From positions 186,001 to 250,000 of the forward strand of contig NZ_JAUSPQ010000006.1 of the NCBI RefSeq assembly GCF_030655665.1: a DNA stretch of 64,000 nucleotides. The letters are read 5' to 3'. The translations under genes and the position numbers were made by a program. This document shows, piece after piece, positions 1-64,000 of this stretch (position 1 is the stretch's first letter; every line of letters starts with the position of its first letter). Source of the DNA: Methanocorpusculum sp. (GTDB lineage Archaea > Halobacteriota > Methanomicrobia > Methanomicrobiales > Methanocorpusculaceae). The notes below the pieces were generated by a model. It searched no databases and was not told where the DNA came from. It saw only the letters and a list, made by a program, of their open reading frames with translations.

Positions 1-100
1 GGCTGATCACGGTCCCGATCGTATTTTTCAGGTAATGCCGAGTGTGTGCCTCCAAGGTTCAGTGTATGGCGGCTGGGTGGATCCGAAGACCATACAACAA

Positions 101-108
101 TTTATATT
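101..108 (+). promoter_or_regulatory. Probable TATA box for the L3 leader
   Basis: The sequence TTTATATT follows a purine-rich stretch (aacaa). An archaeal start site is expected about 25 bases downstream, near base 130, which is where the chain of hairpins begins. The agreement between predicted start and first hairpin is what makes this box worth naming; no transcript data are available here. Confidence 0.45.
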
Positions 109-130
109 CTCTCTTCTCCAATAACATAGG

Positions 131-699
131 AGCCTTCAATAGGCTGATATCAGCAAAATCTGCTGAATGAGGATATCCAGTTGGTATGAAACAACCGTGG
201 TTTCACGTTTGTTTTGTAATTGTGTAACTCTAAGCGGGCAATCCCGCGGTAGATGTTAAGACCTACTATAGGTCTGATTAGGTGCGCCGGGCGAACGTCT
301 TAATGATGTGCCCTTTCCTGGACGTCAGGAAGCGTATCGGAAGTCAGGTTCTCTTTCGTGAGACTTGGAAATCGCAGTAAAAACTGCAAATCGGGTAAAT
401 GAACAGATAAGACGTTATCGTGTTCATAATCGGATATCCCACAAGGAATCTCAATTGCGTGCAAAGCAGTGCTTTGCGTGCCTTCACACGTTGAAATACA
501 CGTGAGTTGAACTCCCGTCTTTCCGTCCAATGTGTCACATGCCCGCGCTTACCAGCGCAATCAGGTGTGTTAAACACAGAGACCGACAAAATGCGTCCCG
601 CAGGTCGATTCCTGGATTCTAGGAAGCCGGCGGTGAAAGAACGGCTGTCATATTGATGACAACCACAGCAGACGTCTTCCTTGCATAATGCAAGAGAAG
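131..699 (+). ncRNA. Hairpin-chain leader or structured RNA before L3
   Basis: No credible protein is encoded here. The stretch is built from consecutive short inverted repeats. Perfect stems are seen at 131-145 (5 bp), 151-165 (5), 187-205 (6), 234-247 (5), 259-275 (7), 315-331 (6), 374-387 (5), 399-427 (12 with one bulge), 461-477 (7), 487-504 (5), 545-558 (5), 566-578 (5), 609-625 (5), 646-661 (6) and 676-699 (10 with one bulge). A 7-bp bulged stem at 581-606 fills one remaining gap. Loops are mostly 3-8 bases. A TATA-like box lies 23 bases upstream and the rpl3 start 22 bases downstream, so a roughly 590-base leader or separate RNA on the + strand is the simplest reading. None of the conserved RNase P or SRP RNA core motifs was found. 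Strand is inferred from the promoter and L3 context only. Confidence 0.5.
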
Positions 700-721
700 G
701 CACTAAAGGATTGATTAATAA

Positions 722-1723
722 ATGAGAACAGTGAGACCCCGTGCCGGGTCACTTGCATACTATCCAAAAGTGCGGGCTAAGGGCATCGTACCAAAGTACC
801 AGTCCTGGCCAGCATACAATGGGCAGCCAATGCTCCAGGGATTTGCAGGCTACAAAGCCGGTATGACCCACGTGATCATGATCGATGATCGCAAGAAGAG
901 TCCGACTGAAGGTAAGGAAGTAATGGTTCCCGTAACCGTTATTGAAATCCCAGCCATGATCGTTGCTGCCATTCGTGTTTACGTTAAAGATACCTACGGC
1001 AAACACCCGCTGACTGAAGTCTGGGCAGAAAACCTCGAAGCACTCTCCGGCAGAATCACCAAAGCAAAGACCAACAATGCTGCAAAAGCAACTGAGAAGA
1101 TCAATGCTGCAATTGGCGATGTTGTTGAAGTAATGGTGCTCATGTACACTAAACCGACCGAGATCACCGGTATTCCAAAGAAGGTCCCTGACCTTATGGA
1201 GATTCGTGTTGCCGGCGGCAGTGCACAGGAACGTTTTGATTACGCTCTCTCCATCCTTGGGGCCGATGTCGATATGAATTCCCTCCTTAGCGAGGGTCAG
1301 TTCGCTGACATTACCGGTATCACCAAAGGAAAAGGATTCCAGGGTGCAGTCAAAAGATTCGGTATCACCCTTCGTAAGAGAAAACACGCAAGAACCAAGA
1401 AGGAAAGACATATCGGAACTCTTGGTCCATGGACTCCCCACCACGTCCGCTGGCAGGTACCAATGCCAGGTCAGATGGGTTTCCAGCAGCGTACTGAGTT
1501 CAACAAACGTATCATCAAGATCGGTGAGAACGCAGACGAAATCAACCCGGCCGGAGGCTTCCTCCACTATGGTCTTGTCCGTAATAACTACGTCTTGATC
1601 AAAGGAAGCATCCCCGGACCGGCAAAACGCCTCGTCAGAATCCGGTCTGCTACCCGCATGGGTGAGCAGAAGGTTCAGACCCCGGTTGTAGAATATGTCA
1701 GTCTTCAGAGCAAACAGGGGTGA
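722..1723 (+). CDS. rpl3: 50S ribosomal protein L3
   Basis: Large-subunit protein that binds 23S rRNA early in assembly and reaches the peptidyl transferase centre with a long loop. The 333-residue length is typical of archaeal/eukaryotic-type L3. The signature [10 protein letters not shown] lies near residue 199 and the tryptophan-finger region ([13 protein letters not shown]) near 232-244. It is the first gene of the ribosomal operon. Ribosome-binding sequence before the ATG is weak (aaagga), unlike the GGTGA/GGAG sites of later genes, which fits translation control from the structured leader upstream. Identification is secure. Confidence 0.98.
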
Positions 1724-1731
1724 AATGACCG

Positions 1732-2475
1732 ATGAAAGCAAATGTAAAAGCAATTAACGGCTCAGTCCTCCATGAAATTGAACTCCCGGCCGTATTCGAC
1801 GAAGCATACCGCCCGGACCTTATCAGAAGGGCCATTCTCGCATACCAGAGCGAACAGTACCAGCCGCACGGGGCAGACCCGCTTGCAGGTCTGCGGACCT
1901 CTGCAGTAGGTTGGGGATCCAAACGCGGTGAAGCTAAGATTCCGCGTATCAAAAACGGAAGCCGTGCTGCAAAAGTACCTAACGTAAAAGGCGGTCACCC
2001 AGCACACGCACCAAAAGCAGAGAAGATCCTTGTTGAGAAAATCAACAAGAAAGAGAAAGCAAAGGCAATCCGCTCAGCTATTGCAGCTACCGTTAACACC
2101 GGACTTGTCACCGCCCGCGGTCACAAATTCGAAGGCGAAGCAGCAATCATCGTTGATGACTCCTTTGAACAGATCGTCAAGACCGCCGAAGTCAAACTTG
2201 CCCTTATGGCACTTGGACTTGGGGCTGATCTTGAACGTGCAAGACTTTCCAGAAATATCCGTGCCGGTCGTGGAAAGATACGTGGACGCAAATATAAGCA
2301 GGCGAAGTCTGCTCTTATCGTGACGTCCGGTGAATTCCCCGCTGGTGCGAATATCGCAGGAGTCGACTGCGTATCCGTCAATGCCCTGAACATCAATGTT
2401 CTTGCACCCGGAGCCGACGCAGGCAGACTGACCGTCTGGACCGAAGCTGCAATCAAGAAGTTCGGGGAGGCCTAA
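1732..2475 (+). CDS. rpl4: 50S ribosomal protein L4 (L4e family)
   Basis: Binds 23S rRNA domain I; its extended loop lines the peptide exit tunnel. The 247-residue protein has the archaeal L4 pattern, with the basic loop GWGSKRGEAKIPRIKNG near residues 62-78 and HPAHAPKAEKI after it. It starts 8 bases after the L3 stop, and the upstream gggtgaaatgacc supplies the ribosome-binding site. In some bacteria L4 represses its own operon; nothing in this sequence proves that here, though the long structured leader makes it a fair question. Confidence 0.98.
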   Translation: MKANVKAINGSVLHEIELPAVFDEAYRPDLIRRAILAYQSEQYQPHGADPLAGLRTSAVGWGSKRGEAKIPRIKNGSRAAKVPNVKGGHPAHAPKAEKILVEKINKKEKAKAIRSAIAATVNTGLVTARGHKFEGEAAIIVDDSFEQIVKTAEVKLALMALGLGADLERARLSRNIRAGRGKIRGRKYKQAKSALIVTSGEFPAGANIAGVDCVSVNALNINVLAPGADAGRLTVWTEAAIKKFGEA

Positions 2476-2477
2476 TC

Positions 2478-2726
2478 ATGACACTCGCACACCCCCTCGT
2501 AACAGAAAAAGCCATGGTCCTTTTAGAGAACTCGAACCAGCTCTCTTTCATTGTTGAGAAGGAAGCCCGCAAGGCATCCATCAAGGCAGCAATGGAGAAG
2601 AACTTTGGCAAGAAGGTCGTCTCAATCAACACCATGATGACCTCTAAAGGAAACAAGAAGGCAGTCATTACCTTCGAAGAGAAAAACGCCGCTGAAGAAA
2701 TCCTTTCTCAGCTCGGAATCGTGTAA
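2478..2726 (+). CDS. rpl23: 50S ribosomal protein L23
   Basis: Sits at the polypeptide exit site and forms the docking platform for SRP. The 82-residue protein has the compact archaeal fold; the motif VVSINTMMTSKGNKKAVITF lies in the C-terminal half and EKAMVLLE at the N-terminus. The start is 2 bases after the L4 stop, with ggggagg as the ribosome-binding site inside the L4 end. Confidence 0.97.
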   Translation: MTLAHPLVTEKAMVLLENSNQLSFIVEKEARKASIKAAMEKNFGKKVVSINTMMTSKGNKKAVITFEEKNAAEEILSQLGIV

Positions 2727-2736
2727 GGTGAGATAA

Positions 2737-3459
2737 ATGGGACACAGAATCAGTACACAGTCACGTGGAAAAGGCGGTCCAACCTACCGCGCCCCGTCGC
2801 ACCAGTATAAAGCAGCACTCAAGCACTTTGGCTCCGCGCTTCAGACCGTTCGTGCAACCGTCATCGACATCGAGCACGACCCGGCACGTCACACTCCGAT
2901 TGCAGTCGTGAAAATCGAAGGCACGGTAGCTGAAAAGAAAGAATACGCACTGATTACCGAAGGTGTTGGTATTGGCCAGGAACTCGTATGGGGACCTGAA
3001 GCCACTGTCGAAAACGGTAACTCGTTACCACTTTCAGCAATTCCGACCGGAGTTGCCGTCTGCAACATCGAAGCCCGCCCCGGAGACGGTGGCAAATTCG
3101 TTCGTGCAAGCGGAGTTCAGGCCGTTATCATCGGAAAATCCGCTGGTAAAGTCGGTGTCAGAATGCCTTCAGGAAAACCCAAATGGTTCAATGAGGCATG
3201 CCTTGCAACCGTCGGCCTTGTGGCCGGTGGAGGACGCTGTGACAAGCCAATCCTGAAAGCAGGTAAACAGTATCACAAGATGAAATCCTCTGCAACCCGC
3301 TGGCCAAGAACCCGTGGTGTCGCAATGAACGTCGTCGATCACCCATTCGGTGGTGGAGGACATCAGCACCCAGGTAAACCAAAGACTGTTGCACGTGGAG
3401 CATCCCCCGGTAGAAAAGTCGGATCTGTTGCAGCGCGCAGAACTGGATATCGGAGGTGA
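2737..3459 (+). CDS. rpl2: 50S ribosomal protein L2
   Basis: Core 23S rRNA-binding protein needed for subunit association and peptidyl transferase activity. The protein is 240 residues, as usual for archaea. The highly conserved C-terminal segment VDHPFGGGGHQHPGK lies near residues 200-214 and contains the His implicated in function, followed by the basic tail ASPGRKVGSVAARRTGYRR. The ribosome-binding sequence is aaggtgag. Confidence 0.98.
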   Translation: MGHRISTQSRGKGGPTYRAPSHQYKAALKHFGSALQTVRATVIDIEHDPARHTPIAVVKIEGTVAEKKEYALITEGVGIGQELVWGPEATVENGNSLPLSAIPTGVAVCNIEARPGDGGKFVRASGVQAVIIGKSAGKVGVRMPSGKPKWFNEACLATVGLVAGGGRCDKPILKAGKQYHKMKSSATRWPRTRGVAMNVVDHPFGGGGHQHPGKPKTVARGASPGRKVGSVAARRTGYRR

Positions 3460-3465
3460 ACGTAA

Positions 3466-3876
3466 ATGGCAAAGAAAACTACTAAGAGAATGCCAAAGCG
3501 GCGAGAGGAATACACCTATCACGGCTTTAATATTGAGCAGCTCAAAGCCATGTCCATGGACGAGCTTCTTGCTATTATGCCCAGCGGCGCACGCAGAAAG
3601 GTCCTTCGCGGATTTACCCGTGATGAAGAGGATGTTCGCGCGAAGATCGCTGAAAGTGATGGTGTCAGAACCCACAGCCGTTCAATGATTATCCTCCCAG
3701 AAATGGTTGGCAAAAATGTTGCCATCTACTCCGGTAAGGATTTCGTTAACGTAGAGATCCCGGTTGAAGGAATTTTCCACTACTTTGGAGAGTTCGCCTT
3801 AACCCGCAAGAAAGTTGCTCACGGAAGTGCCGGTATCGGTGCAACCAAGTCGAGTAAGTACGTTCCGTTGAAGTGA
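3466..3876 (+). CDS. rps19: 30S ribosomal protein S19
   Basis: Small-subunit head protein that partners S13 and contacts the A-site region. The 136 residues follow the archaeal S15e/S19 form with an N-terminal extension (KKTTKRMPKRREEYTYHG) before the core. The core motif LPEMVGKNVAIYSGKDFVNV lies near residues 69-88 and the C-terminus GIGATKSSKYVPLK matches the family. It starts six bases after the L2 stop. Confidence 0.97.
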   Translation: MAKKTTKRMPKRREEYTYHGFNIEQLKAMSMDELLAIMPSGARRKVLRGFTRDEEDVRAKIAESDGVRTHSRSMIILPEMVGKNVAIYSGKDFVNVEIPVEGIFHYFGEFALTRKKVAHGSAGIGATKSSKYVPLK

Positions 3877-3881
3877 TTGTT

Positions 3882-4355
3882 ATGGCAAGAACAGAATACA
3901 GTAACAAACTTACCGGCGACAACATCGCCCGTGCCAAGGCTAACGAACTCAGCTGCTCTCCAAAGCACTCTGTGGAAATCGCTCACCTTGTCCGTAATAT
4001 GATGGCAGACGACGCAGTTGCATATCTTGAACAGGTCATCGACCTCAAGCGTGCAGTTCCGTTCCACCGCTATAACAGAAATGTTAGCCACCAGAAGAGC
4101 TTAAACGGAAAAACCTTTGGAACCGCAGCCGGCAGATACCCGGTCAAGGCAGCCGGAGAATATATCCGCTTAATCCGTTCTGCACAGAAGAACGCTGAAT
4201 ATGCAGGTCTCGCACCGGAAAAGATGGTCATCATCCACGCCGCTGCAAACAAAGGACGCTGCATGAAAGGAATCTTCCCCCGTGCAATGGGTAGAGCTAC
4301 CCCCAAACACAGAGATTCCGTCAACGTCGAGATCATCCTCCGTGAGGTACAGTAA
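3882..4355 (+). CDS. rpl22: 50S ribosomal protein L22
   Basis: L22 contacts all domains of 23S rRNA and reaches into the exit tunnel with a beta hairpin. The ATG at 3882 gives the usual archaeal N-terminus MARTEYSN; an in-frame GTG at 3873 would add three residues and overlap the S19 stop, and I prefer the ATG. The hairpin region (GRCMKGIFPRAMGRATPKHRDSV) is near residues 125-147. The tail VNVEIILREVQ is typical of the family. Confidence 0.96.
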   Translation: MARTEYSNKLTGDNIARAKANELSCSPKHSVEIAHLVRNMMADDAVAYLEQVIDLKRAVPFHRYNRNVSHQKSLNGKTFGTAAGRYPVKAAGEYIRLIRSAQKNAEYAGLAPEKMVIIHAAANKGRCMKGIFPRAMGRATPKHRDSVNVEIILREVQ

Positions 4356-4357
4356 GT

Positions 4358-5053
4358 ATGACAATCGAAAAGAAATTCGTTGCAGACGGTGTCCGCAAAG
4401 TCAGAGTCGAGCAGTACCTTAACAAGGAACTCAAACGTGCCGGCTACGGAGGTATGGACATCGTCCGGACTCCCGTTGGAACCCAGGTCACGATCTTTGC
4501 AGAGAAGCCAGGTATCGTTATCGGTAAAGGCGGTAAACTGGTTCGCCAGCTGACCTCTGACCTCAACACTATCTACGGCATCGATTCGCCGCAGGTTGAA
4601 GTTCAGCAGGTTGCAAACCCGAACCTCAACGCCCAGATCATGGCAGAACGCCTTGCAAATGCACTTGAACGCGGCTGGTACTTCCGAAAGGCTGGAACCT
4701 CCGTAATCCGCCGTGTCATGGACTCTGGAGCACTTGGCTGTGAAGTTATTATCGCAGGTAAGCTGACCGGTGCCCGTGCTCGTGTGCAGAAGTTCGTAGA
4801 AGGCTACATCAAACACTCAGGTGAACCATCAGAGTCAATCGTTGAGAAGGGCTATGCAACTGCAATCAAAAAGCTCGGTATCATCGGTGTCCAGGTTAAG
4901 ATTGTTCCCCCGGGAGCAAAACTACCTGATCAGTTCGAAATCCGTGCGGATGCAGCTCCTGCTCCGGCACGTGTTGTTGAGACCGATATCTTCGAAGAGT
5001 TCGATGCAGAACTTGCAGCCGAACCGGAACCTGAATTTGTTGAGGAGGTCTGA
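4358..5053 (+). CDS. rps3: 30S ribosomal protein S3
   Basis: Forms part of the mRNA entry channel. The N-terminal KH domain carries the GxxG loop in VIGKGGKLVRQL near residues 51-62, and the C-terminal domain follows (ARVQKFVEGYIKHSGEP). The last 40 or so residues are strongly acidic and rich in Ala, Pro and Glu, a low-complexity tail common in archaeal S3. It starts 2 bases after L22. Confidence 0.97.
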   Translation: MTIEKKFVADGVRKVRVEQYLNKELKRAGYGGMDIVRTPVGTQVTIFAEKPGIVIGKGGKLVRQLTSDLNTIYGIDSPQVEVQQVANPNLNAQIMAERLANALERGWYFRKAGTSVIRRVMDSGALGCEVIIAGKLTGARARVQKFVEGYIKHSGEPSESIVEKGYATAIKKLGIIGVQVKIVPPGAKLPDQFEIRADAAPAPARVVETDIFEEFDAELAAEPEPEFVEEV

Positions 5054-5055
5054 AA

Positions 5056-5256
5056 ATGGCTATCTTCAGAGCAAAAGAAGTCGCCCAGTTTTCCGATACT
5101 GAACTGATCGAGAATGAGCAGAAACTCAAGATCGAACTAATTCAGAACTATGGAAAAGTCAGCGCCGGTGGTGCACCGGAAAACCCCGGAAAGATCCGGG
5201 AAGTTCGCAGAACTATCGCACGTATCAAGACTGAACAGACTAAACGTCAGGCATAA
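5056..5256 (+). CDS. rpl29: 50S ribosomal protein L29
   Basis: Small exit-site protein beside L23. The 66 residues form the expected two-helix hairpin, with the conserved motif NPGKIREVRRTIARIKT near residues 42-58. A strong GGAGG lies in the end of rps3. In many euryarchaea an eIF1/SUI1 gene follows L29; here the next gene is the RNase P protein. Confidence 0.96.
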   Translation: MAIFRAKEVAQFSDTELIENEQKLKIELIQNYGKVSAGGAPENPGKIREVRRTIARIKTEQTKRQA

Positions 5257-5265
5257 ATCTCGTCT

Positions 5266-5553
5266 ATGATCACTCCGCAGAATATAATCAGACATGAAAT
5301 GATCGGTCTTCTTGTATCTGTGGAGTATTCACCGAACAAGTCTGAAGAAGGTATTTCCGGTGTCATCATTGATGAGACCAGAAACACTCTTCGGATCAAT
5401 ACAGGGAATGGCATTAAGTGCCTGGAGAAACAACGTAAGTTACTCCGGGTGACCCTCCCGGATAGTGTTCAGGTGATAATAGACGGCAATGCTTTGTCTG
5501 TTTCTCCAACGCGGCGCGTAAGTATGCGCGTAAGCCCATATCGTAAGATGTGA
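5266..5553 (+). CDS. rnp1: RNase P protein component 1 (Pop4/Rpp29)
   Basis: Protein subunit of archaeal ribonuclease P, which removes 5' leaders from pre-tRNAs. The 95 residues match the Rpp29 Sm-like barrel: [18 protein letters not shown] at the start, then the strand [13 protein letters not shown] and a basic end ([16 protein letters not shown]). Its position between L29 and S17 is the standard archaeal one. Confidence 0.93.
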
Positions 5554-5572
5554 GCGAGACATGAGGGTTAAT

Positions 5573-5899
5573 ATGGCAAAAAATATCGGCTTAAATGTCA
5601 CGGTCCCAGAAAAGGATTGTGACGATGTAAATTGTCCGTTTCACGGCAGCTTACCGGTGCGCGGCCAGGTGATTACCGGTAAGGTCGTAAGCGAACGAAT
5701 GCAGGGAACTGTTGTCGTCGAGAGGAACTTTCTCCATAAAGTCAAGAAATATGACAGATATGAGAAACGCAGTTCCAAAATCCACGCACACATGGCTCCA
5801 TGCCTTGACGCCAAAATCGGCGACGAGGTAAAGATTGCAGAGTGCAGACCACTGAACAAAACAACCTCCTATGTAGTTGTCGAGGTGACTAAGGAATGA
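5573..5899 (+). CDS. rps17: 30S ribosomal protein S17
   Basis: Primary 16S rRNA-binding protein with an OB fold. I choose the ATG at 5573 (MAKNIGLNV) because gagggtta sits at the right distance before it; an ATG at 5561 would add four residues and lose this site. The archaeal insertion with two cysteines ([16 protein letters not shown]) precedes the core [19 protein letters not shown]. The stop overlaps the L14 start by four bases. Confidence 0.95.
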
Positions 5900-6294
5900 G
5901 AGGCTTAACGTCAAAAATTCCGCGCGCACTTCAGACCGGCTCAAAGATGGTTTGTGCAGACAACACGGGTGCCCGTGTTGTACAGATTGTATCCGTCTTC
6001 GGTTACCACGGTGTTAAAAACCGGCAGCCTAAGATGGGACTTGGGGACCTTGCGACTGTCACAGTCAAAAAAGGAACCCCGGACATGAGAAAGAAGCTCG
6101 TCAGAGCAGTCGTTGTCCGTCAGAAGAAGGAATTCCGTCGACCCAATGGTCTCAGAGTATCCTTCGAAGAGAACGCAATGATCCTCCTGAACGAAAACGG
6201 CGATCCGCGTGGAACCGACATTAAAGGACCGGTTGCCCGTGAAGTCGCAGAACGTTTCCCGAAGGTTGGATCAATGGCAACCATTATTATCTAA
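5896..6294 (+). CDS. rpl14: 50S ribosomal protein L14
   Basis: Intersubunit-bridge protein at the base of the factor-binding region. The 132-residue protein carries the signature [15 protein letters not shown] near residues 18-32 and the C-terminal [20 protein letters not shown]. The overlap with S17 (ATGA) implies coupled translation. Confidence 0.97.
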
Positions 6295-6303
6295 GGTGAA
6301 AAC

Positions 6304-6669
6304 ATGGCACGTATTTCAAGCACTCAGCCAAGAAAGCAGCGGAAGTTCCGGTATAATGCTCCTATTCACATTCGTGGTGCATTCTTACACTCTCCTCTCG
6401 CAAGCGATCTTCGCAAAAAGTATGGAAAGCGCAGTTTCCGTGTTGTTACCGGCGATACTGTCAAAGTACTTCGTGGTGAATTCAAAGGAATCGAAGGCGT
6501 TGTTGATGGCGTAGATGTCAAAAACACGAAGGTCCTTGTTCACGGAGTTTATGTCAAGAAAGCCAACGGCGAAGATGTCCCAAGACCACTCGATCCGTCC
6601 AAGATAATGATCACCAAACTCAACACAAAAGATGCAATGCGTGTTGCACGTCTTGAGGTGAAGGCATAA
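6304..6669 (+). CDS. rpl24: 50S ribosomal protein L24
   Basis: Assembly-initiator protein near the exit tunnel. It has 121 residues. A KOW motif is visible in FRVVTGDTVKVLRGEFKGIE (about residues 46-65), preceded by a basic archaeal/eukaryotic extension. A strong aaggtgaa site precedes the start. The stop TAA shares a base with the ATG of rps4e. Confidence 0.97.
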   Translation: MARISSTQPRKQRKFRYNAPIHIRGAFLHSPLASDLRKKYGKRSFRVVTGDTVKVLRGEFKGIEGVVDGVDVKNTKVLVHGVYVKKANGEDVPRPLDPSKIMITKLNTKDAMRVARLEVKA

Positions 6670-7388
6670 TGACCCGAACTAAGAGAATGACAGCACCGGA
6701 TGCATGGCAGATCGCCAGAAAAGAAAGCAAATATGTCGTCAGCACCGCAAGCGGTCCGCACGATGGTTCAGCTCTTCCGATTGGCGTCTGGCTTCGCGAC
6801 CACATGCAGTTTGCATTAAACACCAAAGAAGTCAGAAAGATTCTGCACGACCGCCAGGTTTTCCTGAATGGTCACATCGTAACCGACGAACACATCGGAA
6901 TCGACGTCTTTGATATCATCAGCTTCCCGAAAATTGACAAGCACTACATGATTCTTGTTGACGAAAAGGGACGCCACAATGAATATGAGATATCCGCAGA
7001 TGCTGCAAAAGTCCAGCTCGTTAAAGTTGCAAACAAAACCACCATCAAAGGCGGCAAGACACAGATCAACTTAACCAGCGGTGCAAACTTCATTGGTGAA
7101 GACAACTGCAAAGGCAAAGATTCGCTTGTCATCGGCATCGCCGGCGACGACCGTTTCGCAGTCCAGCAGCACTTCCCGTATGCAGTCGGCAACATGGTCA
7201 TCATCATTGGCGGACAGCACACCATGAAGACCGGAAAGCTTGTAGAAATCCTTATTCAGGACTCCTCACTGCCGAACCGTGTCATCATCGAGGATGCTAA
7301 CGGCGACAATTTCGAGACCATTGAAGACTACGTCTACATGATCGGAACTACCGAGTCCTTCCTTAAAACCTGGGGTGTTGACGCATGA
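6669..7388 (+). CDS. rps4e: 30S ribosomal protein S4e
   Basis: Archaeal/eukaryotic-only small-subunit protein. The 239 residues contain an S4-like RNA-binding region (residues about 40-100, LPIGVWLRDHMQFALNTKEV then VFLNGHIVTDEHIGIDVFD) and a C-terminal KOW-like segment (GNMVIIIGGQHTMKTGK, about residues 177-193). It overlaps both neighbours by one and four bases. Confidence 0.97.
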   Translation: MTRTKRMTAPDAWQIARKESKYVVSTASGPHDGSALPIGVWLRDHMQFALNTKEVRKILHDRQVFLNGHIVTDEHIGIDVFDIISFPKIDKHYMILVDEKGRHNEYEISADAAKVQLVKVANKTTIKGGKTQINLTSGANFIGEDNCKGKDSLVIGIAGDDRFAVQQHFPYAVGNMVIIIGGQHTMKTGKLVEILIQDSSLPNRVIIEDANGDNFETIEDYVYMIGTTESFLKTWGVDA

Positions 7389-7900
7389 GTGATATGCAGA
7401 CCCCGTTCGTTTCAAAAGTCGTCGTCCACATGGGCGTCGGTGAAGCAGGTGAGCGTCTTGTCAATGCCGAGAACATCATGGCAGATCTGACTAAAGGCGC
7501 AAAACCAATCCGCTCATATGCCAGAAACACACTTCCGGCATTTGGTATCCGCAAAGGACAGCCAATCGGATGTAAAGTTACTCTCCGTGGTAAAAAAGCG
7601 ATGGAATTCCTCGAAAGGGCACTCAAAACCTACGCTGTGGAAAATGTTCTCCACACCCGTCAGTTTGATGTAACCGGCAACTTTGGGTTCGGTATCGAAG
7701 AACACACCGACTTCCCGGGTCAGGCATATGACCCGAAGATCGGTATCTACGGTATGGATATCATCGCTGTCATCGAAAAGAAAGGAACCAGAACCGCACG
7801 CAGAAAAATCCAGCAGAAGAAACTCAACAGCAAACTTCGGATGTCTCGTGAAGAATCCATGAAGTTCGTTACTGAGACCTTCGGTATTGAGGTGGAGTAA
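7385..7900 (+). CDS. rpl5: 50S ribosomal protein L5
   Basis: Binds 5S rRNA and contacts P-site tRNA from the central protuberance. The 171 residues include [18 protein letters not shown] near residues 12-29, then [19 protein letters not shown] and the glycine-rich [13 protein letters not shown]. The start codon overlaps the S4e stop by four bases. Confidence 0.97.
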
Positions 7901-7901
7901 T

Positions 7902-8072
7902 ATGGCAGCAAAAGAGATCGGCAAAGTCCAGCAGAAAAAGTTTGGCCGCGGTGCAAACCAGTGCCAGCTCTGCGGACGTAAGCAGGGACTTGTGCGCAGA
8001 TACAACATTTACTTCTGCCGTCAGTGCTTCCGCGAATGGGCGCCCACCATGGGCTTTAAGAAGATGAACTAA
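7902..8072 (+). CDS. rps14: 30S ribosomal protein S14, zinc-binding type
   Basis: Fifty-six residues. Two CxxC pairs (CQLC and CRQC, fourteen residues between them) form the single zinc site of the Z-type S14 found in archaea and eukaryotes. The ATG at 7902 follows ggtggag; an in-frame upstream start at 7887 would overlap L5 by 14 bases and lacks a site of its own. Confidence 0.96.
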
Positions 8073-8086
8073 GAGGTGAAAGGAGA

Positions 8087-8479
8087 ATGACAAAACAGAA
8101 TCCTATCGCAGACGCAATGAGCGCTATCAAGAATGCCGGTGACACTGGCAAACTTGCAGTGGCCGTTGAACCGGCAAGCCGCCTCTTTGGTGACATGCTT
8201 AAGGTCATGCAGGAATATGGCTACATCACCGGTTTTGAGATGATCGACGACGGCAGAGGAGGTCAATTCCAGATCGCTCTCTCCGGCGGCATCAACAAAT
8301 GTGGTGTAATCACGCCGCGTTTCTCGGTGAAAGTTGAGGACCTTGAGTCCTGGGAAATCAGATACCTTCCGGGAAAGGGCTTTGGAATTATTATTCTGAC
8401 CACTTCCAAGGGAGTAATGTCCCACGAACAGGCACGTAAGCTCGGCATCGGTGGCGAGCTTTTAGGGTATGTCTTCTGA
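8087..8479 (+). CDS. rps8: 30S ribosomal protein S8
   Basis: Binds the 16S rRNA central domain early in assembly. The 130 residues begin with the family pattern NPIADAMSAIKNAG and end with the conserved STxG-type element TSKGVMSHEQARKLGIGGEL. A gaggtgaaaggag site precedes the start. In bacteria S8 is the spc operon repressor; no S8-like site was looked for successfully here. Confidence 0.97.
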   Translation: MTKQNPIADAMSAIKNAGDTGKLAVAVEPASRLFGDMLKVMQEYGYITGFEMIDDGRGGQFQIALSGGINKCGVITPRFSVKVEDLESWEIRYLPGKGFGIIILTTSKGVMSHEQARKLGIGGELLGYVF

Positions 8480-8491
8480 GGAGTGAAAACA

Positions 8492-9016
8492 ATGGCAGAA
8501 TTGATTTTCGAAATCCCGGAAGGCGTAACTATCACCAAAGATGGTGATTTCGTTACCGTGAAGGGATCCAAAGGCGAACTTACCCGCACAATGTACCACC
8601 CTGCAATCAGTATTACTATTGCAGATGGTTCAGTTACGCTTGTAAGCTCTTCCGCAAGACGCAGTGTCTATGCACTGCTTGGAACCTACAAGGCACACCT
8701 CGGTGTCATGAGCAAAGGTGTATCCGAAGGCTATGAATACCACATGAAAATTGTGTACAACCACTTCCCGATCCAGGTCAAAGTTGCCGCCGACAAAGTT
8801 GAGGTCGCAAACTTCCTTGGTGAGAAGCAGGCACGTTACGCAAACATCGTGGCAGGTGTCAAAGTAAAAGTCCAGGGCGACGAACTGATCTTAAACGGTA
8901 TCAACCGTGAGACGATCGGTAACACCGCAGCAAATGTCGAACAGGCATGCAAGGTCAGAAACCGTGACCCGCGTGTGTTCCAGGACGGCATTTACATTAC
9001 CAGCAGAGGCGACTAA
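8492..9016 (+). CDS. rpl6: 50S ribosomal protein L6
   Basis: Two-domain protein at the factor-binding site. I place the start at the ATG at 8492 (MAELIFEIPEGV) with gaggag upstream; a GTG at 8483 is in frame but lies in that site. The conserved C-terminal signature (ITSR after DPRVFQDGIYI) is present. The mature length is about 174 residues, normal for archaea. Confidence 0.96.
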   Translation: MAELIFEIPEGVTITKDGDFVTVKGSKGELTRTMYHPAISITIADGSVTLVSSSARRSVYALLGTYKAHLGVMSKGVSEGYEYHMKIVYNHFPIQVKVAADKVEVANFLGEKQARYANIVAGVKVKVQGDELILNGINRETIGNTAANVEQACKVRNRDPRVFQDGIYITSRGD

Positions 9017-9017
9017 A

Positions 9018-9452
9018 ATGGCGAGTGAAATCAAGAAACTTATCAAAGCTCGTGGAGCTAAGAAGTCATCACGCTTTGCCCGCCAGTGCCTCCAGGCTAA
9101 AGTAAAACTGGCAGACAGCTGGAGAAGACCACGGGGTCTCCACAGTAAACAGCGCAAGGATTACCGTGCAAAGGGTGCACACCCGGAAGCAGGTTTCGGA
9201 GCACCGAAAGCAGTACGTGGATTCCACCCAAGTGGATACCGTGAAGAACTCGTCTTTACTCCATCCGAGCTTAGCGCAATCGACCCGGCAACCACCGCAG
9301 TACGCATCGGCGCAACTGTCGGCGGTGCAAAACGCAGCATTATCCAGAACAAAGCAGCTGAACTCGGCATCAAAATTTTGAATCCGAAAGAAGCCAAAGT
9401 TGCCGTTACACCGGTTGCAAAACCATCAGAAGAGGTGAAAGCAGATGAGTGA
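9018..9452 (+). CDS. rpl32e: 50S ribosomal protein L32e
   Basis: Archaeal/eukaryotic large-subunit protein of 144 residues. The core motif WRRPRGLHSKQRKDYRAKGA lies near residues 35-54, followed by GFGAPKAVRGFHPSGYREELV. The ATG at 9018 sits just after the L6 stop; the open frame extends upstream into L6, but those residues are out-of-frame L6 sequence. The C-terminal 25 residues are a variable Val/Pro/Lys/Glu tail. Confidence 0.96.
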   Translation: MASEIKKLIKARGAKKSSRFARQCLQAKVKLADSWRRPRGLHSKQRKDYRAKGAHPEAGFGAPKAVRGFHPSGYREELVFTPSELSAIDPATTAVRIGATVGGAKRSIIQNKAAELGIKILNPKEAKVAVTPVAKPSEEVKADE

Positions 9453-9897
9453 TCTCGCATCCCAGCGCAGAATTGCCGCATCCGTTCTTGACTGTGGTCA
9501 AAACCGTGTATGGTTTAACCCGGAAAAACTCTCTGACATCCAGAATGCAATGTCCCGCGAGGATATCCGCAACCTCATTGACGAGGGTGCAATCTCTTCC
9601 CACCAGAAGAAAGGAATCTCGCGTGGACGTGTCCGGGCCCGTATGGTCAAACGTTCATACGGACACGGGAAAGGTCCGGGACGCCGGAGTGGTGCAAAAG
9701 GTGCCAGAACTCCGTCCAAGACCCAGTGGATCAAAAAGATCCGTGCCCAGCGTAAGGAACTCCGTAACCAGCGTGAAGCAGGATCCATCACACCGACCGA
9801 ATACCGCAGACTTTACCGTCGCGCAGCAGGTGGTCAGTTCCGTAACGTCGCTCACATGAAAACACAGGTTGAGCTCGTAACCTCCAGGAGGGAGTAA
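9445..9897 (+). CDS. rpl19e: 50S ribosomal protein L19e
   Basis: Archaeal/eukaryotic protein joining the two subunits through a long helix. It has 150 residues. The N-terminal LASQRRIAASVLDCGQNRVW and the basic linker GRRSGAKGARTPSKTQWIKK (around residues 74-93) are classic. It overlaps the L32e end by eight bases. Confidence 0.97.
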   Translation: MSDLASQRRIAASVLDCGQNRVWFNPEKLSDIQNAMSREDIRNLIDEGAISSHQKKGISRGRVRARMVKRSYGHGKGPGRRSGAKGARTPSKTQWIKKIRAQRKELRNQREAGSITPTEYRRLYRRAAGGQFRNVAHMKTQVELVTSRRE

Positions 9898-9900
9898 ACA

Positions 9901-10425
9901 ATGGCAATTAATGGAAGATATTTCGTTCAGTTCAGAAGACGCCGTGAAGGCAGAACTGATTACTACCAGCGCCAGCGTTTAATCGTTTCTGGTAGAAACC
10001 GTATGGTTGTCCGTAAAACAAACCGCCACATCATCATCCAGCTCATCGCTGCCCAGATGGATGGCGACTACACCCTCGTTCACGTCAACAGCCGTGACCT
10101 GGTAAACTACGGATACAAAGGATACCTCGGAAACACCCCTGCCGCATATCTTACCGGTATGCTTTTCGCAGTTCGTGCCCAGAAAGCCGGTTACGAAGGT
10201 GGAATCGCAGATCTTGGTCTGCAGGTTGCATCGACCGGTGCACGTGTGTTTGCTGCAATCAAAGGTGCAGTTGAAGCAGGTTTCGATGTCCCGGTAGGAG
10301 AATCAATCCTTCCGGATGATGACCGCTGCAACGGCGCCCACATCGCTGAATACGATGAGCGCTTTGGTGACCTCGTTGAAAATGTCGAGGCTACGAAAGA
10401 CGCAATTATGAAGGAGCTGGAGTAA
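9901..10425 (+). CDS. rpl18: 50S ribosomal protein L18
   Basis: 5S rRNA-binding protein of the central protuberance. At 174 residues it is the longer archaeal form. Family motifs include the basic start [19 protein letters not shown], then the [17 protein letters not shown] region around residues 70-86. A GGAGGGAG site lies in the L19e end. Confidence 0.97.
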
Positions 10426-10426
10426 T

Positions 10427-11044
10427 ATGGCTTACGAGCAGGAAGTATGGGTCCCTGTAACCGGTCTTGGCAAAAAAGTCATGGCAGGCGAATTTGCAAG
10501 CTTCGATGAGATCCTTGCAAGCGGACAGCCCATCAAAGAGGCAGGCATTGTTGACGCAATGCTTCCCGATCTTGTTGACGAAGTCCTCTGTATCGACATG
10601 ATGCAGCGTATGACTGACTCCGGACGTCGTATTAAGTTCAGAGCTGTGGTCGTCATCGGCAACAAGAATGGTTACGTCGGTTTTGGTCAGGGCAGAGATG
10701 TCCAGGTCGGAACTGCAATCAAGAAAGCAATCACAAATGCAAAACTGAACATGGTCAAAGTCCGCCGTGGATGCGGTTCATGGGAATGCGGCTGCGGTAT
10801 GAAACACTCTGTACCAATGCAGGTCACCGGTAAAGCCGGCTCCGTCACCGTTACTCTCAAACCCGCTCCGAAAGGAATCGGTCTTGTGACTGGTGATGTT
10901 GGTAAGAAAGTACTTACCCTTGCAGGAATCCAGGATGTCTGGGTTTACACTAGTGGAAACACCAGAACTACCCTGAACTATGCAAAGGCAACCTTCAATG
11001 CACTTCGTGAATCGAATCTGATTCGTATCGGAGGGCGCAAATAA
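10427..11044 (+). CDS. rps5: 30S ribosomal protein S5
   Basis: mRNA-entry and fidelity protein. It has 205 residues. The double-stranded RNA-binding-like N-domain contains [20 protein letters not shown] near residues 67-86. Between the domains is an archaeal insertion [18 protein letters not shown] with three Cys, followed by the C-domain [11 protein letters not shown]. It starts one base after the L18 stop. Confidence 0.97.
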
Positions 11045-11505
11045 TGTATGCTGTCGTTCAGGTTCGCGGTGTGGTTAATACCCGCCGTGACATTAAGGAA
11101 ACCCTCAAGATGCTCCGTCTTCACCACATCAACCACTGTGTTCTTGTGCCTGAGACCCCCGAGTACCTCGGAATGATCCGTAAAGCAAAGGACTTCATCG
11201 CATTCGGTGAAGTTGACGCTGCCACATTGGCGACTATCCTCACCACTCGTGGAAGACTTACCGCCAACAAACCACTCACTGAAGAGTACGTGAAATCTGC
11301 AACCTCCTATGGAAGTATTGAAGAATTTGCAGCTGCTCTTGTCAACGGTGAGATCCGTATGAAAGATGTCCCCGAACTCAAGCCGGTGCTTCGTATGCAC
11401 CCGCCAAGAAAGGGATACAAGACCACGAAACGCACGTATAACCAGGGCGGTGCCCTTGGCTATTACGGTACGGCGATCAATGATCTTCTGATCAAAATGA
11501 GGTAA
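11044..11505 (+). CDS. rpl30: 50S ribosomal protein L30
   Basis: The 153-residue archaeal form is about twice the bacterial length. The core [20 protein letters not shown] at the start and LRLHHINHCVLV are characteristic. The C-terminal half includes FRxHPPRxGxK-like sequence LRMHPPRKGYKTTK. The ATG shares one base with the S5 stop. Confidence 0.96.
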   Translation: MYAVVQVRGVVNTRRDIKETLKMLRLHHINHCVLVPETPEYLGMIRKAKDFIAFGEVDAATLATILTTRGRLTANKPLTEEYVKSATSYGSIEEFAAALVNGEIRMKDVPELKPVLRMHPPRKGYKTTKRTYNQGGALGYYGTAINDLLIKMR

Positions 11506-11510
11506 GTAGC

Positions 11511-11936
11511 ATGCCAGTAAACAAGCGTTCAAAGTTCCGGGGGACCCGCACCTGTGGTGGAGGTACCCACAAAAACCGCCGTGGTGCAGGTAACCGTGGA
11601 GGTCGTGGAGCAGCCGGATGGCGTGACCACAACTTTACCCACTGGTATCTTCTCGGAAAGACCGAGGGAAAACACGGATTTGTCAGTAAGATATCTGTAA
11701 CATATGAGGTTCTTGATATTGGTGACATCGATCAGATGATTCCTGATCTTGTTGCCCGTGGAATTGCAACCCAAGATGGAGATATTATTACTCTTGATGC
11801 CGCACAGATCGGTGTGGAGAAAATCCTCGGTGGAGGCAAGGTCACTCATAAACTTGCACTCACCGCAGAGGGCTTCTCCGTCCGTGCTGTTGCTAAAATC
11901 GAGGAACTGGGTGGCACCATCCAGACCTCAGAATAA
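11511..11936 (+). CDS. rpl15: 50S ribosomal protein L15
   Basis: Late-assembly 23S rRNA-binding protein of 141 residues. The glycine/basic N-terminal region RGTRTCGGGTHKNRRGAGNR (around residues 10-29) is the archaeal L15 signature, and the C-terminal half carries the ILGGGKVTHKLALTAEGFS motif. It directly precedes secY, the order conserved in bacteria and archaea. Confidence 0.97.
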   Translation: MPVNKRSKFRGTRTCGGGTHKNRRGAGNRGGRGAAGWRDHNFTHWYLLGKTEGKHGFVSKISVTYEVLDIGDIDQMIPDLVARGIATQDGDIITLDAAQIGVEKILGGGKVTHKLALTAEGFSVRAVAKIEELGGTIQTSE

Positions 11937-11954
11937 TTTTTTGGTGTATAACTC

Positions 11955-13394
11955 ATGGGAGAACTGTTGGATCGAATGGAACCCCTGCTGGCCCGAATGC
12001 CGGCAGTCAAGCCACCGGAAGGTCATGTCCACTTCAAAAATAAGCTGATGTGGACAGCTGCGGTGTTGCTGCTGTACTTTATTTTAACGAACATTCCGGT
12101 GTTTGGTCTTTCCGCCACATCAATTGATGTTTTTCAGTATTATCGTGCCCTTTTAGCTGGTGCACAAGGTACTATCCTGCATCTTGGTATCGGACCGATC
12201 GTCACCGCATCAATCGTTTTGCAGTTACTCCGTGGTGCTGATCTGATCAAAATCAACACATCAGATCAGCGTGGTCAGGTCCTCTACATGGGTCTGCAGA
12301 AAGTCCTTATCTTTGTCATGATCATCATTGAAGCTCTGCCGAATGTGCTGGGTGGATGGATGACTGCTGATTCGACCGTTTCAGCATTTTTCGGCGGAAA
12401 CGCCGGTTTTGTCATGATGCTGATTTTCCTGCAGATCTGTATTGGTGGTGTCCTTGTCATGTTTATGGATGAGGTCGTCTCCAAATGGGGTATCGGATCC
12501 GGTGTGGGTCTTTTTATCGTCGCAGGAGTCGCCCAGGGTCTTGTTAACGGATTCTTCAACTGGGAAGCAACAACCGATCAGTTCGCTGTCGGATTCTTCC
12601 CTAGACTGTTCCAGGTCATTGCCGATGGTTCAAACTTTATCGAATACTTTGGTCTTCAGCTCCTGGCTCTCGTAACAACCGTAGGATTGTTCTTCGTTAT
12701 TGTATATGTTGAATCAACCCGTATTGAGATCCCCCTCGCACATGCGAATGTCCGTGGTGCCAGATCAAGATTCCCGGTAAAGCTTGTCTATGCAAGTGTT
12801 CTGCCAATGATTCTTGTTCGTGTGCTTCAGGCAAACGTCCAGATGATTGGTATGTTCCTCTCGAGTATTGGATTTACTGCACTTGGTGAGTTCAACGGCT
12901 CAACGCCGATGAACGGTCTGATGTGGTACCTTGCTCCGATTAACCAGCCTCAGGACTGGATGTGGTGGCTCTCCTCATTCACAGGAACCGGTCATGCCGT
13001 ATGGGAAGTTATTCTCCGTGTAGGTATTGACTGTACTGTAATGATTCTTGGAGGTGCTCTCTTCGCAATCTTCTGGGTCAAGACAGCAGGTCTTGACTCA
13101 AAGCATGTTGCCCGGCAGATTCAGAACTCTGGTATGCAGATCCCCGGCTACCGGAGATCTCCCGCCGTTCTTGAACGTTACCTCGACAGATACATTCCCC
13201 GTGTAACTGTTATTGGAGGAGTGTTCATTGGTCTTCTGTCTGTCCTTGCAAACATGCTTGGTATCATCGGTTTTGTTGGCGGAACCGGTCTGTTACTGAC
13301 GGTCTCGATCATTTACCGTCTGTATGAACAGGTTGCTAACGAGCAGATGATGGAGATGTATCCGTTTATGCGGGGCTTCTTCGACAAAGAATAA
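11955..13394 (+). CDS. secY: Protein translocase subunit SecY
   Basis: Central channel of the Sec translocon (Sec61 alpha homologue) in the cytoplasmic membrane. It has 479 residues with about ten membrane helices. The first, near residues 33-51, follows MEPLLARMPAVKPPEGHVHF, and the signature LGIGPIVTASIVLQLL lies around residues 73-88. The gap and plug region GLSATSIDVFQYY is present. It closes the ribosomal run and is followed by a T-rich terminator-like stretch, so later genes probably use their own promoter. Confidence 0.97.
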   Translation: MGELLDRMEPLLARMPAVKPPEGHVHFKNKLMWTAAVLLLYFILTNIPVFGLSATSIDVFQYYRALLAGAQGTILHLGIGPIVTASIVLQLLRGADLIKINTSDQRGQVLYMGLQKVLIFVMIIIEALPNVLGGWMTADSTVSAFFGGNAGFVMMLIFLQICIGGVLVMFMDEVVSKWGIGSGVGLFIVAGVAQGLVNGFFNWEATTDQFAVGFFPRLFQVIADGSNFIEYFGLQLLALVTTVGLFFVIVYVESTRIEIPLAHANVRGARSRFPVKLVYASVLPMILVRVLQANVQMIGMFLSSIGFTALGEFNGSTPMNGLMWYLAPINQPQDWMWWLSSFTGTGHAVWEVILRVGIDCTVMILGGALFAIFWVKTAGLDSKHVARQIQNSGMQIPGYRRSPAVLERYLDRYIPRVTVIGGVFIGLLSVLANMLGIIGFVGGTGLLLTVSIIYRLYEQVANEQMMEMYPFMRGFFDKE

Positions 13395-13419
13395 CCAAAA
13401 TCCCAAAAATTATCCTCAA

Positions 13420-13431
13420 TTTTTCTTTTTT
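13420..13431 (+). terminator. T-rich terminator after secY
   Basis: A run of eleven T residues broken by a single C follows the secY stop by about 25 bases. Archaeal transcription commonly ends on such T runs without a hairpin. A fresh promoter-like region precedes adkA, which supports a boundary here. Confidence 0.5.
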
Positions 13432-13516
13432 GCTGATAGTAAATCTTTCAAATATCTGGAATCTAGTTATTACGCACTGCTATCGTGAAAATACATTTAT
13501 TAGCCTCCAAACCCAA

Positions 13517-13540
13517 CCTTAGAGATACTATCTCTAAAGG
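13517..13540 (+). promoter_or_regulatory. Hairpin in the adkA 5' region
   Basis: CCTTAGAGAT pairs with ATCTCTAAAGG across an ACT loop: ten base pairs with one bulged A. It ends 12 bases before the ATG and includes the AAGG part of the likely ribosome-binding purine run aaaggaagag. A TATA-like tttatta is at about 13496-13502. Folding could therefore hide the start site; that role is inference. Confidence 0.4.
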
Positions 13541-13552
13541 AAGAGAATAACT

Positions 13553-14125
13553 ATGTCAGGCAAAAAAGTAATCATCACCGGTGTTCCCGGCGTTGGAAAA
13601 ACCACCGTCATTAACGCCGCATTTGACAAAATCACCGCTGAAGGTGTCAAATACCAGAATCTCAACTTCGGCAGTTTCATGTTCGAAGTTGCTCAGGCCG
13701 AAGGTCTGGCCACTGACCGCGACCAGATGAGAAAGCTCAACCGTGTTTCCCAGAAAAGTCTTCAGAAGATTGCTGCAGAAAAGATCGCTGCGATCGAAGG
13801 CAACGTGATCATTGATACACACGCATCGGTCAAGACTCCGAATGGATATCTTGCCGGTCTTCCATCATGGGTCGTATCTGCAATCATGCCGGATGTGATC
13901 GTTCTTGTTGAGACCGATAATGATCAGATCCTTATTCGAAGACTCTCTGACGAAACGCGTGTCCGTGATATGGAAGGGTCGAAATCTATCGCTGAGCACC
14001 AGGAAATGAACCGTGCATTCGCCGCTTCATACTCCATGCTTACTGGATGTACCGTTAAGATCATCACCAATGCAGATTTCCTTTTAGACAAGGCTGTCGA
14101 TGAACTTGTAGCAACGCTGAGGTAA
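13553..14125 (+). CDS. adkA: Adenylate kinase, archaeal type
   Basis: Phosphorylates AMP with ATP to make two ADP. The 190-residue protein belongs to the archaeal AdkA family, distinct from bacterial Adk. The P-loop GVPGVGKTT lies at residues 9-17, and the LID-like basic segment RRLSDETRVRDME is near residues 130-142. Location after secY is the usual archaeal one. A hairpin lies immediately before its ribosome-binding region. Confidence 0.95.
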   Translation: MSGKKVIITGVPGVGKTTVINAAFDKITAEGVKYQNLNFGSFMFEVAQAEGLATDRDQMRKLNRVSQKSLQKIAAEKIAAIEGNVIIDTHASVKTPNGYLAGLPSWVVSAIMPDVIVLVETDNDQILIRRLSDETRVRDMEGSKSIAEHQEMNRAFAASYSMLTGCTVKIITNADFLLDKAVDELVATLR

Positions 14126-14131
14126 CTGGTC

Positions 14132-14767
14132 ATGGACAGAGCCACATTCAGCAAGAAATACAGTATGTATATAGCTCTTGCTGTAGTTTTTGGCATGATG
14201 ATGCTTTACGGCTGGCAGGAAGCCCGTCAGGTTATTGCAGGTATTGTAAATATAGTAATAGGTCCTTTTGCGGCACTCGGTCTGCCGTTCTTTGCCCTGG
14301 TTCTGATTCTCGCAACCATCACGGGTTTTTACTCTTCACTGATTCAGAAATACACGATGGATTATGAGAAGATGGCTGAAAATCAGGCAAAGACAAAAGA
14401 TTTCCAGGCAAAGTTCCGGGAAGCTCAGCTTTCGGGTGACGAAAAACTCATCAAGAAGATGCAGGCCCGTCAGCAGGCCATGATGGCCGATCAGATGGAA
14501 ATGTCCAAAAATCAGTTCAAACCGATGGCATTCATTCTGGTTTTGACGGTGCCGATTTTCTTCTGGCTGATCGAACATATCCCGACTGAGCTTGAGATGC
14601 TTGCAGACCCGAGTCTTTCTACAGCGATCATTATCCCGTTCGCCGGTTTATCCACCTACTTTGAAGTCTACCTCGGCTTCTTCCCGCTGTGGATCCTCTG
14701 GTATATGCTTTGTTCATTAGTAATGTCCCAGATCATCAGAAAAGCCCTGAATATCGGGGGAATATAA
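14132..14767 (+). CDS. DUF106 membrane protein (archaeal YidC/EMC3-like)
   Basis: Predicted membrane insertase of the DUF106/Oxa1 superfamily, acting with or beside SecY. The 211 residues show an N-terminal helix (about 10-25), a second at about 50-68, then a charged amphipathic coiled coil (about 75-130, rich in Lys, Glu and Gln), and C-terminal helices at about 135-150 and 175-205. This three-helix core with a cytosolic coiled coil is the family hallmark. It lies 6 bases after adkA and 1 base before cmk, so it is co-transcribed. Confidence 0.85.
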   Translation: MDRATFSKKYSMYIALAVVFGMMMLYGWQEARQVIAGIVNIVIGPFAALGLPFFALVLILATITGFYSSLIQKYTMDYEKMAENQAKTKDFQAKFREAQLSGDEKLIKKMQARQQAMMADQMEMSKNQFKPMAFILVLTVPIFFWLIEHIPTELEMLADPSLSTAIIIPFAGLSTYFEVYLGFFPLWILWYMLCSLVMSQIIRKALNIGGI

Positions 14768-15301
14768 GTGAGGATCACGATCAGCGGGTCGCCTGGTTCA
14801 GGCACGACAACTCTTGGTCGTTCAATTTCTGAGAAGTATTCATACAGATATGTATCGGCGGGGGAGGTGTTCCGCGGCCTTGCAAAGGAACGGAATATGG
14901 ATCTCGCAGCATTTGGTAAAATTGCCGAAAATGATCCGGCAATTGATCTGGAGATCGACGCCCGTCAAAAGGAGATCGGCGAGTCATCGGATGATATAAT
15001 CCTCGAAGGCCGGCTTGCAGGCTGGATGGTTGAGAATGCTGATCTGAAGATTCTCTTGTATGCATCTCCTGAGTGCCGTTCGATCCGTATCGCTGCACGT
15101 GAGGGTCTTACCGAAGAGCAGGCGTTTGAGATGACGGTCGAGCGTGAAGCGTCCGAGGCCGGTCGGTATATGGAGTATTACGAGATCGATATTCTCGATT
15201 TCTCTCCGTATGATCTGATACTTAATTCTGAAACATTTAGCGCGGATGAGTTATTTTCTATCGTTAACGGTGTTGTCTCTTTGCTCCTGAAACGCGATTA
15301 A
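14768..15301 (+). CDS. cmk: Cytidylate kinase, archaeal type
   Basis: Phosphorylates CMP and dCMP. It has 177 residues, the short archaeal form, with the P-loop GSPGSGTTTLGRSI near residues 6-19 and LEGRLAGWM around residue 79. The start is a GTG immediately after the DUF106 stop. In many archaea L34e, L14e and TruB/Cbf5 genes flank cmk; none is found here. Confidence 0.93.
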   Translation: MRITISGSPGSGTTTLGRSISEKYSYRYVSAGEVFRGLAKERNMDLAAFGKIAENDPAIDLEIDARQKEIGESSDDIILEGRLAGWMVENADLKILLYASPECRSIRIAAREGLTEEQAFEMTVEREASEAGRYMEYYEIDILDFSPYDLILNSETFSADELFSIVNGVVSLLLKRD

Positions 15302-15420
15302 CTCTTACCTCCAATCTCTTTTTTGTGAGTATTTAGGTCTGAACCTTGATGTTCATTTTTGCTTTCACTCCTTCACCACATCGGAATTAATATCTGGTGA
15401 CGATCGGCGAGAATATCGTT

Positions 15421-15510
15421 ATGACCGGAATTATTTTTGTAGAAGACGTCATTGAAAAAAAAGAAAAGAGTAATGGTCCGGTAATCAGCAGGGGTGCCCC
15501 GCGTACCTAG
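15421..15510 (+). CDS. Possible 29-residue small protein
   Basis: An ATG-to-TAG frame reads MTGIIFVEDVIEKKEKSNGP and continues VISRGAPRT. It lies in the 205-base gap between cmk and the convergent DUF1614 gene, with a TATA-like ttaatatc at about 15387-15394. No family was recognised. The A-rich middle may be chance, so this is a weak call. Confidence 0.2.
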   Translation: MTGIIFVEDVIEKKEKSNGPVISRGAPRT

Positions 15511-16334
15511 AACGAAGCGATCAATGCGGTAATGATTCCTGTAAGGAAGATCCCGTCAAAGGTTCCTGCGCCGCCAATGGACAGCATCGATGTTTCCTTC
15601 CCGGGAACATCCTTAAGATGCAGGAGATCTGCTCCTATCAGAGTCCCGAGCGTTCCCGCCACAAAGGCGATACCCGCTGCTGGAAGGCCGAACCCTCCAC
15701 CCAAAATCAAAGCCGCCGCGAGCGTTACGACCGGGCCGACAAAGAACGGTGTGGCAATGCCAATTCCCCTCACCGGTTTTGCAGCGAGATAAACACATAT
15801 CGTCGTGATTGCGAGAGCTGCAACCATCTTTATGAGATACCAGGGATCATGCGAAATATTGCCAAATGCTCCCATGAATATGATATAGATTGAGATGAGG
15901 ATCGGTATCACTGCACCCCCGACATTTATTGAGATCCGTGTCCCATGCTTTTCTGAACTGGTGGTATAGGGTTCAGGTTCGAACCGGTCCGTGCGGTACA
16001 TCTTATCATACATGGAGGGAGCATACTGTCCGGCCGGTTTTCTTGGGGTCGGCTCATCTTTTGGTTTCTGATCTTTTGGCTTCAGAGTTCCAAGAGGAAT
16101 ATTAATAAAACTCCCGACAACGATTGCGATGATCAAAAGGACAATCATCCAGAATCCGAATCCCAGATTTCCAAGAGCAGCTCCGATGAGTCCGAAGAAC
16201 AACAAAGGGAGGCCAATTACGACAAGGAGGATCAGGGCAAAAAGGACCCAGATCGAAATTGGGCTGAAGATAAGTCTTGACACTGGTATTTTGTTTGTGA
16301 GGGCTGATATAAAATCTATCTGGTCATCGTCCAA
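15507..16334 (-). CDS. DUF1614 family membrane protein
   Basis: A 275-residue polytopic membrane protein. Two helices lie near residues 27-80, then comes a Lys/Pro-rich cytosolic linker (about 85-135), then about six hydrophobic segments to the C-terminus. The C-terminal glycine-rich stretch (MLSIGGAGTFDGIFLTGIIT) is the most family-like part. Substrate and role are unknown. The gene converges on cmk and shares its promoter side with tRNA-Gln. Confidence 0.65.
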   Translation of the reverse strand: MDDDQIDFISALTNKIPVSRLIFSPISIWVLFALILLVVIGLPLLFFGLIGAALGNLGFGFWMIVLLIIAIVVGSFINIPLGTLKPKDQKPKDEPTPRKPAGQYAPSMYDKMYRTDRFEPEPYTTSSEKHGTRISINVGGAVIPILISIYIIFMGAFGNISHDPWYLIKMVAALAITTICVYLAAKPVRGIGIATPFFVGPVVTLAAALILGGGFGLPAAGIAFVAGTLGTLIGADLLHLKDVPGKETSMLSIGGAGTFDGIFLTGIITALIASF

Positions 16335-16379
16335 TCGCTATCTTAATATTCTGTCATGTCATATTCATTAAGGTAATTT

Positions 16380-16452
16380 AGCCCGTTAGTGTAGTGGTCA
16401 ATCATGGGGGACTCTGGATCCCTCGACAGCAGTTCGAATCTGCTACGGGCTA
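16380..16452 (+). tRNA. tRNA-Gln (anticodon CUG)
   Basis: The acceptor stem AGCCCGT pairs with ACGGGCT at the 3' end. The anticodon stem is GGGGA/TCCCT with loop CTCTGGA, giving anticodon CUG. The T arm is AGCAG-TTCGAAT-CTGCT. The discriminator is A and CCA is not encoded. There is no intron. A T run follows at 16457-16464. Confidence 0.95.
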
Positions 16453-16456
16453 CTTG

Positions 16457-16464
16457 TTTTTTTT
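16457..16464 (+). terminator. T-run terminator after tRNA-Gln
   Basis: Eight consecutive T residues begin four bases past the mature tRNA end, as is usual for archaeal tRNA units. Confidence 0.5.
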
Positions 16465-16534
16465 CTGATCGTTAGGTCTCTTTTCAAAATGATCATTGAC
16501 TAAAAATATCTATCTTAAGGTTCTATTCTATTAC

Positions 16535-17254
16535 ATGAAACTACTTCGTGCACCGGATCTTGCACGGGCACATGAACTTGTTATCCGCTATATTCTGGAA
16601 AAGGGTACATTGCTGACAACTGAGAATGGAGAGGAAACGGTCGAAACGGACGAGGTATGTCTGTGTATTGACACACCTCTTGCCTCGCCGATGGTCTCAC
16701 CATGTTCTAGATTTAAGGAAGCTTTTCTGGATGAATATGCCCGAAATCTGATTGAAGGTTCGGATTCGGTGTTTGAATATGATTATCACGGACGACTTTT
16801 TGACTGGGGGTGTGGACTCTCGCTGAACGGCGAGATCCATCAGGATCAGATCCAGTATATCATCGATAAATTACAAGAACGTCCTGTCTCCCGTCGCGCC
16901 GTCGCGATTACCTGGTGTCCGCCTGTCGATGAAAAACTGGTCGATTGTCCCTGCCTTCAGCTGGTCCAGTGTGTGGTCAGAGAAGGAAAACTGAATATGA
17001 AGATCGTTTTCCGAAGTAATGACATGCTCTCGGCAGCCGGGTCAAACATGTTTGCGCTTGCAAAACTTCAGGAATATATGGCAGAAAAAATCGGCGTGGG
17101 GGTCGGGACATACACGCACATATCGCTCGTACCTCATGTCTATTACAAGAGAGATGCGGCCGATATTCCGCCGTTCTGTGGAAAAGGGGCACACTTCACC
17201 CCGCGCGTTGAGGTATGCCGTGTCTGCGGCGTTTGCCCGAAATCAAAACGGTAA
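16535..17254 (+). CDS. thyA: Thymidylate synthase, archaeal type
   Basis: Methylates dUMP to dTMP. The protein is about 239 residues from the ATG at 16535 (MKLLRAPDLARAHELV); the open frame reaches back to 16496, but those residues look non-coding. The catalytic cysteine lies in CPCLQLVQ near residue 137 and the phosphate/dUMP motif RSNDMLSAAGSNMFAL follows near residue 160. The C-terminus has several Cys residues (CGKGAHFTPRVEVCRVCGVC), resembling a metal-binding tail. Methanogen members of this family are thought to use a methanopterin-type carbon donor. Confidence 0.9.
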   Translation: MKLLRAPDLARAHELVIRYILEKGTLLTTENGEETVETDEVCLCIDTPLASPMVSPCSRFKEAFLDEYARNLIEGSDSVFEYDYHGRLFDWGCGLSLNGEIHQDQIQYIIDKLQERPVSRRAVAITWCPPVDEKLVDCPCLQLVQCVVREGKLNMKIVFRSNDMLSAAGSNMFALAKLQEYMAEKIGVGVGTYTHISLVPHVYYKRDAADIPPFCGKGAHFTPRVEVCRVCGVCPKSKR

Positions 17255-17262
17255 CCTTTTTT

Positions 17263-17949
17263 TTATTCCTCGTCCATAATGCTCCAGAATCCGTCTTTTG
17301 GTCCGATGATCAGATGATCCAGCAGTTTGATTCCGAGCAGTTCGCCGGCAGCTTGCATGTCCTTTGTTATCTTCAGGTCCTGCTTGCTTGGATGAAGATT
17401 TCCGGATGGATGGTTGTGAATCAGGATCATTGCCGCTGCCCTGTCCAAGATCGCGCCGGCAAACACCTCCCGCGGATGGATTTGTGATTCATTCAGCAGC
17501 CCTTTCGTGATAAGTCTGACCTTCAGCACCTCATGAGCTCCGGACAAAGTCACCGCGACAACATTCTCCTGTGTGTCGTATCTGTATTGATGAACAAACG
17601 GCAGTACATCTTCTGCTTTGTGAATGACTGTAAGCCGGTGAATCGGCGGAGGAAACCGCCGGGCGAGTTCCAGTGCTGCTATGATCTGGCACGCCTTTGC
17701 CTCTCCCATCCCGTTCACCTCACAGAGATTGGAGACCTCTGTTTCGTAGGTCTTGGACATCAAAATCTTTCCGACCTTCTTGCCGATTTGGATCGCATCA
17801 CATCCGGGGATCCCTCTCCCGATGATTGCCGCCACCAGTTCATCAAGTTCCAGACTTGCAGGGCCCTTGGCAATCAGTTTTTCCCGAGGTTTATCGATAT
17901 CAGCGGTATTCTTCAGACTCATATGTAATTCTCTTTTGGAAAAGAGCAT
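17263..17949 (-). CDS. radC: RadC/JAB-domain protein
   Basis: Member of the RadC family, named for DNA repair but of unproven function. An N-terminal helix-hairpin-helix region (NLCEVNGMGEAKACQIIAALE, near residues 76-96) precedes the JAMM metal motif HNHPSGNLHPSKQD around residues 177-190. The length of 228 residues is normal. A second start at 17922 (MSLKNTADIDK) is equally plausible because the nine preceding residues are not family-like. It ends in a T run shared with thyA. Confidence 0.88.
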   Translation of the reverse strand: MLFSKRELHMSLKNTADIDKPREKLIAKGPASLELDELVAAIIGRGIPGCDAIQIGKKVGKILMSKTYETEVSNLCEVNGMGEAKACQIIAALELARRFPPPIHRLTVIHKAEDVLPFVHQYRYDTQENVVAVTLSGAHEVLKVRLITKGLLNESQIHPREVFAGAILDRAAAMILIHNHPSGNLHPSKQDLKITKDMQAAGELLGIKLLDHLIIGPKDGFWSIMDEE

Positions 17950-18017
17950 ACATAGTTGTTTCGCATAAATGTTCCTCCTTCCAAATCTTTATCCGATTTT
18001 CCGGGCAATAGTAGTGT

Positions 18018-18518
18018 ATGAACACTCAGGATTGTATCGATGGAGCATTTGCCGGAGAATCACAGGCAAACCGTAAGTATAAGTCCTTTTCCGAAGCAGC
18101 AGCCGACGAAGGATACGACCATGTAGCAAAACTATTCCGTGCAACGTCTGCGGCTGAAGAGATCCACGCACGCCGGCTTCTCCGTGTCGGCGGCCACATC
18201 GGAAGCACGGTTGCCAACCTTGAAGCAGGCCGTGATGGCGAACTTCACGAGACCAATGAGATGTATCCGGAGTTTATTTCCATTGCAGAAAAGGAAGGAA
18301 GACAGGATGCAGTTATCACGTTTACTCACGCCATGAAAGCCGAGGCCGTGCACGCAGACCTCTACAAAAAAGCACTTGAGGCAGTAAAAGCAGGCAAAGA
18401 CTTCAATGTAAAAACCGTCTACCTCTGCCCTGTCTGCGGAAATGTTGAGATCAACAAGACCTCGGAGCGCTGCCCGATCTGCGGCATTCCTGGCGAATCA
18501 TTCAAAGTGGTCGAGTAA
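18018..18518 (+). CDS. rbr: Rubrerythrin (copy 1)
   Basis: Non-haem diiron peroxidase that detoxifies hydrogen peroxide in anaerobes. The diiron domain has Glu ligands in FAGESQANRKY and two ExxH motifs (EEIHARR near residue 47, EAVHADLY near 116). The C-terminal rubredoxin domain has CPVCG and CPICG near residues 137 and 155. A TATA-like tctttatcc lies about 30 bases upstream. The next gene is a close paralogue of equal length. Confidence 0.93.
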   Translation: MNTQDCIDGAFAGESQANRKYKSFSEAAADEGYDHVAKLFRATSAAEEIHARRLLRVGGHIGSTVANLEAGRDGELHETNEMYPEFISIAEKEGRQDAVITFTHAMKAEAVHADLYKKALEAVKAGKDFNVKTVYLCPVCGNVEINKTSERCPICGIPGESFKVVE

Positions 18519-18694
18519 ACCCTGGTTTACCCTTTCTCTTTTTAACCCAGAATTTAGTCTCCTTTGCCCTCTCCCTCCCTCTCCTGGATTTTCAGACAAT
18601 ATTAGTCGTTCTTGAGAAAATATTTCGAGATATGCGGTTTGAAAATGTTTCCTCTCCATTATCTTTATCAAATTTCTGCACATAGTAAAATATT

Positions 18695-19195
18695 ATGAAC
18701 ACAGATGACTGTATTCTCAGTGCGTTTTCCGGTGAATCCAGGGTAAACCGCAAATATAACTCCTTTGCTAAAATAGCGGCCGACGAAGGATATGATCACG
18801 TTGCAAACCTCTTCCGTGCAACCTCAGCGGCGGAAGAGGTCCACTCACACCGTCTTCTCAGTATCGGAGGATACCTCGGAAACACAGCCGCAAATATTGA
18901 GGCCGGCATCATAGCTGAACTCCGTGCGAGCACTGAGAGTTATCCCAAGTTTGTCACGATTGCAGAAAAAGAGGATAGACAGGAAGCAGTTGTCACGTTC
19001 ACGTATGCTATGAAAGCCGAAGCTGCACACGCAGAACTTTATAAAAAGGCGCTTGAAGCGGTCAAAGCAGGCAAGGACTTCGAGGTAAAAACCATCTACC
19101 TCTGCCCGGTCTGCGGAAATGTTGTGATCAATAAGACCCCTGAACGCTGCCCGATCTGCGGAATTCCTGGCGAATCATTCAGGGTAGTTGAGTAA
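18695..19195 (+). CDS. rbr: Rubrerythrin (copy 2)
   Basis: Same domain order and length (166 residues) as the upstream copy, with all diiron and rubredoxin ligands kept (EEVHSHR, EAAHAELY, CPVCG, CPICG). Substitutions concentrate in residues 65-85. The promoter tatctttatcaa is similar to copy 1, and the sequence after each stop is also similar (aacccagaattta). The pair is a tandem duplication that includes flanking DNA. Confidence 0.93.
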   Translation: MNTDDCILSAFSGESRVNRKYNSFAKIAADEGYDHVANLFRATSAAEEVHSHRLLSIGGYLGNTAANIEAGIIAELRASTESYPKFVTIAEKEDRQEAVVTFTYAMKAEAAHAELYKKALEAVKAGKDFEVKTIYLCPVCGNVVINKTPERCPICGIPGESFRVVE

Positions 19196-19257
19196 GTCCG
19201 ATTTACTCTTCTTTTATAACCCAGAATTTATTATCCTTTGCCGTCTCTAATCATATA

Positions 19258-20298
19258 ATGAATATTCCGCAGTATGCAAGGGACCATTTCAGTTTGATAC
19301 TTGTCGCTCTGATATTTCTTGCAATCCTTGCTGTCTCGTGGAATTATATTTTCCTCTTTATCCTTGCTCTTTCCGTAGCGGTGGTTATTTTGCCGCTGCA
19401 CAGGAAGATGATTCGACGGATTCCTGCAGCGTTCTCTGCGGGAATCTTAACAACGCTCATTCTTGCGGTAATCATCGGTGTCTGTGTGGGTATTATTGTC
19501 GTGGTCAGCTCTGATTTTGAGTATTTCATGTCCATTTTTCAGACCATCATAACCACAATTACTAATATGCTCCATCTGACTGACGGCAGTGAGTTCTCCA
19601 TAAAAATCGTCGAGGAAATAAAAAGCATACTGCTTACCATGTTTCCAAGCTTTGCCCTGAGCGCAGCACAGATGATTCCGGCAGTCATCATCGATATGAT
19701 CCTGTTCTATGCTCTGGTTTACCTTTCGATCATTTTGGGGGACAATGTTTGGGCAGATTTCCGTGGGATCGTTCCTGAGAGCTCGATGGAAAATGTTTCT
19801 TTGATGGCAAAAAAGACCAAAGATATTCTATTCTCAATTTATATCGTACATGTCTTCATTGCATTCCTGACCTTCTTTTTAGCATATGCGTTTTTCCTGG
19901 TGCTCGGATATGGTCACGAGATCTTTTATTCCACAATGTGTGCATTGTTTGCCCTGATCCCTGTCTTAGGTCCTTTGATGGTGATCATCTTTGTCGGCAT
20001 CTATGCCCTGTGTCTCGGGGATATCCGGGGTGTTATTTTGATCGCGACGCTTGGTTATTTCTTGACCTGTGTCCTGACCGATCTGATCATTCGCCCGAAA
20101 CTCACCGGGAAACGGGTGAAGATCAGACCGATGCTTATGTTTGTCGGATTTTTTGGCGGAGCTATGGCTATGGGACTATTGGGTTTCGTTCTGGGTCCGG
20201 TCCTTTTGATCCTTGGAATAACTGCGTATGAAATCTTCATCAAAGAGGCAAGAAAGAAAAAAGCTGAAGAGTTGACATATGAAAAAATCCAAGTTTGA
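19258..20298 (+). CDS. PerM/AI-2E family membrane permease
   Basis: A 346-residue polytopic protein with about eight helices and the family layout: two N-terminal helix pairs, a soluble segment (about residues 95-125), then five C-terminal helices. The conserved C-terminal motif LIPVLGPLMVIIFVGIYAL (near residues 238-256) and DLIIRPKLTGKRV are typical. Members include autoinducer-2 exporters and sodium/proton antiporters; the substrate here is unknown. Its end overlaps the next start by 20 bases. Confidence 0.8.
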   Translation: MNIPQYARDHFSLILVALIFLAILAVSWNYIFLFILALSVAVVILPLHRKMIRRIPAAFSAGILTTLILAVIIGVCVGIIVVVSSDFEYFMSIFQTIITTITNMLHLTDGSEFSIKIVEEIKSILLTMFPSFALSAAQMIPAVIIDMILFYALVYLSIILGDNVWADFRGIVPESSMENVSLMAKKTKDILFSIYIVHVFIAFLTFFLAYAFFLVLGYGHEIFYSTMCALFALIPVLGPLMVIIFVGIYALCLGDIRGVILIATLGYFLTCVLTDLIIRPKLTGKRVKIRPMLMFVGFFGGAMAMGLLGFVLGPVLLILGITAYEIFIKEARKKKAEELTYEKIQV

Positions 20299-20986
20299 TC
20301 CTGAGCAGTATTCCCTCCTTTGGGAGTGCTCAAAGGCGAAGAATTTCACCCGCTGGAACGAGTGGTATGCTGCCCATCTGAAAGAGACCATGTATCTGAG
20401 AAGTTCGGATGCATACGGTGCTCATCTTGAGGGCGGAGACCTTGCCTACTGGTTTTTGGAGGGTGCAGATCTCAGATTTGCCAATCTGCAGAAGGCTGAT
20501 CTCTCTTATTCTTATCTGAAGTCAGCTGATCTTTCAAACGCGAATCTGGCAGGTGCGAATCTCTGGCGGGCCTATTTATCCCGTGCTGCCCTTGACGGTG
20601 CCAATCCGGATGCTGCCGTATATGACGGGGCGGGTAAAATAAAGTGTGATCCTGCTCAGGTTGCCCGCCTCAAATCAGGGGTTTCCTGCTGGAATGAGTG
20701 GTATGAAAACGAGATATCTAATAAACCCGATGATACCAGGGTCTATGGTGCGTATCTGGAAGAAGCTTCGTTAATGGGTCTGGATTTGTCGGGAGTAAAT
20801 CTTTCCTATGCTCATTTGGAAGGTGCCGATCTCAGGCATGTAAATCTATCGGGAGCTGATCTTTCCCACGCCCATCTGGAAGGTGCCGATATGTGGAAGG
20901 CCGATCTTACCGGCGCTGATCTCCGTTTTGCTGAGCTTGGAGGCGCAAATATGGCTGGTGCCAAAAAAGTAAATGCCCTCTTTTAA
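20279..20986 (+). CDS. Pentapeptide-repeat protein
   Basis: The 235-residue protein contains two blocks of A(D/N)LXX repeats (for example GADLRFANLQKADLSYSYL), which fold as a right-handed quadrilateral helix. Each block is introduced by the same element: WNEWY near residues 25 and 139, then YGAHLEGGDL or YGAYLEEASL. The whole protein therefore looks like a two-fold internal duplication. Function is unknown. It overlaps and is probably translated with the upstream permease. Confidence 0.85.
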   Translation: MKKSKFDPEQYSLLWECSKAKNFTRWNEWYAAHLKETMYLRSSDAYGAHLEGGDLAYWFLEGADLRFANLQKADLSYSYLKSADLSNANLAGANLWRAYLSRAALDGANPDAAVYDGAGKIKCDPAQVARLKSGVSCWNEWYENEISNKPDDTRVYGAYLEEASLMGLDLSGVNLSYAHLEGADLRHVNLSGADLSHAHLEGADMWKADLTGADLRFAELGGANMAGAKKVNALF

Positions 20987-21035
20987 ACCACCCGGCGAAA
21001 CCATATATAGTCGAAACAACTGATACGTTAGTATT

Positions 21036-21857
21036 ATGGTAATGGGTTTTAGTGAAAACATCCAGAACTCAATGGAGTATGCAAATCACGCATTCAAATC
21101 CTTTGGAAGCTGGTTTGTTCTGATCCTCCTGTATGCAGTAATGTTTGCAGGCACAGTTATGCTGATCCTTGGAACGATCTTTATGCTCGCGACGCTTCTC
21201 GCCGTCATGACTCCTGCTTTTTCATCGGCGGTCGATTCTGCTATGATGACGGGTTCGATGATGACCGATCCGGCTTTTGCTATCCTTACTTCGGTTTCGA
21301 TCGTCTTGTTCATTCTCGGGACCATTGTGACGATACTTGCGGGCATCTTCATCTATGGATTCATGATGAGAGTTTACCGTGGAGGGGAGCTTTCACTGAA
21401 CAACTGGGGTAAGATGTTTGTTGAGGGTATCCTTGCAATGATCATCCTCTTCATCTACATGATCCCCTACATCGTCATCTCCACCCTTGTGGCCCTCGGT
21501 CCGATGGACAACATGGCCTATCTGATCATTGTCGGCATGATCATACCGATCATTATTCTGATCATCTCAATTATGGTCGGCATGATGGGTGTTATCAAAT
21601 TCGCAAAGGAAGAGAAGTTCGGTGCTGCATTCCACGTAAAGGAACTCTTCAGCCTCATTGCGAATATCGGATGGCTCAGATATCTCGGATACTGGATCCT
21701 TCTCGGTCTTATAGTCAGCGTCGCAGAACTCGTTCTTCTGTGTATCCCGTTCGCCGGCTGTATTTTACTTGTTGCAGCCATGCCCTTCATTATGATCGTC
21801 ACTGCCCGGTTCTTTGCCAATCTCTATGATTCGGCTCTCCCGGCAGTTACGGAATAA
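21036..21857 (+). CDS. DUF4013-like polytopic membrane protein
   Basis: A 273-residue, very hydrophobic protein with about six membrane segments. The N-terminal NIQNSMEYANHAFKSF and the middle GFMMRVYRGGEL-type motif resemble DUF4013 proteins common in methanogens. Met and Ile are abundant. No enzymatic motif is visible. A T run follows the stop. Confidence 0.6.
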   Translation: MVMGFSENIQNSMEYANHAFKSFGSWFVLILLYAVMFAGTVMLILGTIFMLATLLAVMTPAFSSAVDSAMMTGSMMTDPAFAILTSVSIVLFILGTIVTILAGIFIYGFMMRVYRGGELSLNNWGKMFVEGILAMIILFIYMIPYIVISTLVALGPMDNMAYLIIVGMIIPIIILIISIMVGMMGVIKFAKEEKFGAAFHVKELFSLIANIGWLRYLGYWILLGLIVSVAELVLLCIPFAGCILLVAAMPFIMIVTARFFANLYDSALPAVTE

Positions 21858-21863
21858 CTCTCC

Positions 21864-21871
21864 TTTTTTTT
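21864..21871 (+). terminator. T-run terminator
   Basis: Eight T residues followed by tattttg start 7 bases after the DUF4013 stop, before the lysS promoter region. Confidence 0.45.
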
Positions 21872-21984
21872 ATTTTGTAGATCGACAATCCGGTTATACC
21901 AACTCCCGTTCCCGGCTTGGACATCAGGTATTATCAGATTTGAAAACACATACTTACAGACACATCTATAGCAGGTAACAATAC

Positions 21985-23502
21985 ATGGAAGAAAAAATAC
22001 ATGAGAAGATTCATTGGGCTGATGCAAAATCCGCGCAGGTTTCAGCCGATGCCCCGCAACTGATCGCAACCGGTATCACTCCATCTGGTCCGATCCACCT
22101 CGGAAATATGCGCGAGGTCATGACGGGTGATATGATCTACAAAGCCCTCCTCACACGGGGAGTCGAGGCCGAACTCGTCTACATTGCTGACGATTTCGAT
22201 CCGCTCAGAAAAGTGTACCCGTTCCTCTCAGATGACTACCAGAAATATATCGGCTGGCCTGTCAGCGATATCCCGTGTCCCTGCGGAAAACACAAAAGCT
22301 ATGCAGAGCATTTCCTTGATCCGTTCCTCTCGGCAATCGAAGAACTCGACATCCACCCGCGGATCATCCGGACCAGTGAAGCGTACCGCTCTGGAATGTT
22401 TACCGAACAAATCAAAGAAGCACTCATCCATGCTGAGGAGATCAAAGAAATCCTCGAACGAGTTTCCGGAAGAAAACTCGAAGAAGGCTGGACTCCGTAT
22501 TATCCGATCTGCTCATCCTGCGGCACGATTTCACGTGCAGCGATCCTCTCCCATGATATCGAAAACCATATCGTCACCTACAAATGTTCCTGCGGCCACG
22601 AAGGCGTTTCCGACTACTCCAAAGGTGAAGGAAAACTCGTCTGGCGTGTTGACTGGCCGATGCGCTGGTCCGTACACGGTGTGACGGTCGAACCATTCGG
22701 TAAAGACCACGCCTCGCCCGGAGGATCGTATGATACCGGGAAAATCATCACGAAAGAGATCTACGGCTACAATGCTCCGGTCCCGGTGACGTATGAATGG
22801 ATCAGCCTGAAAGGAAAAGGCGAGATGCACTCCTCAAAAGGCGTCGTCTTAACGATTCGGGATATGCTTGACATCGTCCCGCCGGAAGTTCTCCGTTTCA
22901 TGATCGCAAAGACCAAACCCGACAAGACCATCGCGTTTGATCCGGGAATGGGCTTACTCCGTTTGATTGACGAGTATGACAGAGCAGCCGCTGCCGGTGA
23001 TTCACGCGAGTATGAACTTTCCAAAATCGCCACCCCTCAGACAACGATCCCCTTCCGTCATATGGTGACGGTCGTCCAGATCGCTCGGACCGATGATGCC
23101 GTTTTCGATATCCTGAGACGCAGCGGGTATGAGATCATTGACAAAGATGCAGTTCTCGATCAGGCAAACCGTGCCAAGATGTGGCTTGAACGATATGCTC
23201 CCGACGACTCCAAGTTTGCCATTGCTGAATCCCTTCCGGAAGTTGCTGCAAACGAAAGGCCCGAGGTCAAAGCTGCCGTCGTTGCCTATGCAAAATCTGT
23301 CATTGATGCTGAGTGGAAAGCTGATGTCCTGCACAATGCAGTTTACGGTGCGGCAGAAACTGCCGGTGTTACCGGAAAAGATCTCTTTACCGGCATTTAC
23401 CGTGCCTTCCTCGGGGCTGACAGAGGTCCGCGTCTTGGCTGGTTCCTGGAAGCACTCGGTCGTGAAGAGACGCTGAAACGTCTCCTTGAGATGTCGTTAT
23501 AA
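21985..23502 (+). CDS. lysS: Lysyl-tRNA synthetase, class I
   Basis: Charges tRNA-Lys. The class I type, typical of euryarchaea and unrelated to the bacterial class II enzyme. It has 505 residues. The HIGH-type motif is PSGPIHLGN near residues 32-40 and the KMSKS-type motif is MHSSKG near 281. Zinc-type cysteine pairs occur at CPCGKH and CSSCGTIS. It is followed 2 bases later by a radical SAM gene. Confidence 0.96.
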   Translation: MEEKIHEKIHWADAKSAQVSADAPQLIATGITPSGPIHLGNMREVMTGDMIYKALLTRGVEAELVYIADDFDPLRKVYPFLSDDYQKYIGWPVSDIPCPCGKHKSYAEHFLDPFLSAIEELDIHPRIIRTSEAYRSGMFTEQIKEALIHAEEIKEILERVSGRKLEEGWTPYYPICSSCGTISRAAILSHDIENHIVTYKCSCGHEGVSDYSKGEGKLVWRVDWPMRWSVHGVTVEPFGKDHASPGGSYDTGKIITKEIYGYNAPVPVTYEWISLKGKGEMHSSKGVVLTIRDMLDIVPPEVLRFMIAKTKPDKTIAFDPGMGLLRLIDEYDRAAAAGDSREYELSKIATPQTTIPFRHMVTVVQIARTDDAVFDILRRSGYEIIDKDAVLDQANRAKMWLERYAPDDSKFAIAESLPEVAANERPEVKAAVVAYAKSVIDAEWKADVLHNAVYGAAETAGVTGKDLFTGIYRAFLGADRGPRLGWFLEALGREETLKRLLEMSL

Positions 23503-23504
23503 TT

Positions 23505-24509
23505 ATGGCTAAGGACAAACAACCAAGAAATCTCTCTGAAGGCTGCAAACTCTGCTATATCGGGGCAAAGCTTGTCCTTTTTATTACCGGACGGTGTGAT
23601 CGGGACTGCTGGTATTGTCCTCTTTCCGAGGAGAGAAAGGATCTCGATGTGATCTATGCAAACGATCAGAAGATCACCACTCCTGAAGAGGAGATTCTAG
23701 AAGCAGAAATGATGGATGCTCTTGGGACCGGTGTCACGGGAGGAGAACCCCTTCTGGAAATCGAACGGGTCGTTGAGTTCTGCTCGGCGCTCAAAAAACA
23801 TTTCGGCAAGGATCACCACATTCACCTTTACACCGGCCACGCCCCGACCGAAGAGGATCTCGCCGCTCTTGTCGGGTGTGTTGATGAGATCAGAATGCAC
23901 CCGCCTCATGAAGTCTGGAAAGATATTCTGAACTCACCGTACGTTCAGTCGATTGAGAATGCAAAACGAATGGGTTTTTCGGTCGGTTTCGAGGTTCCTT
24001 CCCTGCAGGGTCTCAGGTATTTCTTCCCGCTTCTTGACTCTCTCGACTTTTTCAACATCAATCAGCTTGAGTGGGGTGATGCCTGTGCTGACAACATGCG
24101 TGAGAGAAAACTCGAGACAGAAAATCCTCTCTGTAATGCGATCAAAGGTTCGACGAAATGGGCCGGTGAGATCAATGGTCATCCAAAAGTCCATTACTGT
24201 ACATCCACCTTCAAGGACTCTGTTCAGCTCCGCGAAAGGCTCAAGCGTATCGCCATGAACTCTGCACGTCCGTTTGATATGATCACCGAGGACGGCACGG
24301 TGATGTACGGCTCTATGGAACCAAATGGGGATCTCGAAATGATCCTCCCATGTCTTCGTGCCGGAAGTTATTATGAAGAGATGGAGGACGGGACCATCGA
24401 ACTCGACTGGCAGCAGATGCGAAAGATCCCCCGCAAGTTTGGCGGTGAGCGGAAAATCATCGAGCGGTATCCCAATAACGGGATGATCGTTGAGGTGATT
24501 CCTCAGTGA
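23505..24509 (+). CDS. Radical SAM protein, archaeal family
   Basis: A 334-residue radical S-adenosylmethionine enzyme. The cluster motif CDRDCWYC (CxxxCxxC) is near residues 29-36, and the SAM-binding GGEP (TGGEPLLEIE) near residue 79. The region CTSTFKDSVQLRERLKR is typical of a methanogen-conserved family that modifies an unknown substrate. The gene lies between lysS and uppS and overlaps uppS by four bases, which may mean joint expression rather than related chemistry. Confidence 0.8.
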   Translation: MAKDKQPRNLSEGCKLCYIGAKLVLFITGRCDRDCWYCPLSEERKDLDVIYANDQKITTPEEEILEAEMMDALGTGVTGGEPLLEIERVVEFCSALKKHFGKDHHIHLYTGHAPTEEDLAALVGCVDEIRMHPPHEVWKDILNSPYVQSIENAKRMGFSVGFEVPSLQGLRYFFPLLDSLDFFNINQLEWGDACADNMRERKLETENPLCNAIKGSTKWAGEINGHPKVHYCTSTFKDSVQLRERLKRIAMNSARPFDMITEDGTVMYGSMEPNGDLEMILPCLRAGSYYEEMEDGTIELDWQQMRKIPRKFGGERKIIERYPNNGMIVEVIPQ

Positions 24510-25264
24510 GTCTCCGGTCTTTTGCAGAGGACCTGTATGTCCACAGGCTTATTCGGCAGTTAACCTATGTCCCGAACCATGTAGCTATCATTCAGGACGG
24601 AAATCGGAGATTTGCAAAGGCCCGTGGAAAAGACCCCGCATTCGGGCACCGCGCCGGAGCTGAAATCACTATGAAGGTTTTTGACTGGATGGAGGAGCTT
24701 GGGGTCATACACACCACCTTTTATTCTTTTTCCACCGAGAACTTCAAGCGCTCGCCCGAAGAGGTGAATGAGCTTCTGGAACTCTTTATCGAAAAATTCT
24801 CGGAGATGATTAAAGACCCGCGGATCTATGACAAAAAAGTGAACATAACCGTGATCGGGGACAGGTCACTTATCAACGATCGGCTTTTGGAAAAGATCCG
24901 GGATGTCGAAGAGGCCACGAAGAATCATCACCAGTATTATCTGCATTTTGCCATCGCATACGGCGGGCGAAACGAAATTCTGGAAACAACGAAGTCGATC
25001 ATCTCAAAGGTCCGTGCCGGCGAGTTATCTCCTGATTCGATCACGCCGGATTGTGTGACCGAACGCATGTATTCTGAAGTGGAGATGCCTCCGGTCGATC
25101 TGATCATCCGGACGGCAAATGACAAACGTACCTCGAACTTCCTTCCGTGGCTTGCGAACGGAAATGAAGCGGCCGTTTGTTTTTGTGTACCTCCCTGGCC
25201 CGAATTTCGGTATGTGGATATGGTACGTGCTCTCAGGACGTACGATCAGCGTATGAAAGTCTGA
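24506..25264 (+). CDS. uppS: cis-Prenyltransferase (UppS-like), catalytic form
   Basis: Builds the long cis-polyprenyl diphosphate that carries sugars for glycosylation. The 252-residue protein keeps the catalytic Asp and diphosphate loop IIQDGNRRFAK near residues 28-38 and the FYSFSTENFKR motif near 73. The C-terminal substrate motif is DLIIRTANDKRTSNFLPW. The start is a GTG overlapping the previous stop. A second, degenerate homologue lies at 29659-30252. Confidence 0.92.
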   Translation: MSLRSFAEDLYVHRLIRQLTYVPNHVAIIQDGNRRFAKARGKDPAFGHRAGAEITMKVFDWMEELGVIHTTFYSFSTENFKRSPEEVNELLELFIEKFSEMIKDPRIYDKKVNITVIGDRSLINDRLLEKIRDVEEATKNHHQYYLHFAIAYGGRNEILETTKSIISKVRAGELSPDSITPDCVTERMYSEVEMPPVDLIIRTANDKRTSNFLPWLANGNEAAVCFCVPPWPEFRYVDMVRALRTYDQRMKV

Positions 25265-25266
25265 GA

Positions 25267-25974
25267 TTATTTTCTTTTCATTCCTCTGAGGATGGTTTTT
25301 GCCTCTTCGTCGGCCCGGTAGGATTCGCATATCTTCTGGATCGCTTTGTTATAGGTGACGTTATCTAAGGTGCTGTTTTCCAGATACACATGAGTGATCT
25401 CGGGGAACTTTACATAACAGACTGAAACTGCCCAGGCGACTGCCATTTTTACATAATAGCCGTCGTGAGTGATGGTATCGAGCCGCTCCAAAACTGCAGA
25501 TATGTGTTTTTCATCCACATAATAGGACAGAAGCATCACGACCCCGAACCGAACGAAAAATTCCTTGTTCGAGTCAAGATACGGCTGGATAAACTTCCAG
25601 AACGTATCCTGATGTTTTGTGACGATCTTCAGCCCCATCGCGGTTGAATCATTGATTGACCAGTTGTCTATTTTCGGGATAAAATATTTGAGCGCCGCAA
25701 TTATCTCATCCGGCTGGCCTTTTGCATACCCGATAACAAGACCCTGCAGCATGATCTCTTCAAAGGAGTCATCGGTTGCTTCTTTCAGATATTTCTTCCA
25801 GTCGCCTGCGGCAATTCTTTTTGCCAGATCGCGGAGGTCCGGGATTCTTACCCCGATCATATTATCAGCTCCCGGAATGAGACCGCTGGAGAATGTACGG
25901 TATTTCGGATCGGCAAGCCGTATAAGTTCCGGTTTTATATCCAAATTATCCGCGTGCTTTCGTGATTGCTTCAC
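25267..25974 (-). CDS. AlkD-like DNA alkylation repair protein
   Basis: HEAT-repeat DNA glycosylase family that removes alkylated bases. The 235 residues match the small AlkD form: GVRIPDLRDLAKRI near residues 42-55, a central NWSINDSTAMGLK, and FVRFGVVMLLSYYV near 142. Catalytic Asp and Trp candidates lie in NWSINDS. The first 10 residues overlap the end of the upstream flavoprotein gene, so the two are probably co-expressed. Confidence 0.8.
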   Translation of the reverse strand: MKQSRKHADNLDIKPELIRLADPKYRTFSSGLIPGADNMIGVRIPDLRDLAKRIAAGDWKKYLKEATDDSFEEIMLQGLVIGYAKGQPDEIIAALKYFIPKIDNWSINDSTAMGLKIVTKHQDTFWKFIQPYLDSNKEFFVRFGVVMLLSYYVDEKHISAVLERLDTITHDGYYVKMAVAWAVSVCYVKFPEITHVYLENSTLDNVTYNKAIQKICESYRADEEAKTILRGMKRK

Positions 25975-26548
25975 CTAATGCTCTCCCTTTTTCGTATGCT
26001 GCTTTCAGCACATCTGGTTTGGTCTCTATTTTCTTAATGGTGTCCATATCGTTTTGCAGAAGTTCATCAAAGTATTTCGTGTCGATGATCTGACAGAACG
26101 CTTTTACGGTGAGTAAGGGGCCGATGAAAACTTCGGGCGTGTTCATTCCTGAGATGCAGATGAACAAGGTTTTGCGGATCTTTGCGTGTTCAGGAGTGAT
26201 GAAGGAGTTTTTCCGATGATATTTTGCCATGTAAAACGGCTGACATCTGTCCATGAAGGATTTCAACTGGCCCGGTATCCCGTAGGTCATCACCGGGGTT
26301 GCAATAATAATCCCGTCGGCCTCCTTAAGCATAGTAAGATATTTTTCTGCTTCATCCTGAATGGCACAGTGTACTTTATCCATGCAGTGGTAAATCTGTC
26401 TGCACCCGGAGAGATTTAGTCGGACAACATCCACTCTTTCAACGCTACATCCGGCTTCCTCTGCGCCGCGAATCGCTTCGGTAAGAAGTTTGTCGGTGTT
26501 TCCTCCGAGAACATTACTGCCGAACAAGGCCACGATCTTTTTCGTCAT
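25946..26548 (-). CDS. Flavodoxin-fold/NADPH-dependent FMN reductase-like protein
   Basis: The 200-residue protein has the FMN-binding start ALFGSNVLGGNTDKLLTEAI (near residues 7-26) and the second flavin motif TPVMTYGIPGQLKSFMDR near residues 84-101. Two Cys-containing stretches (CRQIYHCMDKVHC) near residue 50 resemble the iron-sulfur flavoprotein family of methanogens, but the compact four-Cys motif is not complete, so I keep the call general. Confidence 0.75.
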   Translation of the reverse strand: MTKKIVALFGSNVLGGNTDKLLTEAIRGAEEAGCSVERVDVVRLNLSGCRQIYHCMDKVHCAIQDEAEKYLTMLKEADGIIIATPVMTYGIPGQLKSFMDRCQPFYMAKYHRKNSFITPEHAKIRKTLFICISGMNTPEVFIGPLLTVKAFCQIIDTKYFDELLQNDMDTIKKIETKPDVLKAAYEKGRALGEAITKARG

Positions 26549-26635
26549 TACTGAATGATATGCCGGGCAATCTATAAGAATGTGCTTCGATACATAGAAT
26601 AATTACCCTCACAGACAATATTTTGCTGAGTCAAA

Positions 26636-27013
26636 ATGTCATTTGAAGAAAAAAAAGGTACCTGCGGATGTCAGGGGAAAATGAAGGAACTTGAACACAA
26701 TATCGGGCACGTTCCTGTATTTTTCAAAGAACTAGCCGAATCTGATCCGCTTATTCATGACGCAGTTCTGAAACTGGATAACTATATCTGGTCGGATGGC
26801 TCTCTGACGCGGAAAGAGAAAAAACTGATCGCCATCGGCATTGCGGCGGCAATGAGAGATGACCATGCTCTCCGTGCACAGCTTGCCGGAGCACAAATGG
26901 TTGGCGTTTCTTTAGATGAGGTCGAAGAGGCATTACGCGTATCATATATGCTTGCGGGCATGCCGTCATATGTTCACGGAAAGTACGTAGCCAAGACTGT
27001 TTTTCATGAGTGA
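26636..27013 (+). CDS. Carboxymuconolactone decarboxylase/AhpD-like protein lacking the CxxC
   Basis: The 125 residues fit the all-helical AhpD-like fold: LDNYIWSDGSLTRKEKKLIAIGIAA and then RDDHALRAQLAGAQMVGVS. In redox-active members this turn reads CxxC plus His; here it is RDDH, so both cysteines are missing. Two Cys near the N-terminus (GTCGCQG) may substitute or bind metal. Function is uncertain. Confidence 0.75.
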   Translation: MSFEEKKGTCGCQGKMKELEHNIGHVPVFFKELAESDPLIHDAVLKLDNYIWSDGSLTRKEKKLIAIGIAAAMRDDHALRAQLAGAQMVGVSLDEVEEALRVSYMLAGMPSYVHGKYVAKTVFHE

Positions 27014-27063
27014 GGATCCCCTCACCCATTGATTTTATCTGATTTCAGATCGAATCGTAGGTA

Positions 27064-27831
27064 ATGATTTTCTCACTGCCGCTTGCATTGTCGGCGTTCC
27101 TGCTCCTCGCGACATTTCTCTATGCATGCTGGCAGGACCTGAAGACCCGTACGATCTATGCAGTGACCTGGTACCCGGCGGCAGTCGGCTGCGGAGTTTT
27201 GGTTCTTTGGTTCTGGGCAGAATCTTTTTTGGCCCCCTGGGCATTGTATGTCTTACTCACATCAGTTTCCATCGCTCTCTTGATGGGTGTATTCACCTAT
27301 TTCGGTCTTTTTGGGGTTGCCGACGGAAAAGCCCTGATCCTTTTATCACTCGCGGTTCCCGTTACTCCGTTTGTCGCATGGATCTTTCCCTCGCTTGCTC
27401 TGTCATCTCTTGTGAACGGTGCGGTTTTTGCGCTGATCGTTCCGGTCGTATTCCTTATTCGGAATCTTGCCTTGAAAAATAAAGCTCCGTTCTGGCTGAT
27501 GTGTTCGGGAAAACCGGTTCCAGGCGATTCCATCACTGAGTATTTTGGTTTTGTATCCGAGGATATCACCGAGGAGAACGGCGTTATTTCCCGAAAATTT
27601 TCCCGTGCACACAGTTCGATCCGTGCTCTCAGAACTCAGTCCGATATGTCGATCCGTAATCTGCGTGAGGATCCGGATACGTATGCCTCAAAACTTGAAC
27701 TGTATGCAAAAGCCGGAAATGTATGGATTTCCTATGGGGTTCCGTTTATGATCCCGATCACGATCGGGTATGTGTTTGCCCTCTTCGGATTTTCGCTGGT
27801 GGATATCCTTCTTGGTATCCTTATTCTGTGA
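27064..27831 (+). CDS. Archaeal prepilin peptidase, A24 family (EppA/FlaK-like)
   Basis: Aspartic membrane protease that removes class III signal peptides from archaeal pilins or archaellins. The 255 residues contain the two catalytic Asp motifs: CWQDLKTRTI near residues 22-31 and GVADGKAL near 84-91. Membrane helices surround both, with a large soluble insert (about residues 150-225). Possible substrates in the window are the pilin-like proteins at 36976 and 58604. Confidence 0.82.
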   Translation: MIFSLPLALSAFLLLATFLYACWQDLKTRTIYAVTWYPAAVGCGVLVLWFWAESFLAPWALYVLLTSVSIALLMGVFTYFGLFGVADGKALILLSLAVPVTPFVAWIFPSLALSSLVNGAVFALIVPVVFLIRNLALKNKAPFWLMCSGKPVPGDSITEYFGFVSEDITEENGVISRKFSRAHSSIRALRTQSDMSIRNLREDPDTYASKLELYAKAGNVWISYGVPFMIPITIGYVFALFGFSLVDILLGILIL

Positions 27832-27861
27832 AAAAGCAACTCAGCGGTAAAAAAGAGAAGA

Positions 27862-28947
27862 TCAGAGGAGATTATAGAAGGTGTCTCTCTGATGAAGTGT
27901 TCTGCCGATATCTTCACACATCAGTTCCATATCCTCGGGACTGAAATAATCCGATTCATCTCCGCCGCCGGCATCCCTTGAGAGCGAGTCCACAAACATG
28001 GTTCCGCCGACATCGTTTCCACCTGCCATTAGACAGAGTTGTGTTACCTTCCTTCCGATTTTTGACCACGGGACCTGAATGTTGTCGAAGTTATCCAGGA
28101 AAAGCCGAGATATGGCGATCAATAGAATATCCTCACGTCCGGTCGCGTCATGATTTACGAGACCTGCTCGCTCGAGCGGCGTATTTTTGTGCAGGAATGA
28201 GAGCGGCACAAGCTCGGTGAACACACCGGTTTCGTCTTGGACCTCGCGGAGAACCGATAAATGACGTGCTCTCTCCTCTGCTGTTTCCACCGAGCCGTAC
28301 ATTATTGTGGAAGTCGCCCGAAATCCTACGTCTGATGCCTCTTTGATGATTCTGACCCATTCTGAAGTGGAGAGTTTTTTATCACAGATGATGTTTCGGA
28401 CCCGATCAACGAGAATCTCGGCGGCAGTTCCCTGGACAGAACCTAGTCCGGCAGCTTTCAGGCGGATGAGTGCGTCTTTAGTTGAAATGCCGCTTTGATT
28501 TGCTGCAAACAGGATCTCATCCGGACTGCATCCATGCACATGAATGCCGGGGATCTCTTCGTGGAATGTTCGGATCATCTTTTCGTAACTTTCGATAGTG
28601 AACCCGGGGTGGATCCCGGAAAGATACGAGACCTCGGTGACCTTTTTTCTGCCGGCGTCTCTGGTGTGTTCCCGAAACTCTTCATCCGTAAAGCAGAACG
28701 CTTCGGGATCGGTACTCTTTCGTCCGAACGCACACAACCCGCAGCAGTTTTTACAGATGTTGGTCATGTGGATGTTCATGTTCCGGACATATGTTACGAC
28801 ATCGCCGTTTTTTCGTTCACGAATGATATCAGCGGCTTCTGCGATCTTCCAGATATCCCGGTTTTTTACCGAGAACAGGAATGCTGCTTCATTTTCAGTG
28901 AGCCGTGCGCCTCCAAGGACATCATTCAGGATGGTGTTGACGTTCAT
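27862..28947 (-). CDS. cofH: FO synthase subunit 2 (CofH)
   Basis: Radical SAM enzyme that joins 5-amino-6-ribitylaminouracil to tyrosine for the F420 chromophore. The 361-residue protein has the CxxxCxxC cluster motif in CKNCCGLC near residues 63-70 and a HGCSPDEI element near 137-144. It is matched to CofH, not CofG, by NMNIHMTNIC and VPLSFLHKNTPLE. Its start overlaps the signal-peptidase stop by four bases. No cofG lies in this window; cofD is at 55823. Confidence 0.92.
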   Translation of the reverse strand: MNVNTILNDVLGGARLTENEAAFLFSVKNRDIWKIAEAADIIRERKNGDVVTYVRNMNIHMTNICKNCCGLCAFGRKSTDPEAFCFTDEEFREHTRDAGRKKVTEVSYLSGIHPGFTIESYEKMIRTFHEEIPGIHVHGCSPDEILFAANQSGISTKDALIRLKAAGLGSVQGTAAEILVDRVRNIICDKKLSTSEWVRIIKEASDVGFRATSTIMYGSVETAEERARHLSVLREVQDETGVFTELVPLSFLHKNTPLERAGLVNHDATGREDILLIAISRLFLDNFDNIQVPWSKIGRKVTQLCLMAGGNDVGGTMFVDSLSRDAGGGDESDYFSPEDMELMCEDIGRTLHQRDTFYNLL

Positions 28948-29600
28948 TTTTTCTTTCCTTTTGATTTGTTGTCTTTGCTCTTCTTCAGTCTTCTGCTGGC
29001 GAGTTCAATGATAACTATGATGAGTACGACGACCAGAGCTGATTCAAACAGGTGAAGCGGTATAAAACCGATCAGCGGGATCGCAAACAATGCTTTTCCA
29101 ACGATCCATTCCTTTTTGACCGGCTGCATCCTCCCGTATTCTGAGAAGATCGCATTCTGATCATACAGTTCGTTGTTGTCTCCTTTGGTAATATATCCTG
29201 CATGTGCCGCATCGCCGGTGAATCCGGCTTCTTCGGCCACGGATTCATTGATCCAGGTTATTGCCCGGTGAATGATCGGGGTCACGCCGGTTTGCCCGTT
29301 CGGCTGATAGACGATCACATCTCCATATCCTCCAAACGAAATCTTCCCAGCTTCTTCCGCCTCAACCATGATCATGTATCCGCCGTATCTGTTCTCTTCA
29401 ACAACAAACACGAGGTCGTTGACGTTCAGATTCGGGACCATACTCGGGGATTCAACGGCCACCAGAGCCGGCCATGTTCCGGATACTGCAAACAAAGCAC
29501 CCCCTATTGCCGCAACAACGATGAAAACAAGCAGGATATCCCTGATAAAATTGATTTTCGGGTCTTTTGATTCAGGTAATTTTGGAATGGAAAGCGACAT
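28944..29600 (-). CDS. Signal peptidase I, archaeal S26B type
   Basis: Removes secretory signal peptides at the outer membrane face. The 218 residues have an N-terminal helix (about 17-38), the nucleophile motif ESPSMVPN near residues 51-58, the His-containing IIHRAI near 110, and GDNNEL near 137 for the conserved Asp. The archaeal enzyme uses Ser/His rather than Ser/Lys. A C-terminal helix follows. Neighbouring cofH and the cis-prenyltransferase-like gene make a loose operon. Confidence 0.88.
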   Translation of the reverse strand: MSLSIPKLPESKDPKINFIRDILLVFIVVAAIGGALFAVSGTWPALVAVESPSMVPNLNVNDLVFVVEENRYGGYMIMVEAEEAGKISFGGYGDVIVYQPNGQTGVTPIIHRAITWINESVAEEAGFTGDAAHAGYITKGDNNELYDQNAIFSEYGRMQPVKKEWIVGKALFAIPLIGFIPLHLFESALVVVLIIVIIELASRRLKKSKDNKSKGKKK

Positions 29601-29658
29601 TGTTGTAGTACCTTATTCATCTATGAAAGGTATAGATGTTTTCCCTTTTGGGATCGGA

Positions 29659-30252
29659 TCAGGTTCCATACCGCCGGCCTCTCGACTGATAATCGCGAAG
29701 TGCCCGCAGGAAGTCCACTTTCCGAAATCCGTCCCAGTTGATGTCTGTGAAAAACAACTCCGAGTAAACTGACTGCCAGATCAAAAAATCGGTGAGATGG
29801 TTTCCGCCGGTTTTGATCACATAATCCGGGTTTACCTGGAAGGCCAGGTGTTTCTCTATCGTCTCTTCCGTGATATTTGCTGGATCGATTTCCTCTTTTG
29901 CGATTTTTATTATCGCATCGGTGATTTCTTCTCTCCCGTTTTTACCAAGGGCGATCAGGATCTCAGGCGTTCCGTTCCCGAATGTCGTGTCATGTTTTGG
30001 CGTACTCACACGAACTTTCGTCTTTTCTCCAAGGGATGCGGGTCTCAGCAGCTCCTCAACTTTCCCGGCATCTTTCGTGCTGATGTGAAAAATGATTTTT
30101 TTGATATCCGGGAACTCTTTTGCCCAGGTAATTACCTCTCCTACTTTTTTTGAATCGGCAATGACATCTGCATCGCTGAGCATGAAACATATTTCTTTTG
30201 GGAACTTCGTAAGATCGCGGGAAATCAGATACTCATAGAGGCGATATATCAT
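29659..30252 (-). CDS. cis-Prenyltransferase-like protein without the catalytic loop
   Basis: The C-terminal 60 residues are a textbook cis-prenyltransferase: PDYVIKTGGNHLTDFLIWQS, then YSELFFTDINWDGFRKV and RALRDYQSRGRRYG, including the C-terminal RxG-type tail. The N-terminal part begins at MIYRLYEYLISRDLTKF and reads ICFMLSDADVIADSKKVGEV where catalytic members have HVAxIxDGNRRxA, so the essential Asp and Arg residues are absent. The length is 197, shorter than the catalytic homologue at 24506. By analogy with NgBR/Nus1, this is likely a non-catalytic partner subunit (inference). Confidence 0.8.
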   Translation of the reverse strand: MIYRLYEYLISRDLTKFPKEICFMLSDADVIADSKKVGEVITWAKEFPDIKKIIFHISTKDAGKVEELLRPASLGEKTKVRVSTPKHDTTFGNGTPEILIALGKNGREEITDAIIKIAKEEIDPANITEETIEKHLAFQVNPDYVIKTGGNHLTDFLIWQSVYSELFFTDINWDGFRKVDFLRALRDYQSRGRRYGT

Positions 30253-30327
30253 GAGGTATTACTCTATTGCTTCTTCAGGCATATCAAATTCGTGTATTCT
30301 TCGATTATTCCATATAAGCGGTATGTA

Positions 30328-30336
30328 TTTATATAC
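30328..30336 (+). promoter_or_regulatory. TATA box of the DUF2551 gene
   Basis: The sequence tttatatac sits about 25 bases before the ATG at 30357, implying a leaderless or nearly leaderless mRNA. The 104-base gap also contains the start region of the divergent prenyltransferase-like gene. Confidence 0.5.
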
Positions 30337-30356
30337 AGAGATACATAATAAAAAAT

Positions 30357-30671
30357 ATGCTTTCACCTTCAGATCTGCGAAAGGAGATTGAGCGAAGACT
30401 TCGCAGTTATCTATCCCGTGACAAGTCAGGAATCAGAAAGGCACTGTTGCGTCTGCTTATCCGTGCCAAGTCCATGACTGTTCCACAGATTCATGAGGCA
30501 CTTTCGACAAAGTTTGATGTAACCTATCATTCCGTGGCATCCATGGTTGGTATCGTTGCCTCGAAACTAGGTATCCTGTCGACCCACAAAATGAAAGACG
30601 GCGCACTTGGGGTCTATGAACTCAAGGGTCAGTATGCCGAGCTAGTCGAGCAGGTCGTTGCATCCACCTGA
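30357..30671 (+). CDS. DUF2551 winged-helix protein
   Basis: A 104-residue basic protein. Residues 20-90 fit a winged helix: KALLRLLIRAKSMTVPQIHE, a recognition-helix candidate TYHSVASMVGIVASKLGIL and a short wing (MKDGALGVYELK). It matches my memory of DUF2551, a methanogen-conserved family with no established role. It leads the direction of the following RNA-repair genes but is separated from them by 57 bases. Confidence 0.7.
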   Translation: MLSPSDLRKEIERRLRSYLSRDKSGIRKALLRLLIRAKSMTVPQIHEALSTKFDVTYHSVASMVGIVASKLGILSTHKMKDGALGVYELKGQYAELVEQVVAST

Positions 30672-30728
30672 ATATATCAGTGGATCCAGTACCAACTTTT
30701 TTGAGGATATACTTCCCATCTATATGAA

Positions 30729-31013
30729 ATGGATAACGAGCAGGGTGGTCCTTCCCCTCTTTCCGATATTTTGGTCACGGACGAGGTCATCGCGTACATG
30801 GATAAACGCGGCGGGGATTTTCGAATAAGTACTTCGTGCAGCGGTCCGGTCCTGATGCCGGTACGGATACGCCCGGCGAAATCGTCTGATATCCCCCTTC
30901 GGGCGGGAGACCATGTGATCTTCATCTCCAAGTATCAGATCCAGTGGATATCCGAGATCAACATGCGCATGGTTCCGCGGCTTCTTTTCGAAGACGGCGA
31001 TTATGGCTATTGA
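30729..31013 (+). CDS. Conserved small protein of unknown function
   Basis: A 94-residue protein that I do not recognise. It has no membrane segment or cysteine cluster (one Cys). The middle (GDFRISTSCSGPVLMPVRIR) and LRAGDHVIFISKYQIQWI suggest a compact beta fold. It overlaps the archease start by 11 bases, so it is almost certainly translated with archease and RtcB, and a role near RNA ligation is worth asking about. Confidence 0.7.
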   Translation: MDNEQGGPSPLSDILVTDEVIAYMDKRGGDFRISTSCSGPVLMPVRIRPAKSSDIPLRAGDHVIFISKYQIQWISEINMRMVPRLLFEDGDYGY

Positions 31014-31413
31014 AGAGCTGGAACATACTGCGGATATCCGCATGCGGATCTCGGCACCTGACCTTTCATCCCTGTTTTCTGAAAGCGGGTCCGCTCTGGC
31101 AAAGACTTTGTACGGCGACTATCCTTTTGAGACCCCGACGGTTTCATTTTCCATTGAAGCTGAAGGAAAAGACCGCGAGGAGCTGATCGTTAATTTCCTT
31201 TCTGAACTGTTGTTTCTCACAGAAACCGAGTATCTCGTACCGCAGAAGTTTACGCTCACGGTAGGAGACTCTGTTTCCGGCACGGTCGAAGGGGTCCTCT
31301 TCGACAGAAAAAAACATGCCGGCGGTACCGGAGTGAAAGGTATCTCCTACTCAGGTCTTTCACTGACCGGAACAAAAACAGGATATGAACTGATAATCAT
31401 CTTCGACATCTAA
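31003..31413 (+). CDS. Archease, RtcB-activating protein
   Basis: Promotes guanylylation and multiple turnover of the RNA ligase RtcB. It has 136 residues with the family opening IEELEHTADIRMRI and the conserved metal-binding Asp/Glu positions (HTADIR; VNFLSELLFLTETE; C-terminal IIIFDI). The gene is six bases upstream of rtcB, the usual pairing. Confidence 0.93.
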   Translation: MAIEELEHTADIRMRISAPDLSSLFSESGSALAKTLYGDYPFETPTVSFSIEAEGKDREELIVNFLSELLFLTETEYLVPQKFTLTVGDSVSGTVEGVLFDRKKHAGGTGVKGISYSGLSLTGTKTGYELIIIFDI

Positions 31414-31418
31414 ACATC

Positions 31419-32852
31419 ATGAACGATCAGATACATAAGATCACAAATAACGAGTGGGAGATCCCCATGGATTTTGTTCCGGGGATGCGGGTCCCCGGAC
31501 GGTTTTTCCTTTCGGAAAACCTTGCAGAAACTCTTGAAGACGGAGCTCTCACTCAGCTTGCCAATGTGGCAACACTTCCGGGCATCCTGCGGTATTCGCT
31601 TGGCATGCCGGATATCCATTGGGGGTATGGCTTTCCTATCGGCGGCGTCGGTGCTTTTGACGCGGAAACCGGGGTCATCTCTCCGGGCGGCGTAGGGTTC
31701 GATATCAACTGCGGTGTCCGGATGATCACGACCCCCCTGCACGTTTCCGATATTCCTGATATGAAAGGGATCATCGAGGATCTTTTCACCGCGGTCCCTA
31801 CCGGGGTCGGTTCAAAGAGTCCGATCCGTTTATCGCAGAACGATCTATCTTCAATGCTGGAAGACGGAGCAAAGAACGCGGTCGAGATGGGATACGGCAT
31901 GGCAGGCGATATCCCGCGTTGCGAGGAGAACGGGGCGATGGGCGGCGCACAACCGGAACATGTCAGTAAAAAAGCCCGACAGCGGGGCATTCCCCAGTGC
32001 GGAACGCTTGGTTCCGGCAATCATTTCCTGGAGATCCAGGTCATCGATGATATCGCTGATGAGGCGACGGCAAAAACGTTCGGCGTCTCAGAAGGGCAGA
32101 TATGTGTGATGATCCACTGCGGTTCACGGGGTCTTGGGCATCAGGTCTGCACCGATCATCTGCAGATCCTTGAGTCGGCAACGAAAAAATACGGCATAGA
32201 ACTTCCCGACCGTCAGCTTGCCTGTGCTCCGCTCTCTTCTCCCGAGGGAGAAGCATATTTCGGTGCCATGGCGGCTTCTGCAAATTATGCCTGGGCAAAC
32301 CGTCAGATCATCACGCATATCGTCAGGGAACTTTTCGTGAAAAAATTCCAGGTCGATTACGAAGAGATGCCTCTCGTGTATGATGTTGCTCACAATGTCG
32401 CAAAATGGGAGGAGCACGAGGTCGACGGGCTCCGGCAAAAAGTCTGCGTCCACCGGAAAGGAGCGACCCGGGCTTTTGGTCCGGGCAGGGCCGAGCTCCC
32501 TCACGAGTTCCGTGCCTGCGGTCAGCCGGTGATCATCCCCGGAAGTATGGGGACGTCATCCTATCTTCTCGCAGGGACCCAAGGAGCAATGGAAAAAACG
32601 TTCGGGAGTACCTGTCACGGATCGGGCAGAGTAAAAAGTCGATCTTCAGCGAAAAAATGTCAGACCGGCGAGGAGGTCGCACATGCCCTTCTCGAGCAGG
32701 GAATCATTGTTCGGGCGCCGAATCAGGCGGCTATCGCAGAAGAGGCGCCCGATGTGTATAAATCCAGCAGCGAGGTCGTTCAGACCGTTCATGATGCCGG
32801 GATCTCCCGGATCGTCGCACGCCTGAGGCCGCTTGGAGTGATCAAAGGATGA
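31419..32852 (+). CDS. rtcB: RNA-splicing ligase RtcB
   Basis: Joins RNA 2',3'-cyclic phosphate or 3'-phosphate to 5'-OH ends; seals tRNA exons after intron removal. The 477-residue protein has the metal and guanylate motifs: GVGFDINCGVRM near residues 91-102, GTLGSGNHFLEIQ near 195-207, MIHCGSRGLGHQV near 231-243, and the C-terminal His region HGSGRVKSRSSAKK near 399. No intein is present. It overlaps the next gene by four bases. Confidence 0.97.
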   Translation: MNDQIHKITNNEWEIPMDFVPGMRVPGRFFLSENLAETLEDGALTQLANVATLPGILRYSLGMPDIHWGYGFPIGGVGAFDAETGVISPGGVGFDINCGVRMITTPLHVSDIPDMKGIIEDLFTAVPTGVGSKSPIRLSQNDLSSMLEDGAKNAVEMGYGMAGDIPRCEENGAMGGAQPEHVSKKARQRGIPQCGTLGSGNHFLEIQVIDDIADEATAKTFGVSEGQICVMIHCGSRGLGHQVCTDHLQILESATKKYGIELPDRQLACAPLSSPEGEAYFGAMAASANYAWANRQIITHIVRELFVKKFQVDYEEMPLVYDVAHNVAKWEEHEVDGLRQKVCVHRKGATRAFGPGRAELPHEFRACGQPVIIPGSMGTSSYLLAGTQGAMEKTFGSTCHGSGRVKSRSSAKKCQTGEEVAHALLEQGIIVRAPNQAAIAEEAPDVYKSSSEVVQTVHDAGISRIVARLRPLGVIKG

Positions 32853-33418
32853 CCGTTGCCGTATTCTGGGATACGAAGATGACGTTTCACCGTCTCGTCG
32901 AAGATTCGGCCTGCCCGTGTGAAGCAGTCACCCCGCTTCTGCTTTCGGCACCGTTCTACCGTGGAAAATACTCAGGTGTCATTATCCCGACCGGGTTTGG
33001 CAATATGTCGTACTCAAAACTCCTTCCTGCACTCCGGGCATGTTCAGAGCGGATCGAACGGTATCTTGAAGCGGGGGGCAAACTCCTCGTTTTTGGAGCG
33101 GCCGATGCTTCACCAAATAGATATGACTGGCTCCCGGTGGACGTGGAATATCATTATGCATTTGGTGAACACTGCCTCGATGTCGATACTTCCTCACCTT
33201 GGTCATCTATATTTGACGGGTATGACACAACGAAGTTTGCTGCCGACGGCTGGTTTGAAACATATGAGGGAACTCCTCTTGCTACTGCAGAGAATGGATT
33301 CCCTGTTTTGGTCGAATGTCCTGTGGGAAAAGGCACGCTTCTTCTTGCAAGCACTCACGAGTATCCGAGCGATGCGTTTCTGAAGAAATTTTCCGAAGGA
33401 GAGTCCATCCCTTTCTAA
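32849..33418 (+). CDS. Unknown protein with amidotransferase-like fold features
   Basis: The 189 residues are not securely recognised. The pattern YSGVIIPTGFGNMSYSKLLP, then LEAGGKLLVFGA, then VECPVGKGTLLLASTHEYPS resembles class I glutamine-amidotransferase-like (flavodoxin-type) proteins, but the nucleophile elbow with Cys is not visible. The overlap with rtcB by four bases points to co-translation with the RNA ligase. Confidence 0.6.
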   Translation: MTVAVFWDTKMTFHRLVEDSACPCEAVTPLLLSAPFYRGKYSGVIIPTGFGNMSYSKLLPALRACSERIERYLEAGGKLLVFGAADASPNRYDWLPVDVEYHYAFGEHCLDVDTSSPWSSIFDGYDTTKFAADGWFETYEGTPLATAENGFPVLVECPVGKGTLLLASTHEYPSDAFLKKFSEGESIPF

Positions 33419-33501
33419 CTGCAAATATATTGGTCTTCAAACGAAATCTTATTCTTTTCATATGGCATAACAAGTCATATCCATTTCGGAGTCAAAACCT
33501 C

Positions 33502-34488
33502 ATGAAAAACATAATATTTGATCTTCTGCATATTTTGGACGAAGCCGGAATTGACCAACCGGTTGCCGGAAACGTCATCAGTGAACGTCTGGGAATATCC
33601 CGTACCGCTGTCTGGAAATATGTCCATCTTTTGCGTGAGGTTGGATATGTTATAGATGCCTCGCCAAAAACCGGCTATACTCTCCGAAAACGTACTTGGC
33701 TCTTACTTCCATATGAGGTGAAGAGATATCTGAAGACCAAGGTCATCGGTCAGGATATGCATCATTTCGAACAGGTGCCTTCAACAAATGCTCTCGCCCG
33801 TCAGATGATGCATGAGGTCGGGGACGAAGTTCAGCCCGGAACTGTTCTTATCGCAGAACAGCAGACCGGCGGTCTTGGTCGTATGAACCGCGTGTGGATG
33901 TCGCCAGCAGGAGGTATCTGGGCGACGATCGTGGTGATGCCAAAACTACACGTCGATCAGACCTTCCTTATTATGATGGCGTCCTCCATATCACTTGCCC
34001 GTGCGATCCGTCACGAGTTTGAACTCTCTGCCCTGATCCAGTGGCCGAATGATGTGTTCATCGGCGATAAAAAGGTTGCTGGAACCACTATGGAACTTAC
34101 CGCGGATGAGGATATCATCCGTTACTGTCTGGTTGGGATCGGTGTTGATGTGAATGTTTCCGTCGAAAAAGTTATGCCGAATCTTTCCAATTTCGTAACA
34201 TCTCTCTCGGACGAGCTTGGCCATGATGTGGACCGAGCCCAGTTCTTTGCCGTGTTCTTAAAGGAGTTCGAACGCCGGTATGAGATGATCCTGAAAGGCG
34301 AGAAGGAATCGCTCTTCCGGGAGTGGAGAAGCCTTTCCCGTACGCTGCACCGCAGGGTCAGGGTCCGGACGATCAGGGAAAGCTTCGAAGGAGAGGCACT
34401 TGATGTCGATGAACACGGTGCTTTGATCATTCATAAAGATAATGGTGAAGTTGAACGCGTGATTGCGGGCGACTGCTATCTTATCTGA
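33502..34488 (+). CDS. birA: Biotin protein ligase and repressor BirA
   Basis: Attaches biotin to carboxylase subunits and, with its HTH, can repress biotin genes. The start is the ATG at 33502 (MKNIIFDLLHILDE); upstream codons are not family-like. Residues 15-60 form a winged helix (NVISERLGISRTAVWKYVHL). The ligase domain has GGLGRMNRVWMSPAGGIW near residues 122-139 (GRGRxGRxW-type loop) and QWPNDVFIGDKKVAG near 180. At 328 residues it is full length. The operator at 34499-34530 just downstream is a fitting target. Confidence 0.93.
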   Translation: MKNIIFDLLHILDEAGIDQPVAGNVISERLGISRTAVWKYVHLLREVGYVIDASPKTGYTLRKRTWLLLPYEVKRYLKTKVIGQDMHHFEQVPSTNALARQMMHEVGDEVQPGTVLIAEQQTGGLGRMNRVWMSPAGGIWATIVVMPKLHVDQTFLIMMASSISLARAIRHEFELSALIQWPNDVFIGDKKVAGTTMELTADEDIIRYCLVGIGVDVNVSVEKVMPNLSNFVTSLSDELGHDVDRAQFFAVFLKEFERRYEMILKGEKESLFREWRSLSRTLHRRVRVRTIRESFEGEALDVDEHGALIIHKDNGEVERVIAGDCYLI

Positions 34489-34498
34489 TCCTTTTTTA

Positions 34499-34530
34499 TT
34501 GTTAACCGCCATAATATATTTGGTTAACAA
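34499..34530 (+). promoter_or_regulatory. BirA-type operator over the bioY promoter
   Basis: TTGTTAACC and its exact reverse complement GGTTAACAA are separated by 14 bases. This agrees with the known BirA operator layout (TTGTAAACC/GGTTAACAA-like halves with a 14-16 base spacer). The spacer carries ataatatatt, the only TATA-like sequence before bioY, and the last A of the right half is the A of the bioY ATG. Binding would block promoter access or the mRNA start. Confidence 0.85.
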
Positions 34531-35069
34531 TGTACGGAAACGAGAAACGTTCGAGTCTTATTATTTATTCTGCGGTGTTTGTGGCATTGATCACGGTCGG
34601 CGGCTGGATATCTATCCCGTTTATCGTTCCGTTCACTCTTCAGACACTTTTTGTTTTGCTTGCGGCATCAGTGATGAAAAAATACGCGGTGATCCCGGCA
34701 GCTTTGTATGTGTTGTTTGGAACGCTTGGTCTCCCGCTTTTTCACAACGGCACTGCCGGGATCGGGATTCTGTTTGGTCCGACCGGCGGGTTTTTGATCG
34801 GTTTCATTCTGATGGCGTTCATTGCAGGCATGTTCTTTTCGAAAAAAACCCTGTCTGCCGATATAACCGGGCTTGTTCTCGCAACTCTTCTCAGTTATAT
34901 CTTTGGCGCCGGATGGTTCATGATCTCGTCGGGAGCTACGCTTCCGGCTGCATTGATCACCTGTGTGGTCCCGTTTATTGCCGGCGATGTCATAAAAATC
35001 ACAGCGGCGGAACTGGTGACGCTCCGTCTTCGAAAAAGTGAGGGATCTGCTCTTGATCCAGATCGATGA
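34530..35069 (+). CDS. bioY: Biotin transporter S component BioY
   Basis: High-affinity biotin-binding membrane subunit of an ECF transporter. The 179 residues form six helices, with the family motif GTLGLPLFHNGTAGIGILFG near residues 70-89 followed by PTGGFLIGF. The start is the ATG at 34530, inside the BirA operator half. It overlaps the ATPase gene by 32 bases (or less if a later ATPase start is used). Confidence 0.93.
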   Translation: MYGNEKRSSLIIYSAVFVALITVGGWISIPFIVPFTLQTLFVLLAASVMKKYAVIPAALYVLFGTLGLPLFHNGTAGIGILFGPTGGFLIGFILMAFIAGMFFSKKTLSADITGLVLATLLSYIFGAGWFMISSGATLPAALITCVVPFIAGDVIKITAAELVTLRLRKSEGSALDPDR

Positions 35070-35628
35070 TCTCCGTCACGGCGTTTTGGATATCCCTTCT
35101 CTTGTGATCCTGCCTGGACTAACGGTGGTCTCCGGAAAAAACGGGGCCGGGAAGACCACGCTCCTGAAGATCTGTTCGGGACTTATTTTGCCGACAATGG
35201 GCTCGGTGAGTATTGACGGTCTTTCTCCTCGTTTGCAGAATGTCGACTACGTGAGCGAGTTTCCCGACCGTCATCTGCTGTTTCCGATCGTCTATGACGA
35301 GATCTCCTCCCCCCTTCGGTTTGCCGGAATCCCGCAGGCGGAGATCGAGGAAAAAGTTTTGAAAACAGCAGAGGGGGCGGGTATAACACATCTTCTCAAG
35401 AGAGAATGCAGGACACTCTCCGGCGGAGAGAAGATGCTCGTTGGGATAACGGCGGCGATCATTCATGATCCGGTCCTTCTTGTTCTTGATGAGCCGGATT
35501 CCCATCTGGATCCGGAAACCGTTGAAGATCTTCTCTCGTTTATTTCTTCGAGGAATATTTCGTATGTGATGTGGAGTTCGCATTCCACGGCGCTCAGACG
35601 TAAAGCGGATTTTGAGGTGAGGTTATGA
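35038..35628 (+). CDS. ECF transporter ATPase 1
   Basis: ABC-type ATPase that powers the biotin transporter. It has 196 residues with Walker A GKNGAGKTT near residues 33-41, the ECF Q-loop area DRHLLFPIVYDEI, signature LSGGEK near 124 and Walker B VLLVLDEPDSHLD near 143-155. The GTG start at 35038 overlaps bioY; the overlap with the second ATPase is four bases. Confidence 0.9.
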   Translation: MRDLLLIQIDDLRHGVLDIPSLVILPGLTVVSGKNGAGKTTLLKICSGLILPTMGSVSIDGLSPRLQNVDYVSEFPDRHLLFPIVYDEISSPLRFAGIPQAEIEEKVLKTAEGAGITHLLKRECRTLSGGEKMLVGITAAIIHDPVLLVLDEPDSHLDPETVEDLLSFISSRNISYVMWSSHSTALRRKADFEVRL

Positions 35629-36188
35629 GGATCGTTCTTGATGATGTTCACCTTCATGCAGGTACGTTTTCTCTGACGGCAGACACCGTTTTCGAGGAGG
35701 GGGTCCATATGATATCCGGTAGGGTGGGTTCAGGCAAATCCACGCTTGGCTCGGCTCTTGCGGGCTTATCCAAGGTAGAATCCGGACAAATCAGTTTTGA
35801 AGGATGCGGTTCGCCGGTTCTTTTGATGCAGTTTCCCGAGTATCAGGTGACGGGCGCGACGATTTTGCGTGAGATATCCTCATGGGGCGTTTCCCGTGAG
35901 GATCCGATTTTCTCCCGTTTCGATGTGGAGATACGGGACCGGGATCCGTTCACGCTTTCTCGCGGAGAACTGAAACGGCTGATGCTCGCCTGTGTTTTTG
36001 CGAAAGATCCGGATGTTCTTGTTCTCGATGAGCCGTATGCTTCGCTTGATCAGTCGGCGAAAGAGGTTTTGACCGGTCTGATAGAGAGCCGCCGCGGGAT
36101 AACGGTCGTCTTTTCCCATGAGACGGAGTATGCGCCGAAGAATTCCCGGAAGTGGAAGATACACAACGGAGGGCTGCACTGTGAGTGA
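35625..36188 (+). CDS. ECF transporter ATPase 2
   Basis: Second, divergent ATPase of the pair. The 187 residues contain Walker A GRVGSGKST near residues 32-40, a degenerate signature LSRGELKRL near 111 and Walker B VLVLDEPYASLD near 130. ECF modules often pair two ATPases, one with a weaker signature, as here. It overlaps the next start by eight bases. Confidence 0.9.
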   Translation: MRIVLDDVHLHAGTFSLTADTVFEEGVHMISGRVGSGKSTLGSALAGLSKVESGQISFEGCGSPVLLMQFPEYQVTGATILREISSWGVSREDPIFSRFDVEIRDRDPFTLSRGELKRLMLACVFAKDPDVLVLDEPYASLDQSAKEVLTGLIESRRGITVVFSHETEYAPKNSRKWKIHNGGLHCE

Positions 36189-36807
36189 TATCAGATTTCG
36201 GCTTCTTACGCTTGTGCTTCTTTCGGTCCTTTCCTTTGTGAGTCTGTTTGGAGCGGCGGCGGTTTTCTGCTGGTGGATCGTCTTTGGTGCGAAGACGACG
36301 TTTGCAAAAAATTCCTGGAAAGTGGTGATCCCGGTATCGATATTTGTCGGTCTGTTTCCCTCGGTCGTTTTGTATTTTACCGGCGGGGATGTTTTTTACG
36401 GAGCAAAGATCTTCGTTCTCGTTCTGCTTGCCTTCTGGTTTTCGGCTTCGCTCCTCTCCGGCGAGCTGATGAGTTTCTTTGTCTGGGTTTTTGGTCAGGG
36501 AAGCGGTTTTGATCTGGGGATGGCTGCCGAGTTTTCCGTTCAGGCGATCAGCGAGATCCGTGAAGATTTTCTGCATATGTGGTCTGCACTCAGGATCAAG
36601 GGGCAGAAGTTTTCCGTTTTGGCCATTCCCTCTCTTGCGGCAGGTCTGCTTATACTTTCGTTGAGGAGGGCTGGCGTCCAGTCATCACTTCTGGCAAGAC
36701 GGGGGTATATCTCGGGCGGGACGTATGTCCCGGTGTTTTCGCCTGCTGTGTTTGATTTTCTGATGCTTGGAAGTGCGGTTTTTCTGTATGGCGTGCTACT
36801 GGTTTGA
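36181..36807 (+). CDS. ECF transporter T component-like membrane protein
   Basis: A 208-residue protein from the GTG at 36181 with four or five helices. It follows the S component and two ATPases in an unbroken operon, so it should be the EcfT/BioN coupling subunit. The usual cytosolic Ala-Arg-Gly coupling motifs are not clear; MWSALRIKGQKF near residues 131-142 may be a divergent one. Family assignment rests mainly on context. Confidence 0.7.
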   Translation: MSDIRFRLLTLVLLSVLSFVSLFGAAAVFCWWIVFGAKTTFAKNSWKVVIPVSIFVGLFPSVVLYFTGGDVFYGAKIFVLVLLAFWFSASLLSGELMSFFVWVFGQGSGFDLGMAAEFSVQAISEIREDFLHMWSALRIKGQKFSVLAIPSLAAGLLILSLRRAGVQSSLLARRGYISGGTYVPVFSPAVFDFLMLGSAVFLYGVLLV

Positions 36808-36844
36808 GATGTGGGGGCATACCTGTCTACTCGCAAGGCAAAGA

Positions 36845-36940
36845 CTTGGTCGCAAATCAAAGATTTGCTCCGCTGAGGTCGGCCGCTTCGCGCTCACCCC
36901 GCCTCAGCTAAGGCCGCCCCTCCGGGTCAGCCCGCCACAC
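36845..36940. repeat. GCAA/TTGC hairpin-module repeat, copy A
   Basis: Intergenic element after the biotin operon. It contains GCAAATC-aaa-GATTTGC followed by TC (36852-36870), then GCTGAGG and CCTCAGC pairing around a GC-rich core, and ends in ccgggtcagcccgcc. The same modules occur at 56774-56938 and, in another form, in the large inverted repeat at 48891-49275. No coding capacity. Confidence 0.7.
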
Positions 36941-36975
36941 AAACAAATTTTATCCCAGGGAACCTACAATGAATC

Positions 36976-38100
36976 ATGGATAAAATTAAGGACGATGGCG
37001 TTAGTCCGGTTATTGCAACTATACTCCTTATCGCTCTTTCCGTTGTTCTTATATCCCTTGTCAGTATCGCCATAATGGCGGGGATCGGCTCTTTTGTACC
37101 GGCTGAGAATAAAGTGGTCGGGTTTACTGTTTCGGTGAATGCCACAAATAATACTGCTCTTGTAACGCCGGTCTCAGGAAATGATCTGCCATTTATGGAG
37201 TCGTATCGTGTGTACACCAATCATGGGCACTGGGATAGTCCAAATGCGGGAAGTATTACCGTTACGGATTTTAATTCGACTGTACACTATGTGAATATCG
37301 TCGGCAATTTTTCCGATAGGGTGACCGCACTGGTTTTCAGCGGGAAGGTCGTTATTGAAGGCGGGGTGATCGTGGTCGAACCGGTGGTGAGTCCGTATTA
37401 TGTGGTCGGGAATGACGGATACAATACAACGTTTGAGTTTGTTGACTCAATCAATGATTGGTACAACAAATTCTACAATAACGCTTCTCCAGGTGATCCT
37501 AATTATGAGGTGGTGGTCGTAGTTGATCCACACAACGACAAAGACTTTACCTTCTTTAATGAACTCCCAATTATTGTTGGAAACCAGCCGATCGAGTTTT
37601 CCGCGTCAAACATCGAAACCCTCAGCGATGGCAATGTCAAAATCCTTATTGAAGAAGGAGGGAATATTGTGCGTGCCCCTGGATATTATGATGCATTATT
37701 ACAGATAGGTAACGTCAGCGATCTCGGGACAACAATGGTCACTATTGAAAAAAAGCAAGGCGATCCATTTACGTTTAATGGGAGTAATATCGATGGTGTT
37801 ACCTCTCCTCTTATTATAGTCTCACCCCAAGGTCGTTTGGTCGTTCAAAAAGATGCGACTCTTGTTGTGGAAAATAATATGAACCTATATGGAGATGGAT
37901 TTGGCGGAGGTATATTTGTCGATGATGGTGGTGAATTGGATATAAGTGGTACATTAAGAGTTATTTCCAATTCTGCAAATTACGGCGGCGGAATTTACAA
38001 AGCACGATGGGGCATTGTCGCAACTCCGGGTACTGGGACTATTTTATACTCGGGAAACACTGCAGTGATAGCAGGTCCTAATATCTACAATGAACCATAA
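36976..38100 (+). CDS. Secreted type IV pilin-like protein with Gly-rich repeats
   Basis: The N-terminus (GVSPVIATILLIALSVVLIS, residues 8-27) is a class III archaeal pilin signal with hydrophobic helix, cleavable by an A24 peptidase. The rest of the 374 residues is beta-rich and ends in blocks such as GGGIFVDDGGELDISGT and SNSANYGGGIYKARWG, like polymorphic membrane protein or parallel beta-helix surface repeats. It is probably a cell-surface protein rather than a filament building block. The second half is richer in A and T than neighbouring genes. Confidence 0.75.
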   Translation: MDKIKDDGVSPVIATILLIALSVVLISLVSIAIMAGIGSFVPAENKVVGFTVSVNATNNTALVTPVSGNDLPFMESYRVYTNHGHWDSPNAGSITVTDFNSTVHYVNIVGNFSDRVTALVFSGKVVIEGGVIVVEPVVSPYYVVGNDGYNTTFEFVDSINDWYNKFYNNASPGDPNYEVVVVVDPHNDKDFTFFNELPIIVGNQPIEFSASNIETLSDGNVKILIEEGGNIVRAPGYYDALLQIGNVSDLGTTMVTIEKKQGDPFTFNGSNIDGVTSPLIIVSPQGRLVVQKDATLVVENNMNLYGDGFGGGIFVDDGGELDISGTLRVISNSANYGGGIYKARWGIVATPGTGTILYSGNTAVIAGPNIYNEP

Positions 38101-38183
38101 TCTCTCCTTCCGTGCAATCGGTTTTCCAAGGGACTACTTTTTTAACTCTTCCCTCCAAAATAATAAAGGTTTAGATAACTCGT

Positions 38184-39935
38184 ATGAGCAGGGAGAACAC
38201 CATGAAAAAACTCAATATTACCGACACAACGCTCCGTGACGCTCATCAGTCACTAGCGGCAACGCGTATGCGAACCGAAGATATGCTCGGTCTTGCCCGC
38301 GAGATGGAAAAAGCCGGATTTTGGTCCGTAGAAGCGTGGGGCGGGGCAACCTTTGACACCTGTATCAGATACTTAAACGACGATCCCTGGAATCGTCTCA
38401 GAACGCTTCGCGAAATATTTGTCAAGACCCCGATCCAGATGCTTCTGCGCGGGCAAAATCTTGTTGGATATCGTCACTACCCCGATGATGTCGTTGACAA
38501 ATTCGTCTCCTCCGCATCAGAAAACGGGGTCCGTGTCTTTCGGGTCTTTGACGCACTGAACGATATCAGAAACATGCAGAGGTCCATGACCGCTGTCATC
38601 GACACCGGAAATCACCTGCAGGGCACTATATCCTATACGACCAGCCCTGTCCACAGCATCGAAGGTTTCGTTACAATGGCTGAGGAACTCTACGCCCTTG
38701 GCTGCAACTCGATATGTATCAAAGATATGGCAGGACTCATCATGCCTGAGTCTGCCCGTGAACTGATCACCGGCATCAAAGAACGGCTCGACATCCCTGT
38801 CTGTCTTCACAGCCACTCGACAAGCGGCATTGCCCCCATGAGTTATCAGGCGGCGATCGAAGCAGGCGTCGATATCCTGGACACCGCCATGTCCCCCTTT
38901 GCAGGCGGAACAAGTCAGCCCGCAACAGAAAGTATCGTGGCATCCCTCATTGGAACGCCCCGTGACACGAACATCTCCCTCTCGACTCTCCGTTCGATCA
39001 AAGTCGCAGCGGCAAACATCAGAGGAAAATATGACTGCCTGATCGATCCGATCAGTGTCAGGATCGACAGCGATGTTCTGATCTATCAGCTCCCCGGCGG
39101 TATGATCTCCAACCTTGTCTCCCAGCTGAAAGAGCAGAATGCTCTCGACAAAATGGAAGAGGTCCTTCTCGAGATCCCCAAGGTCAGAGATGATCTTGGA
39201 TTCCCGCCGCTTGTAACGCCGACCTCCCAGATCGTCGGTACCCAGGCTGTTTTAAACGTTTTAATGGGCGGACGCTACAAGACCGTCACGAACGAAGTCC
39301 GCGATTATCTCAAAGGACTCTATGGAAAGAGCCCGAAACCGCTCGATGATGCTCTCGTAACCTCGATCATCGGCGATGTTCCGCGTATCTCCTGCCGCCC
39401 GGCAGATACGCTTGAACCGATCTACGATAAAATGAAAGCCGACGCCGAAGCTCAGGGACTCATCAAAAAAGAAGAGGATGTCCTCACCTACATCCTCTAT
39501 CCTGCCATCGCTCCGGCATTCCTGAAAGGCGAAAAGACAGCCGAAGCATTCCCGGTGATCCCGACCTCTGTCGGAGGCATGGCGCCTACGGATTATGACA
39601 TCCCCAGATCCATGGAAGTCGAAGTCGACGGTGAGATATTTGCTGTGCGGATCCTCTCTGTTGAAGGAGAAGCTATTGTCAGCTCCGGAAAACCGACCGA
39701 GACCCGTCACCGCGGCGATGTTCCCGGCGGCGTGAAGAGCAGTATCCAGGGCATGGTCCTTGACATCAAAGTTCAGGCAGGTCAGAAAGTATCTGCAGGT
39801 GAGACCCTCCTCGTTCTCGAAGCAATGAAAATGGAGAACCCCATCGTCAGTCCGATCGACGGAACGGTCACCGAAATTTTCGTCGAGAACGGAGCAGTCG
39901 TCCAGAGCGGCGATGTGTTAGTGGTGGTGCAATGA
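38184..39935 (+). CDS. pycB: Pyruvate carboxylase subunit B (biotinylated)
   Basis: Transfers carbon dioxide from biotin to pyruvate to make oxaloacetate. The N-terminal carboxyltransferase TIM barrel opens DTTLRDAHQSLAATRMRTED near residues 13-32, with EAWGGATFD near 51. The C-terminal biotinyl domain has the lysine in EAMKMEN near residue 548. An ATG at 38202 (MKKLNITDT) may be the true start. The 583-residue length is usual. The gene pair depends on the BirA and BioY genes just upstream. Confidence 0.95.
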   Translation: MSRENTMKKLNITDTTLRDAHQSLAATRMRTEDMLGLAREMEKAGFWSVEAWGGATFDTCIRYLNDDPWNRLRTLREIFVKTPIQMLLRGQNLVGYRHYPDDVVDKFVSSASENGVRVFRVFDALNDIRNMQRSMTAVIDTGNHLQGTISYTTSPVHSIEGFVTMAEELYALGCNSICIKDMAGLIMPESARELITGIKERLDIPVCLHSHSTSGIAPMSYQAAIEAGVDILDTAMSPFAGGTSQPATESIVASLIGTPRDTNISLSTLRSIKVAAANIRGKYDCLIDPISVRIDSDVLIYQLPGGMISNLVSQLKEQNALDKMEEVLLEIPKVRDDLGFPPLVTPTSQIVGTQAVLNVLMGGRYKTVTNEVRDYLKGLYGKSPKPLDDALVTSIIGDVPRISCRPADTLEPIYDKMKADAEAQGLIKKEEDVLTYILYPAIAPAFLKGEKTAEAFPVIPTSVGGMAPTDYDIPRSMEVEVDGEIFAVRILSVEGEAIVSSGKPTETRHRGDVPGGVKSSIQGMVLDIKVQAGQKVSAGETLLVLEAMKMENPIVSPIDGTVTEIFVENGAVVQSGDVLVVVQ

Positions 39936-41434
39936 GTAAAAACGAATACTTTGACAAAGTATTAGTTGCAAACCGGGGAGAGATCGCCATCCGCGTTATG
40001 CGTGCATGCCGGGAAATGGGCATCGAAACGGTCGCAGTTTACTCAGAAGCCGATGCAAACGCATTACACGTGAAGTACGCCGATGAGGCTTTTCTCATCG
40101 GAGCTGCTCACCCGACGAAAAGCTACCTCAATATGGACAGGATCCTCGAGGTCGCCGAAATGGCCGGAGCCGACGCGATCCACCCGGGATACGGGTTTCT
40201 TGCAGAAAAAGCAGCCTTTTCCGGTGCGGTGACAAAAGCAGGTTTCACCTTTATCGGTCCATCTGAAGCAACCATCAAAATGATGGGTTCGAAGCTCGAT
40301 TCCAAGCAGGCGATGCATGACGTCGGGGTCCCGGTCCTTCCCTGGACCAAGAGTACCGACCATGACGAGGCAAAAGCATTTGCCGAATCGATCGGTTACC
40401 CGGTTATCGTGAAAGCGTCCGCCGGCGGAGGGGGTATCGGTATGACGATCGTCAACAACGAGACCGAACTCGACGAAGCGATCGCAAAATCCAGCAGGAC
40501 AGCGGCTTCCGCTTTCGGCGATTCCACGGTCTTCATCGAAAAGTATCTGGCAAAGCCCAGACACATCGAGGTCCAGATCTTCGCTGATGGAAAAGGGGAT
40601 GTGATCCACATGTTTGAGCGTGAGTGTTCTATTCAGAGACGTCACCAGAAACTCATCGAAGAGTCGCCATGCCCCATCATGACCGATGAACTCCGCGAAA
40701 GAATGACCCAGTCTGCGATCACCGTTGCAAAAACCTGTAATTATGAAAATGCCGGGACCGTTGAGTTCCTGTATGATTCGGGGAACTATTATTTCATGGA
40801 GATGAACACCCGTCTGCAGGTCGAACACACCGTGACCGAGCTGATCACCGGCCTCGATCTGGTCAGAATGCAGATCAAGGTCGCAGCCGGCGAACCTCTT
40901 CCCTATGCTCAGGACCAGGTCACCTGCAGGGGACATGCGATCGAGTGCCGTGTGAACGCCGAGGATCCGATGAACAACTTCCAGGCGGATGCAGGAAAGA
41001 TCAGCCGTTACCGGTCCCCCGGTGGTCCGGGTATCAGGATCGACAGCTGCATCCATGCAGGATACTCGATCCCGCCGCTGTATGACTCGATGATCGCAAA
41101 ACTTTGTGCGAGAGCAATGACCCGTGAGGAGACCGTCGCGAGAATGCGTCGTGCACTCACTGAATACGTCATCATCGGCGTGAAGACGACACTTCCGCTC
41201 CATTATGCAGTGATGAACAATCCGGAGTTTATCGCAGGAAATACCCACACGCATTTCCTTCAGGATCCGGAAATCACCCGGTCTCTTACGAGATATATGC
41301 GTGAAAGCGAGACCCGTATGAATCAGCTCGGAGATTCCCTCCGTCAGGGAAAAGAAAAAACCATCGCGGTCACCGCGGCAGTCAGCGCTTATATGAGTGC
41401 TCTTGCAGCAAAGAACGGCCAGAAAAAAGAATAA
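39932..41434 (+). CDS. pycA: Pyruvate carboxylase subunit A (biotin carboxylase)
   Basis: ATP-dependent carboxylation of biotin. The ATP-grasp protein (500 residues) carries KASAGGGGIGM near residues 158-168, ERECSIQRRHQKLIEES near 229 and MEMNTRLQVEHTVTE near 289. It overlaps pycB by four bases; the order B then A is inverted compared with pycA-pycB of several other methanogens. Confidence 0.96.
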   Translation: MSKNEYFDKVLVANRGEIAIRVMRACREMGIETVAVYSEADANALHVKYADEAFLIGAAHPTKSYLNMDRILEVAEMAGADAIHPGYGFLAEKAAFSGAVTKAGFTFIGPSEATIKMMGSKLDSKQAMHDVGVPVLPWTKSTDHDEAKAFAESIGYPVIVKASAGGGGIGMTIVNNETELDEAIAKSSRTAASAFGDSTVFIEKYLAKPRHIEVQIFADGKGDVIHMFERECSIQRRHQKLIEESPCPIMTDELRERMTQSAITVAKTCNYENAGTVEFLYDSGNYYFMEMNTRLQVEHTVTELITGLDLVRMQIKVAAGEPLPYAQDQVTCRGHAIECRVNAEDPMNNFQADAGKISRYRSPGGPGIRIDSCIHAGYSIPPLYDSMIAKLCARAMTREETVARMRRALTEYVIIGVKTTLPLHYAVMNNPEFIAGNTHTHFLQDPEITRSLTRYMRESETRMNQLGDSLRQGKEKTIAVTAAVSAYMSALAAKNGQKKE

Positions 41435-41455
41435 TTTTTTTATTTTTATTTTTCT
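41435..41455. terminator. T-rich bidirectional terminator between pycA and tfrB
   Basis: The stretch between the convergent stops is ttttttt-a-ttttt-a-ttttt, T-rich on the + strand. It can end pycA transcription; the A-rich reverse strand serves tfrB less obviously. Confidence 0.45.
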
Positions 41456-42882
41456 TGTTTGCGATACCCTTCCATCATCAGGGTCGCGATATTTTTTACC
41501 GGCAGTCCGGTCACCTGATTAAGATGGAATTCGCAGAACGGACAGACCGTCACGATGTAATCGGCACCGGTCTTTTTTACCATCTCTGCGCGAACTGCTC
41601 CGATCTTTGCCGCTTCTTCAGGCTGACCGGATTTCACGCCGCCGCCTGCTCCGCAGCATCTCGCAGGCATCTCCACGAACTTTTCGGCGACCGAGTTCAA
41701 AAGGATCCTGGGTTGTTCTGAGATACCCTGTCCCCTGAGCAAGTGGCACGGATCGTGATAGGTGTAGGTCCCTTCAACCTTTGCAGGAGCAACAAATCCG
41801 ATCTCGCAGAGGAACTCGGTGATGTCGACGACCCTGAACGGGGTTTCATAATCGTTTTTCAGCGTCGATCCGCATCCTGCGCAGATGGTGAGGACGGTGT
41901 CAACGCCTGCGTTGACAAACGCATCGATGTTTCGTTTCTGCAGTTCGGGAACGAATCCCGAGAGTCCTGTTCTGATCAGCGGCGAGCTGCAGCAGACCTG
42001 ATCTTTTGGAATGATCACTCTGACTCCGTTTTTGCGGAGAAGGTCCATGGTGTCCAATGCAGGCTGGATGACTCGTCCGTTGAACATGCATCCGACGAAA
42101 AATCCGACTGTGGCCCGGATCTCGCCTTCAGGTTCGATGACATCCGGTACCCGTTCGAGGAATGTCGGCTCCTTTCGCTCGACCGAGCGGCCGGTTTTTT
42201 CAATCAGAGAAGCAAGGGCTTTGTGTGCCGGGAGGGAGAGCCCTCTCTTTGCCGCTTCGGCCCGGAGTTTTTCAATAGCTTTCCTTGGCGTTTCGATCTC
42301 TTTTGGACAGACCTCGACACATTTATGACAGGTCGTGCAGGAAAAGAGTCCCTTGTCGATCGCTTCAAGGATCCGGTCCCCTTTGTCCCGCGGATCGAGA
42401 TTAAGTCTCTGCTCCTGGCGCATGATCGTCGGACCTTTGTAATCCGAGGCGGAGATCGCGGGACAGGAGGAGATACAGGAGTAGCATTCGATGCATTCCC
42501 GGAGAGGTTTTATCTCCTCGATCTCCTCCTGTGTAACAGGAGAACAGTCGCATCCGTTGTTCATCCAGGCGATCTGTGCCATGATCGGGGCAATGTCGAC
42601 GACCAGGTCTCTGATCCTCGGCAGCTCGAGGGGTTCGATGATATCGCCTTCGCGGGCTTCCTGCATGCAGGCAAGGACCGGTTCGCCGTTCACGCGAACC
42701 GCACATGAACCGCACTGCCCGCCCCGACAGCAGTGTCGGTAGGCAAAGCCTGGATCGATCGTATCTCTGACGGCATCCAGAACATTGAGTACGCGTGCAG
42801 CTTTTTTGACACTGACCTCATACTCAACAAATTTGGGAGGTTCTCCGGTGTCCGGATCGAAACGGGAGATGGTTACTTTCAT
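41446..42882 (-). CDS. tfrB: Thiol:fumarate reductase subunit B
   Basis: Electron-transfer subunit that oxidises coenzymes M and B to the heterodisulfide. The N-terminal 2Fe-2S domain has CCRGGQCGSC and VLAC near residues 51-72; the two 4Fe-4S motifs are CIECYSCISSCP (near 132) and CTTCHKCVEVCP (near 183). The C-terminal half has two CCG domains (CCSSPLIRTG and CCGAGGGVKSG), like heterodisulfide reductase HdrB. At 478 residues it is complete. It overlaps tfrA by four bases. Confidence 0.94.
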   Translation of the reverse strand: MKVTISRFDPDTGEPPKFVEYEVSVKKAARVLNVLDAVRDTIDPGFAYRHCCRGGQCGSCAVRVNGEPVLACMQEAREGDIIEPLELPRIRDLVVDIAPIMAQIAWMNNGCDCSPVTQEEIEEIKPLRECIECYSCISSCPAISASDYKGPTIMRQEQRLNLDPRDKGDRILEAIDKGLFSCTTCHKCVEVCPKEIETPRKAIEKLRAEAAKRGLSLPAHKALASLIEKTGRSVERKEPTFLERVPDVIEPEGEIRATVGFFVGCMFNGRVIQPALDTMDLLRKNGVRVIIPKDQVCCSSPLIRTGLSGFVPELQKRNIDAFVNAGVDTVLTICAGCGSTLKNDYETPFRVVDITEFLCEIGFVAPAKVEGTYTYHDPCHLLRGQGISEQPRILLNSVAEKFVEMPARCCGAGGGVKSGQPEEAAKIGAVRAEMVKKTGADYIVTVCPFCEFHLNQVTGLPVKNIATLMMEGYRKQEK

Positions 42883-44507
42883 AGTTTTTCCTCCAGGATC
42901 TCAATGCCTGATTTGCCTTTGACAAAGAATGTGTGCCCAAACGGCGAGGTCTCGTTCGTCCAGGTCTGTTTCACATCGGTCCGGGTGTGGGCTCCTCTGG
43001 ATTCTCTTCTGAGGAGCGCTCCTTCGATAACGAGCTGTGCGACAAGCAGCATATTTTCTGTGATAACTGCATCGGGAAGTTCACGCGGGCTGTCGATTTT
43101 CAGCGGAGTGTTCTGCAGTTTTCGGATATCCCGTTCAGCGACCCTGAGGTCCAGCTCGTTTCGGTAGATCCCGACATTGTTCCACATCGTTGTTTTCATG
43201 GACCGTCGGACGTCAGCGGTTTTTGTCGAGCCGTTATAATATGACGCAAGTTTTTCTTCTGCTGCCTTTATTTGATTCTTGTCGACATTTTTGGCAGTCC
43301 GTTCGGTTTTGCCTGCCGCGATCCCTGCCCTTCTTCCAAACACCTGGGTGTCGGCGAGAGCGTTTCCTCCAAGGCGGTTTCCTCCGTGAACTCCCCCGGT
43401 CACTTCTCCTGCTGCATAGAGATGGGGCACTGTTGTTTTTGCGTCAGGTGTGATCATTATCCCTCCCATGAAGTGGTGGGCTGTCGGTGCGACCTCCATT
43501 GGTTCGTTTCTGATATCCACGCCGAACTGCAGGAACTGATTCAGCATGATGGGAAGGCGTGTCTCGATATGTTCACGCGGGAGATGACTCACATCCAGCC
43601 AGACACCTCCGTGAGGAGTGCCCCGTCCCTCAAGAACTTCGGTGGCGATTCCTCTCGCAACGACGTCGCGTGTAGAAAGTTCCATGCGTGCCGGATCATA
43701 TTTCGTCATGAACCGTTCGCCAAGTGCGTTTTTCAGGATGCCCCCCTCTCCTCTGACTGCTTCGGTGATCAGCCGTCCGCGGGAATCGTAAGGGGTCACG
43801 GCGCCGGTCGGGTGGAACTGGACTTGTTCCATATCGATGAGCTGCGCTCCGGCTTTGTACCCAAGTGCGTATCCGTCCCCGGTCCCTGCGGTCGAGTTGG
43901 TCGTCGTGTCATAGACCTGGCCTGCTCCTCCAGTCGCGAGGATCACTGCATCGGCCGTGATGACCCCGAGCTCTCCTTCACGATCACAGGTTATCGCGCC
44001 GTTCACCCGCTCGCCGTCATAAAGCAGGTCAAGGACCGTCACTTCATTTTCGATCTGGACCGATGAACCCCTGAGTTTTTCAAGCAGGGTCATCACCAGT
44101 TCGTGACCCGTGTGGTCACCGGCATAACAGGTCCTGGCACACCGCTGTCCGCCAAAAGGCCGCTGAGCTATCGTATTATCTTTTGCCAGATCGAAGACGG
44201 CACCCCAGGAAAACAGATCACGTATTCTGTTCGGAGCTTCTGCGGCGAGAGTCTCTACAAGCGACTCATCGTTCAAAAATGCCCCGCCTCTCATCGTATC
44301 TTCGAAATGGGTCTGTATCGAATCTTCTTCGTTCAACACTGCATTGAATCCGCCTTCTGCCATGACGGTACACCCGCCTTTGCCGGTGATCGTTTTTGAG
44401 ACGATGATGGTCTCGCCAAACGTTTCCGCTTCAACGGCGGCACGTATTCCTGCGCCGCCTGAACCTATGACCAGTACATGACAGTCTGTTTTGTTTTCGA
44501 TGCCCAT
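42879..44507 (-). CDS. tfrA: Thiol:fumarate reductase subunit A (flavoprotein)
   Basis: Reduces fumarate to succinate in the cytoplasm. The start is the ATG at 44507 (MGIENKTDCHVLVIGSG); TATA-like tataaatata lies about 20-30 bases upstream. The FAD motif is VIGSGGAGIRAA near residues 13-24. The fumarate-site segment EVTGGVHGGNRLGGNALA is near 357. At about 542 residues it is full length. Together with pyruvate carboxylase it feeds the reductive TCA branch. Confidence 0.94.
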   Translation of the reverse strand: MGIENKTDCHVLVIGSGGAGIRAAVEAETFGETIIVSKTITGKGGCTVMAEGGFNAVLNEEDSIQTHFEDTMRGGAFLNDESLVETLAAEAPNRIRDLFSWGAVFDLAKDNTIAQRPFGGQRCARTCYAGDHTGHELVMTLLEKLRGSSVQIENEVTVLDLLYDGERVNGAITCDREGELGVITADAVILATGGAGQVYDTTTNSTAGTGDGYALGYKAGAQLIDMEQVQFHPTGAVTPYDSRGRLITEAVRGEGGILKNALGERFMTKYDPARMELSTRDVVARGIATEVLEGRGTPHGGVWLDVSHLPREHIETRLPIMLNQFLQFGVDIRNEPMEVAPTAHHFMGGIMITPDAKTTVPHLYAAGEVTGGVHGGNRLGGNALADTQVFGRRAGIAAGKTERTAKNVDKNQIKAAEEKLASYYNGSTKTADVRRSMKTTMWNNVGIYRNELDLRVAERDIRKLQNTPLKIDSPRELPDAVITENMLLVAQLVIEGALLRRESRGAHTRTDVKQTWTNETSPFGHTFFVKGKSGIEILEEKL

Positions 44508-44568
44508 TTCGAATCCTTTAGTATATTTATAGGAAGAGGGAGGGGATAAAAGCAAGGGAAAAGGAAAG

Positions 44569-44844
44569 TTATACCTCGAGAATCGTCTCTCCTTCCGGTG
44601 TCGTATAATATTTTATCACGGTCCCGTCGGGTTCAGTGGCGGTATACCGGATGTTTCCTTCGGAATCGGTAAACCAGACCGTTTTTGATCCGTCGATGAA
44701 AAGGATAGACCCCTCGGTCTCATCTCCTGTGAGGATATTTCCATCTTTATCGGTATATGGTGAATTTTCATCCGGCTGTGCCACGCATCCGGCTGAAAGG
44801 ATCAGCAGCAAAAGGATCATTCCGGCGATCAATATTTTCTTCAT
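44569..44844 (-). CDS. Small secreted lipoprotein
   Basis: From the ATG at 44844 the protein has about 91 residues with a signal peptide (MKKILIAGMILLLLILS) and lipobox LSAGC near residue 19. The mature part is acidic and built from short repeats of the DG/DSEGN type (YTDKDGNILTGDETEG, WFTDSEGNIRYTATEPDG). Unknown function; no close family recognised. Confidence 0.65.
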   Translation of the reverse strand: MKKILIAGMILLLLILSAGCVAQPDENSPYTDKDGNILTGDETEGSILFIDGSKTVWFTDSEGNIRYTATEPDGTVIKYYTTPEGETILEV

Positions 44845-44953
44845 GAAAGAGTGTTGGTCCGAATAATTGATATCCTTTGTTCCCAATCCCGCAGAGTATA
44901 TCTCTTGCTACGACCCATAATCTACACAACTATTCAAAGGTGCTATCAATAAT

Positions 44954-46345
44954 ATGCGGCTCGTAATGAAATTCGGTGGAACATCGGTTGGTGATGCAGA
45001 GTGTATCGCGAAAGTCGTTGATCTCATCAAAAAATCCCGTGAGGAAGGTAATGAAATCGCTGTCGTAGTTTCAGCAATGACGAAAGTCACCGACCAGATA
45101 ATCACGGAGGCTGAAGGGATCATCAGCTGTACTGACAAGAATAATCTGGATACGTTCATCAATGACCTCAGAAACCGGCATATTACGGCACTTCGTGTTG
45201 TGGCTCCGGATTATATCGATGAAGTCACCGCTCACATCAACGTAAGACTTGAGCGGCTCAGAAATATCCTCATCGCTGTCAACCATCTTAGAGAACTCAC
45301 GCCGCGTTCCCGGGATTACATCATCTCCTTTGGTGAAAAACTCTCTGCACCGATCGTTTCTGCGGCGCTTCGTCAGGCAGGTATCCCGTCATTTCAGATA
45401 AGCGGCTGTGATGCAGGAATTCTTACAGACGGTGTTCACGGCGGAGCTACTGCGCTTCCGGAAAGCTACCCAAGGATCATGGAGCGTATCGGATCAAAGC
45501 TTAGAGCTCAGGTCCCGGTCATTCAGGGATTCACCGGTTGTTCCGGTGAGGGCGCAGTTACCACTCTCGGCCGCAGCGGATCGGACTACTCCGGAGCGAT
45601 CATCGGAGCAGGTATCGATGCTGAAGAGATCATTATCTGGACCGATGTGGACGGTGTTATGACCACGGATCCCCGGCTCATTCCCGAGGCACGCGTCATC
45701 GATTCACTGTCGTTCCTGGAAATGATGGAGATGTCCTACTTTGGTGCAAAAGTCATCCATCCGCGTGCTCTTCTCCCGGCAATGGAGAAAAACATCCCGG
45801 TCTATGTCAAGAACACCTTTAACCCGACACACCCCGGAACCGTTGTTATCAGAGAAAGCCATGCCGACAAACGCATCGTCAAAGCCGTTTCACTCATCAA
45901 AAACAGCTGCATGATAAGTATCAGCGGATTTGCGGCCGGCAGACCCGGAGTGGCAGGCGAAATATTCACCTCTCTTGCGGCAGCAGGCGTGAACGTGATG
46001 CTCATCAGTCAGGGTTCATCTGAGATGAACATCTCGCTGATCATCACCGAAGAACAGGTAAATGCTGCAAATAAGGCTCTTATCCAGATCAAAAACAAAG
46101 GACTGATCCGTGAGTACACGTTTGCCAAGGATGTGAACGTCGTTTCGGTCGTTGGTGCGGGAATGGCGGGGACCCCCGGAACTCTCTACCGGATCTTCCA
46201 TGGACTCGGTGTCGCAAAGATCAATGTGATGATGATCTCCCAGGGTTCGGAAGTGAACGTTTCGTTTGTGGTAAAGGAAACGGACGGGATCCGTGCAGTA
46301 AGAGCGATCCACGAGGAGTATGATCTCGAAAAGGAGGAAGCATGA
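44954..46345 (+). CDS. lysC: Aspartate kinase
   Basis: First step of lysine, threonine and methionine synthesis. It has 463 residues with KFGGTSVGDAE at residues 5-15 and the catalytic LGRSGSDYSGAI near 206. Two C-terminal ACT domains (from about residue 310, ISGFAAGRPGVAGEIFTSLA and VGAGMAGTPGTLYRIFHGLG) suggest feedback regulation. A TATA-like gagtatatctc is about 55 bases upstream. It overlaps purM by four bases, an unusual partnership. Confidence 0.95.
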   Translation: MRLVMKFGGTSVGDAECIAKVVDLIKKSREEGNEIAVVVSAMTKVTDQIITEAEGIISCTDKNNLDTFINDLRNRHITALRVVAPDYIDEVTAHINVRLERLRNILIAVNHLRELTPRSRDYIISFGEKLSAPIVSAALRQAGIPSFQISGCDAGILTDGVHGGATALPESYPRIMERIGSKLRAQVPVIQGFTGCSGEGAVTTLGRSGSDYSGAIIGAGIDAEEIIIWTDVDGVMTTDPRLIPEARVIDSLSFLEMMEMSYFGAKVIHPRALLPAMEKNIPVYVKNTFNPTHPGTVVIRESHADKRIVKAVSLIKNSCMISISGFAAGRPGVAGEIFTSLAAAGVNVMLISQGSSEMNISLIITEEQVNAANKALIQIKNKGLIREYTFAKDVNVVSVVGAGMAGTPGTLYRIFHGLGVAKINVMMISQGSEVNVSFVVKETDGIRAVRAIHEEYDLEKEEA

Positions 46346-47337
46346 CAAAGAAGTATTCGTATAAAGAGGCCGGGGTCGATATCAACCTTGAGGCCGACGG
46401 GGTAAAAGCCCTGATCCATCAACTGAGCTACAAACGCAGTGGTGAGCATGGAATGGTCGGCGATGTCGGTCACTTTGCCGGGATGATCGATTTCGGCAGC
46501 AAGGTCCTTTCCTTGTGTACTGACGGTGTCGGAACCAAGATGCGGATCGCTGACGATCTTCAGGATTGGACAACGGTCGGTATCGACTGTATGGCGATGA
46601 ATGTGAACGACATGTATGTCATGAACATCGAACCGATCGCGTTCGTCGATTACATCGCGACCGAGGGTATCAAAACCGAGCAGATGATCCAGATCGGTGT
46701 CGGTCTCAACGAAGGAGCACGTCTTTCCAACATCAATATTGTCGGCGGCGAGACTGCTACGCTGAAGGGAATGATCAATGGACTTGACCTTGCAGGCACC
46801 TGTCTCGGTGTTCAGGACAAGGATAAGGTCGTCACGGGCGAAAAAGTTGCACCCGGCGATATCATTATTGGTGTCGCAAGCACCGGCGTTCACTCAAACG
46901 GGTACACGCTTGCACGCCAGGTCGCTGAAGAAAACGGAGGCTATGCAACCGTTCTTCCGTCCGGCAGAACCGTCGGCGAAGCATTGCTTGTTCCAACAAG
47001 GATCTACTCTGAGGTCCTTGATGTCTGCAGCAAAGCAGTCGTACACGGCATGTGTCACGTGACCGGCGGCGGTCTGCTGAACTTCCTTCGGATCTCCAAT
47101 TACGGTTTTGCGGTCGAAGACCCACTTCCGGTTCCGGAGATCTTAGCATGGATCACCGAGAAGGGCGCTCTTGAGATGAACGAACTCTACCGTACCTTCA
47201 ATATGGGTATGGGCTTTGCGTTCATCGTGCCAAAAGAGAGCGTGGAGACCGTTCTTTCCATGGTCGAAGGGGCAAAAGTCGTCGGCCGTGTGATCGAAGA
47301 TCACAAAGTCACGCTCAAGGGCGTAGAAATCACCTAA
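46342..47337 (+). CDS. purM: Phosphoribosylformylglycinamidine cyclo-ligase (PurM)
   Basis: Closes the imidazole ring to make aminoimidazole ribotide. It has 331 residues with the family motifs LCTDGVGTKMRIA near residues 56-68, NVNDMYVMNIEP near 88, GGETATLKGM near 134 and GVASTGVHSNGYTLAR near 176. T-rich sequence after the stop (47338-47351) probably ends the lysC-purM unit. Confidence 0.96.
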   Translation: MTKKYSYKEAGVDINLEADGVKALIHQLSYKRSGEHGMVGDVGHFAGMIDFGSKVLSLCTDGVGTKMRIADDLQDWTTVGIDCMAMNVNDMYVMNIEPIAFVDYIATEGIKTEQMIQIGVGLNEGARLSNINIVGGETATLKGMINGLDLAGTCLGVQDKDKVVTGEKVAPGDIIIGVASTGVHSNGYTLARQVAEENGGYATVLPSGRTVGEALLVPTRIYSEVLDVCSKAVVHGMCHVTGGGLLNFLRISNYGFAVEDPLPVPEILAWITEKGALEMNELYRTFNMGMGFAFIVPKESVETVLSMVEGAKVVGRVIEDHKVTLKGVEIT

Positions 47338-47391
47338 TTTTTATCTTTTTATAGGGCGTACCTGTTGCCCATCCAAAAGTATATTTACCGA

Positions 47392-48753
47392 TTAAGCAAT
47401 TCTAAATACCTCATTACCAAGCCTAATAAGCGCCAACATAGTATCCTTTGTCCCTGCATTAAACGTTGAATAAGAATCATCTGGTTCGAACAGTTTCCCA
47501 TCTTCATCCCCAAAGTAGATCTTTCTCTCAAATAGATCTGTATTGGGATATAATCCATATTTTTGAATATCATAACAAAGATTATGAATATCTTTATCAG
47601 ACAATGTAAATGCAGGATAAAATACGATTGAATAACCTGCAGATTTTACCTCATTGATAATTTCATCAGGAGATTTATTAATTTGTTTCGCAACTGAGTA
47701 TATTGAGTTGATTGTTACAGATTTGCTCCTTTCAACATCTTTGGCTGCTTTTGAGATTAATTCATCCGGAAACAGACTACAATCATCACCATTATAGAAT
47801 AAATCATGAATCTTTCGCGTCATTTTGGCAGATTGCTGAAATTTAATACATCTCCAGTTAAGTTTCCAGGATCTTGGTTGTGATGTAATCATCTCCTGAA
47901 ATGTGGCTGCTATGGTGTTTTGTTTGGATTCATCAATATTCATCTGAGTGTTATTTTGATAATTGAAAAACTCATTCCAGCAGAAAGCTCTCTGAAGGGT
48001 TGGGCGCTTAAAGTGCTGTACCCCGATTATTGAGTTTATTCTCGAATCACCACCACCATTATCAACTGGGTAAAGATAGAATGAGATTGGATGTGCTTTT
48101 TTGATGCATCCTATTCCCTTGGTTACCATTTTGCATTGATCAGTATCATAGTCATATCGGTGTGTTGCAAAAAATGCTGCGATGAATGGTTCACTTGAAA
48201 CATCAATGAGATTGGTTCGAAGTCCATAATGTTGAGCGAGAGCTTCCCAATTTATGTTAATTTTTCCCATCTGTGCAAGAATCGTATTTGGAAAAGTTTT
48301 GGCAATCTGAGTAAACTCCTCAATTTTCAGGAGATCGATTAACTGCTGAGTCGAAAATGGAATCCCAGTTGTTCTGGAAATATCCCGCTGACAACTTGGA
48401 AGAGTTGTTTCACGAAATTTATACTCTCCTCTATATAATCCTGGAAAATGTGTTCGAATGTGTTGTCGTAAAAATTCAACATTTGAGGATGATTCGCCCA
48501 TTATATTTTTATAATAACCTGCTTCAAAGGAATAAGGAAGCCCGACTCTTTTCCCGTTGTCGTATCTTAATATCTCAGCACTAGGGCTTGGTATTCTATA
48601 ATCTATTTTTTGGCAGTTTTTCAGATAGAGCATGTGATGAACTGGGTGCAGCTGCCTTATTGCCTCGAATATATCATCGCAAATTTTACAATCTGTTGAG
48701 GGATGATAAGTGTTGTTGATATCCAATTCAGGGGTTATGTTATAGTCTGTCAA
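47392..48753 (-). CDS. FRG-domain protein, probably acquired
   Basis: The 453-residue protein contains an FRG domain: LYRGEYKFRE near residues 106-115 and ALAQHYGLRTNLIDVSSEPF near 170-189 followed by IAAFFATHR. The rest is unfamiliar. FRG proteins recur near mobile elements and defence genes, but their activity is not established. The gene is clearly more AT-rich than its neighbours, lies alone, and is followed by a large inverted repeat, all signs of transfer. Confidence 0.75.
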   Translation of the reverse strand: MTDYNITPELDINNTYHPSTDCKICDDIFEAIRQLHPVHHMLYLKNCQKIDYRIPSPSAEILRYDNGKRVGLPYSFEAGYYKNIMGESSSNVEFLRQHIRTHFPGLYRGEYKFRETTLPSCQRDISRTTGIPFSTQQLIDLLKIEEFTQIAKTFPNTILAQMGKININWEALAQHYGLRTNLIDVSSEPFIAAFFATHRYDYDTDQCKMVTKGIGCIKKAHPISFYLYPVDNGGGDSRINSIIGVQHFKRPTLQRAFCWNEFFNYQNNTQMNIDESKQNTIAATFQEMITSQPRSWKLNWRCIKFQQSAKMTRKIHDLFYNGDDCSLFPDELISKAAKDVERSKSVTINSIYSVAKQINKSPDEIINEVKSAGYSIVFYPAFTLSDKDIHNLCYDIQKYGLYPNTDLFERKIYFGDEDGKLFEPDDSYSTFNAGTKDTMLALIRLGNEVFRIA

Positions 48754-48890
48754 TAATATTAATTATCCGACATAGTATGATATATTTTTAGGGTCATATT
48801 TGAATTGAAATTGGTTACAAAGAATCTCAATAGAACTTACTCAGTGTTAGTCTCGATCCAATTTGGAAAGGGTCTAGTTGAGTGTGGAAA
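48754..48890. other. Non-coding AT-rich spacer upstream of the FRG gene
   Basis: This holds the presumed promoter of the FRG-domain gene on the minus strand (tatatcatactatg-type sequence on that strand near 48770-48783) and nothing else that I can identify. Confidence 0.3.
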
Positions 48891-49275
48891 CATGAGAAAA
48901 AAACCAACCGCGAATCGGCGCGAATCCCGCAAGCCTTTGGCTTGCTCCCAGAATCGGATTTGCTTATCCTCACTCTCGCAATTCAGCTTCGCTGTCTTGC
49001 TCGCCCCTCATCGGGAACGTTCGGGCAAATCCTGTCGCCGCCCCAGCGGCTCCCAATAACAATTTCTTCCTCCCCTCCTCCTCCAAATAACGTTTATCTG
49101 AATATTTCTTTCACGAGAGGCGCTGGGGCGCCGATAGGATTTGCCCGAACGTTCCCGATGAGGGACGAGCCGTCGTGTCGTCTAGACACGACGAGCGAGA
49201 GTGAGGATAAGCAAATCCGATTCTGGGAGCCCGAAGGGCGGGATTCGCGCCGATTCGCGGTTGGTTTTTCTCATG
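48891..49275. repeat. Large imperfect inverted repeat with inner hairpin modules
   Basis: The left arm starts catgagaaaaaaaccaaccg at 48891 and runs to about 49053. The right arm runs from about 49117 to 49275 and reads as its reverse complement, separated by 63 bases. Arms match almost base for base except at two places that are themselves small hairpins: GCAAGCC-ttt-GGCTTGC in the left arm against gagcccgaagggcggg in the right, and a second hairpin pair (cttcgctg area against a perfect 49171-49192 hairpin, cgtcgtgtc-tag-style). There is no transposase. Confidence 0.85.
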
Positions 49276-49484
49276 TATCAAAAAACATCCCGTACACGAA
49301 AATCAAAGTACATCTTTCATGTACCTCAACTTTTTGATTGAGAGCACACCGCGTAAGTCTTATTTTAACAAGACCTGAAATCGGTTATTGATATCGTAAT
49401 ACAATGATCCTGCAGTCAAATTCACAATTACTAAATTTACCAAAATTAGTAATTGATGAGTAATTCAAAAAAAGAGATGGTCCC
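49276..49484. other. Spacer with no recognised feature
   Basis: AT-rich sequence between the inverted repeat and the lipoprotein gene. It includes the short mirror-like aattactaaatttaccaaaattagtaatt (49426-49453), whose ends AATTACTAA and TTAGTAATT are reverse complements: a 9-bp stem with an 11-base loop that may end transcription of the lipoprotein gene. Confidence 0.4.
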
Positions 49485-50108
49485 CTATACTCTGGTATAG
49501 GTGTGTGTTACATCCTTCCAGGTCTCGGTAAGTATTCCATCAGTTCCGAGGGTGAATGTTGAGATATCATTCAGATATGAATAGCTGTAGATCCCGTCCT
49601 TCTTTGACCAGATAAGCGGATAGGTGGATTCCAGCGTGGTATTATTCTGATAATACCAGGAGAACGCTCCTGAATTATTCTCATAAAATGCAAACTCTCC
49701 CTCGTAGATCACGCCGTCATTTTCCCATGGAATGTCCTTTGTCCATATGCCGACAAATCCGTCTCCGGAGAATCTGTCTCCGCTTCCGTCTCCGGAAATG
49801 GCAAAGGTCTTCTCATCGTCTGAAAGAAGGAGCTGATATGCAAATGCCGCCTCATAGGTCGAATTGCCGACTGCTTGCCATGTTATATTGAACATACTGA
49901 TACCCTTTGCAGGATCTTCAAACACCTCGGTCACATTCCCGGTCCCGTCTGCATTGAAAACATACGTGAAACTCGTAGCGTTGAATTGTTCCGGATTTAC
50001 CACATTCCAGGTGCCGGTAAAAGGATCGGGTGATGCCCCCGGGCTCGTACATCCGCTTGCAAAGATGACCGCGAGGATAATGATCCCGACAATTGCGATT
50101 TCTTTCAT
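49485..50108 (-). CDS. Secreted lipoprotein of unknown function
   Basis: The start at 50108 gives MKEIAIVGIIILAVIFASGC, a signal peptide with lipobox FASGC. The mature part has Ser/Pro-rich GASPDPFTGTWNVVNPEQF, then a lipocalin-like beta-strand pattern with several N-glycosylation sequons (NNTT, NNSG, NATS). It resembles the FTGTW-type small beta-barrel domains of methanogen surface lipoproteins. No enzymatic motif. Confidence 0.7.
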   Translation of the reverse strand: MKEIAIVGIIILAVIFASGCTSPGASPDPFTGTWNVVNPEQFNATSFTYVFNADGTGNVTEVFEDPAKGISMFNITWQAVGNSTYEAAFAYQLLLSDDEKTFAISGDGSGDRFSGDGFVGIWTKDIPWENDGVIYEGEFAFYENNSGAFSWYYQNNTTLESTYPLIWSKKDGIYSYSYLNDISTFTLGTDGILTETWKDVTHTYTRV

Positions 50109-50197
50109 ACCTTGAATAGTATGCAACCATCACACTTGAATTTGCCGAGGGTGCAGTATTCTCAGAGAAAAATCCGCAAAAAAAGTGAAAGAAAAAT

Positions 50198-51601
50198 CTA
50201 TCTCTTACTCGAAGGTTTACCCGTCTTCTTTCCCCGATAATTCGGGGAGGGTTTTTTGCCGTATTTTTCCTTCAGTAAGGCGATCTTGTCAGGAGCTTTA
50301 TTTCCTGTTGAAACACCGGCGATCATTCTGGTGAAACTTTCACGTCCCATCAGCAGATTGTAGGCATTCTGCTGTTTATTGAACCGTACCATTACCGAAT
50401 CGACGGCCACCACAGATCCGTAGGATGCGGTGAGCAAAGCTTCATGCTCGGGTATTCTGTGGAATGCCGGCAGTGCCAGGTAGGTCGGCGTTGTGCCCGT
50501 CCCGTCACAGACGAGGAACAGATAATTTTTCGCATCGCCGATGTCTGCCGACATTACCGAAACCGTGATATGGATCCTTCTCTCCAGATGTTTTTTGAGT
50601 TGGGAGAGTCTTGCTCTCTTTGCATCCGCCGGGATCTTGTATCCGCATTTTCTGTGCCCGTCGGTTCTGAGGATCGCATAGGAAAACTTCACATCCGTGT
50701 TCACGAACCTGAACTTCTCTTCAGCACCGCCAAGTGCGAACATAAGGTCTGTTGGTTTGATGTCGGCATAGGAACGGAACGACCAGCAGGGTGAAACCGT
50801 ACAATACATGCCCCGGAGATCATTACAGGGGGCGTATAAGGTAAGGCCTTGTTTCTTCACATCGCGTGAGAGATCGCGGAGCATCGTTGAATTGGTAAGG
50901 TCGGCTGGTTCAAGGAGGACCAGATTTCCGTCAAAGACAAGATGCTTCGACAGTGCCATGACAAGTTCTGCTTTTTTCTCCGGGTCAAGACCGCTCAGTT
51001 CGTTGATAACATTTGAACAGACGATCAAGTCGAACTCCCCTTCGGGGATGTCTTTCGTGATATCTTGTGCGAGCGGTTTTTCCGCGGTGACTTTTCCCCC
51101 GGCATTTTTGAGAAACTCAGGAACGATCACCTGATACGCTTCGATATGGGTCTCGTAATATTCAAGGGACGTGATCTCGGCGGTCATCCCCTCCAGACAG
51201 GAAAGGACACGGGCAACACCGATCGAAACGGTTCCGGGTCCGGCCCCGATGTCCAGGATCTTCACATGTTTTCTGATCAGGCCCGAGGTGATCATTGCGG
51301 CAAAAAATTCAGAGAACTCGAGAACATAGCCCGGCATCTGGTATGCCATGTAGCCGAGAACGCTGTATCCTCCTTTGTAGGAGATACTCTTCTGCACTCC
51401 CTCTTTCCAGTATGATTCCTTCTGGGTGATGATGGCGTTTCGGATCTTTTCGAGAACAGTCTCATCTTTCCAGGACTTGCCGGTCACCTTCTCGATATAT
51501 TTGATCGTCTGTTTTTCAAGTTCAGGGACGCTGCGTATCTTTAAAAAAGCGTTGAGGCGGGTTATTTCCTCAGCGGTCGGGATGTATCGTGGATTATCCA
51601 T
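50198..51601 (-). CDS. Rsm22-like methyltransferase
   Basis: SAM-dependent methyltransferase of the Rsm22/METTL17 family linked to the small ribosomal subunit. SAM motif I is ILDIGAGPGTVSIGVARVL near residues 115-133 and FDLIVCSNVINEL lies near 196. A cysteine cluster APCNDLRGMYCTVSPCWSFR near residue 260 corresponds to the iron-sulfur motif of METTL17-like proteins. The C-terminus is a Lys/Arg-rich tail (YGKKPSPNYRGKKTGKPSSK), fit for RNA binding. It has 467 residues. Confidence 0.8.
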   Translation of the reverse strand: MDNPRYIPTAEEITRLNAFLKIRSVPELEKQTIKYIEKVTGKSWKDETVLEKIRNAIITQKESYWKEGVQKSISYKGGYSVLGYMAYQMPGYVLEFSEFFAAMITSGLIRKHVKILDIGAGPGTVSIGVARVLSCLEGMTAEITSLEYYETHIEAYQVIVPEFLKNAGGKVTAEKPLAQDITKDIPEGEFDLIVCSNVINELSGLDPEKKAELVMALSKHLVFDGNLVLLEPADLTNSTMLRDLSRDVKKQGLTLYAPCNDLRGMYCTVSPCWSFRSYADIKPTDLMFALGGAEEKFRFVNTDVKFSYAILRTDGHRKCGYKIPADAKRARLSQLKKHLERRIHITVSVMSADIGDAKNYLFLVCDGTGTTPTYLALPAFHRIPEHEALLTASYGSVVAVDSVMVRFNKQQNAYNLLMGRESFTRMIAGVSTGNKAPDKIALLKEKYGKKPSPNYRGKKTGKPSSKR

Positions 51602-51607
51602 TCTATG

Positions 51608-52159
51608 TTACACGAGTGTTTTGACGGAGTATCCGTCAGCTTCTGGCTCAATTTCGAGTTTGGTCTTCTTAGCTTTTGAGGAGACGATACCCGAGTTTCC
51701 GCTCGGGTCAGTGATGATGACGGTAAATGGTATTTCTGATCTTCTTGCTTTATCGATCTCTTCCAGGAGTTTTTTTGCCTGGGCGATCTCGTCTCCTTCA
51801 CAGGATATCGAGGCGCGTTTTACTGCATCCTCTGCCCGTTCAAGGATCCCTTCGATGTTTGATACGAATCCAAAGCAGGCTGGCCCCGGATGGATATTTA
51901 TGCCGAACTCGGGGATATCGATCTCACCCTGCATACTGCGTATGACCCGTGCATCAAGATCGTTCTGTGTCTCTACTTTCATCTCCCAGCGGCTTGGTTC
52001 GTGGTCGTTTAACACCATGGTATCGACGATGCGAAACCCACAGTTGCAAACGCCGCAGATCAGGAGAATGTCGGAAAAATACGGGATATTTTCCGTATCA
52101 TATATGTATTCGATATCCTCTCCGCATTCAGGGCAGGGGGCGGGGATTACCTGACGCAT
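51608..52159 (-). CDS. ZPR1-type zinc-finger protein
   Basis: The 183-residue protein carries one ZPR1 unit: CPECGEDIEYIYDTENIPYF near residues 9-28, then CGVCNCGFR near 35-43, followed by the ZPR1 beta domain (DLDARVIRSMQGEIDIPEFG). Eukaryotic ZPR1 has two such units and chaperones eEF1A; archaeal single-unit homologues are less studied. Neighbours are Rsm22-like and SepF genes on the same strand. Confidence 0.85.
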   Translation of the reverse strand: MRQVIPAPCPECGEDIEYIYDTENIPYFSDILLICGVCNCGFRIVDTMVLNDHEPSRWEMKVETQNDLDARVIRSMQGEIDIPEFGINIHPGPACFGFVSNIEGILERAEDAVKRASISCEGDEIAQAKKLLEEIDKARRSEIPFTVIITDPSGNSGIVSSKAKKTKLEIEPEADGYSVKTLV

Positions 52160-52165
52160 TGGGTG

Positions 52166-52540
52166 TTAGTACCCGCCGAGTTTCTCGCGGGAGATACGGA
52201 CACCGGTCGGCACAACGATAACGTAACGTTGGTCGCCAAGTCCGATGATGTCACCGTTCACATCACGGGAAACGGCACGAAGATCGCCCATTACACGATC
52301 GAACATGATTTTATCGAGTTTCAGTTTGGTGATGTCGATGATGACAATATTTCCGTTGTAGATCTCGTCTTTTATCTTCGGACAGTCTTTGATATCACAG
52401 ACGCTTGCGACTTTGACATACATCGTTGCGGGTTCGTTCTCTCCGACCGCGCCTTCGTATGCCTGCAGATCAAGCTTCATGTAAGTATCTTCTTCTGTTG
52501 ATTTATCCTTTGAGCCAAATACTCCGTCAAGAAATCCCAT
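52166..52540 (-). CDS. sepF: Cell division protein SepF
   Basis: Anchors FtsZ to the membrane in many archaea. It has 124 residues with a short amphipathic N-terminal anchor (MGFLDGVFGSK) and a conserved C-terminal domain: VKVASVCDIKDCPKIKDEIY, NIVIIDITKLK and GLGDQRYVIVVPTGVRIS. Archaeal SepF matches DUF552. No ftsZ gene is in this window. Confidence 0.87.
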   Translation of the reverse strand: MGFLDGVFGSKDKSTEEDTYMKLDLQAYEGAVGENEPATMYVKVASVCDIKDCPKIKDEIYNGNIVIIDITKLKLDKIMFDRVMGDLRAVSRDVNGDIIGLGDQRYVIVVPTGVRISREKLGGY

Positions 52541-52590
52541 ATGAAAAATAGTTTAGTTGTTGCTTATTTAATTCTATCTGTGTGAGCCCT

Positions 52591-53088
52591 CTAGATCTCC
52601 ATATTCCAGAGCTCATCGCCGATGTAATGCAGATTTTTCGCCGCCTTCCCCTTCTCGAGCGCGATGATATCCTTTGCATCATACAGTGGAAGGACCACGG
52701 CGAGGGGTTTGTTATGGCTCTCATCGACTGCGAGTGCCGGCTGACCAGCCTTAACATCGTCCGTGACCGAAACGATTCCCGGTCGCATGATATCTGCGCC
52801 GTTGATCATGTAGGGAATTGCCCCCATATCGACTACGATACGTCTGCCGGTAAACGGACGGGAGATCGCCCCGCGGAGTGTGGGGAATGCCCAGTCATCC
52901 TTTTCCATAACGAGCGGCTTTTTGTCGATGATGTAGATGTTGAATTTTGATGCTGTCTCTGCGATTTCGATCATCGGAGCATTGTACAGAGCAGCTTCTT
53001 CTCCGATATTCTCTGTAAGCTTTGTCATCAAAGCCGCAAGCTGACTTTTTTTGATGGCGTGGCGTTTTTTGATGATAAGTTCTACCAT
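52591..53088 (-). CDS. PUA-domain RNA-binding protein (MCT-1-like)
   Basis: The 165-residue protein has an N-terminal DUF1947-like domain (VELIIKKRHAIKKSQLAALM) and a C-terminal PUA domain: MGAIPYMINGADIMRPGIVS near residues 98-117 and VDESHNKPLAVVLP. This is the archaeal counterpart of the MCT-1/Tma20 translation recycling factors. It is divergent from the Sm-like gene and its leader. Confidence 0.85.
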   Translation of the reverse strand: MVELIIKKRHAIKKSQLAALMTKLTENIGEEAALYNAPMIEIAETASKFNIYIIDKKPLVMEKDDWAFPTLRGAISRPFTGRRIVVDMGAIPYMINGADIMRPGIVSVTDDVKAGQPALAVDESHNKPLAVVLPLYDAKDIIALEKGKAAKNLHYIGDELWNMEI

Positions 53089-53261
53089 TTGTTATTGTAT
53101 TATTTGGCGCGTGAAATTATATAGACTCCGTGACCGGTCATTTGCGAATATCATGTGTAAGCATAGGAGATTTCGCCTGCCTGCCCTGTTTTCAAACTTC
53201 AGATTTTGGGCTCAACTCCCCGCTATCTTTATGTGTCACAGTGGCGTATACATTAAGCACT

Positions 53262-53375
53262 CGTCCATGAGTCTTAGGCTTATGTGACGTCCGAAACCTG
53301 CATGAAAGCCGCGGCTTTTGTGTTTGCCCGGCATATTCTGCCTGCGGTTTTCGTTTCGGACTCTCTCCCTGAGAG
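53262..53375 (+). promoter_or_regulatory. Multi-hairpin leader of the Sm-like/L37e/PurF genes
   Basis: Four back-to-back structures are visible. (1) 53262-53289: CGTCCATGAG pairs with CTTATG-T-GACG around a 7-base loop. (2) An outer 9-bp stem GTCCGAAAC/GTTTCGGAC (53289-53297 with 53353-53361). (3) Inside it, AAAGC-CGCG-GCTTT (53305-53318) and GGCA-tattc-TGCC (53330-53342). (4) CTCTC-tccct-GAGAG (53361-53375). The ribosome site gagagg and start codon follow at 53393. TATA-like sequences lie near 53226-53233 and 53247-53256. I do not recognise an RNA family; the rest of 53089-53392 has no gene. Confidence 0.5.
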
Positions 53376-53392
53376 AAACGAGAGGTAATCCA

Positions 53393-53620
53393 ATGACAAA
53401 GCGACCACTAGAAATTTTAGATCAGGTTCTGAACCGCCAGCCGGTTATCATTTCACTGAAAGGTGGACGGGAGATCCGTGGAGTTCTTCAGGGATACGAT
53501 GTTCACATGAACCTGGTTCTTGACAAGGCAGAGGAAGAAGGAGAGAACGGGATTGCTGAACTCGGCACTTTGATCGTGCGCGGAGACAACGTCATCTACA
53601 TCTCTCCATCTGTAGAATAA
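53393..53620 (+). CDS. Sm-like (LSm/SmAP) RNA-binding protein
   Basis: Archaeal Sm protein that forms heptameric rings on U-rich RNA. It has 75 residues from the ATG at 53393 ([15 protein letters not shown]). The Sm1 motif is [20 protein letters not shown] near residues 17-36 and the Sm2 motif [12 protein letters not shown] near 61-72. It is followed 19 bases later by L37e, the classical archaeal pair. Confidence 0.95.
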
Positions 53621-53639
53621 ACATCGAGGTGAATTAACA

Positions 53640-53810
53640 ATGACAAAAGGCACTCCATCAATGGGTTTGAAAAATAAGCATTCCCATATCATCTGTCGCC
53701 GCTGCGGTAAACAGTCTATGCACGCACGGCACGGAGTATGTTCATCATGCGGCTTTGGCAAAAGTTCAAAGATCCGTGGGTACAACTGGACGAAAAAAGC
53801 AGCAGAATAA
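53640..53810 (+). CDS. rpl37e: 50S ribosomal protein L37e
   Basis: A 56-residue zinc ribbon protein of the large subunit. [20 protein letters not shown] near residues 19-38 supplies the four Cys ligands, and the C-terminus [15 protein letters not shown] is typical. A strong gaggtgaatt ribosome site precedes the ATG at 53640. It lies between the Sm-like gene and purF. Confidence 0.96.
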
Positions 53811-53826
53811 TTAAAAAGGTTGTAAT

Positions 53827-55218
53827 ATGAGTGGTATTGCAGGCATCGTCGACTCTCGAGGTGTCGCTTACCCCCTTTATTATGCTCTGCATGCCCTGCA
53901 GCACAGAGGGCAGGAAGCTGCGGGCATATCTACTTTTGACGGGCTTGTATTTCATATGCATAAAGGTCCCGGACAACTTTCCGAAGTGTTTTGTGAAAAG
54001 GTACTGGACCGTTTGGTCGGTAACGTGGGTGTGGGTCAGGTCTTATACACCCAGAAAGCACATCGGGGACGAACGGAAAATATTCAGCCGTTCAACTTTA
54101 CGTTCAAAAACCACAAACTTTCCATTACCGTTTCTGTTGCTTTGATCAACCGCGAGACACTTCGGAGCGAGTATGAGGGTAAGGGACACATTTTTTCGAC
54201 GACAACCAATGCTGAGCTGATAGCAGCGATGATCGCTCACGAGCTGATATCCGGTGTTTCAGCAGAAGATGCGTTCGTAAATACGATGAAACGGCTTTCC
54301 GGGGCGTATGCGGGAGTCGCCGTTCTGGATGGTGTTTTGTATGCATTCCGTGATCCCCTCGGCACAAAACCGTTGTGTTTTGGGAAGACCGATTTTGGTT
54401 TTGTCGTGGTTTCCGAAAGCGAGGCTCTGGATATTCTTTCAGGGACCTTTGAAGGGGATGTTCGCCCCGGCGAACTTCTCACAATAACAGATGACGGGAT
54501 TTCCCGCCGTCAGGTCCTCGAATCTGACCATAAAGCATATTGCGTGTTTGAATACGTGTATATTGCGAGACCCGATTCGGTCCTTGACGGCGTGCTTGTA
54601 TATGATGCCCGAAGAAAGATCGGGGCATGTCTTGCAAAAAATCCTCCGAAGGCTGATCTTGTTTCCCCGGTCCCTGACTCGGGCATTGCCTTTGCTACGG
54701 GATATGCCTCGGAATCCGGGATCCCGTATATCGAAGGTCTGTTAAAGAACAGATATGTCGGCAGGACCTTCATTATGCCGGCTCAAAGTCTCCGGGAAAA
54801 TGCCGTACGGATGAAGATGAATCCGGTCCGCCGCCACGTGGCCGGAAAATCGGTTATCCTGGTGGACGACAGTATCGTTCGGGGAACCACATCCCTCAGG
54901 ATCGTTGACATGGTCAAGGATTTCGGCGCTGATGAGGTCCACCTGAGGATAGGTTCCCCGCCGATCGTCGCTCCGTGTTATTTCGGGATCGATCTTGCTA
55001 CCCGTGAGGAACTGATCGCCGCAGGTCTTAATGTGGAATCGATCCGTGAAAAGATCCATGCCACGACTCTTCAGTATGTATCGACCGAGGATCTCGTTGC
55101 TTCGATCGGAATCCCTGCCGAGGATCTTTGTATGGGATGTTCCAGCGGCAGATTCCCGCTTGAAATACCTGGCGAATGTTCGGGCTGCTGTAGAAAGATC
55201 ACTCCGGTCAAAAACTAA
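53827..55218 (+). CDS. purF: Amidophosphoribosyltransferase PurF with degenerate glutaminase domain
   Basis: First committed step of purine synthesis: PRPP plus an amino donor to phosphoribosylamine. The C-terminal transferase domain is intact (VILVDDSIVRGTTS near residues 346-359) and the CMGC and CSGCC cysteines near residues 438-452 fit the iron-sulfur type of PurF. The N-terminal Ntn glutaminase is not: residue 2 is Ser (ATG-AGT, MSGIAG) where the catalytic Cys should be, GHxRYST reads GQVLYTQ, the HNG oxyanion motif reads VSV, and DSE reads NAE. It may use free ammonia. The frame is uninterrupted and the length of 463 is normal, so this is not simple decay. Confidence 0.9.
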   Translation: MSGIAGIVDSRGVAYPLYYALHALQHRGQEAAGISTFDGLVFHMHKGPGQLSEVFCEKVLDRLVGNVGVGQVLYTQKAHRGRTENIQPFNFTFKNHKLSITVSVALINRETLRSEYEGKGHIFSTTTNAELIAAMIAHELISGVSAEDAFVNTMKRLSGAYAGVAVLDGVLYAFRDPLGTKPLCFGKTDFGFVVVSESEALDILSGTFEGDVRPGELLTITDDGISRRQVLESDHKAYCVFEYVYIARPDSVLDGVLVYDARRKIGACLAKNPPKADLVSPVPDSGIAFATGYASESGIPYIEGLLKNRYVGRTFIMPAQSLRENAVRMKMNPVRRHVAGKSVILVDDSIVRGTTSLRIVDMVKDFGADEVHLRIGSPPIVAPCYFGIDLATREELIAAGLNVESIREKIHATTLQYVSTEDLVASIGIPAEDLCMGCSSGRFPLEIPGECSGCCRKITPVKN

Positions 55219-55257
55219 TTTTTTAGCGAAGTTTCTTGTATTTCCGAAACCCACCGA

Positions 55258-55788
55258 ATGGTGATGCAACTGCAGTATACATTAACAGAGAATGATTATA
55301 TCGCGTTCAATAAATCCCATTATTCCCGTTCGCCCAGTATGAGAAGACAGTTTTCCAGGTCCCGTTTTTACATGTCGGCAGTGTTCTTTTTTATCCCGAT
55401 GTTACTTGCGGTCACATTTACCGGGTTTACCTATCTCTGGGCAGGGCTCGCCGGAGGCGTGATCGTTTTTGCCCTGATCTACTGGATCTATCCGAAGTTC
55501 TACTGGAAGATGATCGACAGAAATCTCAGAAAGTTTCTGCGTAAGGGAGGCCCTGGCGTGCCCTGGGAAATGCCGGCAGAATTGTCTCTCAAAGATGACG
55601 GCATGCATTTCTCTATCGGTCCAAACTCCTCAGTCTCCCCCTATTCATCGGTTCAGGATATCGTGAATGAGAACGGGGCAGTGTATATTTACGTGGATGC
55701 TCTGCAGGGAGCGATCATCCCCGCCGGTGTTTTAGGGACAGATGAGTTTGTTTCTGCGCTGAAAGCAAAACTCCCCGCTAATTCATAA
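55258..55788 (+). CDS. YcxB-like membrane protein
   Basis: A 176-residue protein with two adjacent membrane helices (about residues 38-75) and a C-terminal soluble beta domain (MHFSIGPNSSVSPYSSVQDI, then AVYIYVDALQGAIIPAGVLG), the layout of YcxB-like proteins. A second ATG at 55264 is possible. Function unknown. Confidence 0.7.
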   Translation: MVMQLQYTLTENDYIAFNKSHYSRSPSMRRQFSRSRFYMSAVFFFIPMLLAVTFTGFTYLWAGLAGGVIVFALIYWIYPKFYWKMIDRNLRKFLRKGGPGVPWEMPAELSLKDDGMHFSIGPNSSVSPYSSVQDIVNENGAVYIYVDALQGAIIPAGVLGTDEFVSALKAKLPANS

Positions 55789-55822
55789 TTTTCATAACCT
55801 TCCCCGTCCAATTCCCTTTACC

Positions 55823-56737
55823 ATGATTACAGTTTTTTCCGGCGGAACAGGAACGCCCAAACTCATCCGCGGTCTCAGACAGATCCTGCGTGATCACGAG
55901 ATCACTGTTGTCGTGAACACGGCTGAGGATCTCTGGATGTCGGGCCTGTATGTTTCTCCGGATATCGACTCTATTCTCTATCTCTTCTCCGGTCTTTTGA
56001 ATACCGAATCCTGGTGGGGGATCCGCGGAGATTCCTTTGAGACATTTCATGCGATGGAAAAACTCGGCTACACTGAACTCCTGCCCCTTGGGGACAAGGA
56101 CCGTGCCACGAATATTGCCCGTGCAGAGTTTCTCAGAAACGGAATGACCCTTACTACGGCCACCGAGAAGATCGCGAAAGGCTACGGCGTATCTGCGCGG
56201 ATCCTTCCGATGTCGGATCAGGGTGTTACGACGTATGTGGTGTGTGAGGATGACTCCCTGATGCATTTTCAGGAGTACTGGGTGGGCAGACGCGGGAACG
56301 TGAATATCAAAGGAGTCGTCAGAAAAACAGCAGACGGTTCTCCGCTGAAAACCACCCCCGAGGTCATCTCGGCGATCGAGGAAAGTGATGGGGTTATCAT
56401 CGGTCCCTCAAATCCGGTCACGAGCATCGGTCCTATCCTTGAGTGTGCCGGTGTATGTGAGGCTCTGCAAAACAAGTTCACGGTGGCCGTAAGTCCGTTT
56501 ATCGGGAACCGGCCGATCAGCGGACCTGCCGCCGCTCTGATGAAGGCATGGGGCTATGAATCCACGTCCTACGGGACCTGGCAGATATACAAAGATGTGG
56601 TGGATATGTTCATTCAGGATATCAAGGATTCTGCAATAGAAGTGCCCGGAGCTCATCGTCTGGACACCATAATGACCAATGAAAAAAAGGCTGAATCCCT
56701 TGCGTGGGATCTGCTCTCGTACTTCCCGAGAAAATAA
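55823..56737 (+). CDS. cofD: LPPG:FO 2-phospho-L-lactate transferase (CofD)
   Basis: Attaches the phospholactyl group to FO to give F420-0. The 304 residues have the nucleotide motif GGTGTPKLIRGL near residues 7-18, VVNTAEDLWMSGLYVSPDID near residues 31-50, and SPFIGNRPISGPAAALMKAW near 220. With cofH it shows F420 synthesis. Confidence 0.95.
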   Translation: MITVFSGGTGTPKLIRGLRQILRDHEITVVVNTAEDLWMSGLYVSPDIDSILYLFSGLLNTESWWGIRGDSFETFHAMEKLGYTELLPLGDKDRATNIARAEFLRNGMTLTTATEKIAKGYGVSARILPMSDQGVTTYVVCEDDSLMHFQEYWVGRRGNVNIKGVVRKTADGSPLKTTPEVISAIEESDGVIIGPSNPVTSIGPILECAGVCEALQNKFTVAVSPFIGNRPISGPAAALMKAWGYESTSYGTWQIYKDVVDMFIQDIKDSAIEVPGAHRLDTIMTNEKKAESLAWDLLSYFPRK

Positions 56738-56773
56738 AAAAATAAGACTTGTGCGGAGTTGGTGCGGATAGAT

Positions 56774-56938
56774 GAGATTCGCGGTTAAATAACCCGACGG
56801 TCGCAAATCGGAGATTTGCTCAGCTAAGGGCGAGCCTGTTCGCAAACCTTCGGTTTGCTCTCCGACTCGGGTCTACGACCCTCGCTTGTCGGCTCACCCG
56901 CCTCGGCTGAGACCGACCTTGCGGGTCAGCCCGCAAAA
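56774..56938. repeat. GCAA/TTGC hairpin-module repeat, copy B
   Basis: The gap between the convergent cofD and pyrF genes contains GCAAATC-gga-GATTTGC-TC (56803-56820), then GCAAACC-ttc-GGTTTGC-TC (56842-56860), then a GGGT-ctacg-ACCC hairpin, and ends with gcgggtcagcccgc. It shares the GGTCGCAAATC opening, the CGCCTCGGCTGAG-type core and the end with copy A. It also shares attcgcggtt near 56778 with the large inverted repeat. Confidence 0.7.
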
Positions 56939-56941
56939 AAA

Positions 56942-57580
56942 TCAGAGGGAACGCAGGCGGAATTCGTGCGCTGCTTTCCCTGGGTCAGCTGATTCGTAAA
57001 TGGCACGGCCGACAATGATCCCGTCAACATATTTTTTGATATCTTCGGGCTGTGCTCCCTGAGCACCCACACCGGGCGAATAGATCTTCATCGAACTGCC
57101 GATGATATTTCTTAAGATCATCGTACGCTCTGGTCTTGTCGCAGGAGCGATGATCCCGTCGGCTCCTGCCTCCTTCGCCATCTTAGCCATTCGTTCGGCA
57201 TTCTCACCGCTCAGAAAATCAAGAGCTCCGGGGTGACTCATTTCACAGACCACAAAGGCATGTCCCCCGTGATCATGTGCCCCGTCCACGATCGCCTGAA
57301 GAGAATCCGATCCGCAGAATGCGTGGGTGATGATCCCTGAGCATCCTGCTGCAAAGACCTCTTCGCAGATAAGGGTGTTAGTGTTAGGAATGTCGGCAAC
57401 TTTGAAATCGGCAATGATCGGGATGTTGGATTTTGCCAGCTCCTTTACGATTCCCATACCGGTCGAAAGGACAAGCGGGTAGCCGATTTTTATTGCATCG
57501 AGTTCCCCTTCGCATGCCCGAGCTACACGGACCGCTTCGCCGGCGCCTTTTACATCAAGTGCGAGAAGAAGTTCGGCCAT
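56942..57580 (-). CDS. pyrF: Orotidine 5'-phosphate decarboxylase
   Basis: Last step of UMP synthesis. The 212-residue archaeal-type protein carries the catalytic ADFKVADIPNT near residues 57-67 (DxKxxD), the loop-phosphate motif CEMSHPGALDF near 110 and the C-terminal PGVGAQGAQPEDI then IIVGRAIYESADP. It starts one base after the deoxyhypusine synthase stop. Confidence 0.95.
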   Translation of the reverse strand: MAELLLALDVKGAGEAVRVARACEGELDAIKIGYPLVLSTGMGIVKELAKSNIPIIADFKVADIPNTNTLICEEVFAAGCSGIITHAFCGSDSLQAIVDGAHDHGGHAFVVCEMSHPGALDFLSGENAERMAKMAKEAGADGIIAPATRPERTMILRNIIGSSMKIYSPGVGAQGAQPEDIKKYVDGIIVGRAIYESADPGKAAHEFRLRSL

Positions 57581-58519
57581 TTATTTTCCCTCCAGACGCT
57601 CCAGCGTTGCTGCGGCAAGAATCGGGAGTGTTATTGTGGCATCGCCGTACACGGTAACGCCGGTCCCTCCCTCGCCGATCTTACCCCAGGACTTTGCTTC
57701 GTCAAGCGTCGCCCCGGAAAGTCCGCCAAGGTCGGGGCGGTCTCCGGTAAGCTGGATCACATAGGTGAAATCGTTTGGCGTCATCAGCATGCTCTGAAGC
57801 GTGAAGTTCTTCGGGACCCCTCCGCCAACTAAAACCGCTCCGGCCTTTTTGACATTGAACACCTGATTCATGAGAACATGCATATCGCCGATCGCGTCAA
57901 GGATCGTCTTTTTATGGAACTGGGAAAACATCCAGTACTGGAGACCAAGGACCGAGTCCTGAAATGCCGGGCAGTAGATGGGGACATCATGTTTCGCTGC
58001 CGCTGCAAGGATCCCTGTGTCAAGTTCATTGCCGATCGTTTTCAGAAGATTGCTGATCGTGATGGGCTCTTCAGGAAGCCCGCAGTATACGTCCTGAATG
58101 AACTCTTCCAGATCCTCGAATGCATCGTTTGGCAGGAATACATCGTAGATCCGGTTTATTTCATCGTTTCGGAGTTCGACATCATCGCACTCCGCTTTAC
58201 CATGATAGTGATGACAGCCGATCGCTTCGATGACATCATGGGTGAGGTTTGCACCTGTTGAGGTCAGAACATCGATGTGACCTTTTTCTATGAGTGTAGT
58301 TACGATCCCTCCCATTCCCGCCGGGACCATCGCTCCGGAAAGAGCGAAGAACTTTGTCATGTCGGGGTCGGAGAGCATTTTCTCGTACACTTCTACGGCA
58401 TGGAAGAGACTTCCTCCGTTATACGCTCCTGCTTTTCCCATCTCACAGACCAGTTCATTCACGGTCATGTCGCCGCGGGGGATAAACTGCTTGACCGGGG
58501 TACTACAATGTTTATGCAT
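57581..58519 (-). CDS. dys: Deoxyhypusine synthase
   Basis: Transfers aminobutyl from spermidine to the lysine of aIF5A. The 312-residue protein has the NAD/spermidine motifs GAMVPAGMGGIVTTLIEKGH and LTSTGANLTHDVIEAIGCHH near residues 62-105, and the active Lys in SWGKIGEGGTGVTVYGDATI near 280-299. A TATA-like ctatat lies about 45 bases upstream of the start on the minus strand. Confidence 0.95.
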   Translation of the reverse strand: MHKHCSTPVKQFIPRGDMTVNELVCEMGKAGAYNGGSLFHAVEVYEKMLSDPDMTKFFALSGAMVPAGMGGIVTTLIEKGHIDVLTSTGANLTHDVIEAIGCHHYHGKAECDDVELRNDEINRIYDVFLPNDAFEDLEEFIQDVYCGLPEEPITISNLLKTIGNELDTGILAAAAKHDVPIYCPAFQDSVLGLQYWMFSQFHKKTILDAIGDMHVLMNQVFNVKKAGAVLVGGGVPKNFTLQSMLMTPNDFTYVIQLTGDRPDLGGLSGATLDEAKSWGKIGEGGTGVTVYGDATITLPILAAATLERLEGK

Positions 58520-58603
58520 GATTTTGACCTTAATGCTGGATATAGTTGGTTGGGTAAACCCATATAGGTATGTCTTGCCAATGAAAAAATAGAACGTCGT
58601 ACC

Positions 58604-59029
58604 TCATGTGCACTCTATCTTGCAGCATCTCAGGGTCGTGGTTACCCCGTCAGAAAACACTCCTTTTATCGAAATATCTCTGCTTCCGGAGACCCCTTCG
58701 ACAACTCCCCGAAACGTGCAGGTATTGCTGTATATGTGCTGTCGTGCCTGATCTTCAGTAAGCTGCACACCGTTTATACAGATGATGATTTCTCTTAGAT
58801 CGGCGACATCATTACCCCCAGATATGAAAATCACTACATCGTCCCTGGAAACAGAGACTGCCGTCTGCACATCTTTAGTCAGGAATGGATTTTGCATAAC
58901 CAAACTGCTGCTGAACAACCCGGTGCTTGTCGCGGCGATGAGTATCAAAATGAGCAAAGCTATCAGAATGATTCCTGCCGAGGTCATGGTCTTACCTTTT
59001 TTGATCCTGGGTCCGGGTTTTTTTCTCAT
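58604..59029 (-). CDS. Membrane-anchored pilin-like protein
   Basis: The preferred start is the ATG at 59029 (MRKKPGPRIKKGKTMTS); the open frame runs to 59131. A basic N-terminus precedes one hydrophobic helix (AGIILIALLILILIAATSTG), then a beta-rich domain (DDVVIFISGGNDVADLREII, then VNG-type ICINGVQLTED) like archaeal pilins. It lacks the GVSPVIA start, so signal cleavage by the A24 peptidase is uncertain. Four Cys lie in the last 50 residues. Confidence 0.55.
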   Translation of the reverse strand: MRKKPGPRIKKGKTMTSAGIILIALLILILIAATSTGLFSSSLVMQNPFLTKDVQTAVSVSRDDVVIFISGGNDVADLREIIICINGVQLTEDQARQHIYSNTCTFRGVVEGVSGSRDISIKGVFSDGVTTTLRCCKIECT

Positions 59030-59397
59030 ACTACTGGTGATCGGTCTTGGTCCCAGGAATACTACCGTAAACTCTGCACAATACCGATTTTTTGATTTTT
59101 GGATATTTTTCTGAGTCTCTCTTAACTGCACTGTGAATGGGGGATCGCAAAAAGATACTCATAGTCTCAAATGCTTTTTAGGATATGAAAAAGCACTATG
59201 AATTATTACTAATCTAAAATCGTAATACAAAATAATAAAGATATCTATCCTGGCATTTTCTTGGGATAAGAGATACAAAATCGATTAAAAACTGCCGATC
59301 TAGTAATTACAAAAAGACTCTCGGAATAATTGGTGAGGGCAGCAGTATCCACACTGCTTTGTACTCCACATCCCCCACCTAACAGTAATATATGACG
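59030..59397. other. Intergenic region with a perfect 8-bp hairpin
   Basis: Mostly AT-rich sequence with no gene that I accept. It includes TGCTTTTT-aggatatg-AAAAAGCA (59171-59194), a perfect stem with T and A runs that could stop transcription from either side, and AT-rich stretches that could be the minus-strand promoter of the pilin-like gene. No further repeat is obvious. Confidence 0.4.
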
Positions 59398-60315
59398 TTA
59401 ACTGGTTTTAATCTTACCGTCTTTCCCTGACAGAACACTCTGTTTTTTCAGGTCAGAGACGACTCCTGATAAATACTCGGGCGATAAATCAAAGGAAATC
59501 ACATCTTCTGTTCCTTCGAGCGGGAAGGCGGGGGCATCAAAGGCGGCAAGCAGCTCTGCTTCGCTCTGCTTTCCCTCAGAAACCAGTTCATGGACCTTTC
59601 CGATCAAAGCCTGTTTGAAAAAGACCGCATCCACGAATCGCGCAGCTTCGTCGTCCTCAACATCCATATGATCTAAGAACTCGGTAAGATCCTCAATGTC
59701 GCATACGAACAGAAGTTCTACGCCTGTTGTTATAATAAACTCGGTAGTCGAGGAGGTTCTGATGTGGCTCATCGTTCCGGATTCTTTCAGATCATCTTCA
59801 GTTACACCGTTGAAGTCAGTATATGCATACATAACGCGGAGATCTTCCGGATTTTTTGTTCCAAGAAGCGTGTAGCACTCCTTTTCCTCTGATACTTCCA
59901 GAAGATCATTATCTTCCAGGGTCCCAAGGATCATCAGTGCATTCATGAATTTATCGGATGCCTGTTTTTGCACATCTTCGCCCATTGCATCGATAGATTC
60001 CGCCTGTGCCAGAAGTTGTGAAGGTGTTGCATCCGTTAAACAGTCTCCTGTTTTGTGTGATGCGAAAAACTCCTCAAGGGTTTTTTTGCGTGCAAGAAGA
60101 TCGGACTTCAGTTCATCCAGATCGGCATCCGTCTCACGCGCATGTATTTTATCTATGAGCTGCAGGATCGACGCTATGCTTCCCTCAAAGTAGGGTGTTC
60201 CCGAAAAGCTGTGTTCAACCGATATCCGTGACGGACATCCCTTTTCCCGGAGATACTTCTGAAACGCTGCCGCGTCTTCCCGGGAATAAAAGGTGATTTT
60301 TTCTTCCAGTGTCAT
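59398..60315 (-). CDS. Conserved hypothetical protein
   Basis: A 305-residue, soluble, strongly acidic protein that I do not recognise. N-terminal residues 1-60 look like a small alpha/beta unit (ITFYSREDAAAFQKYLREKG). Residues 65-100 are helical, perhaps coiled coil (LDELKSDLLARKKTLEEFFA). The C-terminal half has ELLFVCDIEDLTEFLDHMDV and no catalytic motif. Divergent from amt, with a 235-base gap to the Amt start. Confidence 0.6.
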   Translation of the reverse strand: MTLEEKITFYSREDAAAFQKYLREKGCPSRISVEHSFSGTPYFEGSIASILQLIDKIHARETDADLDELKSDLLARKKTLEEFFASHKTGDCLTDATPSQLLAQAESIDAMGEDVQKQASDKFMNALMILGTLEDNDLLEVSEEKECYTLLGTKNPEDLRVMYAYTDFNGVTEDDLKESGTMSHIRTSSTTEFIITTGVELLFVCDIEDLTEFLDHMDVEDDEAARFVDAVFFKQALIGKVHELVSEGKQSEAELLAAFDAPAFPLEGTEDVISFDLSPEYLSGVVSDLKKQSVLSGKDGKIKTS

Positions 60316-60550
60316 CTGGTTATTTGTATGCTCTCTATATGGTTATTAATTCCGTGCTACTATGACACTTGTTAACACGGAGCATATTATTTTATACAGG
60401 GAGCACAAACATTATATCAGCACATCAACACCACTTAAAATCCGGAATACAGTTCGGTCTCCGGCGTGGTGCAAGATTACCACGGGGTATCGGCGGGACT
60501 GTTTTTCGGGTTATTTGTATTTGTTTTGTGCTGATTTAGGTGAATTACTC
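60316..60550 (+). promoter_or_regulatory. Long amt upstream region
   Basis: TATA-like attattttatac (60385-60396) and acttaaaat (60433-60441) are candidate promoters, giving a 5' leader of about 80-130 bases. A hairpin CGTGGT-gcaagatt-ACCACG lies at 60465-60484, and the ribosome site aggtga precedes the ATG. I looked for the GGAA-N8-TTCC operator of the methanogen nitrogen repressor NrpR and did not find it. Confidence 0.35.
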
Positions 60551-61750
60551 ATGGATCTTGATACTGGTGCAACAGCCTGGGTTCTCATTTCAGCAGCATT
60601 AGTGTTGATGATGGTTCCCGCAGTCGGGCTGTTCTATGGTGGTATGGTAAGGAAGAAGAACGTCATCTCAACGATGATGTTGTCCTTTGTGGCACTTGCC
60701 CTTGGTATAGTTCAGTGGATTATCATTGGTTACACGCTTGCCTTCGGCGCTGATGTTGGAGGAATTATCGGCTGGTCTTTGGATTATGTCGGTCTTTCGG
60801 GAATTCCGATCGACGGAGTGACAGGCGGTATACCTGACATTTTGTTCGTCTGTTTCCAGATGATGTTTGCCTGTCTGGCACTTGCGATCCTGACATCAGG
60901 TATCGTTGGACGGGTGAAAATGTCCTCCTACATAGTCTTCGGTTTTCTGTGGCTGACCCTGGTTTACGCACCTCTTGCCCACTGGGCATGGGGCGGTGGC
61001 TGGGCATATAGCCTCGGTGCCCTCGACTTTGCCGGTGGAACAGTCGTCCACATCAGTTCTGGATTTGCAGCCCTTGCTCTTGCTTTAGTCATAGGTAAGA
61101 GGGTCGGGTACGGCAAACAGATGTTCAGTCCCCACAACATCCCAATGACGCTTATCGGCGGAATGTTCCTGATTGTTGGCTGGTTCGGGTTCAACGCAGG
61201 TTCTGCACTTGCTGCAAACCAACTCGCTGCAAGCGCATTCCTCGTAACCGCAGCTGCAGCTGCCACTGGTGCTCTCACCTGGATGGCACTCTCCTGGAAG
61301 AGCGGAAAGCCGAACTCCCTGGGTTTCATCTCGGGAGCCATTGCCGGTTTAGTCGGTATCACTCCGGCAGCAGGATACGTCAATGTTGGCGGTGGACTGC
61401 TGATCGGTATCATTACCGCTGCTGTCTGTTACGGTGCCCTTACCTGGAGAATGAAGGTTGGGCTTGATGAGTCTCTCGATGCCTGGGCAGTCCACGGTAT
61501 GGGAGGTTTCACTGGTGCAATTCTGACTGGTGTCTTTGCAGTCTCCGCAATCTGCGGGGTCGGTGGACTTCTTGAAGGAAACATCATGCAGTTCGGCATC
61601 CAGATCCTTGACGCGGTGATCGCAGTGGTTTTCGCCTTTGGAGTGACCTTCATCCTTGGATGGGTCATTGACAAGACCATGGGACTCCGGGCCACAGAAG
61701 AAGAGGAATACATCGGTATGGACCTTGCCCAGCACGGTGAACAGGCATAA
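60551..61750 (+). CDS. amt: Ammonium transporter Amt
   Basis: Amt/MEP/Rh channel for ammonium uptake. The start at 60551 (MDLDTGATAWVLISAALV) gives about 399 residues with eleven helices. Hallmarks are MMVPAVGLFYGGMVRKKNV near residues 19-37, the DFAGGTVVHISSGFAALALA motif near 160-179, and ILGWVIDKTMGLRATEEEE near the end. The twin pore His residues are present (VHISSG and DAWAVHGMGG). Followed by glnK 20 bases later. Confidence 0.95.
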   Translation: MDLDTGATAWVLISAALVLMMVPAVGLFYGGMVRKKNVISTMMLSFVALALGIVQWIIIGYTLAFGADVGGIIGWSLDYVGLSGIPIDGVTGGIPDILFVCFQMMFACLALAILTSGIVGRVKMSSYIVFGFLWLTLVYAPLAHWAWGGGWAYSLGALDFAGGTVVHISSGFAALALALVIGKRVGYGKQMFSPHNIPMTLIGGMFLIVGWFGFNAGSALAANQLAASAFLVTAAAAATGALTWMALSWKSGKPNSLGFISGAIAGLVGITPAAGYVNVGGGLLIGIITAAVCYGALTWRMKVGLDESLDAWAVHGMGGFTGAILTGVFAVSAICGVGGLLEGNIMQFGIQILDAVIAVVFAFGVTFILGWVIDKTMGLRATEEEEYIGMDLAQHGEQA

Positions 61751-61770
61751 GCAAAAAGAGGTTTCACAAC

Positions 61771-62103
61771 ATGAAAATGATAACAGCTATCATCCGCCCG
61801 GAAAAGGTGGATGAGGTATTGAATGCACTTGAGCAGAACAAAATTCCGGGTGTCACAATCACCGAAGTTCTTGGTCGCGGCGAGCAGGGAGGCGTCTGCC
61901 TTCAGTACAGAGCCGGTAAAATGCAGGTGAAAACCCTGCCTAAGGCCAAACTCGAAATAGTTATCCCGGATAAAGATGTGGAGATGCTGATAAAAATCAT
62001 CCGTGAACATGCACGGACCGGTAAAAAAGGAGATGGCCGGATCTTTGTTCTGCCTGTTGAGGCAGCAGCTTGGGTCAGGACCGATGATTACATCACCGGA
62101 TAA
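61771..62103 (+). CDS. glnK: PII signal protein GlnK
   Basis: Blocks Amt and reports 2-oxoglutarate and ATP/ADP status. The 110-residue protein has the PII start MITAIIRPEKVDEVLNALEQ, a T-loop region GRGEQGGVCLQYRAGKMQVK and the B-loop TGKKGDGRIFVLPVE. The T-loop lacks the uridylylation-type LYRGAEY sequence, usual in archaeal GlnK that act through binding alone. Pairing with amt is classical. Confidence 0.92.
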   Translation: MKMITAIIRPEKVDEVLNALEQNKIPGVTITEVLGRGEQGGVCLQYRAGKMQVKTLPKAKLEIVIPDKDVEMLIKIIREHARTGKKGDGRIFVLPVEAAAWVRTDDYITG

Positions 62104-62139
62104 CCCCCTATTTATTCTTTCCTTTCTCTCAATCCAATC

Positions 62140-62148
62140 TTTTTTTTT
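62140..62148. terminator. T-run terminator after glnK
   Basis: Nine T residues lie between the convergent glnK and tiaS genes, about 37 bases past the glnK stop. Confidence 0.45.
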
Positions 62149-62167
62149 AATGATCTGATAAGTCGCC

Positions 62168-63382
62168 TTAATCTCTCATCCTGACAGCTGGTTTTGCCAG
62201 ATGCCGTCTTGATCCCGGCGGGACTTCATACCATCTTGTCTGAATAGTTCTCTCTCGGCTCTCCACATCGCGAACTCTTGCAGAACATTCCCGGCATTTG
62301 TACCCCTTGTCTTTTCCTGCAGACGTCATCCGTCCGCCGCAGATCGGGCAGCGAGGAGACGAACGATGTTCCTGTTCCGTGAGCCGGTCAGGTCTGAATT
62401 TTTCCAGATGAAGGATCCCTTTCTGGAAACTTCCGCAGACGGTGATCCGGTCCCCGCAGGCAAGTTCACGGACCGCGTTCCTGAAATATTTGGTTGGTTC
62501 AAACGCAAACACCTGAATGCTCTCACCATTTGCGAGGATGGTGAACTGCACATGACCTCCGCGGTTCGTTCTCGGCGCTGATTCTACCACACCAAAAAAC
62601 CGGTATGATTCCCCTTCAACAGGTCCCCCATAGGGGAGGGAAAGGAGATGAGCATCCGTTCCCTGATTTGTTTCCCAGATTTGAGAGAATGCCGGCTCTT
62701 CGGTATCCAGAAACCCAGTCGCTTTTTCGACCCACTCGGGAGTATCCCCGCGGATCCCGTACAACACCGGGTCTTTTCCATGAGGAACACAGACGATATC
62801 TCTCCGAATAAAATCCACCGTGTCCCATGTGTGTGGCGCCGTTTTATCCTCTGAAGTAAAAAATCCTTCTTTTTCAAAGATACGTGGAGTCCCGAGCACG
62901 TCTGCCTTTCGGTATGCAAGACATTCAAAGGTTTTGTCCGGGAGGACCGACGAGACGGCTGCCAGTGCCCCAATCAATCCTCTGCCGTTTTTGTATCCTT
63001 TATACAACGCCCCGATCCTTTCCAGCCGCGAGACCGTCTCTTCGATTGTGCAGAATCTCTGCAGAGTCTGAAAATAAAATGCAGGGTCCGGAGGAGAATC
63101 GACCACAACAACGCCGGGATTCGTTTTTTCGCAGTCGAATTGTGCGAACCGGTCCACAAACCCACAGGCAATGTCAAAAACGGTTTTTGGATCGCCCCCC
63201 AAGATCTCGATACATATTGCCGCGTTACCCCGCGTTTTCCAAATGACGTTTGGATTCAGCCTGACAAGACGATGGTTCGTGACCTCATACCCCAAGCGTT
63301 CCAGCTCATCGGCTATCAACGCCCCAAGGTACGTCGTACACATCCCGTCAGGTGAATCCGTGTCATCAAGCCCGAGTAACAT
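62168..63382 (-). CDS. tiaS: tRNA(Ile2) agmatidine synthetase TiaS
   Basis: Adds agmatine to the wobble C of tRNA-Ile(CAU) so that it reads AUA. The start at 63382 (MLLGLDDTDSPDGMCTTYLG) gives 404 residues; upstream codons look non-coding and a TATA-like tataaaata lies about 11-20 bases before it on the minus strand. The DDTDSPDGMCTTYLG motif lies at residues 6-20, an OB-fold near 270-340, and the zinc ribbon CPICGGRMTSAGKDKGYKC near 355, with CREC completing it. Confidence 0.92.
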   Translation of the reverse strand: MLLGLDDTDSPDGMCTTYLGALIADELERLGYEVTNHRLVRLNPNVIWKTRGNAAICIEILGGDPKTVFDIACGFVDRFAQFDCEKTNPGVVVVDSPPDPAFYFQTLQRFCTIEETVSRLERIGALYKGYKNGRGLIGALAAVSSVLPDKTFECLAYRKADVLGTPRIFEKEGFFTSEDKTAPHTWDTVDFIRRDIVCVPHGKDPVLYGIRGDTPEWVEKATGFLDTEEPAFSQIWETNQGTDAHLLSLPYGGPVEGESYRFFGVVESAPRTNRGGHVQFTILANGESIQVFAFEPTKYFRNAVRELACGDRITVCGSFQKGILHLEKFRPDRLTEQEHRSSPRCPICGGRMTSAGKDKGYKCRECSARVRDVESRERTIQTRWYEVPPGSRRHLAKPAVRMRD

Positions 63383-63431
63383 AAATGATATTATTTTATA
63401 GAACCGCATTACTATTACGATTATACATCTT
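63383..63431. promoter_or_regulatory. Divergent promoter region tiaS/HTH regulator
   Basis: The 49-base gap contains tattttata (63392-63400; TATA for tiaS on the minus strand) and a TATA-like attatacatctt (63420-63431) for the regulator. Both mRNAs would be nearly leaderless. Confidence 0.45.
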
Positions 63432-64000
63432 ATGTCCAACGACAGACTCCTCCAAAATGTGGTCAGTATCCTTCTGATGACTGGATACAATGTCTCGGAA
63501 CGATGCGAAATTCGTCCGAGAAGTTTCGACCTTATGACATCAAAGGGAGAGAATCTGCTGGTTATCAAAGTAGTTTCACAGATCGATAGTGTAAACGAAG
63601 ATATTGCCTGGGACCTGGATATGATCGCCCGGCATCTCCACGCGGTCCCGCTTATCATCGGGGAGCGCGCGCGTGATGTCGCTCTGGAACGGGGGGCGAT
63701 CTATCTCAGATATGGGATCAACGCCGTTTCGTCTTCCACTCTGTATGATTATCTTGCAGAAGGCGAACTCCCTCTGGTGTATGCTTCACCGGGAGGTCTG
63801 TATGTGAACATCGATGCAGAGAGACTTCGAAACCTCCGTGAAGAACAGTCGATGTCTCTTGGCGATCTTGCCCATGCATTAGGTGTTTCCCGACGGACGA
63901 TCAGCAAGTACGAAGGGGGGATGGGTACGACCCTTGAGATGGCGATGCGGCTCGAGGAATTTTTCAACGATGATATCGTGATGCCGATCGATCTGCTGCA
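63432..64000 (+). CDS. Archaeal HTH transcriptional regulator (partial)
   Basis: Reads off the window end after 189 codons (MSNDRLLQNVVSILLMTGYN). Residues 1-115 form an alpha/beta domain that recalls a restriction-endonuclease-like or nucleotide-sensor fold (DLMTSKGENLLVIKVVSQID). An XRE-type helix-turn-helix follows near residues 132-175: LRNLREEQSMSLGDLAHALG, then VSRRTISKYEGGMG. This matches the archaeal HTH-type regulators with a C-terminal extension; the target is unknown. Confidence 0.8.
   Translation, partial: MSNDRLLQNVVSILLMTGYNVSERCEIRPRSFDLMTSKGENLLVIKVVSQIDSVNEDIAWDLDMIARHLHAVPLIIGERARDVALERGAIYLRYGINAVSSSTLYDYLAEGELPLVYASPGGLYVNIDAERLRNLREEQSMSLGDLAHALGVSRRTISKYEGGMGTTLEMAMRLEEFFNDDIVMPIDLL

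Follow-up and report, generated by a model that had tools for sequence, protein, structure and literature searches.

A predicted BirA operator at the bioY promoter of Methanocorpusculum, in a genome with two HTH-bearing biotin protein ligases

A biotin protein ligase gene, birA1, lies just upstream of bioY in Methanocorpusculum sp., and the short gap between the two genes holds a perfect inverted repeat. What is this repeat, how does it lie relative to the bioY promoter, and which protein would act on it? The stretch of DNA analysed here (the window) is 64,000 nucleotides long, and its features are collected in Table 1. As the initial annotation had stated, the dyad TTGTTAACC-N14-GGTTAACAA is present at 34499-34530 with no mismatches, and the bioY ATG begins on its final base, 34530. 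We found that the perfect arms are actually 10 bp, since A34498 and T34531 pair as well. The distance from the birA1 stop codon to the dyad start is 11 bp. The dyad is matched once in the window and was not matched in any of 100 shuffles, and the number of matches expected in the window with up to three mismatches allowed is 0.01. Across the 1.81-Mb genome there was neither a second N14 site at three or fewer mismatches nor a second site with exact arms at spacers of N12-16. The genome-wide scan for further operators that had been proposed, including a search near pycB, found none besides 34499-34530, and the best windows near pycB, pycA, birA1 and birA2 stood at 7-8 mismatches.

Table 1. Features of the window at and around the predicted bioY operator
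Feature	Position	Strand	Basis or remark
birA1, archaeal-type biotin protein ligase with N-terminal HTH (GISRTAVWKYVHLLREVGY)	33502..34488	+	PF03099, PF08279 (HTH_11), PF02237; TIGR00121 above cut-off
Probable bioY TATA element (TTTTTTATTG)	34492..34501	+	TATA-like peak; adjoins and partly overlaps left arm
Predicted BirA-type operator	arms 34499-34507 and 34522-34530, 14-bp spacer	.	Unique match; kept upstream of bioY in relatives
AT-rich spacer	34508..34521	.	Length kept (14-15), letters not; holds the TATA-like string of the initial annotation
bioY, biotin-binding S component of ECF transporter	34530..35069	+	PF02632, E 1e-35
ECF ATPase 1	35038..35628	+	Overlaps bioY end; PF00005; best models cbiO/ECF_ATPase, below cut-off
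ECF ATPase 2	35625..36188	+	PF00005; best model ECF_ATPase_2, below cut-off
Probable EcfT transmembrane subunit	36181..36807	+	Position and hydrophobicity; no family match
pycB	38184..39935	+	BirA substrate; no other biotin/lipoyl-domain protein found in the genome; no operator upstream
pycA, biotin carboxylase subunit	39932..41434	+	No operator

The genes that follow bioY in the ECF operon have overlapping ends. Because PycB is the single biotin-domain protein and no bioB scored above the cut-off in the genome, the host most likely depends on biotin uptake, as a biotin auxotroph would. Two other features of this neighbourhood were seen. A GC-rich non-coding stretch at 36810-36960, after the ECF operon, has partial similar copies at 56799-56843, at 56892-56934 and in L062 near 1045-1080, and is possibly an interspersed repeat. 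At 31003-32852, as judged by eye from the sequence, an archease-like gene is directly followed by an RtcB-like RNA ligase gene.

The published BirA operator consensus is TTGTAAACC-N14/15-GGTTTACAA with position 5 variable (PMC545781). We found that the dyad fits this consensus exactly, as two inverted 9-bp half-sites TTGTNAACC with no mismatches and with a spacer of 14 within the allowed 14/15. A BirA operator is expected to sit before a gene of biotin synthesis or uptake, in a genome that encodes an HTH-bearing BirA, and to vary together with the DNA-binding domain of that protein. Here the dyad ends at the ATG of bioY, and an HTH is carried both by BirA1 (PF08279) and by a second ligase, BirA2, described below.

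Thirteen Methanocorpusculum genomes (the present one and 12 congeners) have the dyad upstream of bioY, as do 5/5 genomes of the sister genus and members of several other Methanomicrobiales families. The spacer of these relatives is 14-15 long, and across 66 half-sites positions 4, 7 and 8 are invariant and position 3 varies once. We scanned 393 genomes of the phylum for the pattern TTGTNAACC-N14/15-GGTTNACAA with the reversed pattern as a control, and exact matches were observed in 12 genomes compared to one for the control. Eleven of the 12 matches lie directly upstream of bioY, four of these eleven being from outside Methanomicrobiales. The exact match at L108 (G390) sits upstream of a transporter-like gene and was taken as chance, not as an operator. 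When shuffled upstream regions were searched at up to three mismatches the result was 0/1600. One genome with an exact site in the phylum scan (G096) has a row that is out of register in the set of 34 sites considered below, and was left out of the pairing analysis of 33 sites.

The presence of the site co-varies with the recognition helix of BirA. Among the single-BirA relatives, 14/14 genomes with an intact helix ([S/T]RxAxWK) have the operator, whereas it is absent or decayed where the helix is broken (0/7). The Fisher value for this comparison, 8.6e-6, is only a guide since the genomes are related, so that independence is overstated, and the broken helices amount to about 3-4 losses. The broken helices belong to two families, with helices of the PRSAVSHH-, PISSVTRQ- or APHMVSAS-type, and to G028, which has SQSAVWK. 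The sister genomes G033 and G028 make a telling pair: the BirA helix of G033 has the Arg, and its bioY is preceded by two good BirA-type dyads in tandem (L027), whereas in G028 the Arg has become Gln and both dyads are degenerate.

We conclude that the dyad is very probably the operator of a biotin-sensing BirA repressor over the bioY-ECF operon, in a Methanocorpusculum that is probably a biotin auxotroph. The earlier assignment of a BirA-type site is borne out by the HTH-bearing BirA encoded next door, by the target, an operon of bioY and ECF ATPase genes, and by the co-variation of site and HTH across relatives. An inverted repeat in this position could also act as an RNA hairpin, either as a terminator of birA or by hiding the bioY start codon, and the repeat does fold, at -13.2 kcal/mol (z -3.7). 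However, 16/33 homologous sites have arm positions that do not pair, yet each of their arms alone fits the half-site. The site is also kept where bioY has no directly adjoining birA, and it co-varies with the BirA HTH. Since half of the homologous sites fail to pair, the hairpin or terminator was rejected, and we regard it as exceedingly improbable.

The predicted BirA operator was then set against the promoter. When the 34 sites were placed in register, TATA-like 8-mers peaked at offset -6 from the operator start (14/34), with five more at -8, and not in the spacer. In close congeners and in the sister genus the TATA-like element reads TTTTTTAT(T/C)G and lies just 5' of the left arm. Similarly, in genomes from outside the order a TATA-like TTATATATT or TTTAAGTAT adjoins the left arm, and this holds also for those with an ATG about 65-70 bp farther on. 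By its pattern and position, the corresponding stretch of the present genome is the probable TATA element of bioY. The usual archaeal spacing from the centre of the TATA box to the transcription start is 26-27 bp. With the TATA element at 34492-34501, this spacing predicts a bioY start at about 34522-34524, inside the right arm and just before the ATG. Since the conserved TATA-like element adjoins the left arm, the operator would span the region from the edge of the TATA element to the start site. In a crude test, the genome-wide histogram of TATA-to-ATG distances had a weak excess near -60 and no sharp leaderless signal, so by this measure a near-leaderless bioY transcript would not be typical of the promoters of this genome.

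The initial annotation had placed the promoter differently, with TBP on a TATA box within the spacer and BirA embracing it. The TATA-like string is indeed present in the spacer, which reads GCCATAATATATTT (34508-34521), and TAATATAT at 34512-34519 looks like a TATA box. However, these letters differ in relatives, being AACACACAAATTAT in close congeners and AACAAACAATAAGGA and AACAAAGAGTGATCA in the sister genus. A TATA box at this position would also put the transcription start at about 34542, which is some 12 nt into the bioY coding sequence. Relatives keep the BioY N-terminus that begins at the 34530 ATG (MYG(N/D)E), and the conserved TATA-like element lies 5' of the left arm instead. On conservation and geometry the spacer string was rejected as the promoter, and the arrangement in which BirA embraces it is very unlikely.

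Next we consider the proteins that could bind. BirA1 has the domains of a group II BirA, with PF03099, PF02237 and PF08279 all above cut-off, and its alignment with the BirA proteins of S. aureus and E. coli covers the HTH and the ligase. Against NCBIfam TIGR00122 it scored 45.7 bits (E 4.6e-12), below the cut-off of 70 bits, which weakens a strict equivalog claim for BirA1 and leaves its domain architecture unaffected. BirA2, the second HTH-bearing ligase, is encoded outside the window, about 60 kb away (L062:4074-5033, which is G000:C6:160073-161032). It matches residues 8-321 of S. aureus BirA (E 4e-38) and so has the HTH and ligase of group II. We found that BirA2 is 28% identical to BirA1 compared to 50-53% identical to proteins of Anaerocolumna and Acetobacterium, and that it is monophyletic in the genus and nested among Firmicutes. 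From this placement BirA2 is best read as a horizontal acquisition from Firmicutes. In its close Firmicute relatives, birA itself is preceded at short distance by a site of the same kind as the bioY dyad.

The genome therefore has two HTH-bearing biotin protein ligases for one biotin-domain protein. This weakens the claim of a complete circuit built on the neighbouring BirA, since birA1, birA2, pycB and pycA have no operator and a second HTH-BirA, apparently derived from Firmicutes, is present. Values of pN/pS indicate that the HTHs of BirA1 and BirA2 are both constrained, that of BirA2 being under purifying selection like its catalytic part, so this comparison does not choose between the two proteins. 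The N-terminal domain of E. coli BirA is reported to organise the active site (PMC4016012), and by analogy the HTH of BirA1 may have been retained to serve ligase activity.

Which of the two proteins acts at the operator? It is quite possible, though short of probable, that BirA2 is the main repressor in Methanocorpusculum and that the neighbouring BirA1 is mainly a ligase. All 13 operator-bearing genomes of the genus have an HTH-bearing BirA2, and 5/5 genomes that have bioY and an HTH-less BirA2 lack the operator, even though BirA1 in these five has an intact, constrained HTH. In addition, the BirA1 helix of G013 has lost its Arg (SLTTVWKC, Leu for Arg) while the operator and the BirA2 helix are intact, and the purifying selection on the BirA2 HTH points in the same direction. 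However, the loss of the HTH and the loss of the operator share one branch and count as one event, on which bioY also moved to another gene context, and the G013 change is known from one multi-contig assembly. Furthermore, in the sister genus and elsewhere in the order the same operator occurs with a single bioY-adjoining BirA1-type protein. Since a single protein of this type accompanies the operator across the order, BirA1 appears to be the ancestral binder. The arms themselves do not decide the matter: donor-like sites of Firmicutes also have TTGTCAACC, and the C-to-T/A shift at arm position 5 is not diagnostic. A change of the arm from GTCAACC to GTTAACC was dropped as a mark of a switch to BirA2, since the Firmicute relatives of BirA2 use both.

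Alternatively, BirA1 alone, encoded directly upstream, could be the repressor, with BirA2 a redundant ligase whose HTH is retained for unrelated reasons; we hold this to be possible but rather doubtful. The birA-operator-bioY arrangement is ancestral across the order, the correspondence of helix and operator is perfect in genomes with a single BirA, and the BirA1 HTH is strongly constrained. Yet this HTH remains constrained in the clade without the operator, G013 retains the operator despite its damaged BirA1 helix, and the operator was lost together with the BirA2 HTH. Our data slightly favour participation of BirA2 in repression. We tentatively suggest that the promoter was ancestrally under the neighbouring BirA and is now under a BirA acquired from Firmicutes, which would read an archaeal TATA/TBP promoter, and that in one clade loss of the HTH accompanied loss of the operator.

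Several genomes of the genus depart from the common arrangement. In the clade L077-L084 (G018, G007, G010, G002, G023, G024, G022 and G006) BirA2 is a stand-alone ligase without an HTH, and bioY is without the operator or was not found. G023 (L017) lacks the BirA site, and the final 45 bp ahead of its bioY contain another inverted repeat (TATCATA ... TATGATA), which might be the site of another regulator. In G015 (L090) bioY is broken; a long inverted repeat has inserted immediately upstream and taken the place of the left arm, with only the right arm surviving and the HTH of BirA2 kept.

Rodionov, Mironov and Gelfand (2002, Genome Res 12:1507) reportedly described bioY as a member of the BirA regulon. 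The TTGTNAACC-N14/15-GGTTNACAA half-sites, the spacing, the bioY target and an HTH-bearing BirA are all common to that regulon and to the Methanocorpusculum site. Two things differ from the 2002 regulon: in Methanocorpusculum the position of the site is defined against a conserved archaeal TATA-type element, and there is a second HTH-BirA, of apparently bacterial origin. Archaeal BirA sites are thus known in outline, their class having been predicted already in 2002; the work of that year cited for the BirA consensus covers Eubacteria and Archaea according to its title (PMC545781). Bacillus subtilis likewise has a group II BirA and palindromic sites in the 5' regions of biotin genes, including yuiG, but there the promoter is bacterial, BirA is single and binding has been shown experimentally (PMC4016012), whereas the Methanocorpusculum site is known from sequence. 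Lactococcus lactis is similar in being a biotin auxotroph with two biotin protein ligases in which bioY is put under a group II BirA (PMC4861984). However, the HTH is found on only one of the L. lactis BirA proteins, in contrast to the operator-bearing Methanocorpusculum species, which have it on both. In a limited literature search we found no description of a state with two HTH-bearing BirA proteins.

Operator binding by B. subtilis BirA requires biotin and ATP (PMC4016012). For Methanocorpusculum we propose that with abundant biotin, and once apo-PycB has been consumed, BirA would retain biotinyl-AMP, and that BirA with biotinyl-AMP would dimerise and occupy both TTGTNAACC half-sites. The bound dimer, reaching from the edge of the TATA element to the start site, would then stop assembly or initiation by TBP, TFB and RNA polymerase. 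Repression could operate through a block to TBP, a block to the polymerase or both. Binding by BirA, its dependence on biotinyl-AMP and the repression of bioY are all predicted here from features of the DNA and of the encoded proteins.

The bioY site offers a clean and testable case of a bacterial-type metabolite repressor on a TBP/TFB promoter. Natural variants are available, among them a broken helix with a lost site, genomes with two BirA proteins, and a lost HTH. The two-BirA state of Methanocorpusculum could reveal the way in which a regulator gained by horizontal transfer joins a circuit already in place, shares it or takes it over.
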